Of a stretch of DNA of 64,000 nt, positions 1 through 64,000 are shown piece after piece. The stretch's first letter is position 1. Each line of letters opens with the position of its first letter. A program made the position numbers and the translations under genes. Origin of the DNA: Methylocystis sp. B8. Its GTDB lineage: Bacteria; Pseudomonadota; Alphaproteobacteria; Rhizobiales; Beijerinckiaceae. Where the stretch lies: the NCBI RefSeq assembly GCF_005771425.1, contig NZ_VBTZ01000007.1, positions 1 through 64,000 of the forward strand, in the 5' to 3' direction. The notes under the pieces are model-generated. The model saw nothing but the letters and a program-made list of their open reading frames with translations. It was not told the origin of the DNA and searched no databases.

Positions 1-528
1 CAAGAACTCGACGATCTCCTGCAGATCCTCCTTGGCTTCGTCGACGCCGGCGACGTCTTCAAATGTGACGCGCCCTTGCGTCTCGGTCAAAAGCTTCGCT
101 TTCGACTTGCCAAAGCCCATCGCGCCGCGACCGGCGCCGCCCTGCATCTGACGCGCCATGTAAATCCAGACGGCGATGAACAGCAGCAGCGGCAGTCCGT
201 TGACCAGCAGAGTCGAGAGCCAACCGGGACTATCATTTGCAGGTTTGGCGCTGATCTGCACCTTCTTGGACTCAAGCTTCTGCACGAGCCCCGGATCATT
301 CGGCGCATAGGTCGTGAAGGAGCGATTGTCGTTGAAGTGGCCGGAAATCTCGTTGCCGGAGATCGTCACATCGTGGATGCGCCCTTCGTCAATCTGCACC
401 AGCAGTTCGCTGAAGGTGATCTCGCGCGCGGGCGTACGGGTCTGCTGGTGTTGGAAAAGTCCAAAAAGCAGCGCCCCGACGGCGACAAAGACGACCCAAG
501 GCAAATATTTCTTCCAATTCGCCTTCAT
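1..528 (-). CDS. ftsH: ATP-dependent zinc metalloprotease FtsH (N-terminal part, cut by window edge)
   Basis: This is the first 176 codons of FtsH, the inner-membrane AAA protease that degrades misfolded membrane proteins and regulatory proteins. The start ATG at 526-528 lies five bases after a GGAGG ribosome-binding site at 534-538. The visible part begins MKANWKKYLPW and has a first membrane segment at about residues 7-25. A periplasmic domain follows, then a second membrane segment at about residues 105-125, then GKSKAKLL and FEDVAGVDEAK, which lead into the AAA module. The ATPase and HExxH protease domains lie outside the window. The gene is divergent from the LOV/AraC regulator across 168 bases that must hold both promoters. 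The family is clear; only the truncation limits what can be said. Confidence 0.95.
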   Translation of the reverse strand, partial: MKANWKKYLPWVVFVAVGALLFGLFQHQQTRTPAREITFSELLVQIDEGRIHDVTISGNEISGHFNDNRSFTTYAPNDPGLVQKLESKKVQISAKPANDSPGWLSTLLVNGLPLLLFIAVWIYMARQMQGGAGRGAMGFGKSKAKLLTETQGRVTFEDVAGVDEAKEDLQEIVEFL

Positions 529-696
529 TTTCACCTCCATGACGGAGCCGTGGCGGACCGGCGTCGCGTCAACATGTATGCATCCTTGGCCGGCGGCGCA
601 TTGGGCGCGGCTAGCCGAGGATGAGATTAGAAGTAATCTAGGTCAGGATGGCGCAATCGCCAAACAAGGTTCATAATTCGCCAAAAGCAGAGGCGG

Positions 697-2163
697 ATGC
701 GTAAGATCGTCCTTGCCGGCTTAAACGAATGCCTGGGCTCGGCTTTCTCTGGGCTGTCAGACATTTTGTCGCTCGCCAGGCGCGCAATCGTCCGCGCCGG
801 CGCGCCCGCGGAAAGCGCTTCAGATCCATTTATCGTTGTTGCTGCGAGCCCTGATGGCGAGGCGGTCCGCGATCGTTCAGGCGCAAGCTTCCCTGTCGCC
901 GCTTCCTTCGAGGCTATCGAGACCTGCGACGCCATTATCGTGCCGAGCTTCTCGCCAGACGCGAATGGCAGGCCGCCGGACATGTCCCCTTTCAGCGCGA
1001 CCGCCGCTTGGCTGCGTCGCCATCACGCGCGCGGCGCTTTAATCGCCGGTTGCGGATCAGGCGTATTTCTTCTTGGCGAGGCTGGCCTTCTGGAGGGTCG
1101 CCGCTGCACGACGAGTTGGCGGGATTATGAGGAGCTGAAGCAGCGCTATGCGAGGGTCGACGCCGCCTGGAGCGCGCGGTTGATCGAGGACCGTCGAGTC
1201 GTTACGGCGGCCGGCCCATTTTCCTGGATCGACGTCGCTCTGCATGTCGTTCGCACGCTTTGCGGGGCGGATGCGGCGCGGGTCGCTGCGGCATTCACCG
1301 TCGGCGAGGCGGCGCCTGCCAAGGGCGCGCATCACGGTCAAAATTCCTACGCCGCAACGACGCTGAACGCGGGAGCAAGCGCCTTTCTCGCCGACGCCGA
1401 ACGAATTGTTCGCCAATCGGATGCGTTGATGAGCGCTCAGGAACTCGCACGAGCGCTTTTAACGTCGGAGCGAACGTTGCATCGAAAGCTCAAGCAGGCT
1501 TGCGGAGAGTCGCCGAAGACATTCATCGACCGGATACGCGTGGAAACTGCGCGCACGCTGCTCGAAACAAGCGCCAAGCCAGTGAAAGAACTCGTCGCGA
1601 GCGCGGGATTCGCGGACGAAGCGAGTTTTCGACGCGCTTTTCGGCGGTTCGCCGGAATGGCGCCGAGCGCCTACCGGATATGGGCCCGCGCCCGAAGCCA
1701 GAACAAAGGCCAGCTCTTCACCCTGCAAAAGGACGCTGAGGTCGTCTCCAAGCTTCTGACGACCATATTCGACGCCTGCGTCAATGGCGTTACGCTCGCA
1801 GACCCAGACCTCGAAGATACGCCTATCATCTATGCCAACCGGCCCTTCACACGGATAACCGGCTACGGGCTTGATGAAATCATAGGACGTAACTGCCGCT
1901 TTCTTCAGGCCGAAGATCGCGACCAGGAGGGAAGACAGCGGCTGCGCGAAGCAATCCTCAATCGTGAACAAGTCGAAGTCACTTTGCGCAATTACCGCAA
2001 GGACGGCGCGCTCTTTCACAACAGGCTCAACATCACCCCACTCTTCGATGCGGACGGCCACCTGTTGTATTTTCTTGGCGTGCAATATGACGTCAGCAAT
2101 CAGGTGCAGGCCGAACTGGAAATTGGCGACCTCAGGGCGAAGCTGCTGTCGCTCACTGAGTAA
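697..2163 (+). CDS. GlxA/AraC-type transcriptional regulator with C-terminal LOV (blue-light) domain
   Basis: A 488-residue three-part protein. Residues 1 to about 200 resemble the DJ-1/PfpI-like sensor half of GlxA regulators, with the nucleophile-elbow motif GCGSG (Cys119) followed by LLGEAGLLEGRRCTTSW. Residues about 235-330 are a double helix-turn-helix DNA-binding domain of AraC type, ending FRRFAGMAPSAYR. Residues about 349-465 are a LOV-type PAS domain with the signature GRNCRFLQ. Cys400 is the expected flavin-adduct cysteine, and Gln404, Asn432 (NYRKDG), Asn442 and Gln463 match the flavin contacts known for LOV proteins. A short helix follows. An AGAGG site sits just upstream of the ATG. 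The family suggests a DNA-binding regulator; that light controls it is inference. No obvious target gene is adjacent apart from divergent ftsH. Confidence 0.9.
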   Translation: MRKIVLAGLNECLGSAFSGLSDILSLARRAIVRAGAPAESASDPFIVVAASPDGEAVRDRSGASFPVAASFEAIETCDAIIVPSFSPDANGRPPDMSPFSATAAWLRRHHARGALIAGCGSGVFLLGEAGLLEGRRCTTSWRDYEELKQRYARVDAAWSARLIEDRRVVTAAGPFSWIDVALHVVRTLCGADAARVAAAFTVGEAAPAKGAHHGQNSYAATTLNAGASAFLADAERIVRQSDALMSAQELARALLTSERTLHRKLKQACGESPKTFIDRIRVETARTLLETSAKPVKELVASAGFADEASFRRAFRRFAGMAPSAYRIWARARSQNKGQLFTLQKDAEVVSKLLTTIFDACVNGVTLADPDLEDTPIIYANRPFTRITGYGLDEIIGRNCRFLQAEDRDQEGRQRLREAILNREQVEVTLRNYRKDGALFHNRLNITPLFDADGHLLYFLGVQYDVSNQVQAELEIGDLRAKLLSLTE

Positions 2164-2387
2164 TCGTCGTTGCGGCGCAAGGTCGGTCGAAACCTAGGCC
2201 ACGATCATTGAGTAAACCGGACTTTCCCGCTTCGGCGGATTCGCGCGGCATATCCACGAGCAGCGCCTTGAGTGCGGCGCAACAGGTTTTCCCACTTGGC
2301 TTTTTCCTTAGACGGTGCGCTAATTTGTCGCGCCAGCTCCCAAGTGCGGCGAAATGACCGCAATTGAGAAGGACAGGAGAAAACGCC

Positions 2388-2471
2388 ATGAACGCCATCT
2401 CAGCGATTCTCTCGATTTTCGCCGCCGCCGCCGCCATCACCCTGGCGATTACGGCCTTCGTGAACGCCTGA
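2388..2471 (+). CDS. Candidate 27-residue hydrophobic membrane peptide
   Basis: The reading frame starts at an ATG preceded by AGGAG eight bases upstream (2376-2380) and ends at TGA 2469-2471. It encodes MNAISAILSIFAAAAAI followed by TLAITAFVNA, which is one continuous membrane-spanning segment with almost no charged residues. A weak promoter-like pair (TTGGCT at 2296 and GCTAAT at 2319, 17 bases apart) lies upstream and a strong hairpin lies 78 bases downstream, so the peptide could be the only product of a short transcript. No family is recognised. A chance alanine-rich frame in GC-rich DNA is the alternative; the ribosome-binding site and single-helix design favour a real gene. Confidence 0.45.
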   Translation: MNAISAILSIFAAAAAITLAITAFVNA

Positions 2472-2548
2472 ACCTTACGCGAATAAGCGAGACGTCGCCC
2501 GCCACCAAGCGAGGCGAGGGGCGGCGCGCTTTCTCGAGCATCGCGGGT

Positions 2549-2590
2549 CTTACAATTTCCGTCGCTGACGGGTTGTAAGGTGCGCCTTTT
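2549..2590 (+). terminator. Long hairpin followed by short T-run
   Basis: CTTACAA (2549-2555) pairs with TTGTAAG (2573-2579), and inside it CCGTC pairs with GACGG around a three-base loop. CCTTTT follows within ten bases. This could end a transcript carrying the small reading frame at 2388-2471, or be a structured RNA element. The T-run is short, so termination is not certain. Confidence 0.4.
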
Positions 2591-2909
2591 CCGCTTCGGC
2601 GACATTACTCGGACGAGCAGCCTCACCGACGAGACTTCAGAAAGCGGAGTTCATCGCGCCGCGATCTTATAGGGCTCCTGCGGCGCGTCCGACCTCGTCA
2701 CCAAGAATCAAAGCCAGCGAACGAATCATTAATATTGACGTGCGCCAGACGATTAATCGCGACCGATGCGATTGAATCATGCTTGAGCGCTCAGACGCTC
2801 TTCCATGCAATTCCGCATGTCGCGCTGCAACAAGCAACTTCGTAATGCTCTAGGCCGAACTCAGCGCTGCGGCGAACCTTTTCAAGGCTCGTAAGCCCCG
2901 CACAAGATT

Positions 2910-2933
2910 GAGCCCGACCGAGAGGCCGGGCTC
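2910..2933 (-). terminator. Hairpin downstream of the first outer-membrane protein gene
   Basis: GAGCCCG (2910-2916) pairs with CGGGCTC (2927-2933), extended by CC/GG around a four-base loop. It begins 27 bases past the stop of the minus-strand porin-like gene. No long T-run follows on the minus strand, so it may act mainly to stabilise the 3' end of the message. Confidence 0.45.
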
Positions 2934-2959
2934 GTTTGGCGTCGATTGTTCAGGAGAGG

Positions 2960-3844
2960 TCAGTATTTCGCAACGACCGGGGGCGCGCCCCAGTTGAAGT
3001 GATAGTTCACGCCGGCGCGAACGATATTGCCGTTAAATCGGGTCGAGAACTGCGATATTGAAACGACGGTCCCCGCAAGACCGACGTTCACCGCAGATCC
3101 CGCGGCAGTGCCAAGATCGTAATACAGATATTCCGCTTTTGCCGACCAATTGGGCCAGAACATCCATTCGATTCCGCCACCGGCTGTCCAGCCGACGCGC
3201 GTGTCCGAGAGGCTGCCTGCTCCGAATTGAGCGGGAATGATTAAGCCGCCCAACGTCAATGCCTGAAAATTGCTCACGTTGACGTTGACGCCGCCATAAG
3301 CGAGGCCACCAGTGCCATAAACGAGCAAGGTCGGCGTGAAGAGCCAGCCAAGGCGCCCCCGCACCGTACCCAGGTAGTCAAGCGACCTCCGTACGTTAAC
3401 ATTCGAGAGAAGATTAATCGGAACAGGCGTGTCGCCAATAGTTATGGTAGCGATCGGAACGGCAGCCCAAGAGTTGCTGCCACCCCTGGAGCCGGCAATG
3501 CCCTGAATGTCCGCCTCAATGCCCGCGACAAGGCTGCCATTGTAAAATTGCCAATTGTAACCGATCTGGCCGCCGCCGATGAAACCGGCGCCGTTATTTG
3601 CGGACAGACTGCCGCTCAACAGCAGGTTCGCGACGCTGAAAGCCCCGCCCGCCGGCCAGTTCGTCACATAGATTGAATTGTTATTCGCCCAGGTTCCGCC
3701 AGCGTTCAGACCGACATAGAAGCCCGTCCATAGCGGCGGAGGCGGCGGGGGCGGCGGCAGCGGCGCCTTGTAGTGGGGAAGATCGGCCGCAAGGGCCGTG
3801 CCGGCGGTCAACACGAGAGCCAGTGCGGTAAGTATCTTTTTCAT
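2960..3844 (-). CDS. Outer-membrane beta-barrel protein, copy 1
   Basis: A 294-residue secreted protein of the Omp25/Omp31-like beta-barrel type common in alphaproteobacteria. The start ATG at 3842-3844 follows GAGGATTGAG; the frame stays open further upstream but without a better site. The signal peptide MKKILTALALVLTAGTALA is followed by ADLPHYKAPL, a run of eight prolines and LWTGFYVGLNAGGTWAN. Alternating strands and turns follow, and the protein ends in an aromatic residue (VVAKY), as expected for barrel insertion. It is a paralogue of the next gene: the first 35 mature residues and the last 20 are nearly identical, while the middle, probably surface loops, diverges. Its function beyond outer-membrane structure cannot be read from the sequence. 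Confidence 0.9.
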   Translation of the reverse strand: MKKILTALALVLTAGTALAADLPHYKAPLPPPPPPPPLWTGFYVGLNAGGTWANNNSIYVTNWPAGGAFSVANLLLSGSLSANNGAGFIGGGQIGYNWQFYNGSLVAGIEADIQGIAGSRGGSNSWAAVPIATITIGDTPVPINLLSNVNVRRSLDYLGTVRGRLGWLFTPTLLVYGTGGLAYGGVNVNVSNFQALTLGGLIIPAQFGAGSLSDTRVGWTAGGGIEWMFWPNWSAKAEYLYYDLGTAAGSAVNVGLAGTVVSISQFSTRFNGNIVRAGVNYHFNWGAPPVVAKY

Positions 3845-4052
3845 CTCAATCCTCACTGCCTGGGCAAAAAAGACTTTGCCTGATCCGCTGCTATGAAACC
3901 CCAGCAATTGCTGGCCGTAAGCGCAATCAAGCGACCAACGATGCGCACAGTCAACGCGTGAATATGAGATTCGAAGTGGGCGGAAGCTCATTTTCGAAAA
4001 GTGTTGCGCAGAGGCAACAAACGCACAATCGTCGGCGCCGAAAGCCCAAAAC

Positions 4053-4081
4053 AAAATCCCGGCCTTTGGGGCCGGGATTTT
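4053..4081 (-). terminator. Intrinsic terminator between the two outer-membrane protein genes
   Basis: AAAATCCCGGC pairs with GCCGGGATTTT around a short loop. On the minus strand it is followed by TTTTGTTTTG-like sequence. It lies 22 bases past the stop of outer-membrane protein copy 2, so each copy probably has its own transcript. The near-perfect symmetry would also allow function on the plus strand. Confidence 0.8.
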
Positions 4082-4103
4082 AACTACAGACTCTTTCGGT
4101 CGA

Positions 4104-5021
4104 TCAGTATTTCGCGACGACCGGGGGAGCGCCCCAGTTGAAGTGATAGTTCACGCCGGCGCGCACGATGTGGCCGTTGAAGCGGGCGCTGGACTGCAAA
4201 AAGTTGGCGAACGCAGCGCCTGTAGGAGAGCTGGCGATCGACACAGCCGACGAGGTCACCGTGCCAAGGTCATAGTAGAGATACTCGACCTTAGCGCTCC
4301 ACTTCGGCATGAACATCCACTCCAAGCCGCCGCCGGCCGTCCAGCCAACGCGGGTGTCGGCAAAGGAAGACGCGCCGAACCAGCTGGTGAAGGGAATGGG
4401 CGAGGGGATCGGCGCGCCGACCACGCTGAAGCCTGTCCGCACGCCGCCGTAGGCGAGACCGCCGGTGCCGTATACTAAGAGAGTAGGCGTGAACAGCCAA
4501 CCAAGGCGGCCGCGGACAGTGCCGATATAGTCCAAGCTCTTTGACACGCTGATGCCTTGGAAGGCATTGAAACCAGCAACAAATCCACCGGCGGTAACCG
4601 GAACTGCGGTGAAATAAGCGTTCCCCGAGCGACTGCTCGCAATGCCTTGAATGTCAGCCTCGATGCCGGCGAGGGCAGCCCCGTTGTAGAACTGCCAATT
4701 GTAGCCAATTTGGCCGCCGCCGATGAAGCCCCCGTTATTGGAGGTTGAGAACACGCCGCTAGCGCCGAAGGCGGCTGCGGTGGCAGGCCCAATGGCGACC
4801 AGACCACCAGCAGGGTCTATGACGAGCGGAGCGTTCGAAAGCGTTAAGCGGTTGCTATTCGCCCACGTTCCGCCCGCGTTCAGGCCGACGTAGAAGCCGG
4901 TCCAAAGCGGCGGGGGCGGCGGCGGGGGCGGCAGCGGAGCCTTATAGTGGGGGAGATCGGCAGCGAAAGCTGAGCCCGTCAGCGCAACCGCCAACGCGGC
5001 GACGGAAAGAGTTCTCTTCAT
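4104..5021 (-). CDS. Outer-membrane beta-barrel protein, copy 2
   Basis: A 305-residue paralogue of the neighbouring barrel protein. The start ATG at 5019-5021 is preceded by the same GAGGATTGA ribosome-binding context as copy 1. The signal peptide MKRTLSVAALAVALTGSAFA leads to the same ADLPHYKAPL and proline run, then WTGFYVGLNAGGTWANSN. The C-terminus NWGAPPVVAKY is shared with copy 1. Internal repeats of the barrel type occur (QIGYNWQFYNG and RGRLGWLFTPTLLVYGTGGL in both copies), and the loop regions differ in length and sequence. The 200-base upstream gap to the PAS gene should hold its promoter. Tandem duplication followed by loop divergence is the simplest history. Confidence 0.9.
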   Translation of the reverse strand: MKRTLSVAALAVALTGSAFAADLPHYKAPLPPPPPPPPLWTGFYVGLNAGGTWANSNRLTLSNAPLVIDPAGGLVAIGPATAAAFGASGVFSTSNNGGFIGGGQIGYNWQFYNGAALAGIEADIQGIASSRSGNAYFTAVPVTAGGFVAGFNAFQGISVSKSLDYIGTVRGRLGWLFTPTLLVYGTGGLAYGGVRTGFSVVGAPIPSPIPFTSWFGASSFADTRVGWTAGGGLEWMFMPKWSAKVEYLYYDLGTVTSSAVSIASSPTGAAFANFLQSSARFNGHIVRAGVNYHFNWGAPPVVAKY

Positions 5022-5242
5022 ATCAATCCTCGTAGCTTGTATGCGCATAGGCCGAACTGCCCTTTTGAAGCTTTCGGCGATTGCTCGCCTTGCACTGCAC
5101 TCAATCAGTCAAGGGCGCGCACAGTCAACGCAAAAGCTCTGGTTTTCGTTGGAGTTCAGTCGGATTTCCGCGCGGTGTGGCGCCGGCGCCACAATACGCG
5201 CCCGAGGGCTTTCGCCACGGAAGACCCGACCGCCAGACCCGT

Positions 5243-5797
5243 TCAAAACGCCGCCAGGGTGATGGCTTCGCCACGCCGGTTTATGACCGGGTCGTCGATC
5301 TCCTCGTCCGCTCTTCTCGCGGCAAGCAATTCCAGCGGTTGCGCAGTGCAATCGCCAAACCAAGGAAAGGGAGTCAAAGAGGTAACCGATCCAAGCATGC
5401 GAGAATGACTCTTGCCAAAATGGCGCAACGGCAGCAGCAGCAACTCGAGTTCGGCCTTGCTCTCTTGGTCGCCTGCGGCCGCAGCGCACGCGTTTGCAAC
5501 CATAGGAATCTCTGCCTCGACGACTTGCCGAATCGTCTGGACGATGCGCGCCCGGTCCTCGATACGCCACCAATTCAGGAAGAGGCGTCCCTTCTGCTCG
5601 CTCAGCCAAAATGCGTTAACCCGCGGGCCGCACAATCGAATGGGAAATCCGAGGTCAAAATCGACCTCCAGAATGAATGTGTCCGGCAGGATGTGCCGAA
5701 TCGCTTCCGGGTCGATTTCCGCGCGATCTGGAGCGGCGCGTTTTCCCCTTAAATTGCGCCAATATTGGTAGAGATCTCTCATGACCGGCGCTTTCAT
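5243..5797 (-). CDS. PAS-domain protein of the alphaproteobacterial PAS_5 type
   Basis: A 184-residue soluble protein. The visible signature is LYQYWRNLRGKRAAP, then EIDPEAIRHILPDTFILEV and FPIRLCGPRVNAFW, which is the pattern of the PAS_5 family, short single-domain PAS proteins of unknown role found in many Rhizobiales. I chose the ATG at 5795-5797 (MKAPVMRDLYQYW); a second ATG at 5782 is possible, and the frame extends to 5866 without a good site. No output domain is present, so it may sense a small ligand and act through a partner. It stands alone between the outer-membrane genes and the rhomboid gene. Confidence 0.75.
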   Translation of the reverse strand: MKAPVMRDLYQYWRNLRGKRAAPDRAEIDPEAIRHILPDTFILEVDFDLGFPIRLCGPRVNAFWLSEQKGRLFLNWWRIEDRARIVQTIRQVVEAEIPMVANACAAAAGDQESKAELELLLLPLRHFGKSHSRMLGSVTSLTPFPWFGDCTAQPLELLAARRADEEIDDPVINRRGEAITLAAF

Positions 5798-6121
5798 TGA
5801 ACCCGCCCGACCTGCTGCGCCCGCCCAGGATTGGCACGCTACCGTCAGAAGGCGCCGCCCCGCCATCGACGGAGCATCCGCCGTGCCAGCCGACGCCGAC
5901 GTAAAGTCGAACCCGCGCGCCGCCGCTTCAACGCCCGCCCGGAGCGGGCGGAATCAAGGCCGCACCTTCCACTCCCTTACAAGACGCTATCGAGCCATCC
6001 TGTCCCACAGCGATTCGCTTGCGTCATAGGCGGCGCCTTCGCGCTCCAATTCGGGACAGCGGGGCTGCGCGGCGCTAATTAGACTGCGCGGCAGTCGCGC
6101 GACCCAAGCGAAAGAGCGCCC

Positions 6122-6817
6122 GTGACGGCGGCACGAGAACGCATTTTCAATCTCCCGATCGTGACGAAGACGCTCATCTTCGCGCTGACGGCCGTGCAGT
6201 TCATTGTCGCCTATGGTCCGCCGGAATTCGCTCAATGGCTTCTGGGAACCTTCGCTTTCATTCCGGCGCGCGTTATGATTGAAGGCGGCGCCGAATACGC
6301 CACGATGCTGACCTACTTTTTTTTGCACGGCGACTGGACGCATCTTGTCGTTAATGCGTTAGCGCTTGCCGCCTTCGGCACGCCGGTCGAGCGCCGATTC
6401 GGCTCGGAGCGCTACCTTCTCTTTCTTGCCGCGAGCGCGTTCGCAGGCGCGTTGTTCTTTCTTGCGCTGCATCCTTACGAGATCGCGCCGGTCGTCGGCG
6501 CGTCAGGCGCAATCTCAGGAACAATGGGGGCGATTGTGCGTTTCGCATTTACGCCAGGTGCGCGGCTGGCGGACGGGAGGCGCAGCTCGCAGGCGCCATA
6601 CGACGAGGAATCTGGTTCCACTTCGCTGTCGCAACTGCCGCTAAACCGGCAGGCGATGTTTTTCCTCATTGCATGGCTAGCGGCGAACTTGCTTCTTGGC
6701 GCATTCCCGCAGGCGGCCGGCGTCTCAAGCGCCATTGCCTGGGAGGCGCATGTGGGAGGTTTTTTGTTCGGCCTGCTCTTTTTCAGTCTATTCGATCGGC
6801 GGGCCGGCGCGCCTTGA
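6122..6817 (+). CDS. Rhomboid-family intramembrane serine protease
   Basis: A 231-residue polytopic membrane protein with a GTG start. The active-site signature GASGAISG carries the nucleophile Ser128, and His210 in EAHVGGFLFG completes the dyad. The family's HxxxxHxxxN pattern is seen as His69, His74 and Asn78 in LHGDWTHLVVN. Six hydrophobic segments fit the basic bacterial rhomboid core. A hydrophilic loop at about residues 146-176 separates segments four and five. The substrate is unknown. It is followed 61 bases later by a CBS-domain gene on the same strand. Confidence 0.9.
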   Translation: MTAARERIFNLPIVTKTLIFALTAVQFIVAYGPPEFAQWLLGTFAFIPARVMIEGGAEYATMLTYFFLHGDWTHLVVNALALAAFGTPVERRFGSERYLLFLAASAFAGALFFLALHPYEIAPVVGASGAISGTMGAIVRFAFTPGARLADGRRSSQAPYDEESGSTSLSQLPLNRQAMFFLIAWLAANLLLGAFPQAAGVSSAIAWEAHVGGFLFGLLFFSLFDRRAGAP

Positions 6818-6878
6818 ATTCGCAGTAACGCTCTTTGACTGGCGAGGGAGACCGGTCGAGAGGGAAAAGGAGGGCCAG

Positions 6879-7310
6879 ATGACGATCTCAAACATACTCG
6901 CAGAGAAAGGAAGAGAAGTGGTGACTGCGAGCGCCGACACACCGCTGCAACAGGCGGCTCAGCTCATGATGCGTTACAGAATCGGCGCGCTTGTCATTTT
7001 GGACGACAGCGGCCGATTAGCGGGACTGATCGCCGAGCGCGACATCGTTTCCGCAGTCGCGCTGGACGGACCCCAAGCGCTGACGCAACCAATATCGTCC
7101 TATATGCAGCCCAACCCCCAGCCGGCCCGCGAAGAGGACGCTGTCGAGAATACGATGCGCGTCATGACGATCGAACGGCGCCGGCATATTCCGGTGGTTC
7201 GGGAAACCGTGCTCGTGGGGCTCGTCTCGATTGGCGACGTCGTCAAATACCGCATACGCGTCATCGAGGAAGAACACCGCTCGATGCGGGAATATATCGC
7301 TCAAGCCTAA
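6879..7310 (+). CDS. CBS-domain-pair protein
   Basis: A 143-residue protein made almost only of two CBS domains (about residues 8-60 and 75-130), a module that binds adenine nucleotides. Motifs include RIGALVILDDSGRLAGLIAERD and RRRHIPVVRETVLVGLVSIGDVV. The ATG at 6879 follows AAAAGGAGGG and is clearly the start, although the frame is open upstream into the rhomboid gene. Similar stand-alone CBS pairs are common in alphaproteobacteria and are usually thought to sense energy charge. The stop overlaps the stop of the convergent patatin gene by four bases. Confidence 0.85.
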   Translation: MTISNILAEKGREVVTASADTPLQQAAQLMMRYRIGALVILDDSGRLAGLIAERDIVSAVALDGPQALTQPISSYMQPNPQPAREEDAVENTMRVMTIERRRHIPVVRETVLVGLVSIGDVVKYRIRVIEEEHRSMREYIAQA

Positions 7311-8365
7311 GTCGCGGGCGCCGCAGTGGGCAGCGGGATGTGAGCGAAGATGTTCGGCAGCGCCCGCTTCGTCGCCTCGCTGCCGACATGGATGAGCTGC
7401 TCAGCCCTGTGGAAGTCGAACATTCCGACCTCCTCCATGCGCGCTGTGATGGTCGCGTCCGGCGGGTCGCCAGCCAATCGCGAACGCAGAATCCGGTCCT
7501 GGATGATGTTGAAGGCGTCAATCATGGCGGTGGCGACATTCGGCGCGTCGCTAGCCAGGCGATCGAAATAACGGGGCAGGAAGCGATCCACAAATGAACC
7601 GTCCGCCTTTTCTCCAAACGGCCCTGCCTCCGCCGCACGCTTGAGCGCCGCCGGGTCGTCGCGAATGACGCGCGCGCGATACATCGTGTCAGCAGTGACA
7701 TTCACCGCGATCACATACTCAGCGCCAAGCGCCCGGCATACGGTGACCGGAACCGGATTGACCAGCGCGCCATCGAACAGCCAGCGGTCGCCGATGCGCA
7801 CCGGCTCGAAGATGCCGGGCAGGGCGTAGGACGCGCGGATGGCGAGCGATAGCGATCCGTGCTGCAGCCAGACCTCATGCCCCGTGCCGACTTCGGTCGC
7901 GACAGCGGCGAAGGGGATCGGCAGCTCTTCGATGTCGATGTCTGCGAGTTCCTTCTCCAGCGCCGACCGCAGGCGTTCGCCAGTGATCAGGCTCGCCCCG
8001 GAAAACGACAGATCCATCAGCGTGAAGACGCGCCGCTTGGTCAGGGACCGGGCAAAGGTTTCGATCGCATCAAGCTTGCCGGCCGCGTAGCATCCGCCGA
8101 CCACTGCCCCGATGGACGTGCCGGCGATCACGTCCGGGCAGATTCCGTGGGCGACAAGCTCGCGGATCACGCCGATGTGCGACCATCCGCGCGCCGCGCC
8201 CGCGCCGAGCGCCAATCCGATCGTTGGCTGCCCGCGTCTCTCACGTTTGGCCTCGGTATCCGCCTTGCGAACGATGGTGGTGGGAGGAGCTTGTGGTTCG
8301 TCCGTCATCCCGCTACCCGCTTCGGCGTCGTGATCCTGGAGGTTGCGTGAGCGCAGCGATAACAT
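7307..8365 (-). CDS. Patatin-like phospholipase (RssA/NTE type)
   Basis: A 352-residue patatin-fold hydrolase. The oxyanion motif LGAGAARGW, the nucleophile elbow GTSIG (Ser84) and the catalytic Asp198 in DGA are all present and in order. The ATG at 8363-8365 is preceded by AGGAAGG five bases upstream, which is better supported than a TTG six codons earlier. The product probably acts on lipid esters at the membrane, as this family does. No signal peptide is visible; the first 45 residues are polar and likely disordered. It sits alone, convergent with the CBS gene. Confidence 0.88.
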   Translation of the reverse strand: MLSLRSRNLQDHDAEAGSGMTDEPQAPPTTIVRKADTEAKRERRGQPTIGLALGAGAARGWSHIGVIRELVAHGICPDVIAGTSIGAVVGGCYAAGKLDAIETFARSLTKRRVFTLMDLSFSGASLITGERLRSALEKELADIDIEELPIPFAAVATEVGTGHEVWLQHGSLSLAIRASYALPGIFEPVRIGDRWLFDGALVNPVPVTVCRALGAEYVIAVNVTADTMYRARVIRDDPAALKRAAEAGPFGEKADGSFVDRFLPRYFDRLASDAPNVATAMIDAFNIIQDRILRSRLAGDPPDATITARMEEVGMFDFHRAEQLIHVGSEATKRALPNIFAHIPLPTAAPAT

Positions 8366-8479
8366 ACCTGCCTTCCTGCTCAACTGTGTCCCTGACGGTG
8401 AAATAGCAGGAGATATATTGGCAAACAGCCTGCGCCTAGAAAGTGGCTTTCGGGTTAACTTTCCGCCAGATAGCGTCGG

Positions 8480-8872
8480 CTATGCGCCATCGGCGGCGAA
8501 AACCAGCGCGCCCTTGCCGTCGAGCGACCGATAAAAGCAGGATTTCCTTCCAGTATGGCAGGCTTTGCCGTCGCCGCCGACTTCAACTTCGAGCAACAAG
8601 GCGTCCTGATCGCAGTCGACGCGCAACGACAGGACCTTTTGCGTCTGACCTGATGTCTCGCCTTTGCGCCACAGAGCCTGGCGGGACCGCGACCAATAAT
8701 GGGCGAAGCCCGTCTCGATCGTTTTCTTGAGCGCGAGTTCGTTCATATAGGCGACCATCAGCACTTCGCGCGTCGCAGCCTCCGTGGTGACGCAGACGAT
8801 GAGGCCATGCGCATCGAATTTCGGCGCGAAAACGACCCCCTCCTCCACATCCTCTTTGGACGCTTGCGACAT
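8480..8872 (-). CDS. hisI: Phosphoribosyl-AMP cyclohydrolase HisI
   Basis: A 130-residue enzyme for the third step of histidine biosynthesis, opening the purine ring of phosphoribosyl-AMP. The signature [13 protein letters not shown] followed by [12 protein letters not shown] contains the zinc and magnesium ligands. The start ATG at 8870-8872 overlaps the folE stop as TGATG, so the two are translationally coupled. It is the single-domain form without a HisE fusion. Pairing of folE with hisI, both zinc-dependent cyclohydrolases acting on purine nucleotides, is a recurring arrangement in alphaproteobacteria. Confidence 0.95.
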
Positions 8873-9501
8873 CACCGCGCTCCGCGCAGCAGCGTGTAGA
8901 AATGCGCTTGCTCGGCCGGATCGTCGCGGAACACGCCCGAAAACTGCATGGTGACTGTGGACGACCCTTGCTTCATCACGCCGCGCATCGACATGCACAT
9001 GTGCTCGGCCTCGACCATCACGGCGACGCCGCGCGGCGCGAGCGCTTCATCGATCGCCGCCGCGATCTGCGCCGTCATCGCCTCCTGAGTCTGGAGCCGG
9101 CGCGCGAAGATCTCGACGAGGCGGGCGAGCTTCGACAGACCGACCACCCCGCCGTTCGGATAATAGGCGATATGCGCCTTGCCGACGAAAGGCACGACAT
9201 GGTGTTCGCAGTGCGAAGTGAAAGGAATGTCGCGCACAAGCACGAGATCGTCATAGCCTTCGACCTCCTCGAAGACCTTCGACAGAACCTCGTCGGCGCT
9301 CTCACGGTAGCCGCTAAAGAATTCTTCATAGGCTTTGACGACGCGCCTCGGCGTGTCGCGCAGGCCTTCGCGATCCGGATTGTCGCCGGCCCAGCGCAGC
9401 AAGGTGCGGACCGCCGCTTCGGCTTCATCGCGGGAGGGGCGTTCTACGGTTCGCGCCGTCTCGAGGGAAGAAAAGGGAAAGGTCTTAACCACGTCATCCA
9501 T
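8872..9501 (-). CDS. folE: GTP cyclohydrolase I FolE
   Basis: A 209-residue enzyme that converts GTP to dihydroneopterin triphosphate, the first step of folate synthesis. Zinc-binding and active-site motifs are visible: [10 protein letters not shown] and HMCMSMRGV, plus [20 protein letters not shown]. The ATG at 9499-9501 follows GGAGGCGCCAC, a good ribosome-binding site. The frame stays open about 60 codons further upstream, but that part looks like promoter and leader DNA. The gene is divergent from the scaffold-like gene at 9753. Confidence 0.95.
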
Positions 9502-9752
9502 GTGGCGCCTCCAAATGCGTCCAGCGCGCGCCCTAGAAGGCGCAGTGCAGCGAATGCCTCTCGCACTGGCGCGAGGCGGTCCCAAATCGTCGCCCTCTCC
9601 GGGAAAAGCTCGAGATGACGCGAGAATTCGAGTTAAACAAAGGCCGTGCCAGACCCCGGCGCGCCGCGCCGCTTTCGCGAAGGCGCGCAAAATCCTATAT
9701 AGAGATTCATCGAGGCGATGGTAAGGCCTTGGCTTGTAACGCGCCGGCGGCG

Positions 9753-10193
9753 ATGCTCAACAACATTTATAATCAACGCATTCTGGAGCTTGCCGGAAAC
9801 ATTCCGCGCATCGGCCGGCTGCCGCGGCCAGACGCGACCGCCTCCGCCTATTCCAAGCTCTGCGGCTCCACGATCACCGTCGATCTTAGCCTGCGCCAAG
9901 GCAAAGTGGCGGACTACGCCCATGAGTTGAAGGCCTGCGCGCTAGGTCAGGCGTCGGCCTCGATCATGGCGCGCAATATCGTCGGCTCGACGCCCCAGGA
10001 GCTGCGCGAGACGCGCGAGGCGTTGCGAAAAATGTTGAAGGAGAACGGCCCCCCGCCGACAGGCAAATGGGCCGACCTCGCGGTGCTGGAGCCGGTGCGC
10101 GACTACAAGGCCCGTCACGGCTCGACCATGCTTGCCTTTGACGCGGTGGCGGACGCGGTGACGAAGGCGGAGGCGAGCCAAGACGCAAGCTGA
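9753..10193 (+). CDS. Iron-sulfur scaffold-like protein (NifU N-terminal/IscU family)
   Basis: A 146-residue IscU-fold protein beginning [19 protein letters not shown]. IscU has three cluster-ligand cysteines. Here the first two are present (KLCGSTITV and [12 protein letters not shown]), but the third is replaced: the segment reads [10 protein letters not shown] with Gly where Cys is expected. The protein may therefore bind a cluster differently or not at all. Such proteins commonly sit beside folE in alphaproteobacteria. The ATG start is supported by the conserved N-terminus; the upstream Shine-Dalgarno is weak. Exact function is unknown. Confidence 0.8.
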
Positions 10194-10232
10194 CCGCTAG
10201 CGTCGCGCGCCGCTCTGCGCCTAACCTCGCGC

Positions 10233-10742
10233 ATGTCCCCCGCCCCGATTCGCATCCTTGGAATCGATCCCGGCCTGCGCAACACCGGCTGGGGCGTCAT
10301 CGAGGCGCGGGGATCACGGCTTTCCTTCATCGCCTGCGGGCGCGTCCGATCGGACGCGATGCTCAACATGGGCGAGCGGCTGCGGCAATTGCATGAAGGA
10401 CTGATGGGCGTCATCGCCGACCATGCGCCGCATGAAGCCGCGATCGAAGAGACTTTCATCAATCGCGATCCGCAATCGGCCCTAAAGCTCGGACAGGCGC
10501 GCGGCGTGGCGCTGACCGCCCCCGCCCTCGCCGGCCTTGTCATCGCCGAATATGCCGCCAATCTCGTCAAGAAGACCGTCGTCGGCGCCGGCCACGCTGA
10601 CAAGGCCCAAGTGCAAATGATGGTGCGCGTGCTATTGCCGGCGAGCGCCGCGACGAGCGCCGACGCCGCCGATGCGCTCGCGGTCGCAATATGCCATGCG
10701 CAACATCGCGGCGTTCGGACTCTCAAGGAGAAAATCGGATGA
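10233..10742 (+). CDS. ruvC: Crossover junction endodeoxyribonuclease RuvC
   Basis: A 169-residue Holliday-junction resolvase. The four acidic catalytic residues are visible in sequence: Asp12 ([13 protein letters not shown]), Glu72 (AIEETF), Asp144 and Asp147 ([11 protein letters not shown]). It works with the RuvAB branch-migration motor encoded just downstream. Its TGA overlaps the ATG of a small secreted protein (ATGA), an unusual passenger inside the ruv operon. Confidence 0.97.
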
Positions 10743-11104
10743 GAAGCATCGCATTGCTGCTCGCTTTGTCAGCGGCGCCAGCCATCGCCGCCTCGGTAAA
10801 TAAGGATTCGCCAGCGGGACGCTACGCGCTTGACGCGGCCGCCTGCAAGGCGAAGGACTATTTCGCGACGATCACTGAGAGCGAGGCCGTCCTGCCGACG
10901 TTCAGCTGCAAAGGCGTGGACTACGATCAAACAGAAAATAAGGGCGGCCGCGCCCTCTATAAGGCGACCGCCAAGTCCTGCGTCGGCGAGGAATCGAATG
11001 AGCCGCACAAGGATTCGTTCACCCTTATCGTCGACTCCGCCGGCCTGCAGATCCTCTGGGCGGATGGAACAAAGAGCGCGGTCTTCACCCGCTGCGCGCC
11101 GTGA
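10739..11104 (+). CDS. Small secreted protein of unknown function within the ruv operon
   Basis: A 121-residue protein beginning [19 protein letters not shown], a clear signal peptide, so it acts in the periplasm or outside. The mature part has four cysteines ([23 protein letters not shown] and the C-terminal TRCAP), fitting two disulfides. Its start overlaps the ruvC stop and its stop overlaps the ruvA start (GTGA), so it is translationally coupled on both sides. Nothing in it suggests a role in recombination. I do not recognise the family. The arrangement is probably a transcription passenger. Confidence 0.8.
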
Positions 11105-11715
11105 TCGGCAAGCTCAAGGGCCTCGTCGACAGTTATGGCGAGGACTTCGTGATTCTCGACGTCAACGGCGTCGGCTATGTCGTGCATTGTTCGACACGCA
11201 CGCTCCAAAAGCTGCCGCGCGTCGGCGAGGCGTCCGCGCTCGCCATCGAGACTCAAGTACGCGAAGATTCGATCAGGCTCTTCGGCTTCTCGACCGAGGC
11301 GGAGCGCGACTGGTTCCGTCTGCTGCAAACGGTACAGGGCGTCGGCGCCAAAGTGGCGCTGGCGATTCTTTCGATTCTTCCCGCAAACGATCTCGCATCC
11401 GCCATCGCCCTACAGGACAAGGCGACAGTCGCCCGCGCGCCGGGCGTCGGACCCAAGCTCGCCGCGCGCATCGTCGCGGAGCTGAAGGACAAGGCCCCAG
11501 TCTTCGGCGCTATCGACCCTGCCGTCGCGCGCCTGTCTGGCGAAGAGCCCGAAGGCGCGCCCTCGGCCGCGCGTGACGCGATTTCTGCTCTGGTCAATCT
11601 CGGCTATGGCCGGCCGCAGGCGGCGGCCGCAGTGGCCGAAGGCCTCAAGCAGCTTGGCGAAGCCGCTGAGGCCGGCGCGCTAATTCGGCAAGGATTGCGC
11701 GAACTCGCGCGCTGA
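11101..11715 (+). CDS. ruvA: Holliday junction branch migration protein RuvA
   Basis: A 204-residue protein that binds four-way junctions and loads RuvB. It begins [23 protein letters not shown] in the OB-fold domain, followed by helix-hairpin-helix motifs ([34 protein letters not shown]), a flexible acidic hinge, and a C-terminal domain ([13 protein letters not shown]) that contacts RuvB. The GTG start at 11101 overlaps the preceding stop. Length is normal for the family. Confidence 0.96.
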
Positions 11716-11843
11716 GCAGCGGCGGAAGTTCCTCGAAATCATCGAGGGACATATACTGATACTGCGATGACGGGCGATTCACGGCGCGGCTCCGTTTGCC
11801 GCATCTAGTCTTGCGCCTGCGCCAGCGCATCGGAGCCGCCCAT

Positions 11844-12884
11844 TTGACTACGCCCGCGCGCCTTGTCAGCCCCGAGCAGCGCGATGACGACGCCGACGCG
11901 TCGTTGCGCCCGCTGTCGCTCGCCGACTTCACCGGCCAGGAGGCGGCGCGCGCCAATCTCAAGGTCTTCATCGAGGCGGCCAAGTCGCGCGGCGACGCGC
12001 TCGATCATGTGCTGCTCGTCGGCCCGCCGGGATTGGGCAAGACGACGCTGGCGCAGATCGTTGCGCGCGAGCTTGGCGTCAACTTTCGCTCGACATCCGG
12101 CCCCGTCATCGCCAAGGCCGGCGACCTCGCGGCGCAGCTCACCAATCTCGAGCCGCGTGACGTGCTGTTCATCGACGAGATTCATCGCTTGAACCCCGCG
12201 GTTGAAGAAATCCTCTATCCCGCAATGGAAGACTTCCAACTCGATCTCATCATCGGCGAAGGTCCGGCTGCGCGCTCGGTGAAGATCGATCTTGCGAAAT
12301 TTACGCTCGTCGGCGCAACGACGCGCGCTGGGTTGCTGACAACGCCCTTGCGCGATCGCTTCGGCATCCCTGTTCGTCTGAATTTCTACACGCCGGAAGA
12401 ATTGGAGCTGATCGTCAAGCGCGGCGCGCGCGTGCTGGGCGTCGGCATGGAAGAGGCGGGCGCAAAAGAGATCGCGCGCCGCTCACGCGGCACGCCGCGC
12501 ATTGCCGGCCGCCTTCTGCGGCGCGTGCGCGACTTCGCAATCGTTGAAGGCGCCGGAGCGATTACGCGCAAACTCGCTGATCGCGCTTTGTCGCTCCTCG
12601 AAGTCGACACCATCGGTCTCGACGTGATGGACCGCCGCTATCTCAATCTGGTGGCGGTCAATTTCGGCGGAGGTCCTGTCGGCATCGAAACGATCGCGGC
12701 GGCTCTGTCGGAGCCGCGCGACGCGATCGAGGACATCATCGAGCCGTTTCTTTTGCAACAGGGCTTCTTGCAGCGCACCCCGCGCGGACGCCTGCTGACG
12801 CCACACGCCTTTCGTCACCTTGGCCTCGCTGAGCCGGCGCGCCCCGCCGCGCAATTCGGATTGTTTGAAGAAGGCGAGGAATGA
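11844..12884 (+). CDS. ruvB: Holliday junction branch migration ATPase RuvB
   Basis: A AAA+ motor that drives branch migration. Walker A (GPPGLGKTT), Walker B with DEIH ([12 protein letters not shown]) and sensor motifs (GATTRAG) are visible, followed by the winged-helix DNA-binding domain. I chose the TTG at 11844, which has GGAG nine bases upstream and gives 346 residues, the usual family length. An upstream TTG at 11796 would add 16 residues of unlikely composition. There are about 130 bases between ruvA and this start. Confidence 0.93.
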
Positions 12885-12918
12885 CCTGCGACTCAAGCCG
12901 CGAGCGCGCCGCCGCCAA

Positions 12919-13578
12919 TCACTTCGGCTGCGGAACGATGCGCAGATAGGGGCGCGGCGCGTTCCAGCCGTCTGGATAGATTTTCTTCGCCTCGTCGTCG
13001 GAAACCGAACCGGCGATGATGACGTCGTCGCCCGGGCGCCAATTCACCGGCGTCGCCACTCTATGTTTGGCTGTCAGTTGCAGCGAGTCGACGACGCGAA
13101 GCACTTCGTCGAAGTTGCGGCCCGTCGTCATCGGATAGACGATGATGAGCTTGATCTTTTTGTCTGGACCGATGACGAAGACGTTGCGCACGGTCTGATT
13201 ATCGGCGGGCGTCCTGACGCTGGCGTCGCCGCCTGCGCTCGCCGGCAACATTCCGTAAAGCTTGGAGATGCGCAGGTCCGTGTCGCCGATCATCGGATAG
13301 TCCGGCTTTGCGCCCTGAGTCTCTTCGATGTCGACCGCCCATTTCGCATGATTATCGACCGGGTCGACGCTCAAGCCGATGATCTTGACATTGCGGCGCT
13401 TAAATTCGGGCTCGAGTTTCGCCATGTAGCCGAGCTCGGTCGTGCAAACTGGCGTGAAGTCCTTGGGATGCGAGAACAGAATGCACCAGGAATCGCCGAT
13501 CCAATCGTGGAATTTGATGTGTCCCTGCGTGGTTTCGGCTTCAAAATCCGGCGCGGTCTCGCCGATCTGGAAAGACAT
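12919..13578 (-). CDS. 1-Cys peroxiredoxin (Prx6 type)
   Basis: A 219-residue peroxidase that reduces hydrogen peroxide and organic hydroperoxides. The peroxidatic Cys45 lies in DFTPVCTTELG, and the long C-terminal dimerisation domain (NWRPGDDVIIAGSVSDDEA) marks the Prx6 subfamily rather than AhpC. No resolving cysteine is evident at the usual 2-Cys position. The gene is convergent with ruvB and divergent from the YbgC gene, so its promoter lies within 13579-13736. Confidence 0.94.
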   Translation of the reverse strand: MSFQIGETAPDFEAETTQGHIKFHDWIGDSWCILFSHPKDFTPVCTTELGYMAKLEPEFKRRNVKIIGLSVDPVDNHAKWAVDIEETQGAKPDYPMIGDTDLRISKLYGMLPASAGGDASVRTPADNQTVRNVFVIGPDKKIKLIIVYPMTTGRNFDEVLRVVDSLQLTAKHRVATPVNWRPGDDVIIAGSVSDDEAKKIYPDGWNAPRPYLRIVPQPK

Positions 13579-13736
13579 GGGAAAGCTCCTCAGCTATGGT
13601 TGCGCTCGCTTTGCGCGAGCCCTCTGCCGACTATGACAGCGTATTTAGTAAATGCGACGATTGCGGTCAGTATCAAGAACAGCGGCGCTCAAGTCTCTCC
13701 CTCGCAAAACTCAGACCGTCCGGCCAGCCAAATCAG

Positions 13737-14171
13737 ATGAAGACGATCGAACCGTGTCAGCGCCTCTCCATTCGCGTCTACTATGAAGACACTGATTTTT
13801 CCGGCCTCGTCTACCACGCGTCTTATCTACGCTTCATGGAGCGGGCGCGCACCGAGATGTTGCGCTCGGTCGGGTTAGATCAGCGCGCGCTGCTGGAGGG
13901 CGCCGCGAGCGCGCCGATTTTTTTTGTTGTTCGGTCGATGGACGTCGACTTTCGTAAGCCCGCGACAATGGACGATCTACTGACCGTCGAAACCGAGGCT
14001 CTTGAGCTTGGCGGCGCCTCGCTGACGCTTGAGCAGCGGGTTTTGCGGCAGGCGGAACTGCTGGTCCGCGCCAAGGTCAAAGTCGTGTGCGTAGGAGACG
14101 GCCGCGCCCGCCGACTGCCGCCAGAGGTCCGCGACAAGTTCGAACTTTTGCTCTCGGCGCAAAAGGCGTAA
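13737..14171 (+). CDS. YbgC/FadM-family acyl-CoA thioesterase
   Basis: A 144-residue hot-dog-fold thioesterase. The catalytic loop YYEDTDFSGLVYHASYLRF is typical of YbgC, with the expected acidic residues at 18 and 20. In many Proteobacteria ybgC heads the tol-pal cluster; here no tol gene is adjacent and the neighbour is alr. The ATG at 13737 matches the conserved N-terminus; the frame is open upstream only as an artefact. Confidence 0.88.
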   Translation: MKTIEPCQRLSIRVYYEDTDFSGLVYHASYLRFMERARTEMLRSVGLDQRALLEGAASAPIFFVVRSMDVDFRKPATMDDLLTVETEALELGGASLTLEQRVLRQAELLVRAKVKVVCVGDGRARRLPPEVRDKFELLLSAQKA

Positions 14172-14224
14172 AAACATCCCCCGCCATCTGGACGCCGCCT
14201 TTTGCGGCCTAAAATGGCGTTGAG

Positions 14225-15361
14225 ATGGGAATCATCGAACCCGCTACGCGCCTGCGGCCCCAGACCGAGACTTCGGACCCGGCGGAAACCGGCGTTCTGA
14301 CTGTTGATCTCTCCGCCCTCTCCGACAATTGGCGGATGATGGCGCGCCTCGCCGGCGGCGCCGAGTGTGGCGCAGTGGTGAAGGCGGACGCCTATGGATT
14401 GGGGCTCGCGCCTGTGATGCGAGCGCTGCTCGCGGCTGGCTGCCGAACATTTTTCGTCGCCAATGTGGTCGAGGGCGAAGCGGCGCGGGCGGTTGCGCCA
14501 GACGCGACCATCTATGTGTTCGACGGCCTCGTTCCTGGCGCAGCGCGGCGTCTCATCGCCGCCGATCTTCTTCCAGCTTTGGGCTCGCTCGTCGAAATTG
14601 AGGAATGGGCGTCGACCGGCCGCAAACCGAAAGCCGCGATCCATTTCGACACAGGAATGAATCGCTTCGGCATTCCGATCCACGAGGCGGCGCAAGCGGC
14701 GGAGCGCGCCCGCCAGATCACGCCAGTTCTGGTGATGAGCCACTTCGTCAGCTCGCAAATGCGCGACGAGACCCGCAACGAACGCCAAATCGAGGCGTTT
14801 CTCGACGCCCGCGCGCGCTTCGCGGACATTCCGGCGTCGATGTCAAATTCTTCGGGAGTCTTCCTGCCCCAGCGGCCGCATTTCGATCTGATTCGGCCGG
14901 GCTACGCGCTTTACGGCGGCAACCCGACGCCTTACGCCGAATGCCCTGTGCGCACGGTCGCGCGGCTCAAAGCGCGCATCCTCTCAATGCGCGAGATCGA
15001 GCCGGGCGCCTGTGTGGGCTATGACGCAGTTTGGTCTGCGCCGAAGCGCACGCGCATCGCGACGATCGGCGTCGGCTATGCGGACGGCGTCCCGGTCGGC
15101 GCCACCGCTTGCGTTGGAAAATCGGCGGGCGAAGCGCTCGTTGGCGGAGTCCGCTGTCCCTTCCTCGGCCGCGTGTCGATGGACTACATCGTGCTGGACG
15201 TCTCCGATGCGCCGCGGGAAGCGGCTCAACGCGGAGAGTGGGTAGAGCTGCTCGGCGAAGGCATCTGCGTCGAGGAAGCGGCGTCGCGCGCCGGCACGAT
15301 CGGCTATGAAATCCTTACCCGACTCGGCGCGCGTTTCTCGCGCCGCTACGTCGGAGCCTAG
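14225..15361 (+). CDS. alr: Alanine racemase
   Basis: A 378-residue PLP enzyme that makes D-alanine for peptidoglycan. The PLP lysine is Lys53 in AVVKADAYGLG, and the opposite-face catalytic tyrosine is Tyr266 in CVGYDAVW. The N-terminal TIM barrel and C-terminal beta domain (GVGYADGVPVG, FLGRVSMDYIVLDVS) are complete. The ATG at 14225 follows a 50-base gap after the thioesterase gene. It is convergent with maf, whose stop lies four bases away. Confidence 0.95.
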   Translation: MGIIEPATRLRPQTETSDPAETGVLTVDLSALSDNWRMMARLAGGAECGAVVKADAYGLGLAPVMRALLAAGCRTFFVANVVEGEAARAVAPDATIYVFDGLVPGAARRLIAADLLPALGSLVEIEEWASTGRKPKAAIHFDTGMNRFGIPIHEAAQAAERARQITPVLVMSHFVSSQMRDETRNERQIEAFLDARARFADIPASMSNSSGVFLPQRPHFDLIRPGYALYGGNPTPYAECPVRTVARLKARILSMREIEPGACVGYDAVWSAPKRTRIATIGVGYADGVPVGATACVGKSAGEALVGGVRCPFLGRVSMDYIVLDVSDAPREAAQRGEWVELLGEGICVEEAASRAGTIGYEILTRLGARFSRRYVGA

Positions 15362-15364
15362 CTC

Positions 15365-16003
15365 TCACGCCATTGCGAACCACGGGGCGAGCACCGGATA
15401 TCCCTCCCCCGCGAGCATCGACACCGTCTCGTAAATCGGCAGGCCGACGACCGCCGAGTAAGACCCCACGATCTTCACCAGAAATGCGCCAGCGCGCCCC
15501 TGGATGGCGTAGGCGCCGGCCTTGCCGCGCCACTCGCCGGTCGAAAGATAGGCTTCAATCTCGGTCGAGCCGAGGCGCTTGAAACGCAGCCGCGCTTCGA
15601 CGAGACGCTTGCGCTCATGGCCGCGCGGCGTGATCAGGCTCACCGCTGAATAGACCCGGTGCTGGCGGCCGGAGAGCAGCTGCAGGCACTCCTCCGCCTC
15701 CTCCCGCGTCTCGGCTTTGGGCAGGATCCGGCGACCGACGGCGACCACCGTATCAGCGGCGATGAGGAACGACTCTTTCAGCTCGGGCCGCGTCGCCCTG
15801 AGCTTGGCCGCGGCCGCCGCTTTTTCGCTGGCGATTCGGGTGGCGTAAGCGCGCGGCGATTCCCCGCGGCGCGGCGTCTCATCGATGTCGGTGGGCAGTA
15901 GAGCGTCGGCGTCGAGCCCGGCCTGCTGCAACAGCGCCAGGCGCCTAGGCGAAGCGGAGGCGAGAATAAGCTTGGGACGAGCGATTGGAGGATTGGCTGT
16001 CAA
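15365..16003 (-). CDS. Maf-family nucleotide pyrophosphatase
   Basis: A 212-residue house-cleaning enzyme that hydrolyses non-canonical nucleoside triphosphates. The family signature [19 protein letters not shown] is at the N-terminus, and [14 protein letters not shown] plus [11 protein letters not shown] are also present. The start appears to be TTG at 16001-16003, with GGAG about eight bases upstream. It follows infA by about 25 bases on the same strand, the usual infA-maf order of alphaproteobacteria. Confidence 0.92.
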
Positions 16004-16027
16004 GAATGTCGCTCCGCCGAAAGGAAA

Positions 16028-16246
16028 TTACCGGAAGCGATATGTTATACGGCCTTTGGTCAAATCATAAGGCGTCATTTCGACAAGCACCTTATCGCCT
16101 TCGAGCACCCGGATGCGGTTCTTGCGCATCTTGCCGGCGGTGTGGGCGATGATTTCGTGATCGTTTTCAAGCTTTACACGAAACATCGCGCTCGGCAGCA
16201 GTTCGGTGACGACGCCGGGGAATTCGAGCAGTTCTTCCTTGGCCAT
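16028..16246 (-). CDS. infA: Translation initiation factor IF-1
   Basis: A 72-residue S1/OB-fold protein that binds the ribosomal A site during initiation. The sequence [19 protein letters not shown] through [16 protein letters not shown] is typical of the family and full length. First gene of an infA-maf unit. A uvrB terminator lies just upstream and insulates it. Confidence 0.97.
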
Positions 16247-16302
16247 GTGGTTCCTTATAGGGCGCTTTCCGCCGCGACGTCGCCGCGCGGCTTAGATAGC
16301 GC

Positions 16303-16341
16303 GAAAAAAGCGAAAAACCCGCTGCCCCGGCCGGGGAGCGG
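16303..16341 (-). terminator. Intrinsic terminator after uvrB
   Basis: On the minus strand a GC-rich hairpin (CCGCT at one foot pairing with AGCGG, with CCCCGG/CCGGGG above it, 16319-16341) is followed by GGGTTTTTCGCTTTTTT. It lies about 100 bases past the uvrB stop and 57 bases before infA, so it separates the two units. Confidence 0.8.
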
Positions 16342-16403
16342 ACTCGGCGCGGACCCTAATCGAGAACGAAGGATTTGTGAACCGGGAGTTTGAGCGCGAA
16401 CCC

Positions 16404-16423
16404 TTCTCCCGTTCACGGGAGAA
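16404..16423. repeat. Perfect 8-bp-stem hairpin (TTCTCCCG/CGGGAGAA)
   Basis: TTCTCCCG and CGGGAGAA flank a TTCA loop, 15 bases past the uvrB stop. It has no T-run on either strand. A related TCTCCC/GGGAGA hairpin occurs at 51698-51712, so this may belong to a dispersed palindrome family rather than being a terminator. Confidence 0.5.
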
Positions 16424-16437
16424 AGGAGAAGCGCCTC

Positions 16438-18996
16438 TCACTTCGGCTTGCCTTTCACCGTGCGCGTGCCCGGCTTGCCGCCGGACGAGCGCCCCACTGG
16501 ACGCGGCGGTGGCGCGCGCCCGACGGGCCGCGCTTCGCCGCCGCCAAAATTATGCGGCCCCATGTCGGCGTCCGTCGGCTTGCGCGCGCGCGTGCCGGGA
16601 ATGTCCCCTCCTCCACGCCCCCCTCGCGCCTGACGCGAGAGCTGGATGCGCAGCATGGGGCTCGCCTCGCCGAGCAGTTCCGCGCGTTGCAGACGCTGGA
16701 TTTCGTCGCGCAGCCGCGCCGCCTCCTCGAAGGCGAGATCGGCGGCGGCCTCCTTCATGCGTTTTTCGAGATCGGCGATCGTCGCCGCGAGATTATGGCC
16801 GGGCGCGATGTCATAGCCCGTGTCGATCGTCACATGATCCTGCTCGGCGACCGAGCCGAGAATGTCGGCGATGCCACGCTTGATCGACGCGGGCGTGATG
16901 TTGTTCTCGCGATTATAAGCCTCCTGCTTGGCGCGACGGCGATTGGTCTCGTCCATCGCGCGCTTCATCGAGCCGGTGATCTGATCGGCGTAAAGGATGA
17001 CGCGGCCGTCGACATTGCGCGCGGCGCGGCCGATCGTCTGCACCAGAGACGTTTCCGAGCGCAGAAAGCCTTCCTTATCGGCGTCGAGGATGGCGACGAG
17101 GCCGCATTCGGGAATATCGAGGCCTTCGCGCAACAGATTGATGCCGACGAGGACGTCAAAGGCGCCGAGTCGCAAATCGCGAATGATCTCGATGCGCTCG
17201 ATCGTATCGATGTCGGAATGCATGTAGCGCACGCGCACGCCATTCTCATGCAGATATTCGGTCAGATCTTCGGCCATGCGCTTGGTCAGCACGGTGACGA
17301 GCGTGCGATAGCCGATCTGCGACGTCGCCCGCGCTTCGTCGAGAAGATCGTCGACCTGGGCGCGCGCCGGACGCACCTCGACCATCGGATCGATCAGTCC
17401 CGTCGGGCGGATGACCTGTTCGACGAAGACGCCGCCTGTCTGGTTCAGCTCCCAATTACCGGGAGTCGCCGAAACCGCCACCGTCTGCGGCCGCATCGCG
17501 TCCCATTCCTCGAAGCGCAGCGGGCGATTGTCCATGCAGGACGGCAGACGGAATCCATATTCGGCGAGCGTCGCCTTGCGCCGGAAGTCGCCCTTATACA
17601 TGCCGCCGATCTGCGGAATGGAGACGTGACTCTCGTCGGCGAAGACCAGCGCGTTATCGGGCAGATATTCGAACAGCGTCGGCGGCGGCTCGCCCGGCTT
17701 GCGCCCGGTGAGATAGCGCGAATAATTCTCGACGCCGGCGCAGGAGCCCGTCGCCTCCATCATTTCGAGATCGAAGCGGGTGCGCTGCTCCAGCCGCTGC
17801 GCCTCGAGCAGTCGGCCGGAGCGATGCAATTCCTCGAGCCGCGCGCGCAACTCCTCCTTGATCGCCTTGATCGACTGCAACAGCGTCGGCCTCGGCGTCA
17901 CATAATGCGAATTTGCATAGACCTTCACGAATTCGAGATCGACCGTCTTCTTGCCGGTCAAAGGATCGAATTCGGAAATCGACTCGACTTCATCGCCGAA
18001 GAAGCTGACGCGCCAGGCGCGGTCCTCATAGTGGGCCGGGAAGATGTCGACGGTGTCGCCGCGCACGCGGAAGGTGCCGCGGGTGAAATCGGCGCCAGTG
18101 CGGCGGTAATGCAGCGCGACGAGATCGGTGACGAGCTGTCGCTGCTCCAGCTTCTCGCCGAGAGTGACCGAGAAGGTCATCGCCGTATAGGTTTCGACCG
18201 AGCCGATGCCGTAAATGCAGGAGACCGACGCCACGATGATGACGTCGTCGCGCTCGAGCAGCGCGCGCGTCGCCGCATGGCGCATGCGGTCGATCTGCTC
18301 ATTCACCGAGGATTCTTTTTCGATATAAGTGTCCGAGCGCGGCACATAGGCTTCGGGCTGGTAATAGTCGTAGTACGACACGAAATATTCGACGGCGTTG
18401 CTCGGGAAGAAGCTCTTGAACTCGCCATAGAGCTGCGCCGCGAGCGTCTTGTTCGGCGCAAGAATCAGCGCCGGCCGTTGCACGCGCTCGATGACGCTCG
18501 CCATGGTGAAGGTCTTGCCCGAGCCGGTGACGCCGAGCAGCACCTGATCGCGCTCTTGCGCGGCGACGCCTTTCACCAGCTCCTCGATCGCCGCAGGCTG
18601 ATCGCCCTTCGGGGTGTAGTCTGAGACCAACTCGAACCTGACGCCGCCTTCGGATTTCTGCGGCCGCTCCGGCCGATGCGGCGTCCAAGGCTTTCTGTCG
18701 CGGATATTGGGGTCGCCGAGTCGCAGCAGTTCGGCGAGGCTGTCGGAGGTCGCCTGCACGCCGCCGCCGGCGTGGAAACCTTCTCCGAGCCCGTATTTCT
18801 CGATCTCCTCCTCGTCGAGGCCATGGACTGAAGAAGCGTCGTAGGCGGCCTGCGCCGCCTCTCCGAACCCCGGCGCGAGCGCGGGATTGAGCAGCTGCAC
18901 GAGATGCGGCGCGAGCGGCGCGACCTCCGGCTTCGACGCCTTGGCGCGGGTCGGCCGCGCCGGGTCTCTGGGCTTTTTTCCGGGGGTTTTGGCCAT
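16438..18996 (-). CDS. uvrB: Excinuclease ABC subunit UvrB
   Basis: An 852-residue damage-recognition helicase of nucleotide excision repair. Walker A ([10 protein letters not shown]), the damage-probing beta-hairpin region ([15 protein letters not shown]), DEAD-like DESH and the C-terminal UVR motif ([15 protein letters not shown]) are visible. It is much longer than E. coli UvrB (673 residues): about 115 extra polar residues precede the conserved start ([14 protein letters not shown]), and a Gly/Arg/Pro-rich tail of about 70 residues follows the UVR motif. The ATG at 18994-18996 starts [12 protein letters not shown]; the frame runs further upstream through repeat DNA without a good start. 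Long N-terminal extensions are usual in Rhizobiales. Confidence 0.95.
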
Positions 18997-19072
18997 GGCC
19001 GCAATATGGGACCGATGGATGTGGGATGGAAGCCGGAAGGCTCTATACCCCCTCCCTGTCCCTCCCCCGCTT

Positions 19073-19098
19073 CGCAAACCGGGTGCTCCCGGTTTGCG
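19073..19098. repeat. Palindromic hairpin A (11-bp stem)
   Basis: CGCAAACCGGG and CCCGGTTTGCG pair perfectly around TGCT. First of three hairpins packed within 94 bases between the start of uvrB and the stop of the ABC exporter. The flanks are C-rich on the left (CCCTCCC, CCCTCCCCC) and G-rich on the right, so the cluster could fold as one unit. Confidence 0.8.
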
Positions 19099-19106
19099 CA
19101 TCTGCG

Positions 19107-19132
19107 CCGAAGTCGGCAATAGCCGACTTCGG
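19107..19132. repeat. Palindromic hairpin B (11-bp stem)
   Basis: CCGAAGTCGGC and GCCGACTTCGG pair perfectly around AATA. It has exactly the same stem and loop lengths as hairpin A, nine bases away, but an unrelated stem sequence. This suggests that shape, not sequence, is conserved. Confidence 0.8.
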
Positions 19133-19145
19133 ATGGGAGAGGGGA

Positions 19146-19166
19146 CGCTAACGATTGGCGTTAGCG
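19146..19166. repeat. Palindromic hairpin C (8-bp stem)
   Basis: CGCTAACG and CGTTAGCG pair around ATTGG. Third member of the cluster, 14 bases after hairpin B and 31 bases before the ABC exporter stop. No T-run follows on the minus strand, so it is not a classical terminator, although the cluster could shield the 3' end of the exporter message. Confidence 0.7.
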
Positions 19167-19196
19167 AAATCCCGATGAAGCGCCGAGTCGAGCCCC

Positions 19197-21116
19197 CTAC
19201 TCCGCCTCCTCTAACTCCTCGCGCTCGGCCTCCAGCAATTTCGCGCGCGCTTCCGCAGCTTCGCGCTGGCGGTTCCACATGCCGGCATAATGGCCGTTAA
19301 GCGCCAGCAGCGCTTTGTGCGTGCCGCGCTCGATAATGCAGCCGTGATCCAGAAACAGGATTTCGTCGGCGTCGACGATGGTTGACAGCCGATGCGCGAT
19401 GACGAGCGTGGTGCGGCCTCGCGCCACTCTTCTTAGCGCATCCTGGATCTCATGTTCGGTGAAGCTGTCGAGCGCCGAGGTCGCCTCGTCGAGGATGAGG
19501 ATCGGCGGGCCTTTGAGAATCGTGCGCGCGATCGCCACGCGCTGCTTCTCGCCGCCCGAAAGCTTCAGGCCGCGCTCACCGACCTGCGCGCCATAGGCGT
19601 CCGGCACGCTCTCGATAAAGCGGTCGATCTGCGCGAGTCGCGCCGCTTCGCGCACCTCATCGTCACTCGCATTCCACCTTCCGTAGCGAATGTTGTAACC
19701 GATCGAGTCGTTGAACAGCACGGTGTCCTGCGGCACCATGCCGATCGCCGCGCGCAGGCTTTCCTGCGTGACGTCCAGGATATTCTGACCGTCGATCGTG
19801 ATGCGTCCGCTTTGCGGCTCGTAGAAGCGATACATCAGGCGCGAGATCGTCGACTTCCCCGCCCCTGACGGTCCGACAATCGCGACGGTTTGCCCGGGCT
19901 CAGCTTCGAAGCTCACGCCCTTGAGGATCGGACGGTTCGGCTCATAGTGGAACGAGACATTGTCGAAGACGATCCGTCCTTCGCGCACGACGAGCGGCTG
20001 CGCGCCGGGCTTGTCTAAAATCTCGGGGCTCTGCGCAAGGATCGAGAACATCGTTTCGATGTCGATGATCGCCTGCCGCACCTCTCGATAGAAAGTGCCC
20101 ATGAAATTCAGAGGCTGCGCCAGCTGCCCCATCATAAGATTGATCAGGACGAAATCGCCCACCGTATTGCGGCCGGCTTCGATGCCATAGACGCACATCA
20201 CCATCATCGCAGTGAGCCCTATGATGTAGATCACGGTCTGGCCGGCGTTGAGAACGGCAAGCGAGACATAGGAGTGCGTGCTCGCCTGCTCATAGAGGAT
20301 CATGGATTTGTCGTAGCGCTGAGCCTCCCGCTTTTCCGCGCCGAAATATTTGACGGTCTCATAATTCAACAGGCTGTCGATCGCCTTCTGATTGGCGTCG
20401 GTGTCGCTGTCGTTCATCTTGCGGCGAATGGCGATGCGCCAGTTTGTGGCGAGCGTCGTATAGAGAAAATATCCAGCAAGAGTCGCGAGCAGCACGAGCC
20501 CGTAGCGCCAGTCGAACTGGTAGAGGAAGATGCCAAGAACCAGCGCCATCTCCAGCACGGTCGGCGCGCCGGTCGACATGATCAGACGTGACAGAGTCTC
20601 TATGCCATTGCGCCCGCGCTCGAGAACGCGCGTCAGCCCGCCAGTCTTTCTGCCGATGTGGAAGCGCAGCGACAACTCATGCATATGCACGAAGAGATCG
20701 GTCGCCAGTCGGCGCACTGCGTGCATCGCTACAGCCGCAAAAATGCCGTCGCGCATCTGCATGAGCACGACGGTGGTGATGCGCATGGCGCCCATCAGCA
20801 GCGTGAAATAGACTGCGGCGGTCCCCGCCTTCGCCCACGCGCCGGGGCCGCCCTCGGCAAGCGCGTCAGTCGCCCATTTCAGGGCATATGGCGTTGCGGC
20901 GTTGAACAGCTTGCTGACGACGAGCAGCGCGAAGACCACAGCGACCCGCAGCTCGAGGTCGCGGCGGCCGCGCGGCCAGATATAGGGCCACAAGCGCCGT
21001 ATCGTCTTGAAAACCGACGATTCTGACAGTCGCTGGTCAGAAACGGGCTCGGGCGCGGCGTCGTCGGGATCGAGCGCATGGGGATCGCTCGATTGGCCTT
21101 CATCAGGTCTAAGCAT
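19197..21116 (-). CDS. Atm1-type ABC exporter (half-transporter, permease plus ATPase)
   Basis: A 639-residue half-transporter that forms a homodimer in the inner membrane. The permease half has about six membrane segments and the Atm1/HMT1 hallmark [13 protein letters not shown]; the ATPase half has Walker A (GPSGAGKS), the signature LSGGEKQR and Walker [12 protein letters not shown]. Bacterial Atm1 relatives export glutathione-linked sulfur or metal compounds and are tied to iron-sulfur homeostasis or metal detoxification. A short acidic tail ends the protein. It stands alone; the LOG gene is divergent. Confidence 0.92.
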
Positions 21117-21219
21117 ATGTCTCCAAATATAGGGGCCGGCATCTCGGCGTTTTGCGTCATATATGACGTTTAGAAGGAATGCGCACCCCGCGTGATACGC
21201 GGCGAAGGCGAGAACCGAT

Positions 21220-21816
21220 ATGCGAGAAATAAAAAATATCTGCGTCTATTGCGGCTCCTCGATCGGCGCCGATCCGCGCCACACGGCGGCGGCGCGCGCG
21301 TTGGGCGCGGAGCTTGCCCACGCCGGCGTCGGGCTGGTCTATGGCGGCGGAGCGATCGGTCTCATGGGCGTGCTGGCGAAGGCCACAATCGCCGCCGGCG
21401 GGGTCGTCACAGGTGTGATTCCCGAATTCCTGGATGAGAGGGAAATCCCTTTCACTGACGCGACGGAACTCATTGTCGTCGATGATATGCACACGCGCAA
21501 ACGGGTGATGTTCGAGCGTTCGGACGCCTTTGTCGCGCTGCCCGGCGGCGTCGGCACTTTGGAGGAATTAACCGAGCAGCTGACCTGGATTCAGCTTGGC
21601 CAACACACCAAGCCTCTCGTCATCGCCGATATCGCCGGCTTCTGGCGGCCGCTGCTGTCGCTTTTCGCCCATATGCGCAATGAGGAATTCATCCGCGAAG
21701 GTTATGACGTGCACTACCTTGTCGCCGAACGCGTCGAGGAGATCCTGCCGATGATCTTTGCGGCGGTCCGCCATGCCCCAGACATCAGCGAGACGGCGAT
21801 TACCGAGCGACTTTAG
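21220..21816 (+). CDS. LOG-family protein (cytokinin riboside monophosphate phosphoribohydrolase type)
   Basis: A 198-residue Rossmann-like enzyme. The family motif PGGVGTLEELTEQLTW is complete and the N-terminus ICVYCGSSIGADPRHTAAAR is typical. Related enzymes cleave nucleoside monophosphates such as AMP and N6-modified AMP to base and ribose phosphate. The last four bases overlap the stop of the convergent cimA gene. Confidence 0.92.
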   Translation: MREIKNICVYCGSSIGADPRHTAAARALGAELAHAGVGLVYGGGAIGLMGVLAKATIAAGGVVTGVIPEFLDEREIPFTDATELIVVDDMHTRKRVMFERSDAFVALPGGVGTLEELTEQLTWIQLGQHTKPLVIADIAGFWRPLLSLFAHMRNEEFIREGYDVHYLVAERVEEILPMIFAAVRHAPDISETAITERL

Positions 21817-23438
21817 CCATGCGCCGGCGCCGCCCGTGCGCCGGAGATCAGCAGCTTGAAATTGATTGCATCGACGAGCGCCTCGAAGGACGCGTCGATG
21901 ACATTGGCCGAGACGCCGACCGTCGACCAGCGCTCGCCTTGTGCATCGGCGCATTCGACAAGAACCCGCGTCACGGCGTCGGTGCCGCCCTGAAAGACGC
22001 GGACGCGATAGTCGACAAGCCGAACGTCATCGATGAAGCGCTGATAGGCGCCGAGATCCTTGCGCAGCGCGAGATCGAGCGCATTGACGGGACCATTGCC
22101 TTCCGCGGCGGAAATGCGGTTTTCCCCGTGCACATTGATCTTGACGATCGCCTCTGCGCCCTGGTCCTCGAAGCCGCCGTTTTTCGCAAAACGGCGATCG
22201 ACCGCGACGCTGTAGCGCTCAATGTCGAAGAAATGCGGCGCCTCGCCGAGCACCCGCTTCGCCAGAAGAAAGAAGGAGGCGTCAGCGCCTTCATAGGCGT
22301 AGCCCTGCGCTTCCTTCTCCTTCACCTCGTCGAGAAGACGCGTCAGCCGCGGATCGTCCTTGTCGAGGATAACGCCTAGGCGGGCGAGTTCCGAGACAAT
22401 ATTCGAGCGCCCCGCCTGATCCGACACGAGCACGCGCCGCATATTGCCGACGGACTCTGGCGTCACATGCTCATAGGTGCGCGGATCAGTCAGCACGGCT
22501 GAGGCGTGAATGCCGGCCTTGGTCGCAAAGGCGCTGGCGCCGACATAGGGCGCATGGCGGTTCGGCGCGCGGTTGAGAAGCTCATCGAGCGCGTGGCTGA
22601 CGCGAGTCAGATGCGTCAACTTTTCCCGAGTTACGCCGATCTCGAAGCGTTCGGAGAATTCGGTCTTCAGCAACAACGTCGGGATGATCGTCGTGAGATT
22701 GGCGTTGCCGCAGCGCTCGCCAAGACCGTTAAGGGTCCCTTGAATCTGCCGCGCGCCGGCCCGCACGGCGGCGAGCGAGTTCGCGACAGCCTGACCCGTG
22801 TCGTCATGGCAATGGACGCCGACGCGCTCTCCCGGAATATGCTTGACGACCTCTGCGACAATGTTTTCGACGTCATGCGGCAGCGTGCCGCCATTGGTGT
22901 CGCAAAGGACGATCCAGCGCGCGCCGGCCTCATGCGCCGCCTTCGCGCAGGCGAGCGCATAGTCGCGGTTGGCCTTGAAACCGTCGAAGAAATGTTCGCA
23001 GTCGACGGCGACTTCCTTGCCGCGCGCGACGGCGGCTCTTACGGATTGCGTAACGCTTTGGAGATTGTCCTCTTCCGTTGAGCGTAAAGCGACGCGAACC
23101 TGAAAGTCCCAGCTTTTGGCCACGAATGTGACGACATCGGCGGCGCTGTCGAGCAGCGCCGCGACCCCCGGGTCATTCTCGACCGAGCGGCCTTGCCGGC
23201 GCGTCATGCCGAAGGCCGCGAAACGCGCGCGCAGTTTCGGACGATCAGCAAAAAACTCCGTGTCGAGCGGATTGGCGCCGGGATAGCCGCCCTCGATGTA
23301 GTCGATGCCGAGATCGTCCAGCATGGCGACGATCTGACGCTTGTCGTCGAGCGAAAAATCGACGCCCGTCGTCTGCGCGCCGTCGCGCAGCGTCGTGTCG
23401 TATAGGGTCAGCCGTTCCTTAACCCGTTCTTCGGCCAT
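21813..23438 (-). CDS. cimA: (R)-citramalate synthase CimA
   Basis: A 541-residue enzyme that joins pyruvate and acetyl-CoA to citramalate, a threonine-independent entry to isoleucine. The HMGL-like barrel shows LYDTTLRDGAQTTGVDFS, metal-binding HCHDDTGQAVANSL and the GxGERCGNANL motif (NGLGERCGNANL). A leucine-sensing C-terminal regulatory domain follows (RVLVECADAQGERWSTVGVS). The ATG at 23436-23438 overlaps the GNAT stop (TGATG), so it is coupled to the GNAT gene. The 2-isopropylmalate synthase family is the near alternative, but the N-terminus and length fit CimA. Confidence 0.93.
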   Translation of the reverse strand: MAEERVKERLTLYDTTLRDGAQTTGVDFSLDDKRQIVAMLDDLGIDYIEGGYPGANPLDTEFFADRPKLRARFAAFGMTRRQGRSVENDPGVAALLDSAADVVTFVAKSWDFQVRVALRSTEEDNLQSVTQSVRAAVARGKEVAVDCEHFFDGFKANRDYALACAKAAHEAGARWIVLCDTNGGTLPHDVENIVAEVVKHIPGERVGVHCHDDTGQAVANSLAAVRAGARQIQGTLNGLGERCGNANLTTIIPTLLLKTEFSERFEIGVTREKLTHLTRVSHALDELLNRAPNRHAPYVGASAFATKAGIHASAVLTDPRTYEHVTPESVGNMRRVLVSDQAGRSNIVSELARLGVILDKDDPRLTRLLDEVKEKEAQGYAYEGADASFFLLAKRVLGEAPHFFDIERYSVAVDRRFAKNGGFEDQGAEAIVKINVHGENRISAAEGNGPVNALDLALRKDLGAYQRFIDDVRLVDYRVRVFQGGTDAVTRVLVECADAQGERWSTVGVSANVIDASFEALVDAINFKLLISGARAAPAHG

Positions 23439-23950
23439 CAATGCGCTCTCCTGGCGGCGGGCGCCGCCAGCTCTTTAGTCATCGTCGTTGTGCCGAGCCA
23501 TTGGCCGGAGATTTCGACCGTGTTGCGTCTCTGCGCCGTATAGCCGCGTGCGGCGAAGAAATCGCGCGCCGAGTCGGACGCGTCGACGTTCAGCGTCTTC
23601 GTTCCGCGCGCGGCGGCGAGTTTCTCAATCGCGTCGGCAAGCGCTGAGCCAATGCCGCGCCGCGCCAGATCGTGCCGCACATAGAGCATGTCAAAGGCCG
23701 CATTGTCGCGAAGCGACGCGAAACCGGCGATTTCGCCTTCCGCCAGCGCGACGATGGTCAGCTCGCCCGCGAGCCGCGCGCCGAAAGCCTCTTCGTCGTC
23801 GACCTCGGACGTCCAGGCTTCACGCTGCGCGTCGTCATAGTCGTCGGCGGCAAGCTCCTCGACGCTCGCGCGAAGGAGCGCCGCAAGAGTCGCCGCGTCC
23901 GCGGGAAGAAACGGCCGCAGGCTGGGAGCTGTCGCCGATCGCGCCATCAT
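23438..23950 (-). CDS. GNAT-family N-acetyltransferase
   Basis: A 170-residue acetyltransferase. The acetyl-CoA-binding motif is seen in MLYVRHDLARRGIGSALADAI (RRGIGSA), followed by LNVDASDSARDFFAARGY, the usual last strand-helix of the fold. The ATG at 23948-23950 overlaps the stop of the 44-residue membrane gene (ATGA), and its own stop overlaps cimA, making a three-gene unit. The substrate is unknown. Confidence 0.88.
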   Translation of the reverse strand: MMARSATAPSLRPFLPADAATLAALLRASVEELAADDYDDAQREAWTSEVDDEEAFGARLAGELTIVALAEGEIAGFASLRDNAAFDMLYVRHDLARRGIGSALADAIEKLAAARGTKTLNVDASDSARDFFAARGYTAQRRNTVEISGQWLGTTTMTKELAAPAARRAH

Positions 23951-24081
23951 ACGATCTCGAATGCGCGCAGCAAATGCCAGGCGACGAAAGCGGCGAGCGC
24001 GAGCACCAGCACTTTGAATAGCAGATAGACCGCCCAATGGCGCTTGAAGGGAAGCGTCTTCTTCCAGTCATTGTTGGACAT
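23947..24081 (-). CDS. 44-residue single-span membrane protein
   Basis: A short frame encoding MSNNDWKKTLPFKRHWAVY then a hydrophobic stretch LLFKVLVLALAAFVAWHLL and a short polar tail, so it has one membrane helix with a basic cytoplasmic N-terminus. Its stop overlaps the GNAT start as ATGA, which supports real translation. No family is recognised. It is the first gene of the unit leading to cimA and lies 20 bases from the edge of the repeat at 24101. Confidence 0.7.
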   Translation of the reverse strand: MSNNDWKKTLPFKRHWAVYLLFKVLVLALAAFVAWHLLRAFEIV

Positions 24082-24100
24082 CGGATATTTCCCTTCTGTT

Positions 24101-24286
24101 CACCCCACCCGGTTCGCTTCGCGAACCGCCCTCCCCGTCAAGACGAGGGATGAGCCTGCAACAGCGAAACGCAAGATTTCATTGACGGCGAATTGCATGA
24201 GCGACTCCTCGTTACGTCGAATCTCGCCGTTCACATCCCTCCCCCTTGCGGGGAGGGTGGCGCGCGAAGCGCGACGGGTGGGGGAA
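24101..24286. repeat. 186-bp palindrome-bounded repeat, copy 1 (3' side of the DUF559 gene)
   Basis: This stretch is a direct copy of 24660-24846 with about 20 differences in 185 positions by eye, about 89% identity. The first 27 and last roughly 75 bases are identical to copy 2, and the differences cluster in the centre. The left end CACCCCACCC-GGTTCGC and the right end, read on the other strand, are imperfect inverted repeats about 50 bases long. Each end carries two hairpins: GGTTCGC/GCGAACC and CCCTC/GAGGG on the left, CCCTCCCC/GGGGAGGG and CGCGC/GCGCG on the right. Confidence 0.85.
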
Positions 24287-24299
24287 GATCTCCCGCTCT

Positions 24300-24653
24300 T
24301 CATGACGCCTCCCGCATGTGTTCCTTCGCCCGGGCGATGATGGTTTCGACCACGCCAATCAAATCGGCGTCTATCTCATGATTCCAGAATCGCAGCACGT
24401 GGAACCCATTCGCATGAAAAATCGCGTCTCGCTTGGCATCGCGGCGAAGGCCTTCCGCCTCTCCGTGTTGCGAACCGTCAGCTTCAACAATCAGGCGATA
24501 TTTGTAGCAAACGAAATCGAGCACATAGCCTTCGATTGGCGCCTGACGACGAAAGTGAAAGCCCTGCGCGCGCAGTTTCCGCAACTGCGACCAGAGCTTC
24601 ACCTCCTGTGGCGTCATGGTCTTACGCAATTGGCGCGCGCGAGGGTCTGCCAT
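24300..24653 (-). CDS. DUF559 endonuclease-like protein
   Basis: A 117-residue protein of the DUF559 family, small PD-(D/E)xK-fold proteins related to very-short-patch-repair endonucleases. Visible family features are TPQEVKLWSQLRKLR (Glu17), the FHFRRQAPI segment (Gln37), YVLDFVC with Asp46 and LIVEADGSQH with Glu57, Asp59 and His63. These are the expected metal-site residues, so it may be an active nuclease. I chose the ATG at 24651-24653; a GTG three codons upstream lies inside the repeat edge. The gene is wedged between two copies of the 186-bp repeat. Substrate and biological role of the family are not established. Confidence 0.85.
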   Translation of the reverse strand: MADPRARQLRKTMTPQEVKLWSQLRKLRAQGFHFRRQAPIEGYVLDFVCYKYRLIVEADGSQHGEAEGLRRDAKRDAIFHANGFHVLRFWNHEIDADLIGVVETIIARAKEHMREAS

Positions 24654-24659
24654 ATCCGT

Positions 24660-24846
24660 CACCCCACCCGGTTCGCTTCGCGAACCACCCTCCCCGTCAA
24701 GGGGAGGGATGAGCTTGCGTCGGCGAAACGCAAAATTTCAGAGACGACGCCTCGCATAAGCGATGGATCGTTACGTCGAATCGCGCCGTTCACATCCCTC
24801 CCCCTTGCGGGGAGGGTGGCGCGCGAAGCGCGACGGGTGGGGGGAA
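24660..24846. repeat. 186-bp palindrome-bounded repeat, copy 2 (5' side of the DUF559 gene)
   Basis: Same orientation as copy 1. Here the left inner hairpin is perfect (CCCTCCCC gtcaa GGGGAGGG), and the right arm has the same 8-bp stem with a CTTGC loop. Outer CCCCACCC and GGGTGGGG can also pair, so a transcript of the whole element would fold into a closed multi-branched structure. It lies directly upstream of the nuclease start codon and 16 bases from the cysS stop, so it may hold the nuclease promoter or act on its translation. Confidence 0.85.
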
Positions 24847-24861
24847 AGGCAAGTGCGAAGG

Positions 24862-26334
24862 TCACCGCTTCACCTCCCAGGTCGTCGTGCCGTCCTTATT
24901 GTCCTTGACCGCAATGCCCATTGCAGCGAGTTCGTCGCGAATGCGGTCGGATTCGGCCCAGTTTTTTGAAGCGCGGGCGGTGAGGCGGGCCGCGATAAGA
25001 GAATCTACCTCGGCCTCCGATTGCCCGATCGCGGTGAGGTAGTCACGTCTGAGACGCCTGAGCGTTTCGGCAACAGATGGCGATTCGTCGCCGCCAACTC
25101 GCGTGACAACACGCGTCAGGATCAAGAAACCTTCAAAATGGGCTGGATTCAGAGATAGCCCGATTAAATCTAAGGATGCGCGTAATTGCGAAGCAGCAAG
25201 TGCGTCGCCTCGACCCGAGCGCCGGGCCAATTCATGCATTACCGTGAATGCCGCATGCGTATTGAGATCATCTTCGAGGCTAACAACAACTTCATTGGGC
25301 ACTTCGGCGCCAAGCGGCGCTCCATAAGAGCTCACGAACCACTCAACGCATGTCGAAAAAGCCTCCTCCAACGCCTTCACGGTCCAATCGATCGGCTGGC
25401 GATAATGCGTGCGCAGCATCGCAAGACGCAGCACTTCGCCGGGCCACTTCCGTCCGCCGAATTTCTCCGTGTGCAGCAGCTCGTGGATCGTCACGAAATT
25501 CCCCAGGCTCTTGGACATTTTCTCGCCCTCGACCTGCAGGAAGCCATTATGCATCCAGTAATTCGCCATCACCTCGCGGTCGAAGGCGCAGCAGCTCTGC
25601 GCGATCTCATTTTCGTGATGCGGAAAGACGAGGTCGATGCCGCCGCCGTGAATGTCGAAGATTTCGCCCAAATGCGCCCAGGACATCGCCGAACATTCGA
25701 TATGCCAGCCGGGGCGCCCCCTGCCCCAGGGGCTCTCCCAACCGGGCTCGTTCTCTTTTGACGGCTTCCACAGCACGAAGTCCATGTCGCCGCGCTTATA
25801 GGGCGCGACGTCGACGCGCGCGCCGGCGATCATTTCGTCGAGCGAGCGCCGCGACAGGCGCCCATAGCTCGGCATAGACGGCACGTCGAAGAGCACATGG
25901 CCGTCGGCCGTGTAAGCATGCCCCGACACGATCAGCCGCTCGATGATCGCAATCATCTGCGCGATGTGCTCCGTTGCGCGCGGCTGCATGGTCGGCTCAA
26001 GACAGCCGAGCGCCTTCACGTCCTCCTGAAAGACCTTGTTGGTTTCTTCGGTGAGTTCGCGAATGGAGATGCCGCGCTCGGCGGCGCGCGCGTTGATCTT
26101 GTCGTCGACGTCAGTGATGTTGCGGACGTACGTCACGTGCTCGGCGCCATAGAGATGGCGCAGCAGACGAAACAGCACGTCGAAGACAATGAGGGGCCTG
26201 GCGTTGCCGATATGCGCGTAGTCGTAAACCGTCGGCCCGCACACATACATGCGCACATTCGCGGGATCGATCGGACGGAACGCCTCCTTCGTCCGCGTCA
26301 GCGTATTGTAAATTTTCAGCGCAGGCGTCGACAT
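24862..26334 (-). CDS. cysS: Cysteinyl-tRNA synthetase
   Basis: A 490-residue class I synthetase. The HIGH motif (HIGNAR in [13 protein letters not shown]), the zinc ligands ([26 protein letters not shown]) and KMSKSLGNF are present in order, with the C-terminal anticodon-binding domain complete. The ATG at 26332-26334 gives the conserved N-terminus [12 protein letters not shown]. It is transcribed toward the DUF559 unit. Confidence 0.96.
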
Positions 26335-26594
26335 GAATTTCCCCGCAAGGCCGCCGGCCGGGGCGTCGCTTCATGTCGTTTGGATAGACGTGACGGCTCC
26401 GGCCAGCGTGATCGCTAGCTGATAATGATCTCGCGACAAATGGTGAGCCGAAGCGTCATGGCGGCGACCATGCGCCAAAGCCCGCCGCCGCGTCAAGCGC
26501 GTCCCCTCTTCGAGCCGCGGCCAGTTTAACGGGCGTTTTACCGCTATGCGCTAGCTCTTGCGGCGAGTCATCGCTCGTAACTGGAGTTCGCGTA

Positions 26595-26927
26595 ATGTCG
26601 AAATATGAGGCGCCGATTGGGCGTCGCGCGCTCGCGCGGCTGCTCGCTGGAGTTCTGATTGGCGCCGGCTACGCTTGCGGCGCATACGCCGAAACCGGCG
26701 CGAACGCCACTTACGTCATCTCGGATCAGGAGGGTTACGGCCTGCTGGAATGCCTCACGCATCATTCCGATTGCGGCAAGGTCGTCGCGGATTCGTGGTG
26801 TGAGTCCCATGGCCATAGCGCCGCCAAGGCCTTCGGTCGGGCCGACGATATGACGGCTTCAGTCGAAAAGAGCGCCGCGCGCGCCTCCTTTGAAGCGGGC
26901 GCAGCGATCGTGGCGTGCATGGAGTAG
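26595..26927 (+). CDS. Small secreted protein, unknown function
   Basis: A 110-residue protein. A basic start (MSKYEAPIGRRALAR) and a hydrophobic stretch LLAGVLIGAGYACGAYA form a signal peptide or lipoprotein-like leader; the mature part holds four cysteines (LLECLTHH, SDCGKVV, SWCESHG, VACME), suggesting disulfides in the periplasm. I do not recognise the family. The 260-base gap to cysS holds its promoter. It is convergent with creA, whose stop is adjacent. Confidence 0.7.
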   Translation: MSKYEAPIGRRALARLLAGVLIGAGYACGAYAETGANATYVISDQEGYGLLECLTHHSDCGKVVADSWCESHGHSAAKAFGRADDMTASVEKSAARASFEAGAAIVACME

Positions 26928-27452
26928 TCAGCGGTTCAGAAATTCTCCGCATTGCGGGACTTCGTTCTGGCCTCCCCAGGGCTGAATGGCGATGGTCGAG
27001 GTCGAGCTTTCCGGGGAGCCTTCCACCAGCTTGTCCGAGTAGACCATGTAGACCAGCACATTGCGTTTCGCGTCGCAGCCGCGAACGATATGCATCCGCT
27101 TGAACAGCAAAGAGCGCCGCTCGCTGAACGCCGTGTCCCCCTGGCTGAATTTCTCCTTGAATTTGATCGGGCCAAATTGCCGGCAGGCGAGCGAAACCTC
27201 CGATGTCTGCTCCGCGACGCCGAACATGCCAGCGACGCCGCCCTTTTCATGCGCCGTGTAGTAGCAGGCGACGCCGTCGATTATGGGGTCGTCGATCGCA
27301 TAGGTGGCGAGCTTGTCATTCGGCGTGAGAAGCTTGAAATCCACAGATTTGCGGAAGATGAGATCCGGCCCGTTCTGCGCAGAGGCGGGCGCGGCGCCGA
27401 AAGAGAGCGCGAAAACCGTCGAAATCAGAGCCAGCACTTTGGAACGCTTCAT
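26928..27452 (-). CDS. creA: CreA-family periplasmic protein
   Basis: A 174-residue protein with signal peptide MKRSKVLALISTVFALSFGA ending near ASAQ. The CreA family pattern is seen in DPIIDGVACYYTAHEKGG and SLACRQFGPIKF, followed by RSLLFKRMHIVRGCD and VLVYMVYSDKLVEGSP. CreA proteins are widespread periplasmic proteins of unknown biochemical role. The start ATG at 27450-27452 is preceded by AGGAGGTTGCCGAC. Confidence 0.9.
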   Translation of the reverse strand: MKRSKVLALISTVFALSFGAAPASAQNGPDLIFRKSVDFKLLTPNDKLATYAIDDPIIDGVACYYTAHEKGGVAGMFGVAEQTSEVSLACRQFGPIKFKEKFSQGDTAFSERRSLLFKRMHIVRGCDAKRNVLVYMVYSDKLVEGSPESSTSTIAIQPWGGQNEVPQCGEFLNR

Positions 27453-27929
27453 GTCGGCAACCTCCTAGATCACGCCGCCTGTGAGCGAAATCGCCCAAAG
27501 GCGGATAACGTGATCGATCCAAAAGTTAGAGCGCGCTCTATGCGAAAAACCGGGTTCCACTATTGTCACGGGCCGCGATCTAGCGACGCCGTCGCGGATA
27601 TGGGCGAGGTAGTGCGGCAAGTGAAGGGCTTCGACCGTGGGCTGAGCAAAAAAATCGCAAGTCGCCAGGGCGCTGGCGGCGCGCCGCCGGCGCCTTGTTG
27701 CCGACATTATGCGCGGGACAATCTGGGCGCGTTTGATCCGCAGGCGGCATTGGCGAGAATGGCGCGATTCGTCGCCAGTCTGCGCGTCAAAATCATGCGG
27801 CCGCACAAGCAGTTCTTCTGCCTTCTTTCGAAACCGTGAAAGAGCTAAAACTCCAATGAGGCCGCGACCATAGACCTTCTTCCAACGATAGGCGCCTCCA
27901 GGCGGTGGAAACTGACGGTCGCCGCCGGC

Positions 27930-28982
27930 ATGGCGTTCGGCCTCTTCGTCGTTTCGCCCGCCGCGGCCGAAAGCCCCTACTGCACGGAGTTGCGGGCGCA
28001 GATCGCCCGCGCCGGCGCCAGCAGTCGCGCCGGACAATTTCAAACGGCGGCGGCCAAACAGCGCGGCGAATATGCCCGCGTCGCCGCGAAAGGCCATGCG
28101 CTCGGCTGCGACCGCGGCCAGTTCCTGTTCTTCGGCGCGCCTCAGTCCCCCCAATGTGGACAGATCAACGCGCAACTCCATCAGCTCTCGGGCGCCATCG
28201 CCTCTTATGACCATGCGGTCGCGGACGACGGCGGCCAGCGCCAGGCCCTCGCCGCCCGCTACGACGCGGAATGCCGCAATCCTCAGGCCGCACAGGCCCG
28301 CCTTGCGCGGCCGCGGAACTTCTTCGAAGAGCTGTTTGGCATTGGGCCCCAAAACCCGGCGATCATGGAGCCCGATCAGTCGCTCGAACCTTTGGACGAA
28401 ACGCCGCGCGGGGGACCGATGGCGATCTGCGTGCGCGATTGCGACGGCGGTTTTTTCCCCATCAGCTATTCGGCGCGCAGCTCCAATCTCGATGATCTCG
28501 CGGCGATGTGCCGGGCGCTTTGCCCCAATGCCCAAGTGAAGCTCTATACGGCGTCGCAATGGAAGGGCGTGAGCTCCGCCCTGTCGATAGACGGGCAAGC
28601 TTATTCGGACCACCCCAACGCGTATAAATTCGAGAAGACCTATGATCCGGCCTGCGGCTGCAAGCCGCCTGGCCAATCCTGGTCCGAAGCGCTCGCCGAG
28701 GCGGAGCGCCTCATCGCCGAGCGCAACGCCAAAGATCAGGTCGTCACCGCCGAACAGGCCGAGCAATTGTCACGGCCGCTTCCGCCCGGCGTCGCACGCC
28801 CGCGAAAAGGAAGAGGATCGGCCCCGGCGCCGGCGCCCATCGCCGCCGAACCAGCAGCCGCGCAGCCCGCGGCGGCGCAGCCTGCGCAAGAAGGCGCGGC
28901 CGCCGCGCCGGAAACCTATCGCGAGGTGGTCGGACCGGACGGCGTCAAGCGCCGCGTGCGGGTCGTCGCGCCGGCGCTATAG
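27930..28982 (+). CDS. DUF2865-domain secreted protein
   Basis: A 350-residue protein with the DUF2865 signature CVRDCDGGFFPISYS and a cysteine-rich stretch (AAMCRALCPNAQVKLY, DPACGCKPPGQSW). A tail rich in Ala, Pro and Gln leads to YREVVGPDGVKRRVRVV. The ATG at 27930 gives a short leader MAFGLFVVSPAAAE with no basic N-region, but the codons just upstream read RRWKLTVAAG in frame, exactly what a signal peptide lacks here. No ATG, GTG or TTG exists before the in-frame stop at 27846, so either a rare start (CTG at 27912 or ATA) is used or the true start was lost. Function unknown. Confidence 0.75.
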   Translation: MAFGLFVVSPAAAESPYCTELRAQIARAGASSRAGQFQTAAAKQRGEYARVAAKGHALGCDRGQFLFFGAPQSPQCGQINAQLHQLSGAIASYDHAVADDGGQRQALAARYDAECRNPQAAQARLARPRNFFEELFGIGPQNPAIMEPDQSLEPLDETPRGGPMAICVRDCDGGFFPISYSARSSNLDDLAAMCRALCPNAQVKLYTASQWKGVSSALSIDGQAYSDHPNAYKFEKTYDPACGCKPPGQSWSEALAEAERLIAERNAKDQVVTAEQAEQLSRPLPPGVARPRKGRGSAPAPAPIAAEPAAAQPAAAQPAQEGAAAAPETYREVVGPDGVKRRVRVVAPAL

Positions 28983-28999
28983 GCGCGTCAGGCGCCTTA

Positions 29000-31519
29000 T
29001 CAAGGCATATGCGCCTTCACCGTCTCGATCAGCTGTTTGATCGAGAAGGGCTTGGCCAAGAAGCCGAAATCGCCTTCGGGAAGATTCTTGGCGAAGGCCT
29101 CTTCGGCATAGCCTGAAACAAATATGACCTTCGCCTTGACGCCGCGCTTGCGCAGTTCGGCAAACATGGCGGGGCCGTCCATCTCCGGCATCACGACGTC
29201 GGAGACGATGAGGTCAATCTTGCCGTCGACCCGATCGACGACCTCGAGCGCCTCCATGCCCGTCGTCGCTTCAAGAACCGTGAATCCGCGCGAACTCAGG
29301 GCGCGCGCGCCAATCGAGCGCACGGCGTCTTCATCTTCGACCAGCAGAACCACGCCCTGCCCCGTATAATCCGCAGCGCCTTTGACCGACTCGGACTCTT
29401 TGGACGTCTCCTTCTCCTCCGGCACGTATCGCGGAAGGAGGATGCGGAAAGCCGTGCCGCGTCCGACTTCGCTGTCCACCAAAATGAAGCCGCCCGACTG
29501 TTTGATGATGCCAAAGACCGTCGACAGGCCGAGGCCCGTGCCTTTCCCAACCTCCTTCGTCGTAAAGAAGGGCTCGAAAATTTTCTCCTTCACATCGGCG
29601 GGAATGCCGCCGCCAGTGTCCTCGACTTCGACAAGCACATAATCCGCTGGCGGCAGCGCCGCCTCATCGAAAGATGCGCACTCCGAGGCGGCGACGTTGC
29701 GCGTGCGGATCTGCACCCGCCCGCCAGATTCTTGCATAGCATCGCGCGCGTTGACGACGAGATTGATGATCACCTGCTCGAACTGAGTGATGTCCGCCTT
29801 CACGAACCACAGGTCGCGTCCGAGACGCAGTTCAAGTTCGTTCTTCTCGCCGACGATGCGGCGCAGAAGATTTTGCACTTCGGAGAGCGCATCGCCGAGC
29901 TGCAAAACCTGCGGGCGCAGAGTCTGCCGGCGAGAAAAGGCGAGCAATTGGCGAGTCAGACCCGCGGCGCGGTTAGCTGTTTCCTTGATCTGGCGGATGT
30001 CGCGAAAGGCAGGATCGGTCGGCCGGTGACTGGAGAGCAGCAAATCCGAATAGCCGATGATCGCCGTCAGCATATTGTTAAAGTCATGTGCGATGCCGCC
30101 AGCGAGCTGGCCCACCGCATTCATCTTCTGCGATTGCGCGAACTCTTCTTGCAGCTTGCGCTGCTCGGTCGTGTCGAGCGCATAGACCATCGCGCCCTTC
30201 TTGCCGGCGTCCTCGGTTGACGAAACAAAGAATCGCGCCGAACGCGGCGCGGCGGCGTCCTCCTCGAAGACCACATTTACTGGGCGGATTTCTCCCTCGC
30301 CGTCGATCGCCTCTTCGATTGCGGCCCGCAAGGCGGCGCCGTCGCGTTCGCCGAGTCCCGCAAGCACCGACCAAGGCGCCGCAGCCTTGCCCTGCCCGGA
30401 CTTCAGCGCCTGCGGCAACAATTTGGCGAAAGCTGCGTTCGACGTCAGCACGCGACCTTCCCCGTCGAGCGTCGCCATCGCCATCGGAGTCGAGTTGAAG
30501 AAGCGCGCGAAACGCACTTCAGCGGCGCGCAAATCCTCTTCCGGTTGTTCGCCGGACGCGCGATTGAGCACCAGAGTCCGAGAGGGGCCGGCTTCGCCGT
30601 CCTGGCCAAAAGCCACCTGATGCAGCAGCCTGACGGGAAGCGACTTGCCGCTTCGGCAGCGCATGTCGAGGTCGATCTGCTCTGTGCGCACATCGCCTGG
30701 CGCGCCGGACATCGCTGCGAGAAGCGCCGCGCCATTATTGGCGAAGATGGAGGAGAGCGTCGCGCCGCCGGAACCGACATGGGTCAGGTCGTAGCCCAGC
30801 CAGCCGGCGAGCGTTTTGTTCATATAAGAGACGGCCCCTTCCGGACTCGCGGAGAAAAAGCCGGCGGGGGCGTGATCGAGAAAGTCGATCGCGTGCTGAA
30901 GCTCCTGGAAGACGTTCTCCTGCCGTTGTCGATCGGCGGTGACGTCGGCCACCGCCCAAAGGCAGAACCGGCCTGAAGCCGCCGCCAGCGGCCGCACGCG
31001 GATCCGGTACCAACCAACCGCCGCCTGTCCCGAGAGCGGGGGGGAAAGCCGCAAATCCTCGCTATGCGAGACGCCGGCGCGCGCCGCCTGCGCAAGCCTG
31101 TAGATCGCCTCAGAGACTTCGGGCGGGCCGGAGAACAGCCGCTCGACTGGCTGAACGCCGGAAGCCTCCTTCGCGCCGCACATCGCCCTGTAGGCTTCAT
31201 TGGCGTAGACGATGCGCGCGTCTCCCCTCGTGACGAGCAGCCCCTCGCCGAACGTATCGGCGATAAGCTTTACCAAGTCATTGCCCGCGGTGCGGCCGGA
31301 GAAATGGATCAGCCCCAGCGTATACGCGAGAAGAACAAAGATTCCGGCGACGCCGACAATCGCCAGCGCGAGAATGGCGACACGCGGCGCAAGGTCCGAA
31401 GGGGTCCAAAAATAGGCGGCGGCCGCGCCGATCAGCGTGATGACGAGCGCGACCGCCAATCCCACATTCGTGGGCCGCTCGCTGCGCTCTAAGGCGGACG
31501 ATTCCGTCCTGTCGGTCAT
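29000..31519 (-). CDS. cckA: Cell-cycle hybrid histidine kinase CckA
   Basis: An 839-residue hybrid kinase. Two membrane segments (about residues 18-37 and 46-68) are followed by PAS domains, then the H-box [20 protein letters not shown] with His478, the N/G boxes of the ATPase ([36 protein letters not shown]) and a C-terminal receiver with phospho-acceptor Asp774 in [10 protein letters not shown]. In Caulobacter CckA feeds phosphate through ChpT to CtrA and CpdR. A perfect CtrA-type box lies 164 bases upstream of the start, which fits feedback control. The identity is strong from domain order and the HDFNN pattern. Confidence 0.93.
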
Positions 31520-31682
31520 TTCTTAACCACCCGCGCGATATATCGCCGATCGCGGCGGCCATGCGGAGGCCGGCGCGTTGATCTTTACCGAACCGACGCT
31601 CACAGAATCACTCAAAAGTGTGGCCGCGGAGACGAATAATAGCAAACCCGGAAGTCGAAGCAGGGCGCTGATTCGTCAAACA

Positions 31683-31697
31683 TTAACCATTCATTAA
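31683..31697. promoter_or_regulatory. Perfect CtrA-type box between cckA and the FliO-like gene
   Basis: The sequence TTAACCATTCATTAA is TTAA, seven bases, TTAA, the CtrA consensus, and is followed by C as in the full site. It lies in the 253-base divergent region, 86-90 bases from the FliO-like start. GANTC sites, the CcrM methylation target, are at 31605-31609 and 31670-31674. CtrA binding is inferred from the match. Confidence 0.65.
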
Positions 31698-31772
31698 CCT
31701 TTTTTCGGCGCTTGCCAGGAAAGCTGTTAATTTGGCAAGGTCACCCGCGTCCGAACGAGAGAACAGTCGTTT

Positions 31773-32642
31773 ATGCCCGATAAATTCACTCAACTGCTGC
31801 CAGCGCTCGGAGCGCTCGTCGCGTTCCTCGTCGCTGCGGTGCTCGTGCTGTATATTTTCCGTCTGCTCTTCGGACGCCGAATTCGTTCGCCGGGAGGCCG
31901 CAGCCGCGCTAAACGCCTGGATGTCGTAGATGTTTTTGATCTCGACCGCGAGCGCCAGCTTGTCATCGTGCGGCGCGACAACGCCGAACATCTGCTGCTG
32001 ATCGGCGGGCCTAATGACATCCTCATTGAGCCGAGCATCCGGATCGAACCCGCTTTAAGCCGCGCGCCGGAGCCGCGCCCCGCTCAGCCGGGAGCTGCCT
32101 CAAACTGGCCGGCCGGCCCTTCCGCTCCGCCAAAAGAGCCCGAAACGCCGCTGCCGAGACCCGCCGCGGCAGGCCCACTCAATCTGCCGCCGGACCTTTT
32201 CGCGCCGGCGCCCGCGAAGGCCCCCGTTGCGCCGCCGCCGACGGCAGCGCCCGGAGGCCCAAGAATTTCCAGCCCGGCCGCGCCCCCGCCGCCGCGACCC
32301 GCGCCGCCACGCTCGCCGACACCGCCGTTCCTTGCGCGCGCCCAGCAGCGATTTGCGCCACGTCCAAAGGAACAGACATCGCCGCCGGAGTCCGCTACGC
32401 CGGCTCCGCCAACCTCTCCAACAGGGGCTCCGCCGCCGGCGCCCGCCGCCAAGCCCGCAGGGCCGCCGCCAGCTGCGCCGCCTGCTGCGACAAGACCTGC
32501 TGCGCCGCCGCCCGCGTCGCCGCCTCCGCCCAAGCCCGGAGCCGCGCCCCCGCCACCGCCGGCTCCCGCTGAAGCGGATCCGCTGGACTCGCTTGAAGCC
32601 GAGATGGCCCGCCTGCTCGGCCGCCCGGACGAAAAGCAATAA
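31773..32642 (+). CDS. FliO/MopB-like membrane protein with long proline-rich tail
   Basis: A 289-residue protein. One membrane helix at residues 8-33 is followed by a compact domain RLDVVDVFDLDRERQLVIV then RRDNAEHLLLIGGPNDILIE, which resembles the FliO family of flagellar export apparatus proteins. Residues about 95-275 are almost wholly Pro and Ala and probably disordered. No other flagellar gene is in the window. The start follows a CtrA-type box, and flagellar genes are classical CtrA targets, which supports the guess. An unrelated membrane protein of similar fold is the alternative. Confidence 0.7.
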   Translation: MPDKFTQLLPALGALVAFLVAAVLVLYIFRLLFGRRIRSPGGRSRAKRLDVVDVFDLDRERQLVIVRRDNAEHLLLIGGPNDILIEPSIRIEPALSRAPEPRPAQPGAASNWPAGPSAPPKEPETPLPRPAAAGPLNLPPDLFAPAPAKAPVAPPPTAAPGGPRISSPAAPPPPRPAPPRSPTPPFLARAQQRFAPRPKEQTSPPESATPAPPTSPTGAPPPAPAAKPAGPPPAAPPAATRPAAPPPASPPPPKPGAAPPPPPAPAEADPLDSLEAEMARLLGRPDEKQ

Positions 32643-32649
32643 GTTATAT

Positions 32650-32670
32650 GGCGTCGCGACGAGCGACGCC
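32650..32670. terminator. Hairpin between the convergent FliO-like and dksA genes
   Basis: GGCGTCGC and GCGACGCC pair perfectly around a five-base loop, eight bases after the FliO-like stop and 35 before the dksA stop. A short T-run (CTCTTTT) follows on the plus strand. It may serve both convergent genes. Confidence 0.5.
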
Positions 32671-32704
32671 CTTAGCTCTTTTGCCGGAAGCGCGTTCTCT
32701 GAAC

Positions 32705-33121
32705 TTAGTCGTCCCGATAGACTTTTTCGCGCCGTTCGTGACGCTCCTGCGCCTCGATCGACAAAGTCGCGATCGGACGCGCGTCTAGGCGTTTTAGAGA
32801 GATCGGCTCGCCCGTCTCCTCGCAATAGCCGTAACTGCCGTCTTCGAGGCGCGTCAGCGCCGCGTCGATCTTGGCAATGAGCTTGCGTTGCCTGTCGCGC
32901 GCCCGAAGCTCTATCGCGCGATCGGTTTCGGACGACGCGCGGTCTGCAAGGTCGGGATGATTTTCATTTTCATTCTGCAAAGCGGCGAGCGTTTCGCGAC
33001 TTTCGTGCAGAATGTCTTCCTTCCAAGCCAGCAGTTTGCGCCGGAAATATTCTCGCTGCCGATCGCACATAAAGGGTTCGTCTTCGGAAGGCTTATAAGT
33101 CTCTTCCAGATCCACCGCCAT
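32705..33121 (-). CDS. dksA: RNA polymerase-binding protein DksA
   Basis: A 138-residue secondary-channel regulator that works with ppGpp in the stringent response. The coiled-coil carries the acidic tip (DLADRASSETDRAIELRARDRQRK). The zinc-finger region reads YGYCEETGEPISLKRLDARP then ATLSIEAQE, so only one of the four classical cysteines remains, and the finger must be held together without the usual Cys4 zinc site. This variant is seen in some alphaproteobacterial DksA proteins. The C-terminus RHERREKVYRDD is typical. Confidence 0.93.
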   Translation of the reverse strand: MAVDLEETYKPSEDEPFMCDRQREYFRRKLLAWKEDILHESRETLAALQNENENHPDLADRASSETDRAIELRARDRQRKLIAKIDAALTRLEDGSYGYCEETGEPISLKRLDARPIATLSIEAQERHERREKVYRDD

Positions 33122-33202
33122 CTCGCGAATCCTTAATTAGCCCATAGGCGACGCCTATATAGACGCGACCGGCGCCACTTACAATCATTCCTCGCGCCGC
33201 GC

Positions 33203-34414
33203 TCACTCCATAGCTCTACGCAAATTTTCGTCGATCTTGTCCAGGAAGCCTGTCGTCGAGAGCCATTTCTGATTGCAGCCGACAAGCAAGGCCAGATCCT
33301 TGGTCATGAAGCCCGACTCGACGGTCGCCACGCACACTTCCTCAAGCGTGCGCGCAAACCGGGTCAGATCGTCATTCCCATCGAGCTTGCCGCGATGGGC
33401 GAGCGCGCGCGTCCAGGCGAAAATCGACGCGATCGAGTTAGTCGAGGTCTCATGGCCCTTCTGATATTCGCGGTAGTGGCGCGTCACCGTGCCATGGGCC
33501 GCTTCGGCCTCGACGATCTTGCCGTCTGGCGTCATCAGTACGCTCGTCATGAGGCCGAGGGATCCGAAGCCCTGCGCGACGGTGTCGGACTGCACGTCGC
33601 CATCGTAATTCTTGCAAGCCCAAATGTAGCCGCCGGACCATTTGAGCGCCGAGGCGACCATGTCGTCGATCAGACGATGCTCGTAAGTGAGGCCGAGCGC
33701 CTCGAATTTCGACTTGAACTCGGCGTCGTAAATCTCCTGGAACAGATCCTTGAATCGGCCGTCATAGGCTTTGAGGATGGTGTTCTTGGTCGAAAGATAG
33801 ACTGGATATTTGCGGGTGAGCCCATAGTTGAACGTCGCGCGCGCAAACTCGCTGATCGATTCGTCGAGATTATACATCGCGAGCGCAACGCCGGAGCCGG
33901 GAAAGCTGAAGACTTCCTTTTCGATGACGTCGCCGTCGACGCCTTCAAATTTGATCGTCAGACGGCCCTTGCCCGGCACTTTGAAGTCGGTCGCCTTATA
34001 TTGGTCGCCAAAAGCGTGACGCCCGATGATGATCGGCTGCGTCCATCCGGGCACCAAACGCGGCACGTTCCGGCAGATGATCGGCTCGCGGAAGATGACG
34101 CCGCCGAGGATGTTGCGGATCGTGCCGTTCGGCGATTTCCACATCTCCTTGAGATGGAATTCCTTCACCCGCGCTTCATCGGGCGTGATTGTCGCGCATT
34201 TGACTCCAACGCCATGTTCTTTGATGGCGTAGGCCGCGTCGATCGTGACCTGATCGTTGGTGGCGTCGCGGTTTTTAATCGAGAGATCGTAATAGATGAG
34301 ATCGATGTCGAGATAGGGCCGAACGAGTTTCTCTTTGATGGCGGCCCAGATGATGCGGGTCATTTCGTCGCCGTCGAGCTCGACGACAGGGTTTGCAACC
34401 TTGATCTTCCGCAT
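33203..34414 (-). CDS. icd: NADP-dependent isocitrate dehydrogenase
   Basis: A 403-residue enzyme of the eukaryote-like class that makes 2-oxoglutarate in the citric acid cycle. Motifs include [14 protein letters not shown] at the N-terminus, [12 protein letters not shown] for substrate binding and [14 protein letters not shown] near the cofactor site. The ATG at 34412-34414 follows a good purine-rich site. Monocistronic between dksA and trmJ. In a nitrogen-regulated setting it supplies the 2-oxoglutarate that P-II proteins sense. Confidence 0.96.
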
Positions 34415-34562
34415 GCACCCGCTCCTCCCTTGCCGCGCGCCTTATAGCCTTGGCTAAAGGTTTTGGGTAGCAAACGAGGCGCCTTCCGCTTCGTACGGAA
34501 GCGCCCTTCCCCAGGCGCGCTTTCCGCCCTAATTTGCCGCCGCTTTGACGCGAGGAGGCGAA

Positions 34563-35393
34563 TTGGTCGGGGCGGGAACGGATCGCAGCAAGACGGCTTT
34601 TTCAGGCGGGCCGGCGATCGTGCTCGTGCGTCCGCAGCTTGCGGTCAACATCGGCATGTGCGCGCGCGCCATGGCGAACTTCGGCCTCTCCGATCTGCGT
34701 CTCGTCTCGCCGCGCGAAGGCTGGCCGCGCACCGGCGCCTATCGCAAGGGCGCCTATGCGGCAGCCGCCGGCGCCGTGCATTTGCTCGAAGGCGCCAGGC
34801 TCTACGAGAGCGTGCGTGAAGCGATCGAGGACCTTTCCTTCGTCTACGCCGCGACGGCGCGCGGACGCGGCCAGATGAAGCCGGTGATGACGCCGGCGCA
34901 GGCGATGTCCGCAACCTCGGCGCGGATGGCGGCGGGCGAAAAGCATGGCGTGCTGTTTGGCCCCGAGCGCACCGGCCTCGACAATGACGATGTCGCGCTC
35001 GCCGACGCGATCCTTACATTCCCAGTCAACCCCGCTTATGCCTCGCTCAACCTCGCGCAAGCGGTGCTGCTCACGGGCTATGAATGGTTTCGCGCCGCGC
35101 ATGGCGACGCCATTCCATTTGATGTCGAAGAACGCTCGCCGCCGGCGACGCGGGAGATGACGCTCGCCTTCTTCGACTTTCTCGAAGGCGAGCTTGATAA
35201 GCGCGGCTTCTTCCGCCCGCTGACGAAAAAGCCAGTGATGTCGCGCAATCTGCGCAACATGTTTCACCGCATGGGGCTCACCGAGCAGGACGTGCGCACG
35301 CTCTGGGGCATAGTCGTGCGTCTGGTGGAGGGTCCGCGCAGGGAGCCCAAGAAGGCGAGCAGAAAGAAGCAGGCCGAAGGCGCTGACACGTAG
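34563..35393 (+). CDS. trmJ: tRNA (cytidine/uridine-2'-O-)-methyltransferase TrmJ
   Basis: A 276-residue SpoU/SPOUT methyltransferase. The three SPOUT motifs are seen as NIGMCARAMANFG, HGVLFGPERTGLDNDDV and NPAYASLNLAQAVLL. TrmJ methylates the 2'-O of residue 32 in tRNA anticodon loops. The start is likely the TTG at 34563, four bases after AGGAGG; a TTG six codons upstream is an alternative. A basic C-terminal tail may bind RNA. Confidence 0.87.
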   Translation: MVGAGTDRSKTAFSGGPAIVLVRPQLAVNIGMCARAMANFGLSDLRLVSPREGWPRTGAYRKGAYAAAAGAVHLLEGARLYESVREAIEDLSFVYAATARGRGQMKPVMTPAQAMSATSARMAAGEKHGVLFGPERTGLDNDDVALADAILTFPVNPAYASLNLAQAVLLTGYEWFRAAHGDAIPFDVEERSPPATREMTLAFFDFLEGELDKRGFFRPLTKKPVMSRNLRNMFHRMGLTEQDVRTLWGIVVRLVEGPRREPKKASRKKQAEGADT

Positions 35394-35419
35394 GCCGGTT
35401 TACCCTCACGGGCGTCGAC

Positions 35420-35845
35420 TCAATGAAACGACTGTTTGCCTTCCCGTCTTGCCGACGGCGGCGGGGCGAGCGGACTGGCCTGATGATGCACGAGCCGCCA
35501 ACGCTCACCGCTCCAGCGAAACCAATTCGTCGCGAGCAGTAGACCGCCGCCGACCTCCTCGACGCAAAAGACGCGGCCCTCGGCGCCTTCGATGAGCGTC
35601 TGCGGGTCGCGCGCCGTCACCGCCTCCTGCGTCGGATTGCGGAAAATGTCGCGGTAGGAAGCGAGAACCGACGAGCGCCCGACAAGCGCCGGCCAGCCGG
35701 GATGCACGCAGGAGACGCCTTCCTCACCCCAAAGGTCGCTCATCGCGCCAAGGTCGCGCGCGGCGAAGGCGCGGTAATAGGCGTCGTTGGCGTCGATGAG
35801 CGCAGCTTCGTCCATCGATTGACACTGCTGGATTCGCTCGGGCAT
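35420..35845 (-). CDS. NTF2-like/SnoaL-like protein
   Basis: A 141-residue cone-fold protein of the nuclear-transport-factor-2-like superfamily. The pattern ANDAYYRAFAARDLGAMSDLW then VSCVHPGWPALVGR and VTARDPQTLIEGAEGRV is typical of alphaproteobacterial members. I took ATG 35843-35845; an internal ATG at 35815 is nearly as good. Function unknown; members range from enzymes to binding proteins. It is divergent from a small membrane protein with only 35 bases between them. Confidence 0.75.
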   Translation of the reverse strand: MPERIQQCQSMDEAALIDANDAYYRAFAARDLGAMSDLWGEEGVSCVHPGWPALVGRSSVLASYRDIFRNPTQEAVTARDPQTLIEGAEGRVFCVEEVGGGLLLATNWFRWSGERWRLVHHQASPLAPPPSARREGKQSFH

Positions 35846-35880
35846 GGCAAATGCAAGACCGTGCCCGAAGGAATTCGTCG

Positions 35881-36120
35881 ATGGATGGGCTGACGTGGTT
35901 CGGGCTTTTCGCGGTGAGCGCAATGCTGCTTGCCTATGCACTGGAGGACCGCAGCCATTGGTTCGTTCTGTGTTTCGCCGTCGCCTGCGCTTTGGGGTCG
36001 ATCTACGGGTTCCTTCAAGGCGCCTGGCCGTTCGGCCTCGTCGAGGCTGTCTGGTCTGTTGTCGTCCTCAAGCGCTGGCGTCAAAGAGTCTCGCAAGACT
36101 GCGGCGAAGCGCTTAAGTAG
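35881..36120 (+). CDS. Small two-to-three-span membrane protein
   Basis: A 79-residue hydrophobic protein starting MDGLTWFGLFAVSAMLLAYA, followed by SHWFVLCFAVACALGSIYGF and WPFGLVEAVWSVVVLKRW, giving three likely membrane segments and a short basic end. AAGGA lies nine bases upstream of the ATG. I cannot name a function. It lies before the Nfu gene with an 82-base gap, so it may share or precede that promoter. Confidence 0.75.
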   Translation: MDGLTWFGLFAVSAMLLAYALEDRSHWFVLCFAVACALGSIYGFLQGAWPFGLVEAVWSVVVLKRWRQRVSQDCGEALK

Positions 36121-36202
36121 TTCTCGACGATGTCACAAAGCGCTCGATTTGTGGTATCCGCACTCTTCCCGCCGGCCTTGAACCGGACGCAGGAGTCTCC
36201 CG

Positions 36203-36760
36203 ATGTTCATCCAGACCGAAGCTACCCCTAATCCCTCAACGCTTAAGTTCCTTCCGGGCCAGGACGTGCTCGGCCAGGGCGCAATGGAATTTCGTTCGCT
36301 CGATGACGCCGCCAATGCGCCGCTGGCGCAGGCGCTGCTCTCGATCGATGGCGTCGAAGCGGTGATGTATGGCGCAGATTTCGTCTCGGTGACGAAGGAT
36401 AGCGCAGAGTGGCCGCATCTGAAGCCGGCTATCCTCGGCACGATCATGGAGCATTTCGCCTCTGGCGCGCCGCTCTTAATCGAAGGCGCGGCGCCGGCGC
36501 AGTCCGGTGGCGAATTTTACGACTCCGGCGACGCGGAGACGGTCGCCACGATCAAGGAGCTGCTCGAAACGCGGGTGCGTCCGGCGGTCGCCGGCGACGG
36601 CGGCGACATCGTTTTTCGCGGCTTTAAGGATGGCGTCGTCTATCTCACAATGAAAGGCGCCTGCTCCGGATGTCCGTCGTCCACGGCCACGTTGCGACAT
36701 GGCATCGAGAACCTGCTCAAGCATTTCCTGCCGCAGGTGAAGGCGGTCGAGCCGGCCTAA
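36203..36760 (+). CDS. NifU-family iron-sulfur carrier (Nfu type)
   Basis: A 185-residue protein with an Nfu N-terminal domain (MFIQTEATPNPSTLKFLPG) and a C-terminal NifU-like domain with the cluster motif GACSGCPSSTATLR, whose CxxC binds a 4Fe-4S cluster across a dimer. Such proteins deliver clusters to target enzymes; MiaB, a 4Fe-4S enzyme, is encoded a short way downstream. It precedes tsaB by about 60 bases on the same strand. Confidence 0.93.
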   Translation: MFIQTEATPNPSTLKFLPGQDVLGQGAMEFRSLDDAANAPLAQALLSIDGVEAVMYGADFVSVTKDSAEWPHLKPAILGTIMEHFASGAPLLIEGAAPAQSGGEFYDSGDAETVATIKELLETRVRPAVAGDGGDIVFRGFKDGVVYLTMKGACSGCPSSTATLRHGIENLLKHFLPQVKAVEPA

Positions 36761-36822
36761 AGGGCTTGGCGCGTTCGGAGCTACGTTGATCGCGCTCCGA
36801 AAACGGTCATAATCCGGGAATC

Positions 36823-37563
36823 ATGCGAATCCTTGCGATTGACACCGCTCTTCCAGCCGTCTCGGCCTGCGTGCTGGATCATGATGCGGCGGAGCCGATC
36901 GCCGCTGACACTATGGAGATGGACCGCGGCCACGCCGAGGCGCTTCTGCCGTTGCTCAAACGCATCATGAGCAAGGTCGAGGGCGGCTTCGCTTCGGTCG
37001 ATCGCATCGCCGTGACAGTGGGACCCGGTTCGTTCACCGGCATTCGCATCGGCCTCGCCGCCGGCCAGGCCATTTCCCTCGCCTGCAAGGCCGAAATCGT
37101 CGGGGTCTCGACGCTCGCCGCGCTTGCGGCGCCGCTGATCCTCGATCCTTTCGACGGCGTCGTCGCGGCGGCGATCGACGCACGCCACGGCAAGGTCTAC
37201 ATCGCCGCTTTCGGTCCGGATGGACGACCGGTGCTGACCCCGCGCCGGGTGAGCGCGCATGAAGCGCTGCGCGCTCTCGGGACCGGCCCGCTGCTTCTCA
37301 CCGGGTCCGGCGCGCCGCTCCTCGCCAGGGAGGCGCGGGCCCGCGGCGTTCCGGTCAAGATCGCAAGCGAACAATCCGCGCCCGATATCGCCGTCGTCGC
37401 CCGGTTGGGACTCGCCGCGCAGCCCGAAACTGCGCCCGCGCGCCCGCTTTATCTTAAAGAGCCAGACGTCACCGCGCCGGGCAGTCGGCCGGAAGCGCCG
37501 AAAAACGCTGGCACCGAGCACGACGCGGCGGGCCCTCATACTGCCGCCACAGCGCAGGCGTGA
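36823..37563 (+). CDS. tsaB: tRNA threonylcarbamoyladenosine biosynthesis protein TsaB
   Basis: A 246-residue ASKHA-fold protein that partners TsaD and TsaE to make t6A at position 37 of ANN-decoding tRNAs. The signature MRILAIDTALPAVSACVLD and VGPGSFTGIRIGLAAGQ is clear. It heads the conserved run tsaB-rimI-miaB. The C-terminal 30 residues are low-complexity. Confidence 0.94.
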   Translation: MRILAIDTALPAVSACVLDHDAAEPIAADTMEMDRGHAEALLPLLKRIMSKVEGGFASVDRIAVTVGPGSFTGIRIGLAAGQAISLACKAEIVGVSTLAALAAPLILDPFDGVVAAAIDARHGKVYIAAFGPDGRPVLTPRRVSAHEALRALGTGPLLLTGSGAPLLAREARARGVPVKIASEQSAPDIAVVARLGLAAQPETAPARPLYLKEPDVTAPGSRPEAPKNAGTEHDAAGPHTAATAQA

Positions 37564-37572
37564 ACTTGGGCC

Positions 37573-38061
37573 ATGACGCTGCTTTCGTCCTTTTTCGCCA
37601 AGCCGACATTCATCATCGAACCTATCGGCGCTGAGCGCGCCGAGGATTGTGAACGCCTACACGGCGCTTCTTTCGCCTTCGGCTGGTCGAAAATCGACTT
37701 CGAGAACTATCTGGCCGATGCGCATATCGTCGCCGACGGCGCGGTCGCCGAGAATCGCAAAGCCGAGCTCGGGGGCTTCATATTGTCCAGATTGACGCCG
37801 CCCGACGCTGAAATCCTCACTTTCGCCGTCGACCCGTCGCGCCGCGGCGCTGGGTTGGGACGACGCATTCTAGAAAAACACCTGGAGAATCTCGAACGCG
37901 GCGGCGCCAGACTCGTCTTTCTCGAGGTCGCTGACGACAACGAGGCCGCGCTGAAGCTCTATGGCCGGGAAGACTTCAAGGAGATCGGAAGACGCGAGAA
38001 CTACTACCAGCGCGCCAATGGCGAACGCCGCGCCGCGATCAATCTGCGCCTGGAGATCTGA
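37573..38061 (+). CDS. rimI: Ribosomal-protein-alanine N-acetyltransferase RimI
   Basis: A 162-residue GNAT enzyme of the RimI family, which acetylates the N-terminus of ribosomal protein S18. The acetyl-CoA motif is FAVDPSRRGAGLGRRILEKHL, and the C-terminal VADDNEAALKLYGREDFKEIGRR fits RimI. It follows tsaB by nine bases, the usual pairing. Confidence 0.9.
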   Translation: MTLLSSFFAKPTFIIEPIGAERAEDCERLHGASFAFGWSKIDFENYLADAHIVADGAVAENRKAELGGFILSRLTPPDAEILTFAVDPSRRGAGLGRRILEKHLENLERGGARLVFLEVADDNEAALKLYGREDFKEIGRRENYYQRANGERRAAINLRLEI

Positions 38062-38227
38062 GCGCCGATTACCTTGTTTGAGGCGGAGATTGGCCGCTGG
38101 CAACTCGTAGAATGCCGCCTGGCGCGATTTTTTCGAACGGGACGAAGCAAATATCCTTATACTGCCTATTGCGTATAGGACTCGAGGCGAGTCGCGAAGC
38201 GGAGCGACAGAGATAAGCACGCAAGTT
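38062..38227. other. Gap between rimI and miaB where a fur-family gene is often found
   Basis: Only 166 bases, with no coding capacity on either strand. In many Rhizobiales a fur/mur gene, sometimes with an acyltransferase, sits between rimI and miaB. Here the two ends of that order are present but the middle is absent. A -10-like TATTGCGTATAGG stretch near 38167 suggests a promoter for miaB. Confidence 0.5.
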
Positions 38228-39631
38228 TTGAACGCGGTGGAAGAAGAAGAGCGGTCTGCGCCTACTGAGCGCGCACCAGCGAAAGTTCTGGTCAAGTCAT
38301 ACGGCTGCCAGATGAACGTCTATGACGCGACGCGCATGGCGGACCTGCTTGGCCGCGAAGGCTATGCGGAGACCAACAGCGAAGAAGACGCTGATCTCGT
38401 CATCCTCAACACGTGCCATATTCGCGAAAAGGCGGCGGAAAAAATCTATTCCGAACTTGGCAAGCTGGCGATCGCAAAGCGCGCGCTGAACGCACAAGGC
38501 CGCGATATGAAAATCGTCGTCGCCGGCTGCGTCGCGCAGGCCGAGGGCGAAGAGGTGCTCAAGCGCCAGCGCGCGGTAGACCTCGTGGTCGGTCCGCAAA
38601 GCTATCATCGCCTTCCGGAATTGCTTCGCCAAGCAAAGAAGGGCGCTCGGGTCGCCGATACGGATTTCGCCGTCGAGGACAAGTTTCGCACTTTGCCCGC
38701 GCCAAGCCGCGCGCAAATTCGAACGCGCGGCGTTTCGGCTTTCGTCACCGTGCAGGAGGGCTGCGACAAATTCTGTTCGTTCTGCGTTGTGCCCTACACG
38801 CGCGGCGCCGAAGCGTCGCGTCCCGTCACAGAGATCATTGCCGAAACGAAGCGCCTCGTTGACGCGGGCGTTTGCGAGATCACGCTGATTGGGCAGAATG
38901 TCAACGCCTATCGCGGGCTGGATGTAGATGGCCGCGAATCGAATCTTGCTCGACTGCTCGATCGGCTGGCGCGGATCGAAGGGCTGACGCGTCTGCGCTA
39001 CACGACAAGTCATCCAGTCGACATGGCGCAGGAGTTGATTGACTCGCATGGCGCGATTCCAAAGCTCATGCCCTATGTGCACCTACCGGTTCAATCCGGT
39101 TCGGACCGCATTCTGAAAGCGATGAACCGCAAGCACGGCGCAGACGCATATCTTTCAATTGTCGAGAAGATCCGAAAGGTTCGGCCGGATGTGGCCCTGT
39201 CGTCGGATTTCATCGTTGGGTTCCCAGGCGAAAGCGACGCCGACTTCGAGGCGACGATGGCGCTGGCGCGTGGCGTAGGATTCGCATCAAGCTTCTCATT
39301 CAAATATTCGCCGCGGCCGGGCACGCCGGCCGCCGATCGCGACGATCAAATCGAAGAGAAGGTGAAGAGCGAACGACTCGCCGCGCTGCAGGCACTGCTT
39401 GAAGAACAACGGCAAGCGTTTAACGCAGCGACGGTTGGCCGAGAGGTAGACGTGCTTTTTGAGAAGCCCGGCCGACACGAGGGGCAAATCGCGGGCAAGA
39501 GTCCCTATATGCAGGCTGTGCATGTTGAGGGGCCGACCGAGCTAATTGGCCGGGAAGCGAGTGTGAAGATCATCGCGGCGGGCTCCAATTCATTGGGCGC
39601 ACGACTCATGAGCGAGGAGGCGAAGGCTTGA
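38228..39631 (+). CDS. miaB: tRNA methylthiotransferase MiaB
   Basis: A 467-residue radical-SAM enzyme that adds a methylthio group to i6A37 of tRNA. The first cluster ligands are Cys27 (YGCQMN), Cys63 (NTCHIRE) and Cys101 (AGCVAQ); the radical-SAM cysteines are 179, 183 and 186 (CDKFCSFC). A C-terminal TRAM domain follows ([18 protein letters not shown]). The start is a TTG at 38228 or the GTG three codons later. The stop overlaps phoH by four bases. Confidence 0.95.
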
Positions 39632-40671
39632 CGACAATCGACGACCCGTTGCTCGCCGCACGGGAACGGGAAGCGACTGAGCCCGAAGCGGAAATCACGC
39701 TCGCTTTTGAAAATAATCGTCACGCTTCGCTCGTTTTCGGCCTCTACGACCAAAATCTCGCCAAGATCGAACGACGGCTGCGCGTCTCCTCCTTCGCCAA
39801 TGGCAATCACGTAACTCTCAAAGGCAAGGCTGAGGCCTGCGAGCACGCGCGCCGCGTGCTCGAGGCGCTTTATGAGCGTGTGGCTCTGGGGCAGACAATC
39901 ACTCTTGGCGACGTCGACGGCGCGATCGAAGAGACCGCGCGTCAGCGCAGCCTATTTCCTGATTCCGAGCCCGCGCGCGGCGCTTTCGAACAGATCATGA
40001 CCAGGAAGCGCGGTTCGGTGCGCGCGCGCAACGCCGCGCAGGACCAATATTTGCGCGCGCTCAAGCGCTACGAATTGGTCTTCGCGGAAGGCCCTGCCGG
40101 CACCGGCAAGACTTGGCTCGCGGTCGGCCACGCCGTTCAGTTGATGGAGCAAGGCGCGGTCGAGAGATTGATTTTGTCGCGTCCAGCGGTCGAAGCCGGC
40201 GAACGTCTCGGCTTCTTGCCCGGCGACATGCGCGACAAGGTCGACCCCTATCTCCGTCCGATCTATGACGCGCTCCATGATTTCATGGATGCGCGGATGG
40301 TCGAGCGCGGCATGCAGACCGGTCTCATCGAAGTCGCGCCGCTTGCTTTCATGCGCGGGCGCACGCTGACGCGAAGCTGCATCCTGCTCGACGAAGCGCA
40401 AAACGCCAGTTCGATGCAGATGAAGATGTTTCTGACCCGGCTTGGCGAAGGCTCGCGCATGATCGTGACCGGCGATCCATCGCAGACTGACCTGCCGCCC
40501 GGACAAAAGTCGGGCCTCTCGGAAGCGGTCACCCTGCTCTCCGATCTCGACGTCGTCGGCCGGGTGAGATTTTCGGAAGGCGACGTCGTGCGTCACGATC
40601 TTGTGCGCCAAATCGTTGGAGCCTATGAGCGCGCCGCGCGCGCCAACAAGCAGCCGCGCGGGGAAGCCTGA
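39628..40671 (+). CDS. phoH: PhoH-family ATPase
   Basis: A 347-residue protein with the PhoH NTPase domain: Walker [16 protein letters not shown], Walker [21 protein letters not shown], and [11 protein letters not shown]. An N-terminal KH-like RNA-binding segment precedes it. PhoH and YbeY are neighbours in most alphaproteobacteria and are thought to act in RNA maturation. It overlaps miaB and is two bases from ybeY. Confidence 0.94.
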
Positions 40672-40673
40672 CT

Positions 40674-41156
40674 TTGGAGATCGACGTTAATGTTGCGGCG
40701 CCTGCCTGGCGGCGGGTCGTAGATTTGGAAGATTTCGCGAAACAATGCGTTCGTCAGAGTCTTGCCGCAAGCGGCGCCGCTCTCGCGCCGCAATGTGAGC
40801 TTAGCGTCACATTCTGCGACGATGCGGCGATCCGGGCGCTCAACGCCGAGTGGCGGGGCAGGGATCAGCCGACGAATGTTCTGTCTTTCCCAACTCCTGG
40901 CGCGCTTGAGCACAAGCCTCTCCTTGGCGATGTCATCATCGCCTACGAAACTGTGGCCAGGGAGGCGGAGGAGCAGGGCAAGCTTTTGCGCGCCCACACG
41001 GCCCATATGGTCGCGCATGGATTTCTGCATCTGATCGGATATGATCACCAGACCGCCGCAGAAGCCGAGCGGATGGAGTCGCTGGAGCGTAAGATCGCAA
41101 CAGCGCTAGGATTTCCCGACCCATATGCAGACGGGCCGGCGGGCGGAGCGAATTGA
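40674..41156 (+). CDS. ybeY: Endoribonuclease YbeY (16S rRNA maturation)
   Basis: A 160-residue zinc-dependent RNase. The metal motif HMVAHGFLHLIGYDH has the three histidines in Hx3Hx5H spacing. RGRDQPTNVLSFP is the conserved mid-protein segment. The start is TTG at 40674, directly after phoH, so the genes are coupled. YbeY processes the 3' end of 16S rRNA and takes part in ribosome quality control. Confidence 0.94.
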   Translation: MEIDVNVAAPAWRRVVDLEDFAKQCVRQSLAASGAALAPQCELSVTFCDDAAIRALNAEWRGRDQPTNVLSFPTPGALEHKPLLGDVIIAYETVAREAEEQGKLLRAHTAHMVAHGFLHLIGYDHQTAAEAERMESLERKIATALGFPDPYADGPAGGAN

Positions 41157-41165
41157 ACTAAGCGC

Positions 41166-42113
41166 ATGTCGACGCAATACGATAACGCCGACGATCCAAT
41201 TCCATTAAGGCGAACTGGCGAGGGATCACGCCCCAACCTCATCGACAGGCTGCGCGGCCTTCTTGGTTTCGCCCCAGCCTCAGTGCGCGAGGACATCGAA
41301 GACAGGCTCGAAGAGTCTGCGGGCGACGTGACGCCGCACGAGCGCGCGCTTTTGAAAAACGTGCTCGGTCTGCACGATATGCGCGTCGATGACGCGATGA
41401 TTCCGCGCGCCGACATCATTGCGATTTCGCTCGACGCGCCGCTTCGCGAAGCGCTGGAACTGTTCCGCAACGCTGGCCACTCGCGGCTGCCTGCCTACGC
41501 CGATACGCTCGACGACCCGCGCGGAATGATCCACATCCGCGATTTCGTCACTCATATTGCCTGTTGCGCCGATCGGCGCGAGAGCGCCGGCGCCGCGACG
41601 GGCGAACCGAAGAGGATCGATTTCGACACGCCGCTATCGCAGGCCAATTTGCTCAAACCGGTGCTGTTCGTGCCGCGCTCGATGCCAGCGCTCGATCTTT
41701 TGATCCGGATGCAGGCGACGCGCACGCATCTGGCGCTCGTCATCGACGAATATGGCGGCACCGACGGCCTCGTGACGATCGAGGACATCATGGAGATGAT
41801 CGTCGGCGACATCGAGGACGAACATGACGTCGTCGAGGAGTCAGTTTTCGTCGCGCTCGAGAACGGCGACTACATCATTGATGGCCGCGCCGACCTCGAC
41901 GAAGTCACGGCGAGGCTCGGCGTGGACTTCAGACTCGAAGACACGCCTGCCGAAGTGACAACGCTCGGAGGCCTTGTCGCCTGGCTCGCGGGTCGCGTGC
42001 CGATGCGCGGAGAGATCATTCCAACGCCGGTCGAGGCGTACGAGTTCGAGATCGTTGATGCGGATCCCCGACGGTTGGGCAAGCTGCGTGTGCGGGCGCG
42101 ACGGCCGGCGTGA
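41166..42113 (+). CDS. Hemolysin-family CBS/CorC protein
   Basis: A 315-residue protein with two CBS domains (VDDAMIPRADIIAISLDAPL and LLKPVLFVPRSMPALDLLI) and a C-terminal CorC/HlyC transporter-associated domain (DYIIDGRADLDEVTARLGVDF). There are no membrane segments, so it is the short cytoplasmic CorC type, linked in other bacteria to magnesium and cobalt efflux. It lies nine bases after ybeY and about 80 before lnt, its usual place. Confidence 0.9.
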   Translation: MSTQYDNADDPIPLRRTGEGSRPNLIDRLRGLLGFAPASVREDIEDRLEESAGDVTPHERALLKNVLGLHDMRVDDAMIPRADIIAISLDAPLREALELFRNAGHSRLPAYADTLDDPRGMIHIRDFVTHIACCADRRESAGAATGEPKRIDFDTPLSQANLLKPVLFVPRSMPALDLLIRMQATRTHLALVIDEYGGTDGLVTIEDIMEMIVGDIEDEHDVVEESVFVALENGDYIIDGRADLDEVTARLGVDFRLEDTPAEVTTLGGLVAWLAGRVPMRGEIIPTPVEAYEFEIVDADPRRLGKLRVRARRPA

Positions 42114-42191
42114 AAGGACCCTGGCGCGTAAAATTGTCCGCTGAATCGCTTTAAAGTCGGCCCGGGCCGATTCGCAGGGCTTTGAGGTCCG

Positions 42192-43829
42192 ATGGCGCAA
42201 CTTGCCGAGATCGCCGACGCAGGCGCGACGGCGCCCTCCCTTCCGCAACGTATCGTTCTCGCCCGCGGCTGGACGCGGCGCGCCATAGCATTTTGCGCAG
42301 GCGCCGCCGGCGCTCTCGCCCTCGCGCCATTCGACTTCATTCCCGCCATGTTCGCAACGCTCACCGTCGCCGTTTGGCTCATCGACGGCGCGGCGGAGAG
42401 CGAAAATTCAAATCGTTTCGCCCTGGCGCCGATCCTCTCGGCCGCTGGCGCCGGCTGGTGGCTGGGCTTCGGCTACTTCGTGGCGGGCCTCTGGTGGATG
42501 GGCGCCGCAATGCTCGTCGAGGCCGACCAATTCGCCTGGGCCCTCCCCCTTGCGGTGTTCGGGCTGCCGGCGGTTCTTGCGCTCTTTCCGGCGGCAGGGT
42601 TCGCTGCAGCGCGCCTTTTGTGGTCGACGGGCGGCGCCCGCGTCTTTGCGCTCGCCGCGGGATTGGGCGCCGCAGAGTGGCTGCGCGGCCATCTGTTCAC
42701 GGGTTTCCCCTGGAATGATTTCGGCATGACGCTCGCCGGCGCCGGCCCCCTGGCCCAGACGGCGTCTCTCGTCGGCCTCTATGGCCTCGACATTCTCGCG
42801 ATCGTCATTTTCGCCGCGCCAGCAACGCTCATCGATCGCCGCCCTCGCGGCGCCGGCCGAATTAACTGGACCATGTTGGGCGCAACGGTTCTCGCCGTGC
42901 TGATGCTCGCCTATGGCGCATTTCGGCTCGGCGCGAACGAAACCGAATACGTCGAAGGCGTCACACTGCGCCTGATGCAGCCAAATCTTCCTCAGGACGC
43001 GAAGTTTCGCCCCGAGAACGGCGAGTGGATATTGCGCCGCTATCTCGCCCTCTCGGAAGGCGCCACGGAAGCGCGGCCTTCCGGACTCGCCGGAGTCACC
43101 CATCTCATCTGGCCTGAGTCGGCGTTTCCCTATGTTCTTTCCAACCATCCGGAGGCGGTGACGGCGATCGCCCGCGCGCTTAAGGGAGGCATGCTTTTGA
43201 CCGGCGCCGCGCGGGCCGAAGGCGAAGGCGGCGGACGCCGCGGCAGGATTTTCAATTCGATCGAGGCGCTGCAAGGAGAGACGATCCTCGCCTTCTACGA
43301 CAAGGTTCATCTCGTTCCATTCGGCGAATATCTGCCGCTCGAGGAACTACTGCGGCCGCTTGGAATCAACCATCTCGTTCCGGGCATATGGGACCGCGGC
43401 GCGGGTCCGCGCCTACTCGCCGCGCCGGGTCTACCGCCGATCGCGCCGCTCATCTGCTACGAGGCGATTTTCTCGGGCGAGACGATACAGCCCGGCGCGG
43501 CAGAACGGCCGCGGCTCTTCCTCAACGTCACTAATGACGGATGGTTCGGCCACACGACCGGCCCCTATCAGCACTTGGCGCAAGCGCGCCTTCGCGCCAT
43601 TGAGGAAGGCCTGCCGATGATCCGCGTCGCCAATACTGGCGTCTCGGCGATCATCGACGCCTACGGCCGTATGCTTCAGTCGCTTCCGCTAGGCCAAGAA
43701 GGCGTCATTGACGGACGCCTGCCGAAAGAGGCGGCGTCTACCGCCTTTGCCCTTCATGGTGCGTTGGCCTTTCCGTTGCTCCTTGCGGCGGCGACGGCGT
43801 TGGCCTTGCTCGGCGCCGCCCGTCGTTAG
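42192..43829 (+). CDS. lnt: Apolipoprotein N-acyltransferase
   Basis: A 545-residue inner-membrane enzyme that adds the third acyl chain to lipoproteins. An N-terminal multi-span region leads to a nitrilase-like domain with the catalytic triad Glu309 (IWPESAFPY), Lys371 (YDKVHLVPFGEYLPLE) and Cys422 (ICYEAIF). Length and order fit Lnt, and a final membrane helix ends the protein. Confidence 0.95.
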   Translation: MAQLAEIADAGATAPSLPQRIVLARGWTRRAIAFCAGAAGALALAPFDFIPAMFATLTVAVWLIDGAAESENSNRFALAPILSAAGAGWWLGFGYFVAGLWWMGAAMLVEADQFAWALPLAVFGLPAVLALFPAAGFAAARLLWSTGGARVFALAAGLGAAEWLRGHLFTGFPWNDFGMTLAGAGPLAQTASLVGLYGLDILAIVIFAAPATLIDRRPRGAGRINWTMLGATVLAVLMLAYGAFRLGANETEYVEGVTLRLMQPNLPQDAKFRPENGEWILRRYLALSEGATEARPSGLAGVTHLIWPESAFPYVLSNHPEAVTAIARALKGGMLLTGAARAEGEGGGRRGRIFNSIEALQGETILAFYDKVHLVPFGEYLPLEELLRPLGINHLVPGIWDRGAGPRLLAAPGLPPIAPLICYEAIFSGETIQPGAAERPRLFLNVTNDGWFGHTTGPYQHLAQARLRAIEEGLPMIRVANTGVSAIIDAYGRMLQSLPLGQEGVIDGRLPKEAASTAFALHGALAFPLLLAAATALALLGAARR

Positions 43830-44086
43830 CTATTTTCGCTCGCATGGCGCGCTCATGGCGGCTCGCTTCGTCGGAAACAATCTTGGCGGCAAGCTAAGCG
43901 CTTGTCTTAAGGGGAGGATGCTGCAAGATTTTCATGGCCTGCGGCGCATATCGCCTATCCCCGGGAAAAGTCCGGCTTATGCGGGAAGGATCGAATCTGA
44001 CCGCCACAATGCTGATATTGTTTTAAATTCAGATACTTGCTAGCTATACTCGCTTGCGCCCGCGCGAAGCCGTCAAAGGAACAGGA

Positions 44087-44512
44087 ATGGTAGAGTTGAA
44101 GAAGGCGCCAGATCCGATCGATCGTCATGTCGGCAGCCGCGTGCGGATGCAGCGCACTCTCATGAAAATGAGCCAGGAGAAGCTTGGAGAAGCGCTCGGA
44201 ATCACTTTCCAGCAAGTGCAGAAATACGAGAAGGGGACCAATCGCATCGGCGCGAGCCGCCTCCAGCAGATTTCGAAAATTTTGAAAGTGCCGCCATCGT
44301 TTTTTTTCGAAGACGCGCCGGGCGGCCCGTCAGCGCAATCCGGGGGATTTGCGGAGGAATCCTCTTCCCAATACGTGGTCGATTTCCTGTCCACGTCGGA
44401 AGGCCTGCATCTCAATCGCGCCTTTGCCCGTATCCGCGACCCCAAGGTGCGCAAGCGCGTGCTCGATCTCGTGACGACGCTCGCGGAGCAGTCCGAGCCC
44501 TCGGGGAAGTAG
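44087..44512 (+). CDS. XRE-family helix-turn-helix regulator
   Basis: A 141-residue regulator. The HTH domain ([40 protein letters not shown]) occupies residues about 15-70; the C-terminal part is likely a dimerisation helix. The ATG at 44087 follows AAAGGAACAGGA. This type of regulator lies just upstream of metK in many Rhizobiales and may control it. The ligand, if any, is unknown. Confidence 0.88.
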
Positions 44513-44636
44513 CGATCTCGTTCTCCAAAACGAACGATTAGGGCTTTTCGGCTTGACGCACCGAACGGGCGCTGGCAGATGGACCCGCCTGCTCCGCAGT
44601 TATTCAACTCTTCCTCGAAGCGATCGGAGATCGGAA

Positions 44637-45827
44637 GTGACCCGGAAGAATTATCTTTTCACGAGCGAGTCCGTTTCCGAAGGCCATCCGGACAAAGTGT
44701 GCGACCGCATTTCAGACGAGATCGTTGACGAGTTTTTCCGTGAGGGTCCGAAGGCGGGCATCGACCCTTACGCCATTCGTGTCGCGGCCGAAACTCTGGC
44801 GACGACAAACCGCGTCGTCATCGCTGGCGAAGTGCGCGGACCGCATATCCCCTTCGAGCGCATCACCGAGATCGCGCGCAACGCCATTCGCGCCATCGGT
44901 TATGAGCAGCGCGGCTTCCACTGGAACACCGCGAATGTGGAAGTGCTGCTGCACGAGCAGTCGGTCGACATCGCGCAGGGCGTTGACGCCGCCGGTAACA
45001 AGGACGAAGGCGCGGGCGACCAGGGCATCATGTTTGGCTATGCCGTGCGCGAAACGCCGGAACTGATGCCGGCGCCGCTCTATTATTCGCACAAGATTTT
45101 GGAGCGGCTCGCGGAGGCGCGCCACAGCGGCAAGGAAAAGGGCCTCGGCCCCGACGCCAAGAGCCAGGTCACCGTTCGCTATGTCGAGGGCAAGCCCGTC
45201 GAGGCGACGCAGATCGTGCTGTCGCATCAGCATGTCGACGAAAGCCTGTCGCCCGGCGACATTCGCAGCCTCGCAGAGCCCTACATCCGCGCCGCGCTAC
45301 CCGACGGTTGGATCACCAACACGACCGTTTGGCACGTCAATCCGACGGGCAAATTCTTCATCGGCGGCCCGGACGGCGACGCCGGCCTCACCGGCCGCAA
45401 GATCATTGTCGACACCTATGGCGGCGCAGCGCCCCATGGCGGCGGCGCATTCTCCGGCAAGGATCCAACCAAGGTCGATCGTTCCGCCGCTTACGCCGCC
45501 CGCTACCTCGCCAAGAATATCGTCGCGGCTGGGCTCGCCGACCGCTGCACGCTGCAGTTGTCCTACGCGATCGGCGTCGCCGAGCCGCTCTCGATCTATG
45601 TCGATCTGCATGGCACCGGCCAGGTTTGCGAAGAGAAGGTGGAAGAAGTCCTGCCTCAGCTCTTCCGGCTTTCGCCGCGCGGCATCCGCGAGCATCTTCA
45701 GCTCAACCGACCCATCTACGCCCGCACCTCAGCTTACGGCCATTTCGGCCGGACGCCTGACGCGGAGGGCGGCTTCTCGTGGGAAAAAACCGACCTCGTC
45801 GACCAGCTGCAATCGCATTTCGCGTAA
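44637..45827 (+). CDS. metK: S-adenosylmethionine synthetase
   Basis: A 396-residue enzyme that makes SAM from methionine and ATP; SAM feeds MiaB, TrmB and TrmJ in this region. The N-terminus [19 protein letters not shown], the motif [12 protein letters not shown] and [16 protein letters not shown] are diagnostic. The start is GTG at 44637 with GGAG nine bases upstream; the frame continues 28 codons further without support. No SAM riboswitch was recognised in the 124-base leader. Confidence 0.96.
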
Positions 45828-45951
45828 ATTCGGCCGATCGAGGATCGATTCGGAAGGCGATTGAAGCGCGGCGCTGCTTGTTCCGTCCCTGTGAGACGGA
45901 CGAGGAGAAACGCGGCGCGAGACGTCCATCGAGCGCGGCCAGTCAGCGCTT

Positions 45952-46635
45952 ATGAGCGAGACCCCTCAGCAACGCGGCCCCCACGGGCGCCTCTATGGCC
46001 GCTCGAAAGGCAAGGCGCTCCGCAAGCATCAGGCCACCCTGGTCGCGGAGCTCCTGCCGCGTCTGTCGCTCGACCTGTCGCAGCCGCCGGCGCCCTTTAC
46101 GCGAGAAACGCATCTCGAAATCGGCTTTGGCGGCGGCGAGCATTTGATCGCCGCCGCCACTGAGAATCCAGAACTCGATTTTATCGGCTGCGAACCCTTC
46201 ATCAATGGCGTGGTGAAACTCCTCGCTCGCATCAAAGAACGCGGCCTGACGAACATCCGACTGCATCAGGGCGACGCCGTGGACGTTCTCGACTGGTTAC
46301 CGGCGGACAGCCTGTCGCGTGTGTATCTGTTCTATCCCGATCCCTGGCCCAAACGGCGTCATCGCAAAAGGCGCTTCATCGCGCGCGACAACCTCGACCG
46401 TTTGGCTCGAACGATGCGCGCGGGCGCGGAACTGCGCTTCGCCACAGATATCGACGACTACGCGGCCTGGACCCTGGCGCGCGTGCGCGCACACCCTGCC
46501 TTCGGCTGGCGCGCACAGCGCGGCGACGACTGGCTCGCGCCGTGGCGGGGCTGGACCCGAACTAAATATGAAGCCAAAGCCATGGCCCAGGGCCGCAATC
46601 CGGTCTATCTGACTTTCGTCCGAGAGCAGCGCTGA
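45952..46635 (+). CDS. trmB: tRNA (guanine-N7-)-methyltransferase TrmB
   Basis: A 227-residue SAM-dependent enzyme that makes m7G46 in tRNA. The SAM-binding strand LEIGFGGGEHLIAAA, the motif FIGCEPFINGVVKLL and YLFYPDPWPKRRHRKRRFI are clear. Its proximity to metK matches other Rhizobiales. Confidence 0.95.
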   Translation: MSETPQQRGPHGRLYGRSKGKALRKHQATLVAELLPRLSLDLSQPPAPFTRETHLEIGFGGGEHLIAAATENPELDFIGCEPFINGVVKLLARIKERGLTNIRLHQGDAVDVLDWLPADSLSRVYLFYPDPWPKRRHRKRRFIARDNLDRLARTMRAGAELRFATDIDDYAAWTLARVRAHPAFGWRAQRGDDWLAPWRGWTRTKYEAKAMAQGRNPVYLTFVREQR

Positions 46636-46700
46636 GCGGGCGCAATACGGCAAAGCCTCCAAAATCAGACTGCCGAGGACCACGATGAGGGGAGAAGCGC

Positions 46701-47594
46701 ATGGTTGAGACGGCCGGAATGGCTGGCGCGCCGACGACGCCGATCGAAACGACGACGGATCGGTTCCGCGCCGACGTTCTCGACGCGTCGATGCGGCAGA
46801 TCGTGCTCGTGGATTTCTGGGCGCCGTGGTGCGGACCTTGCCGCCAGCTCGCGCCTGTCATCGAGCGTCTTGTCGCCGCAACCGGCGGCAAGATCGCGCT
46901 CGTCAAAATGAACATCGACGCGGACCCGCTGATCGCCGATCAGCTCGGCGTCAAGTCGATCCCTGCGGTCGTCGCCTTTCAACGCGGACGGCCTATCGAC
47001 GGATTCGTCGGCGCGCTGCCGGAAAGTCAGATCAAGGGTTTTCTAGAGCGGCTTGTGGGCCCTATCGAGGACGAAAGCGATGCGCTGGAAGCGGCGCAGG
47101 CGATGATCGCGGACGGCGACCTCGCGGGCGCCGAATCGCTGCTTGGAGAACTTGCCAGCGGCGAAGCGCCCAACGCCAAGGCCGCCGCCGTCTTGATGCG
47201 TCTCTATATCGACTCAGGACGTATCGACGACGCCGGGGCGCTCCTCGATGTTCTTCCGGAAGCGGCGCGACGCGACAGCGAAGTCGCGGCCGCGGCGGCC
47301 GCGCTTCAGAACGCGGAGCAGGCTCAGGATCTCGGCGAGGTCGACGATCTGAGAAATCGGATCAATTTCGATCCCAACGACCTCCAGGCCTATTTCGATC
47401 TCGCGCTGGCGCTCAACGCCAAAGGGCTGCGCGAGGAAGCGGCAGATGCGCTGCTTGAAATCATCCGACGCGACCGTAGTTGGAATGACGATGGGGCAAG
47501 GAAGCAACTCATCCAGTTTTTCGAGGCGTGGGGACCGATGGACAAGGCGGCCGTGACCGCGCGGCGGCGGCTGTCCACGCTGCTCTACTCATAG
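46701..47594 (+). CDS. Thioredoxin-domain co-chaperone (CnoX/YbbN type)
   Basis: A 297-residue protein with an N-terminal thioredoxin fold (WAPWCGPCRQL, Cys44 and Cys47) and a C-terminal TPR-like helical half (LFEA-type repeats with DLALALNAKGLREEAADALLE). YbbN/CnoX proteins bind unfolded clients and pass them to chaperones. The CxxC is intact, so redox activity is possible. A Lon-substrate-domain gene follows 15 bases later, so the two may be one quality-control unit. Confidence 0.9.
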   Translation: MVETAGMAGAPTTPIETTTDRFRADVLDASMRQIVLVDFWAPWCGPCRQLAPVIERLVAATGGKIALVKMNIDADPLIADQLGVKSIPAVVAFQRGRPIDGFVGALPESQIKGFLERLVGPIEDESDALEAAQAMIADGDLAGAESLLGELASGEAPNAKAAAVLMRLYIDSGRIDDAGALLDVLPEAARRDSEVAAAAAALQNAEQAQDLGEVDDLRNRINFDPNDLQAYFDLALALNAKGLREEAADALLEIIRRDRSWNDDGARKQLIQFFEAWGPMDKAAVTARRRLSTLLYS

Positions 47595-47609
47595 AGAGGC
47601 GTTCGCCAT

Positions 47610-48278
47610 ATGAGCTTGAACCATCCCTATGCCGACGTCAGCGAATTGCCGACAGTTCTGCCGCTCTTTCCGCTTTCAGGCGCCATATTGCTGCCGCGCG
47701 GCGAACTGCCGCTCAATGTCTTCGAGCCGCGCTATCTTGCGATGGTCGACGAGGCCATCGCCGGCGCCCGCCTGATCGGCATGATCCAGCCATTGCCAGG
47801 CGACGACACAATCGCCGAAGCGACTAACCTCTATGGCGTCGGCTGCGCCGGACGGATCACGCGTTTCGCCGAGACTGGAGACGGCCGCTATCTCATCACT
47901 CTTACCGGCGTGGCGCGGTTTCGCATCCTTGAGGAGCTGACGGTTCAAACGCCATTCCGGCAGTGTCGGGTCAGCTACGACGAATTTGCGGAGGACCTTG
48001 AGGCGGGCGCCGGCGCTGACGCGGTCGATCGCGAAAGCATGGTGTCGATGTTGCGCAACTTCGCCGAATGTTCGAAACTCGAAGTCGACTGGGCGAGCAT
48101 CGACGCGGCTCCGACAGAGACGCTCGTCAATGCGCTGGCGATGATGTGTCCGTTCGGCGACAACGACAAGCAGGCGCTGATCGAAGCGATTGATTTGAAG
48201 ACCCGCGCGGAAACGCTGATCGCGCTCGCGAAGCTCGATCTCGCGCAGCGGCACGGCAATCGGCCACAGTGGCATTGA
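47610..48278 (+). CDS. LON peptidase substrate-binding-domain protein
   Basis: A 222-residue stand-alone LON N-terminal domain ([21 protein letters not shown] and [15 protein letters not shown]), without protease or ATPase domains. Such proteins are common in alphaproteobacteria and their role is unknown; substrate or chaperone interaction is suspected from the domain. It is followed within a few bases by a YcaR-like gene. Confidence 0.9.
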
Positions 48279-48289
48279 GGAAACTGAGC

Positions 48290-48511
48290 ATGACTGACGA
48301 ACGCGAGCCCGGCGCCGAGAAGCTTGAATCGGGAGAACCGACGCGGATTGACCCCCGCTTGCTCGAAATCCTGGTCTGTCCGCTGACCAAGACCACGCTC
48401 GAATATGACAGCGCGCGACAGGAGCTGATCTCGCGCTCGGCGCGGCTCGCCTATCCGATCCGAGACGGCATTCCCATCATGCTGCCTGAAGAGGCGCGTC
48501 AGATCGACTGA
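48290..48511 (+). CDS. Trm112/YcaR-family small protein
   Basis: A 73-residue protein with the core [17 protein letters not shown] and [18 protein letters not shown], the UPF0434/Trm112 family. Family members are small zinc-ribbon-like partners of methyltransferases; here only one cysteine remains, so zinc binding is doubtful. The ATG at 48290 follows GAGGAAACTGAGC; a start at 48269 would overlap the previous gene. Confidence 0.88.
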
Positions 48512-48525
48512 TCGTCTCGTCCGAG

Positions 48526-49401
48526 ATGGACGAACCTGTCGCCTCGAAGCTTCTGGCGCTTCTCGATCTCGAGGAGGTGGGAGAAGACCTCTTCAGGGGG
48601 CACAGCCCGTCCTCTTCCGGCCGCCAGGTCTATGGCGGACAGGCGATTGCGCAAGCGCTTGTCGCCGCGACGCGCACTGTGCCCGCCGAGCGTCCCGTTC
48701 ATTCGCTGCACGGCTATTTCGTACTCGCCGGCGATCCGTCAACGCCGATCGACTTTGCCGTCGAACGCGTGCGCGACGGCAAAAGCTTCACGACCCGGCG
48801 CTGCAACGCGACCCAGCGCGGGCACACGATCTTTTCGATGGAGGCGTCATTTCAGCGTCACGAAGAAGGCCTCTCGCACGCGACCCAAATGCCGGACGCG
48901 CCGGACCCTGAAAGCCTCGACGACATGCATGCGCTCGTCGAGCGCTTTCGCGCCTTCCTTCCGGAACAGGCCGAGAGCTGGCTCAAGCGCCGAAGCGCGC
49001 TCGATATGCGCGTCGTCGCGCCGGACAATGTGTTTTTCCCCGAACGCCGCGCCGCCGGCCAGATGATCTGGTTTCGCGTACGCGGCGCGCTGCCGGACGA
49101 TCCCGTCATTCACACTGCGCTGCTCGCCTATCTTTCAGACATGACTCTGCTCAATACGGCGCTGCTCGTTCACGGCCTGACCATCTTCGATCCGAAGATC
49201 CAGGTCGCGAGCCTTGATCACGCGCTCTGGATTCACGGGCCGCTGCGCGTCGACGAGTGGCTGCTTTATGCGCAGCAAAGTCCGTGGGCCGGCGGCGCGC
49301 GCGCCTTGACGCGCGGTCAGATCTTTAGCCGCGACGGCCGACTCGTCGCCTCGGTGAGCCAGGAAGGCTTGGTGCGCCTGCGCGACGCGGCGCGGTCTTG
49401 A
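48526..49401 (+). CDS. tesB: Acyl-CoA thioesterase II TesB
   Basis: A 291-residue double-hot-dog thioesterase. Conserved motifs are LFRGHSPSSSGRQVYGGQA and SLHGYFVLAGDPSTPIDF with VERVRDGKSF in the first half, and SLDHALWIHGPLRVDEWLLY in the second. It hydrolyses medium to long acyl-CoAs. It ends the plus-strand run that began at tsaB, 14 bases after the YcaR-like gene. Confidence 0.93.
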   Translation: MDEPVASKLLALLDLEEVGEDLFRGHSPSSSGRQVYGGQAIAQALVAATRTVPAERPVHSLHGYFVLAGDPSTPIDFAVERVRDGKSFTTRRCNATQRGHTIFSMEASFQRHEEGLSHATQMPDAPDPESLDDMHALVERFRAFLPEQAESWLKRRSALDMRVVAPDNVFFPERRAAGQMIWFRVRGALPDDPVIHTALLAYLSDMTLLNTALLVHGLTIFDPKIQVASLDHALWIHGPLRVDEWLLYAQQSPWAGGARALTRGQIFSRDGRLVASVSQEGLVRLRDAARS

Positions 49402-49629
49402 ATGACTGCCCGCGCTGGAGGCAATTGGTCAGATTCTGCATAAATTCTAGGCGCCTAACTGGGCGGCTCCGTCCCGTGCGAAAGCGCCGGCGCGAGCGTG
49501 GTTCGGTGAGCGCCAGAGCGCATAGTCGAGGCCTGCAAAGGCAATAGCCGAACCGCGGCTGCAAGCGGCAGCATAGCCGGCGTCACGGTAAAGACGCTTC
49601 CCATCAGTAAATTCAGGCGTCAGCGCGGC
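49402..49629. other. Non-coding stretch between tesB and the glnK promoter
   Basis: With the promoter and leader the whole gene-free stretch is 351 bases. I see no reading frame with a start site. The part up to 49629 probably carries activator sites for the sigma-54 promoter that follows, but no clear NtrC palindrome was recognised. Confidence 0.5.
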
Positions 49630-49645
49630 TGGCACGCCATTTGAA
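49630..49645 (+). promoter_or_regulatory. Sigma-54-type promoter for glnK-amtB
   Basis: TGGCACG, four bases, TTGAA matches the sigma-54 consensus (TGGCACG-N4-TTGCA) except GA for GC at the -12 element. It lies 108 bases before the glnK start, a usual leader length. NtrC-activated expression under nitrogen limitation is the expected regulation and is inferred. Confidence 0.7.
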
Positions 49646-49737
49646 AGCGCCAATGCGCGACGCGGCGGAGTCCTTCCCGCAAGCCGCGACCAAAACGACG
49701 CCGTCAAGCGAGCGACGCTCGCCAACGAGGTCGATAA

Positions 49738-50091
<354 letters not shown>

Positions 50092-50123
50092 TCGCCCTCC
50101 CGCAACATTAGGAGCTTTTGCAC

Positions 50124-51599
50124 ATGAAACTTCCTTCGCCTCGAAGCGCTTCTGTCGCTTCGGTCATCGCGGGAGCGGCGATCTTGGCCTTTCTGGCCTT
50201 TCCGGCCTTCGCCGCGAATGATCCGACGCCCAATCCTGGCGACACCGCCTGGATGCTGACCTCATCGGCCTTGGTGCTGATGATGTCGATCCCCGGCCTC
50301 GCGCTTTTTTATGGCGGCCTGGTGCGCGCCAAGAATGCGCTGTCAATTCTCTCGCAAACTTTCGCGATCGTCGCGCTCGTCGGCGTGATCTGGACGATCT
50401 ACGGCTATTCGCTCGCTTTCGGCGACGGCGGATCGCTCAGCAATTACATCGGCGGCTTTAACAAGCTGTTCCTGAAAGGCGTGACAGCCGCTTCCAACGC
50501 GGCGACCTTCACGCCGGGCCACGTCATTCCGGAATACGCGTATTTCGTCTTCCAGATGACCTTCGCGATGATCACCCCGGCGCTCATCATCGGCGCCTTC
50601 GCGGAGCGCATGAAGTTCTCAGCCGTACTGCTGTTCGTCGCCTTCTGGGTGACGGTCATCTACTTCCCGATTGCGCATTGGGTGTGGGGCGTCGCTGATC
50701 CGAACGCTCTGGTCGACGCCGCGACGCAGCTCGCAGCAGCTGGCGACGAAGCGGCGAAAGCGGCCGCGCAAGCCAAGATCGACGAGATCAACGGCGCCGT
50801 CGGCTGGCTCGCGGGCAAGGGCGCTCTGGACTTCGCCGGAGGCACGGTCGTGCACATCAACGCCGGCATCGCGGGTCTCGTCGGGGCGATCATCGTCGGC
50901 AAGCGCATCGGCTTCGGCAAGGAGGCCTTGCCGCCGCATTCGCTCACCCTGTCGATGGTCGGCGCCTCATTGCTGTGGGTCGGCTGGTTCGGCTTTAACG
51001 CCGGGTCGAACCTCGAGGCGAACGGCACGACGGCGCTCGCCTTCGTCAACACCATGGTGGCGACGGCGGCCGCGGCGCTCTCCTGGATGATCGTCGAATG
51101 GCTGGTGAAGGGCAAACCTTCGATGCTCGGCCTCATCACCGGCGCAGTCGCAGGCCTCGTCGCGGTGACGCCGGCCTCCGGCTACTCTGGTCCGGTCGGC
51201 GCCATCGTTCTTGGCCTCGCCGTTTCGCCGATCTGTCTCTTCTTCGTCGATTTCGTGAAGAAGATGGCGGGCTATGACGACGCGCTTGACGTGTTCGGCG
51301 TGCACTGCATCGGCGGCATCACCGGCGCGCTGGCGACGGGCATTCTGGTCAATCCCGATCTCGGCGGCGTCGGCATCACCGACTACACCAATCTGGAAAC
51401 CTACGCGGGAACTTACGACATGGTGACGCAGATGAAGGCGCAAGGCATCGCCGTCGTCGCCACGCTTCTGTGGTCTGGCATCGGTTCGGCGATCCTCTTC
51501 AAGCTCGTCGATATCATCGTCGGTCTGAGGCCGACGCCTGATCAAGAGCGCGAAGGCCTCGACATCACCGATCACGGCGAGCGCGCTTACAACTACTAA
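50124..51599 (+). CDS. amtB: Ammonium transporter AmtB
   Basis: A 491-residue channel with a signal-peptide-like first segment ending near AFAAND and eleven membrane helices. The twin-histidine pore residues are in GTVVHINAG and FGVHCIGG. A loop of about 35 residues rich in Ala and Lys (AGDEAAKAAAQAKIDEI) is inserted before the helix carrying the first pore histidine. The ATG at 50124 follows AGGAG nine bases upstream and is preferred over a TTG two codons earlier. It is cotranscribed with glnK and ends at a strong terminator. Confidence 0.95.
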   Translation: MKLPSPRSASVASVIAGAAILAFLAFPAFAANDPTPNPGDTAWMLTSSALVLMMSIPGLALFYGGLVRAKNALSILSQTFAIVALVGVIWTIYGYSLAFGDGGSLSNYIGGFNKLFLKGVTAASNAATFTPGHVIPEYAYFVFQMTFAMITPALIIGAFAERMKFSAVLLFVAFWVTVIYFPIAHWVWGVADPNALVDAATQLAAAGDEAAKAAAQAKIDEINGAVGWLAGKGALDFAGGTVVHINAGIAGLVGAIIVGKRIGFGKEALPPHSLTLSMVGASLLWVGWFGFNAGSNLEANGTTALAFVNTMVATAAAALSWMIVEWLVKGKPSMLGLITGAVAGLVAVTPASGYSGPVGAIVLGLAVSPICLFFVDFVKKMAGYDDALDVFGVHCIGGITGALATGILVNPDLGGVGITDYTNLETYAGTYDMVTQMKAQGIAVVATLLWSGIGSAILFKLVDIIVGLRPTPDQEREGLDITDHGERAYNY

Positions 51600-51623
51600 C
51601 GGCTTAGTCTCCTGACGCGATGC

Positions 51624-51656
51624 GAAACGGCGCCCACGGGGGCCGTTTCTTTTTTT
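51624..51656 (+). terminator. Intrinsic terminator after amtB
   Basis: GAAACGGC pairs with GCCGTTTC and is followed by seven or more T residues (51650-51656). It lies 25 bases past the amtB stop and is the clearest rho-independent terminator in the window. Confidence 0.9.
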
Positions 51657-51697
51657 ACTTGAGTCGTTATCGCGCTAGCTGACGTTGCGCACATCCG

Positions 51698-51712
51698 TCT
51701 CCCATAGGGAGA
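51698..51712. repeat. Small TCTCCC/GGGAGA hairpin
   Basis: TCTCCC and GGGAGA flank ATA, followed by AGGTGAGC. The core resembles the hairpin at 16404-16423. It may be a remnant of a dispersed palindromic repeat. It is 85 bases before the phosphatase gene. Confidence 0.4.
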
Positions 51713-51796
51713 AGGTGAGCGCACACCGCACGTATTGCCCTCGTCATCGAGCGCCGGCAGATTGTTCGTCATTCGAAGCGAGAGCGAGCGAGCACT

Positions 51797-53305
51797 ATGT
51801 CGCGGTTTGTCAGTCGGCGCATTTTCCTTCTTTTCTTAGCTCTTGCGCTTGGAACCCCAATCCTTCCCGCCCGCGCCGCCGAACGCGTCGTCAATCTCAC
51901 TTTCGTCGTCTTCAGCGATATCTATGAAATGGCTGAAAGGGACGGACGCGGCGGGTTCGCGCGCGTCGCTGGCGCGATCAAAGCCGAGCGCGCAAAAGCG
52001 AAAAACATTCTCGTCGCGCACGCCGGCGACACGCTGTCGCCCTCGCTCACGTCCAGCGTCGATAAGGGCGCGCACATCATCGACCTCCTCAACCGCGCTG
52101 GCCTCGATGTATTCACGCCCGGCAATCACGAATTCGATTTCGGCGAAACGGTGTTTCGCCAGCGCATGGGCGAAGCGAAATTCGCACTGCTCGCCGCAAA
52201 TCTGCGCGACGCCTCGGACCATCCCCTGCCCGGCTTCGCCGACAGCAAAATCATCGACATCGAGGGTATGAAGGTCGGCCTCTTCGGCCTGACCGATGAC
52301 GAAGCCGCGAGAAGATCTAGTCCCGGAACTCTGAAATTTCTGCCGGCGATCGAGACCGCAAAACTTCAAGCGCAGGCGCTGCGCGACGCCGGCGCCGACC
52401 TCGTCGTCGTGATTACGCATTCCGAATGGCAGGACGATCTACGTCTCGTGAAGCTCGGACCGATCGACATCGTTCTGTCCGGGCACGACCATAATCTCCT
52501 TGTCGCCTACGACGGACGCGCCGCGCTCGGCGAAACTCAGGCCGATGGCGTCAATCTCGTCGCGATCGACGTAGAGATTCGCAAAGGCTCCGATGGACGA
52601 ACGCGATGGACGCCAAGGTTTCGCATCATCGACACGGCGGACGTTGCGCCCGACGCCGCGATTGCGGAGAGCGTGGCGCAATATCAAGCTGCGGTCGACA
52701 AGGCGCTCGACGTTGATATCGGCGTGACGAAGACGCCGCTCGACAGCCGCAAGACGAGCGTTCGCACGCAAGAGACGGCGATCGGTGACTTTTTTACGGA
52801 AGCAATGCGCGTCGCGACAGGCGCAGACGTCGCGATCCTCAATGGCGGCGGCATACGCGGCAATCGGAGCTATGCGCCCGGAACCAAACTGACGCGTAAG
52901 GACGTCGCCAGGGAGTTGCCGTTCAACGATAAGGTTGTGACTTTAGAGGTTTCAGGCGCCGATCTGCGCGCGGCCTTGGAAAACGCCGTGTGGATGATCG
53001 ATAAGGACGCTGGCCGCTTCGGGCAGATTTCCGGCGCCCGAATCGTCGTGCGGCGCGACGCGGTTCCAGGATCGCGCCTTCTATCAATCGAGATCGGCGG
53101 CAAACCGCTCGCCGATGCAAAGCTCTATAAAGTCGCGACCACCGATTTTCTCGCGCACGGCAAGGACGGCTATGTCGCGCTTACGCGCGGCAAGCCGCTC
53201 GTCAGCGAGCTTGAGGGCCCCCTGCTGACGAGCGTCATTGCCGACGCAATTGAAAAAATCGGCGCGATCGCGCCTGCGGTCGACGGCCGCATCAAGATCG
53301 AGTGA
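51797..53305 (+). CDS. 5'-nucleotidase/UDP-sugar-hydrolase-like metallophosphatase (periplasmic)
   Basis: A 502-residue secreted protein. The signal peptide MSRFVSRRIFLLFLALALG ends near PARAAE. The calcineurin-like half has GDTLSPS, GNHEFDFGETVF and LSGHDHNLLV; the C-terminal 5'-nucleotidase domain has AILNGGGIRGNRSY and TTDFLAHGKDGY. The first metal motif is FSDIYEM, with Tyr where D-x-H is the rule, so metal binding may differ from UshA. It probably releases phosphate or nucleosides in the periplasm. Confidence 0.88.
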   Translation: MSRFVSRRIFLLFLALALGTPILPARAAERVVNLTFVVFSDIYEMAERDGRGGFARVAGAIKAERAKAKNILVAHAGDTLSPSLTSSVDKGAHIIDLLNRAGLDVFTPGNHEFDFGETVFRQRMGEAKFALLAANLRDASDHPLPGFADSKIIDIEGMKVGLFGLTDDEAARRSSPGTLKFLPAIETAKLQAQALRDAGADLVVVITHSEWQDDLRLVKLGPIDIVLSGHDHNLLVAYDGRAALGETQADGVNLVAIDVEIRKGSDGRTRWTPRFRIIDTADVAPDAAIAESVAQYQAAVDKALDVDIGVTKTPLDSRKTSVRTQETAIGDFFTEAMRVATGADVAILNGGGIRGNRSYAPGTKLTRKDVARELPFNDKVVTLEVSGADLRAALENAVWMIDKDAGRFGQISGARIVVRRDAVPGSRLLSIEIGGKPLADAKLYKVATTDFLAHGKDGYVALTRGKPLVSELEGPLLTSVIADAIEKIGAIAPAVDGRIKIE

Positions 53306-54754
53306 TCAAAGTCCGCCAAGGCATACATATTTGATCTCGATATAGTCATCGACGCCGTAGCGTGATCCTTCGCGTCCCAACCCAGAATGTTTGACGCCGC
53401 CGAAAGGCGCCACTTCGGTCGAAATGAGCGTTTCATTGACGCCGACCATGCCGAACTCCAACTGCTCGGCGACGCGGATGACGCGGGCGACATCGCGACT
53501 ATAGAAATACGCCGCGAGGCCGTAAGGCGTGGCGTTAGCGAGGCGCACCGCTTCGGCCTCAGTTTCAAACGAGATGAGGGGCGCGACGGGACCGAATGTC
53601 TCTTCGTTGAAGATGAGCGAGTCGGCCGGCACATTGGCGAGCACGGTCGGCTGAAAGAAAGCGCCGCCGAGCGCGTGGCGGGCGCCGCCGGTGAGAACCT
53701 TTGCGCCATGCGCAATCGCGTCGGCGACGTGACGCTCGACCTTTTCAACCGCCGCTTCTTCGATCAACGGTCCGATGGCGACGCCATCCTGCGTCCCATC
53801 GCCGACCTTCAACGCGCGCGCCGCAGCCGCAAGCTTTTCGGCGAAGGCGTCGATGATCGAGGCGTGAACGATAATGCGGTTCGCCGAAACGCATGTCTGG
53901 CCGCTATTGCGATATTTCGTTGCGACGGCGCCCGCGACCGCGCGATCGAGATCGGCGTCTTCAAAGATGGCGAGCGGCGCGTTGCCGCCAAGCTCCATCG
54001 AACATTTCTGGATGTTCTCGGCCGCCTGTCGCAGCAAGATCCTGCCGACTTCGGTCGAACCGGTGAAGGTCAGCTTGCGCACGAGAGGATTCTTGGTGAA
54101 TTCGAGCCCGACCGGCGCGGGGTCTTTCGCCGTCACCACATTGACCACGCCCGAGGGCACGCCAGCGCGCTCGGCAAGCTCCGCCAGCGCGAGCGCCGAA
54201 AAGGGCGTGAGCTCCGCAGGCTTCACCACCATCGTGCAGCCTGCGCCGAGCGCAGCTCCAACCTTGCGCGCAAACATGGCGGAGGGGAAGTTCCATGGCG
54301 TGATCGCGGCCGCGACGCCGATCGCCTGTTTGAAGACGAGCAGACGGCGGTCGGTCGGCCCTGGTATCACGTCGCCGTAAATGCGCCGTCCCTCCTCCGC
54401 GAACCATTCGATGAAACTCGCCGCGTAGGCGATTTCGCCGCGCGCCTCGGCAAGCGGCTTGCCCATCTCTGCGGTGATGATGCGCGCGAGCCGTTCCTGA
54501 TCCGACATGATCAGTTCGAACCAGCGGCGCATCACATGCGCGCGCTCCTTGGCGGCGCCATCCCGCCAGCTTGGCAGCGCTCGTGCGCAAGACTCGATCG
54601 CCCGGCGCGTCTCTGCGACGCCCATGTCGGGAACTTGGCCGATGATCTTGCCAGTAGCCGGATTATTAACGGCGAAGGTTGCGCCATTCTCGGCGTCGAC
54701 CCACACGCCGTCGATAAAACCCTGCTCGCGAAGGCCGAGGTTGATTTGATTCAT
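53306..54754 (-). CDS. gabD: Succinate-semialdehyde dehydrogenase-like aldehyde dehydrogenase
   Basis: A 482-residue NAD(P)-dependent aldehyde dehydrogenase. Catalytic Cys288 (YRNSGQTCVSANR) and general base Glu254 (SMELGGNAPL) are present, as is the cofactor loop FTGSTEVGR. The pattern ITPWNFPSAMFARKVGAAL fits the GabD class, which oxidises succinate semialdehyde; the substrate is inferred. Its stop directly abuts the stop of the phosphatase gene. The gene symbol is given from family resemblance only. Confidence 0.82.
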   Translation of the reverse strand: MNQINLGLREQGFIDGVWVDAENGATFAVNNPATGKIIGQVPDMGVAETRRAIESCARALPSWRDGAAKERAHVMRRWFELIMSDQERLARIITAEMGKPLAEARGEIAYAASFIEWFAEEGRRIYGDVIPGPTDRRLLVFKQAIGVAAAITPWNFPSAMFARKVGAALGAGCTMVVKPAELTPFSALALAELAERAGVPSGVVNVVTAKDPAPVGLEFTKNPLVRKLTFTGSTEVGRILLRQAAENIQKCSMELGGNAPLAIFEDADLDRAVAGAVATKYRNSGQTCVSANRIIVHASIIDAFAEKLAAAARALKVGDGTQDGVAIGPLIEEAAVEKVERHVADAIAHGAKVLTGGARHALGGAFFQPTVLANVPADSLIFNEETFGPVAPLISFETEAEAVRLANATPYGLAAYFYSRDVARVIRVAEQLEFGMVGVNETLISTEVAPFGGVKHSGLGREGSRYGVDDYIEIKYVCLGGL

Positions 54755-54911
54755 TTTTTGATGTCCTCTGGCGGCTTGTCGCGCAGTTTTGATAAAAATG
54801 CCAAGGCGGCGTGACGGTCCTTATGGGGCCGCTAGCGAACCCGCTAAAAACCGACATAATTGCGGCCCATGGGCAGCGGCCGGCCACGCGCTCCTCCGCC
54901 TGAGGTCACTT

Positions 54912-56822
54912 TTGGCTCATTCCAAGATCGTCGATCTGACGCGCATTCGCCTCTCCCGTCGCTTTGTTATCGGCGCCGGCGCCACAGCCCTGTTGACGCC
55001 GCGCGCGCTGGCCAAGCCGGACGCATCTGCCGCCGCCTCGAACCGCTTCGGCGCTCTCGCTCCGGGCGAGACCGAGAGCCATGGGCTTTCCACGTTCGGC
55101 GACCTTGCCGAGCCGGCCGACTTCAAACATTTCGGCTACGTCAATCCGAAAGCGCCAAAGGGCGGAACATTGGCGCTGTCGCCGGCGAGCCCGACCTACG
55201 ACAGTTTCAACGCCTATGTATTGCGCGGCAATCCCGCGACAGGCATGTCGCTCGTCTTCGACAGCCTGATGAACCAGAGCCTCGACGAGCGCGACGCCTA
55301 TTACGGACTCGTCGCGAAGAAGGTGCGTATCTCGGCAGATAAACTCACTTACGCATTCCTTTTGCGCAAGGAAGCGCGCTTTCACGACGGTTCGCCGCTG
55401 ACGGCGCATGACGCCGCCTTTTCGCTCAACATTCTCAAGAGCAAGGGCCATCCCGTTATCAGCCAATTGCTGCGTGATCTCGAAAGCGCTGAAGCGGAGG
55501 CGGACGACGTTCTTGTCGTGCGTTTCGCTCCCGGTCGCACCCGCGATCTGCCGGTGAGCGTCGTCGGTCAGCCTATTTTCTCGCGCGCCTATTATAAGGA
55601 CCGCGACTTCGAGGCGACGACGTTGGAGCCGCCGCTTGGGTCTGGGCCCTACAAGGTTGGCGCCTTCGAGCAAGGCCGCTTCATCGCCTATCATCGAAAT
55701 CCCGACTATTGGGCAAAGGACCTTCCTGTCGCCCTAGGGCAAGGCAACTTCGATGTCGTCCGCTTCGAATATTTCGGCGACAGCCAGGTGGCCTTCGAGG
55801 CGTTCAAGGCGGGCGCGTTCACGGAACGCGAGGAAAACATCGCCCGCGTCTGGGCGACGGGCTATGATTTTCCAGCCTTCAAGGACGGCCGCGTCAAGCG
55901 CACGACAACGCCTAACAACAATATTCCGCAGATCCAGGGATGGTTCTTCAACACGCGACGGAAGATCTTCAAGGATCCGCGCGTGCGTGAAGCGATCGGC
56001 TACGCCTTCGACTATGAATGGACAAGCCGCAACCTGATGTATGACGCCTATAAGCGAATCTCATCCTACTTCGAAAATTCCGAGCTCGAAGCGAAGGGAC
56101 TGCCGAGCGAACAGGAAAAGGCCCTGCTCGAGCCCTATCGCGCCGATCTTCCCGCTGAAGTTTTTGGCGAGCCCTTTGTCGCGCCTGTCTCTGACGGCTC
56201 GGGACAGGACCGCAGCCTCTTAAAAAAGGCGAATGATCTTTTTGTCGCCGCCGGCTGCACGCGCAAGGACGGCGTTCTCTGCCTGCCCGACGGAACGCCG
56301 CTTGAATTCGAGTTTCTTGACAATTCGAGCGTCTTCGAGCGGCATACGCAGCCCTTCATCAAGAATTTGAAGCTTCTTGGCGTCACCGCGCGCATTCGCG
56401 TCGTCGACGCCGCTCAATATAAGAAGCGTCTCGAGGATTTCGACTTCGACATCGTCCACGACGTGCTGATGATGAGCTGGAGTCCCGGGGAGGAGCTTCG
56501 CGCTTATTTCAGCTCAAAAACCGCCGACGTCCCCGGCTCACGCAATTTGCCGGGCGTCTCCAATCCGGCGATCGACGCGCTGGTCGAAAAGGCGCTTCAG
56601 GCGCAAACGCGCGAAGAACTCGTCATTTGTTGCCGAGCGCTCGACCGCGCCTTGCGCTCGGAGCGTTACTGGGTTCCCCATTGGTATAATCCGGTGCATC
56701 GCTTCGCCTATTGGGATCTATTTGGCCAGCCGGAGCGGGCGCCGAAGTTCGACACGGGCGTGCTATGGACCTGGTGGTGGGACGACGACAAGGCGCGCAA
56801 GATCAACTTTGCTGGGCGCTGA
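54912..56822 (+). CDS. yejA: Periplasmic oligopeptide-binding protein YejA type
   Basis: A 636-residue family-5 solute-binding protein for the yejBEF importer (microcin C-like or oligopeptide substrates). The leader RIRLSRRFVIGAGATALL contains a twin-arginine motif (SRRFVIG), so export may be by Tat rather than Sec. The mature part starts near ALAKPDA and has FGDLAEPADFKHFGYVNP and the domain pattern GPYKVGAFEQGRFIAYHRNP. The TTG at 54912 follows GAGG; an ATG 41 codons upstream is less likely. Confidence 0.88.
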   Translation: MAHSKIVDLTRIRLSRRFVIGAGATALLTPRALAKPDASAAASNRFGALAPGETESHGLSTFGDLAEPADFKHFGYVNPKAPKGGTLALSPASPTYDSFNAYVLRGNPATGMSLVFDSLMNQSLDERDAYYGLVAKKVRISADKLTYAFLLRKEARFHDGSPLTAHDAAFSLNILKSKGHPVISQLLRDLESAEAEADDVLVVRFAPGRTRDLPVSVVGQPIFSRAYYKDRDFEATTLEPPLGSGPYKVGAFEQGRFIAYHRNPDYWAKDLPVALGQGNFDVVRFEYFGDSQVAFEAFKAGAFTEREENIARVWATGYDFPAFKDGRVKRTTTPNNNIPQIQGWFFNTRRKIFKDPRVREAIGYAFDYEWTSRNLMYDAYKRISSYFENSELEAKGLPSEQEKALLEPYRADLPAEVFGEPFVAPVSDGSGQDRSLLKKANDLFVAAGCTRKDGVLCLPDGTPLEFEFLDNSSVFERHTQPFIKNLKLLGVTARIRVVDAAQYKKRLEDFDFDIVHDVLMMSWSPGEELRAYFSSKTADVPGSRNLPGVSNPAIDALVEKALQAQTREELVICCRALDRALRSERYWVPHWYNPVHRFAYWDLFGQPERAPKFDTGVLWTWWWDDDKARKINFAGR

Positions 56823-56889
56823 AAACGATCTTTTCGCCTGATGCGAGGCCGTCGGACGCGACGCCGGCGCAAGAAAACGTGAGAGCTTA

Positions 56890-58002
56890 ATGGGAGCCTA
56901 TATCGCCCGCCGCGTGCTGCTGATGATCCCGACGATCCTCGGCATCATGCTCATCTCCTTCGCCATCGTGCAGTTCGCGCCGGGGGGACCGGTGGAACGC
57001 ATCATCGCGCAACTGCAAGGCTTCGACGTCGGCGCGACCGGACGCTTCTCCGGCGGCGGGGGTGATGTCGGACAGGGCGGCGCGAGCCAGACAGGCACGA
57101 TGGCCGCTGAAACCGCCTCAAAATATCGCGGCGCTCAGGGACTTGATCCGAAATTCATCGCGGAGCTCGAGAAGCAGTTCGGCTTCGACAAGCCGGCCTG
57201 GGAGCGCTTTCTGCTGATGGTGAAGAATTATGCGATGTTCGACTTCGGCCGCAGTTATTTTCGCGACGAAAGCGTCATCAAGCTTATCGGCGAGAAACTT
57301 CCCGTCTCGATTTCGCTCGGTCTTTGGATGACGCTTCTCTCTTACTCGATCTCAATTCCGCTCGGCATCGCCAAGGCGGTGCGTGACGGAACAAAATTCG
57401 ACATGTGGACGTCGAACGCCGTCATCATCGGCTACGCCATTCCGAGTTTTCTTTTTGCGATGCTGCTGATCGTGCTCTTCGCAGGGGGCTCTTTCTGGCA
57501 GATTTTCCCGCTGCGCGGCCTGACGTCGGACGACTTCTGGCAGCTCTCGCTCTTTGACAAAATGAAGGATTACCTCTGGCATATCGTTCTGCCCGTCACC
57601 GCAATGACGCTCGGAGCCTTCGCGACGCAGACCTTTCTGACGAAGAACTCGTTTCTCGATGAAATCCGCAAGCAATATGTGCAGACCGCGCGCATGAAGG
57701 GCCTCACCGAGCGGCGCGTGCTTTATGGCCATGTGTTTCGCAACGCCATGCTGATCGTCATCGCCGGCTTCCCTGGCGCTTTCGTGCACGCCTTTCTTAC
57801 CGGTTCGGTGCTTATCGAAACGATTTTCTCGCTCGACGGACTCGGCTATCTCTCCTTCGAGAGCATCGTCAACCGTGACTATCCGGTCGTTTTCGCCAAT
57901 CTCTACATCTTCGCGCTGCTCGGACTTGTGGTGAATCTCATTTCCGATCTCACCTATACTTGGATCGATCCGCGCATCGATTTCGAAACGCGCGAGGTAT
58001 GA
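56890..58002 (+). CDS. yejB: Peptide ABC transporter permease YejB type
   Basis: A 370-residue permease with the DppB-like pattern AYIARRVLLMIPTILGIMLI at the N-terminus, six membrane segments and the EAA-type loop YVQTARMKGLTERRVLYGHV. A long periplasmic region between the first two helices contains a Gly-rich stretch (FSGGGGDVGQGG). The stop overlaps the next start as ATGA. Confidence 0.93.
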   Translation: MGAYIARRVLLMIPTILGIMLISFAIVQFAPGGPVERIIAQLQGFDVGATGRFSGGGGDVGQGGASQTGTMAAETASKYRGAQGLDPKFIAELEKQFGFDKPAWERFLLMVKNYAMFDFGRSYFRDESVIKLIGEKLPVSISLGLWMTLLSYSISIPLGIAKAVRDGTKFDMWTSNAVIIGYAIPSFLFAMLLIVLFAGGSFWQIFPLRGLTSDDFWQLSLFDKMKDYLWHIVLPVTAMTLGAFATQTFLTKNSFLDEIRKQYVQTARMKGLTERRVLYGHVFRNAMLIVIAGFPGAFVHAFLTGSVLIETIFSLDGLGYLSFESIVNRDYPVVFANLYIFALLGLVVNLISDLTYTWIDPRIDFETREV

Positions 58003-59171
58003 TGGTGAGCGCAGCAGTCGAAGCCGAACCTGTTCTTGCGCCTCCCCTTCATCGCGAAGGCTGGCTGCGGCTTACGCCGCTCGATCGACGTCGCCTGGAA
58101 AGTTTCAAGGCCAACAGGCGCGGCTACTGGTCGTTCTGGATCTTTATGACTCTGTTCCTCATGTCGCTCGGTTCGAATTTCCTGGCGAATGATCGCCCTA
58201 TTCTCGCTTGGTATAAAGGCGAACTGCTGTTTCCGGCCTTCGTCTCTTATCCAGAAGAGAAATTCGGCGGCTTCCTGGCGCGCACCGATTATCGCGATCC
58301 TGTGATCGCCGACGAGATCAACGCGCATGGCTGGATGCTTTGGCCGCCGATCCACTTTTCCTATGACACGCATAATCTGGAGCTGCCGACGCCGGCGCCG
58401 TCGCCGCCGACCTGGATGCTGACGCAGAAGCAATGCGAGGTCGCCGCGGCGAAAGGCCTGCGGCCGGGCCAACCCAATCGGGGCTGCGCCGCTCTCGAAT
58501 ATAATTGGCTCGGCACCGACGATCAGGGCCGCGACGTAGTGGCGCGCCTGCTCTACGGATTTCGAATTTCAGTTCTGTTCGGGCTGATCCTGGCGACGGT
58601 TTCCTCGATCGTTGGCGTCGCGGCAGGCGCGATACAGGGCTATTTCGGCGGGCGCGTCGATCTTGTCTTCCAGCGCTTCATCGAAGTCTGGTCGTCGCTG
58701 CCGCAGCTCTATCTGCTGATCATCGTTTCATCGTTCCTGACGCCCGGATTTTTCGTGCTGCTCGGCATCCTGCTGCTCTTCTCCTGGGTGTCGCTGGTGC
58801 ATGTCGTACGCGCCGAGTTCCTGCGCGCGCGCAATTTTGAATATGTCAACGCCGCGCGCGCTCTCGGGCTCTCCAACTTCCGCATCATCATCAAGCATCT
58901 GCTGCCCAACGCGACGGTGGCGACGCTGACCTTCCTGCCGTTTATTCTCAATTCGTCGATCACGACTCTTACGGCGCTAGACTTTCTGGGGTTTGGCCTG
59001 CCGCCCGGTTCGCCGTCCCTCGGCGAACTATTGTTGCAGGGAAAATCCAATCTTCAGGCTCCATGGCTGGGATTGACCGGCTTCGCCATCATCGCGCTGA
59101 TGTTGTCGCTCCTGGTCTTTGTTGGCGAGGCGGTCCGCGACGCCTTCGACCCGAGGAAGAATTTCCGGTGA
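57999..59171 (+). CDS. yejE: Peptide ABC transporter permease YejE type
   Basis: A 390-residue DppC-like permease. The N-terminal part has a long extracytoplasmic insert typical of YejE (about residues 60-150), then the conserved WLGTDDQGRDVVARLLYGFR and the EAA loop YVNAARALGLSNFRIIIKH. Its stop overlaps the yejF start (GTGA). Confidence 0.93.
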   Translation: MMVSAAVEAEPVLAPPLHREGWLRLTPLDRRRLESFKANRRGYWSFWIFMTLFLMSLGSNFLANDRPILAWYKGELLFPAFVSYPEEKFGGFLARTDYRDPVIADEINAHGWMLWPPIHFSYDTHNLELPTPAPSPPTWMLTQKQCEVAAAKGLRPGQPNRGCAALEYNWLGTDDQGRDVVARLLYGFRISVLFGLILATVSSIVGVAAGAIQGYFGGRVDLVFQRFIEVWSSLPQLYLLIIVSSFLTPGFFVLLGILLLFSWVSLVHVVRAEFLRARNFEYVNAARALGLSNFRIIIKHLLPNATVATLTFLPFILNSSITTLTALDFLGFGLPPGSPSLGELLLQGKSNLQAPWLGLTGFAIIALMLSLLVFVGEAVRDAFDPRKNFR

Positions 59172-60817
59172 CGGCTCACGGCGCTGCAGCGTCTCCCCTC
59201 CTCGACGTTCGCGATCTCTCGGTCTCCTTTCTGCAAGGCGGACGCGAGACAAAAGCGGTCGATCGCGCCTCCTTCTCTCTCGAGCGCGGCAAGACGCTTG
59301 CGCTCGTCGGCGAATCTGGCTCCGGCAAGTCGATCAGCGCGCTGTCGATCGTGCGTCTGCTTCCTCCTGGCGCGATCGCGTCCGGCGAAGCGCTCTTCGA
59401 CGGCCAGGATATGCTCGCGATTGACGACGATCGGCTGCGCGCCGTCCGCGGCGCGCGCATCACGATGGTTTTCCAGGAGCCGATGACCTCGCTCAATCCG
59501 CTGCACACGATCGAGCAGCAGATTGCGGAAATTCTCGAACTGCATGGCATGCGCGGCGAAAAGGCCGTTCGCAAGCGAGTCGTTGAGCTTCTCGGAGAAG
59601 TCGGCATACCCGATCCTCAGGCGCGGCTTAACGCCTATCCGCATCAGCTCTCAGGCGGCCAACGTCAGCGCGTCATGATCGCCATGGCGCTCGCCAACAA
59701 ACCCGATCTGCTCATCGCCGACGAGCCGACGACGGCGCTCGACGTCACCGTCCAGGCGCAAATCCTCGCGCTGTTGGAGCGGCTGCAAGAAACCTACGGC
59801 ATGGCGATGCTGTTCATCACGCACGACCTCGGACTCGTGCGCCGTTTCGCCGATACGGTCTGCGTCATGCAAAAGGGCCGCATCGTCGAGCAGGGCCAGG
59901 TGGAAGAAGTCTTCACATCGCCGCGTCACCCTTACACCAAGGCGCTGCTTACGGCGGAGCCAAAGGGCGCGCCAATCGTCGAAAACACGCAAGCCCCTGT
60001 TGTCGCATCGGCCGAAGAACTGCGCGTCTGGTTTCCGATCAAGCGCGGCTTCATGCGTCGCACGGTTGGTCATGTGAAGGCGGTCGACGGCGTCACGGTC
60101 GAGGTGCGCGAGGGCGCGACTGTCGGCGTCGTCGGCGAGTCCGGCTCCGGCAAGACGACGCTGGCGCTCGCCATGCTGCGGCTCATTCGCTCAGAGGGGC
60201 CGATCGCTTTCCTCGGGCAACGCATCGACGGCAAGAGCGTCGACTCCATGCGTCCGCTTCGCCGCGACATGCAGATCGTTTTCCAGGACCCATATGGTTC
60301 GCTTTCTCCGCGCATGTCAGTGGCGGATATCGTCGCCGAAGGGCTCACCGTGCAACGGCCCGAACTTACGCTTGATCAGCGCCGCGAAATCGTTGCGCGC
60401 GCGCTACAGGAGACCGGACTCGATCCATCGACGATGGATCGCTATCCGCACGAATTTTCCGGCGGCCAGCGACAGCGCATCGCCATCGCGCGCGCCATGG
60501 TGCTCGAGCCAAAATTCGTCGTGCTCGATGAGCCGACGTCGGCGCTCGATATGTCCGTGCAAGCGCAGATCATCGATCTATTGCGCGACCTCCAGCGGCG
60601 CCGCTCGCTCGCCTATCTCTTCATCAGCCACGATCTGCGCGTGGTGAAAGCGCTCGCCGCGCATCTCATCGTCATGCGCTACGGCAAGGTGGTTGAGGAA
60701 GGACCGGCGACCCAGGTGTTTGCCGAGCCCAAGAGCGATTATACGCGCGCGCTTTTCGCGGCGGCCTTTCGCAATGAGGCGGAGCCGATTTCGGGCAATT
60801 CACTCGGCGGAAAATGA
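59168..60817 (+). CDS. yejF: Peptide ABC transporter ATPase YejF type (two fused ATPase domains)
   Basis: A 549-residue protein with two full ABC ATPase modules, so a single chain powers the importer. Walker A motifs GESGSGKS and GESGSGKT, signature motifs [12 protein letters not shown] and [12 protein letters not shown], and Walker [13 protein letters not shown] and [11 protein letters not shown] are present. GTG start at 59168. The last 18 bases overlap the 3' end of the convergent MaoC-like gene. Confidence 0.94.
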
Positions 60818-61306
60818 GTCCGAGAGCGTCTCGCCGTTCGAGCTAACGCCAGCGCGGGCGGGATCACGAAAGGCGACAACCGTGACGCGTTGCGTCAGAA
60901 CGGCTTCGTCACGCTGATTATAGGTCGCCATATCCATCGAAACGAAGCCGCGATCCCTATGGCGGCGCGGATGAACGATCCGCGTCACTTCGGCTTCCAC
61001 TCTCAGAGAATCGCCGGGCCGCACCGGCAGCTTCCAGGCGATATGCGCCTCGACGCCGACGAGCCCGCCTGCGAAAGGCGGATCGGCCGACTCGATGAGG
61101 AGCTTTATGCTCAACGCGCCCGTCTGCCAGCCGCTCGCGACAAGCCCACCGAACATGCTGTCCTTTGCGGCCTTTTCGTCGAGATGAAAATACTGCGGAT
61201 CATTCTGGCGCGCGAAGCGGATGATGTCTTCAGCGCTGATCGTGACGCTCTTTGAGCGCAGCCGCTGCCCGACGCGAAGATCTTCGAGATAAAGCTTCTT
61301 CGTCAT
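60800..61306 (-). CDS. MaoC-like hot-dog dehydratase
   Basis: A 168-residue single-domain MaoC-like protein, with FARQNDPQYFHLDEKAAKDS and MFGGLVASGWQTGAL as the hydratase motif region. Members are often enoyl-CoA hydratases, but the substrate here is unknown. The ATG at 61306 is preferred; a TTG two codons earlier overlaps the NlpC stop. It is the last gene of a three-gene minus-strand unit with the hydrolase and aminopeptidase. Confidence 0.88.
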   Translation of the reverse strand: MTKKLYLEDLRVGQRLRSKSVTISAEDIIRFARQNDPQYFHLDEKAAKDSMFGGLVASGWQTGALSIKLLIESADPPFAGGLVGVEAHIAWKLPVRPGDSLRVEAEVTRIVHPRRHRDRGFVSMDMATYNQRDEAVLTQRVTVVAFRDPARAGVSSNGETLSDSFSAE

Positions 61307-61308
61307 GC

Positions 61309-62166
61309 TCAAACGTCTTTCGCTAAGCGCTTCACGCTTGTGACCGGTCCCGCTCCCCCAGCTTCGTTACGCGAACGCACGATATCGAGCGGCTCGCTCG
61401 TGACCTGCATATGCGTGGCGTTCGCGTGAAGCAGCGTGACGGCGTCTCGCATGATCCCGACATGCCCCTTCCAGAACACGATGTCGCCGCGCATGAGCGG
61501 CGCGTTGGACGCAAGCGGCGCGCCGAGCGCCGCTTCCTGCATATCTGTGTCGCGCGGCGCCTTCACTCCTGCCATTAGCAACGAAACCTGCAGCAATCCC
61601 GAGCAATCGACGCCCATCCAGGACTTGCCGCCCCAGAGATAGGGCGCCCCAATAAGAGTCTCGGCCACGGCGACGAAGTCAGGCGCCTCCGTCTCGCGCG
61701 GGGCAAGATGTTTGCGATAAATAAATCCGAGTTCCGGCGTCACGTAAAATCCGTCGCGCTCTTCGGCGATCGCGACTTCGGCGCCGAGCGGCAGCGCGTT
61801 GAGCGGCGGCAATTTGATGTTTGGACCTGGATAAATGAACGTCCGTGGCGCGCAGACTCGGTGCGTCGGCGCGCTCAATTCGCGCCACAACGTATTCGCG
61901 GCGATCCAGCCGACATAATTGTCGCGCGCAAGCTGCGCCCAGGCCCACCCCTCCTCTTCATCGTAAACGGTGACGTGTTCGCCGTAGAGCGCCTGGGTGT
62001 CGACGGCGGCGTCCGGTCGGGGCTCGTGTCGAAGATCGACGACGCAGTCCCTGACCTCCATCGCCACGCCTTCGACATAGCGGTCGGCGGTCACGCGGCC
62101 CTTGAGATAGGCTGCGGCGATTTCGGGGCGCGCGGGCGTCAGCCGCCGATCGAAAATTTCGCTCAC
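61309..62166 (-). CDS. NlpC/P60-family cysteine hydrolase with SH3-like domains
   Basis: A 285-residue peptidoglycan-type hydrolase. The catalytic Cys188 (GVDCSGLLQ), His235 (KGHVGIM) and His247 are in place. Two bacterial SH3-like domains at about residues 30-160 may bind cell wall. There is no signal peptide, so it could act in the cytoplasm on recycled muropeptides. GTG start at 62166 overlaps the aminopeptidase stop. Confidence 0.9.
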   Translation of the reverse strand: MSEIFDRRLTPARPEIAAAYLKGRVTADRYVEGVAMEVRDCVVDLRHEPRPDAAVDTQALYGEHVTVYDEEEGWAWAQLARDNYVGWIAANTLWRELSAPTHRVCAPRTFIYPGPNIKLPPLNALPLGAEVAIAEERDGFYVTPELGFIYRKHLAPRETEAPDFVAVAETLIGAPYLWGGKSWMGVDCSGLLQVSLLMAGVKAPRDTDMQEAALGAPLASNAPLMRGDIVFWKGHVGIMRDAVTLLHANATHMQVTSEPLDIVRSRNEAGGAGPVTSVKRLAKDV

Positions 62167-63551
62167 GACGTCGCTTTCCCTTGCTCGGCGCGGGCCTCGA
62201 TCAAATCATAAAGGAGGCGCGCAGCTTGCACATCGCCGCCTTCCGGACGGCCAGGCTTCGTCGAAGGATTCCAGCAATAAACGTCGAAATGCGCCCAGCG
62301 CATTGGATCAGCGACGAAGCGCCTCAGGAACAGCGCGGCGGTGATCGATCCGGCGAAGGGACCGCTCGTCACATTGACGAGATCGGAGATTTTGCCGTCG
62401 AGGCCGCTATCGTAATTGTCCCATAGCGGCATCCGCCACACTGGATCGTTCGACGCTGCGGCCTTGGTGGCGATCTCATCTGCGAGCGCGTCGTCGCCAG
62501 TATAGAAAGGGGGAATTTCGGGACCGAGCGCAACCCGCGCTGCTCCAGTCAGCGTCGCGAAATCGAACAAAAGATCGGACGGCGTTTCGCTCGCATAGGC
62601 GAGCGCATCGGCGAGAATGAGTCTCCCCTCTGCGTCGGTGTTGCCGACTTCGACAGTCAATCCCTTGCGGCTACGGTAAATGTCGCTCGTACGGAACGCC
62701 TGAGCGGAGATCGAATTTTCAACGATCGGAATCAGCACACGCAAGCGGACTGGCGCATCGCTATCAAGCAGCATCGACGCAAGCGATAGAGCCGTCGCGG
62801 CGCCGCCCATGTCCTTCTTCATCAGCTGCATCGCGCTCGAAGGCTTGATGTCGAGTCCGCCCGTATCGAAACAGACGCCCTTGCCGACGAGCGTGACTCG
62901 CATACCGTCCTCTGGGCCGCGCTCGAATTCGACGAGCCGCGGCGCCTGGGCCGCCGCGCGCCCGACAGCGTGGATCAATGGAAAGTTTTCAACAAGCAGC
63001 GCATCGCCAACAATGACCCGGCACTCGGCGCCATATTTCGCGCCGAGTGCAAGCGCCGCTTCTGCGAGCGCCTCGGGACCCATATCGTTCGTCGGCGTAT
63101 TGATGAGATCGCGGCCCATGGCGACGGCGCTTGCGATGCGTTCGATGCGCGCGCGGTCAACGCCCTGCGGGGCGCAGAGACGCGGCGCTTCGTTCTTGCG
63201 CGCCTTGTAACGCGAGAACGAATAGCTCGACAGAAGGAATGCCAGCGCCCTCTGCTCCGGCGCTTCGGCGCCCTCCGCGAAGCGATAAAGCCCCTTCGGC
63301 AACGCAGTTGCGAGCTTTCCAGCAAAAAAAGGATCGCGCGACTTCGGCTCCCTCCCCTCCGCGCCGAAGAAGACGCGCGGCGCGCCTTCGACGTCTGGCG
63401 CAGAAAAGAGAGTTCCCGGCATCGCCTCAAATGCCACAAGGTCCGCAAGATGCGCTGTCGGTTCGGGGAGTTTTGCGCGGCGTTCGGGCCAGTCTTCCTT
63501 GCTGACGAACTCGATGGCGGTGGCTTCAGGCGACCAGTCTTCAAGCTTCAT
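62163..63551 (-). CDS. M17-family leucyl aminopeptidase
   Basis: A 462-residue metallopeptidase. The signature NTDAEGRLILADAL and the two-metal site residues in VGKGVCFDTGGLDIKP and KKDMGG are clear. The ATG at 63549-63551 (MKLEDWSPEA) is preferred; upstream in-frame starts up to 63611 lack support. It is coupled to the NlpC/P60 gene, so the pair may work together on small peptides, a common pairing in alphaproteobacteria. Confidence 0.9.
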   Translation of the reverse strand: MKLEDWSPEATAIEFVSKEDWPERRAKLPEPTAHLADLVAFEAMPGTLFSAPDVEGAPRVFFGAEGREPKSRDPFFAGKLATALPKGLYRFAEGAEAPEQRALAFLLSSYSFSRYKARKNEAPRLCAPQGVDRARIERIASAVAMGRDLINTPTNDMGPEALAEAALALGAKYGAECRVIVGDALLVENFPLIHAVGRAAAQAPRLVEFERGPEDGMRVTLVGKGVCFDTGGLDIKPSSAMQLMKKDMGGAATALSLASMLLDSDAPVRLRVLIPIVENSISAQAFRTSDIYRSRKGLTVEVGNTDAEGRLILADALAYASETPSDLLFDFATLTGAARVALGPEIPPFYTGDDALADEIATKAAASNDPVWRMPLWDNYDSGLDGKISDLVNVTSGPFAGSITAALFLRRFVADPMRWAHFDVYCWNPSTKPGRPEGGDVQAARLLYDLIEARAEQGKATS

Positions 63552-63786
63552 TCGTTCCGCTGCTTTCTTTGCGCCGACCAACTCGCGCTTGTCTCCATCT
63601 GGGCGCATCACACAAAAGCGAAAGACTCGCCGATATCAAGGGGCTCGGCGCTTCGGGGCCGTCACGCCAGCTCCGCCACAGCAAAATGTTTACTCAAAAT
63701 GTATAAAAATTAACCGCAATGTGCCTCAGAACTCGCCAGAACCGTGAGCGGCGCTAAGATGCAAAACGATTATTTTATGCGCAATA

Positions 63787-63802
63787 TGGTACGCCAATTG
63801 CT
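63787..63802 (+). promoter_or_regulatory. Sigma-54-type promoter for the second P-II gene
   Basis: TGGTACG, four bases, TTGCT matches the sigma-54 consensus well, with GG and GC at -24 and -12. It lies 45-60 bases before the start codon. The 283-base gap upstream of it is AT-rich (near 63690-63720) and could bind an activator. Nitrogen control is inferred. Confidence 0.75.
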
Positions 63803-63804
63803 GA

Positions 63805-64000
<196 letters not shown>

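Follow-up and report, generated by a model that had tools for sequence, protein, structure and literature searches.

The gene at positions 697..2163 (+ strand) of the window, by which we mean the 64,000 nucleotides of Methylocystis sp. B8 analysed here (contig NZ_VBTZ01000007.1, positions 1 to 64,000), encodes a 488-residue regulator in which a DJ-1/PfpI-like domain, an AraC-type helix-turn-helix (HTH) and a LOV domain follow one another. The open reading frame, a Pfam search and comparison with relatives identify it as an orthologue of the published McLOV-TF. We consider it probable that, within a family of DJ-1/AraC one-component regulators linked to pmoC in Methylocystis, this protein is the member that senses light, and that it controls its own gene, the neighbouring ftsH, and the pmoC that lies beyond ftsH. 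The preliminary description of this DNA had named no target genes; the prediction of three targets, which takes the place of that statement, is drawn from gene order and from repeated operator-like sequences.

The Pfam search of the 488-residue chain found DJ-1_PfpI at residues 46-186 (E = 4.3e-12), HTH_18 at residues 250-327 (1.6e-23) and PAS_9 at residues 371-467 (2.4e-20), all with scores above the curated cut-offs, and no match to GerE. Together with the open reading frame, this confirms the earlier proposal that three domains are joined in a single chain. On the DNA, the DJ-1/PfpI-like domain occupies 832..1254 (+), as judged from Pfam, alignment and Foldseek, the HTH_18 domain 1444..1677 (+), and the LOV domain with its caps (residues 350-482) 1744..2142 (+). 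For this last segment the best solved relatives are LOV proteins (3sw1, E = 5.7e-33). A direct check showed that Cys400, Gln404, Asn432, Asn442 and Gln463 stand where the preliminary description had placed them, with Cys-to-Asn spacings of 32 and 42. The NCRFLQ motif, which carries the adduct cysteine, is kept in 22/22 LOV domains of the regulators of the genus, and a cysteine turn in the N-cap (Cys361 in B8) is conserved across the aligned LOV domains. An AlphaFold2 model was calculated from an input of 24 rows, seven of these being LOV-less paralogues. Foldseek with this model returned as top matches isocyanide hydratase, DJ-1-like proteins and AraC-family regulators (3gra, 3er6). The LOV part of the model is poor (pLDDT blocks of about 30-67), and the LOV assignment is therefore based on sequence.

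The three-domain architecture is not new. According to the available passages of PMC4416707 (2015), it occurs in Methylocystis (Rockwell and M. rosea, McLOV-TF / McLOVr-TF) and represents a LOV transcription factor. The B8 protein resembles McLOV-TF in having an amidotransferase-like domain, an AraC HTH and a C-terminal LOV domain in the same order, in coming from the same genus, and in its high identity over the full length (84% over 488 residues with the orthologue of M. rosea SV97). The same passages report that flavin binding, bleaching in blue light and recovery in 130 s were seen with a LOV construct of residues 337-490 (337-TF), that the isolated LOV domain of McLOV-TF forms an adduct and is dimeric already in the dark, and that the full-length protein is insoluble; they also note the N-cap cysteine. 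The preliminary description was right in recognising an AraC/DJ-1 regulator that carries a LOV photosensor, and by analogy with the isolated domain of the orthologue, the LOV domain of B8 is predicted to bind flavin and to form a light-induced adduct. Its further proposal, direct activation under the control of blue light, is kept here as a prediction. The preliminary description had also said that an architecture already well described with a different role would refute it. This applies in part: the architecture has been in print since 2015, but the passages attach no tested role to it, name no DNA target and describe no DNA-binding experiment.

Two other types of regulator are worth comparing. 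The DJ-1/PfpI-AraC regulators of the FtrA/GlxA type share the DJ-1 half followed by HTH_18, and over residues 52-329 there is a match to the FtrA model at 5.9e-44. They differ in that the B8 regulator has an additional LOV domain and has lost the cysteine at the DJ-1 elbow, and its score of 150.6 bits is far under the curated cut-off of 425 for the FtrA equivalog (NF006902). In EL222 the LOV domain is N-terminal to a HTH of the LuxR/GerE type, and the protein dimerises on light. The B8 regulator is likewise a one-component LOV transcription factor, but its LOV domain comes after the AraC HTH, a difference correctly noted in the preliminary description, and the LOV domain of its orthologue is a dimer in the dark.

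The regulator chain is no chance product of a single genome, being found in 22 of the 39 genomes of the genus, B8 included, in 21 of them at full length and in one (G225) cut by the contig end. Full-length relatives at 82-84% identity occur in Methylocystis rosea SV97, Methylocystis sp. H62 and L43, M. suflitae and a Methylocystaceae MAG, and another MAG carries one at 69%. The architecture search proposed in the preliminary description located the fusion within Methylocystis/Methylocystaceae only, among the matches listed: none of these fell outside the genus in 199 genomes of the family, in 397 of the order (E up to 1e-40) or in 398 of the phylum (E up to 1e-30). A scan of 84,980 species, which detects close relatives only and could miss distant fusions, gave eight loci, all from Methylocystis/Methylocystaceae except for one LOV-only match in Ectothiorhodospira. 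The latter is a short LOV frame of Ectothiorhodospira shaposhnikovii (L008:5959-6447), 60% identical to the LOV domain of B8 although the genus is far from Methylocystis. Within Methylocystis the sequences suggest that the gene has been lost repeatedly, since relics with internal deletions are found in G201 (L177) and G205 (L261), a broken relic is found on a short contig of G219 (L262), and in G222 the operator described below remains, with no match to the regulator in 8 kb.

The N-terminal part of ftsH lies at 1..528 (- strand), identified from its sequence and its relatives. It starts at 528, or at 540 if an upstream ATG is used, and is cut by the contig end. It is divergent from the regulator in 18/18 fetched loci (17 regulators and the G201 relic). 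Beyond ftsH, and in the same direction, a gene for methane monooxygenase subunit C (pmoC, identified through PF04896) is present in 11/11 loci whose contigs extend that far, the remaining seven of the 18 contigs stopping inside ftsH. In G200 this pmoC is 5.4 kb away, and in G216 it is itself cut by the contig end. The earlier statement that ftsH is the only divergent neighbour does not hold: it reflects the beginning of the B8 contig inside ftsH, and relatives have pmoC beyond it. In B8, another contig (C23) opens with the C-terminus of a pmoC and is colinear, at 81-86%, with the DNA behind the linked pmoC in four relatives (G177, G203, G204 and G201). The assembly is broken here, the contig of the window (C24) starting and C1 ending inside ftsH frames, and C12 and C23 ending in a pmoC fragment, as would be expected if near-identical copies could not be joined. 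In G164, which has no LOV regulator, the ftsH-pmoC pair is preceded, according to Pfam, by genes for a LuxR-type regulator and an autoinducer synthase of the LuxI type (L186:1837-3402), as if this unit had come under another control.

A link between the two genes has been noted before. The available text of PMC3794950 describes ftsH1 of Methylocystis SC2 as adjoining a monocistronic pmoC, an arrangement like that near the regulator loci, and its authors speculated on quality control of pMMO. The words 'AraC' and 'light' do not occur in the main text of that paper, and no paper tying this type of protein to pmoC, ftsH or methane oxidation was found among the matches listed from the open-licence literature.

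Alignment of the upstream regions revealed two copies of TCGCCAAA between the regulator and ftsH, here termed candidate operator box A (657..664, +) and box B (678..685, +), which are exactly 21 bp apart. The GCCA core of box A and the spacing to box B are both kept in 21/21 sequences, B8 included. In all 21 regulators with upstream sequence, the GCCA direct repeat lies within 90 bp of the start codon at the exact 21-bp spacing, and dinucleotide shuffles (300 each) produced such a pair in 0.27% of regulator promoters. The B8 repeat has the form of an AraC-type operator, in which half-sites in direct orientation are separated by two helical turns and lie near a promoter. An inverted repeat seen by eye, TGGCG-CAAT-CGCCA (649..662), overlaps box A and is kept in many, but not all, of the orthologues. 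Among LOV-less paralogues that face pmoC, 13 were tested and 12 also have a GCCA pair at 21 bp (shuffles 0.41%); this count excludes six other aligned paralogues with no pmoC opposite them, and two, in L133 and L193, that face one.

Read on the - strand, positions 657..683 form a 27-bp candidate operator directed towards ftsH, which in a pattern scan is an exact match to a pattern common to this site and the pmoC operator. The consensus is TTTGGCGAATTATG-N7-TTTGGC towards ftsH, and TGGCGG-TT-TGC, with TTGGCGACAAAGTCAC following 21 bp on, before the linked pmoC. The pair stands before the linked pmoC in 11/11 loci with a regulator or relic (one being a relic) as against 0/3 without, and before ftsH in 9/9 tested loci with a regulator or relic as against 0/4 without. 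In the three pmoC loci that have no regulator the flanking DNA can still be aligned, with a difference in the distal box; the DNA upstream of ftsH in loci without a regulator is altogether different. The loci without regulator and operator represent two lineages only in an unrooted FtsH tree, and the independent support for an association between operator and regulator is therefore modest.

Across the 39 genomes of the genus, the 27-bp pattern with at most one mismatch gave 66 matches, compared with 1 for the backward pattern. Of these, 24 are in the gap between regulator and ftsH (relic loci included), 11 are before the linked pmoC, 2 are before a paralogue-type pmoC, 7 are at a third recurrent place, and 22 are elsewhere with no evident link. 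The 3.4-Mb genome of B8 has exactly two matches, C24:657-683 and the gap between paralogue and pmoC on C25. Since the paralogue site was known before the pattern was written, the scan is a measure of how rare the pattern is and not an independent discovery. The pattern misses the pmoC box of G207, which is degenerate. Operators persist in G201, G205, G219 and G222, where the regulator has decayed or was not found, so that the presence of a site does not prove its use.

Other forms and places of the motif were considered and set aside. A first form, consisting of two TCGCCAAA with up to 2 mismatches, had 22 matches in the B8 genome and 1 backward, the known match alone being exact, and the 27-bp pattern took its place. 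The data give no support for a general control of pmoC genes. Of 20 further pmoC upstream regions, from five genomes, four contain a pair of GCCA or TGGC cores spaced by 21 bp, a point against the preferred reading: L204 at -569, L205 at -261, L210 at -263, and L220, which by eye resembles a paralogue-type locus. The third recurrent site (L258:3249 and six other genomes) precedes a 202-residue protein with no Pfam match, and in G203 and G177 its distance from the regulator is about 23-25 kb. It is absent from the B8 window at up to 3 mismatches and occurs in G224 too, a genome in which the search found no LOV regulator. It was not counted as a target.

On the basis of these observations a mechanism can be proposed. 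The regulator chain would dimerise, and its AraC domains would bind two TTTGGCGA-like half-sites 21 bp, or two helical turns, apart, at one operator between the regulator and ftsH and at a second before the pmoC beyond ftsH. An automatic promoter scan found no sigma-70-like site in the upstream region, and the -35/-10 layout was therefore judged by eye. Towards ftsH, TAGATT (635..640, -) may be a -10 element, 17 bp from a possible -35, TTGGCG, in box A. Box A would overlap this -35 with box B lying 21 bp upstream, which is the classic layout of an AraC-type activator. Towards the regulator, CATAAT (672..677, +) may be the -10 of its own promoter, and the two boxes would flank it in a layout suited to autorepression. 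Blue light would produce the Cys400-flavin adduct in the C-terminal LOV domain, and this would most likely alter the geometry of the dimer and thereby raise the expression of ftsH and of the spare pmoC. Because the LOV domain of the orthologue is dimeric in the dark, light should change the geometry of the dimer rather than create it. We infer that the regulator binds DNA, that it regulates ftsH and pmoC, and that the response depends on light in the cell; its sign, a rise of ftsH and pmoC in the light, is proposed with low confidence.

The LOV-less paralogues are 47-53% identical to the regulator over the shared part and face other pmoC genes. Ten of 12 paralogue loci are divergent to pmoC; L135 is on the same strand as pmoC, and L137, from another genus, has no pmoC nearby. 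L132 and L133 resemble copies of one another. Five further paralogues (L190-L194) are also divergent to pmoC, ftsH follows the paralogue-linked pmoC in L132, L133 and L190-L192, and some loci contain a second paralogue that does not face pmoC. Over the HTH region the B8 regulator and the LOV-less pmoC-linked paralogue of B8 are 59% identical, and by eye their putative recognition helices are nearly the same. A difference is seen at the DJ-1 elbow, which is Cys in 19/19 aligned LOV-less paralogues and Gly in 21/21 LOV-bearing regulators (G225 lacks this region). In B8 the residue is Gly120, with Cys119 one position earlier, and 19 of the 21 LOV regulators have a cysteine there. The elbow cysteine is regarded here as a trait of the pmoC-linked paralogues of the genus, and is not taken to define DJ-1/AraC regulators at large. 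The preliminary description had suggested a second sensor domain and the integration of two signals. The extra domain is present, and is DJ-1, but integration is doubtful because the LOV-bearing proteins have Gly where the paralogues have Cys. It is a natural but unproven reading of these sequences that the family exchanged a DJ-1 cysteine chemical sensor for a photosensor.

The paralogues also suggest other ways of viewing the regulator. It might mainly answer a chemical signal through its DJ-1 domain, as its LOV-less relatives would, with the LOV domain merely modulating the output. Light is not required for the basic job of the family, since LOV-less members face pmoC with the same operator spacing; the uniform replacement of the elbow cysteine in the LOV-bearing members nevertheless makes this explanation unlikely. 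Alternatively, the LOV regulator might control only itself, and the repeats before ftsH and pmoC might serve the LOV-less paralogue or some other factor. These sites could also be used by a LOV-less paralogue that shares a genome with the regulator, and the paralogue's own promoter matches the pattern with one mismatch. Against this, G164, a genome with LOV-less paralogues and no LOV regulator, lacks the pmoC repeat, and we consider the proposal highly improbable. The LOV domain might also sense redox or flavin state rather than light, as has been suggested for fungal ENVOY with its N-cap cysteine. The conserved turn at Cys361 would agree with such a role, but the adduct-forming Cys400 motif is equally conserved (22/22) and the LOV domain of the orthologue photocycles, according to the available text of PMC4416707, which makes a sensor of this kind decidedly unlikely.

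A further proposal, made in the available text of PMC4416707, is that a short LOV protein pairs with the LOV domain of the regulator and tunes its output by competitive dimerisation, like VIVID and White Collar-1 in fungi. Both proteins are dimers in vitro according to the same text, and short LOV proteins are commoner in genomes with the regulator (17/22) than in those without (6/17; the match in G201 is partial), with a Fisher p of 0.011 that is uncorrected for kinship. Of the 39 genomes, 17 have both, five have the regulator only (B8, G227, G202, G209 and G207), six have the short LOV only and 11 have neither. A dedicated search found no short LOV gene in the B8 genome, whose completeness is given as 100%, and the next best LOV-like match there is a 902-residue frame at 32% identity. 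The published model therefore cannot hold in B8 as stated, unless the assembly misses the gene, and the four other genomes with the regulator alone point the same way. In addition, in 19 short-LOV loci the 500 bp upstream of the gene contain no operator-like site (up to 3 mismatches), and the flanks of up to 5 kb on each side hold neither pmoC nor ftsH nor a regulator gene. We thus regard competitive dimerisation as quite improbable. The preferred reading, of a light-sensing regulator of its own gene, ftsH and pmoC, departs from the account of McLOV-TF in these passages both in having no short LOV partner in B8 and in adding a candidate operator and the linkage to ftsH and pmoC.

Two further ideas about the short LOV genes were rejected. 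They are not decayed copies of the regulator, since residues 1-335 have no independent match in the 19 loci, and earlier alignments had crossed stops. Nor are they counted as targets, given the upstream regions described above; the closest match to the pattern, with 2 mismatches, is about 1.6 kb behind the gene in L095. By eye, at least two sequence groups can be told apart among the short LOV proteins of the genus, LNITPL..VRAE and LVVKPL..VKAQ; one of each is present in some genomes, G017 among them.

If a blue-light regulator controls both FtsH and a spare PmoC, this would agree with a role in repairing or adjusting pMMO in the light. In photosystem II, repair is driven by FtsH. By extension, it is conceivable, and we suggest it tentatively, that a blue-light receptor directly governs the upkeep of pMMO, with light raising both FtsH, to clear light-damaged pMMO, and spare PmoC for rebuilding, in a bacterial counterpart of the repair of photosystem II. 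The available text of PMC7362727 cites both inhibition and stimulation of methane oxidation by light, and notes that light inhibits ammonia oxidisers, in which the ammonia monooxygenase is a relative of methane monooxygenase; that of PMC12211021 also mentions light inhibition. If the proposal is true, these disputed effects gain a genetic basis and become testable in a culturable methanotroph, and optogenetics gains a LOV switch of natural origin that is built on an AraC scaffold and has a defined operator. Genome editing is reported for Methylocystis parvus in the available text of PMC9942187.

It is worth adding that at 2960-5048 the window contains two similar genes in tandem, which by eye resemble those of outer-membrane proteins and have a run of prolines near the N-terminus.
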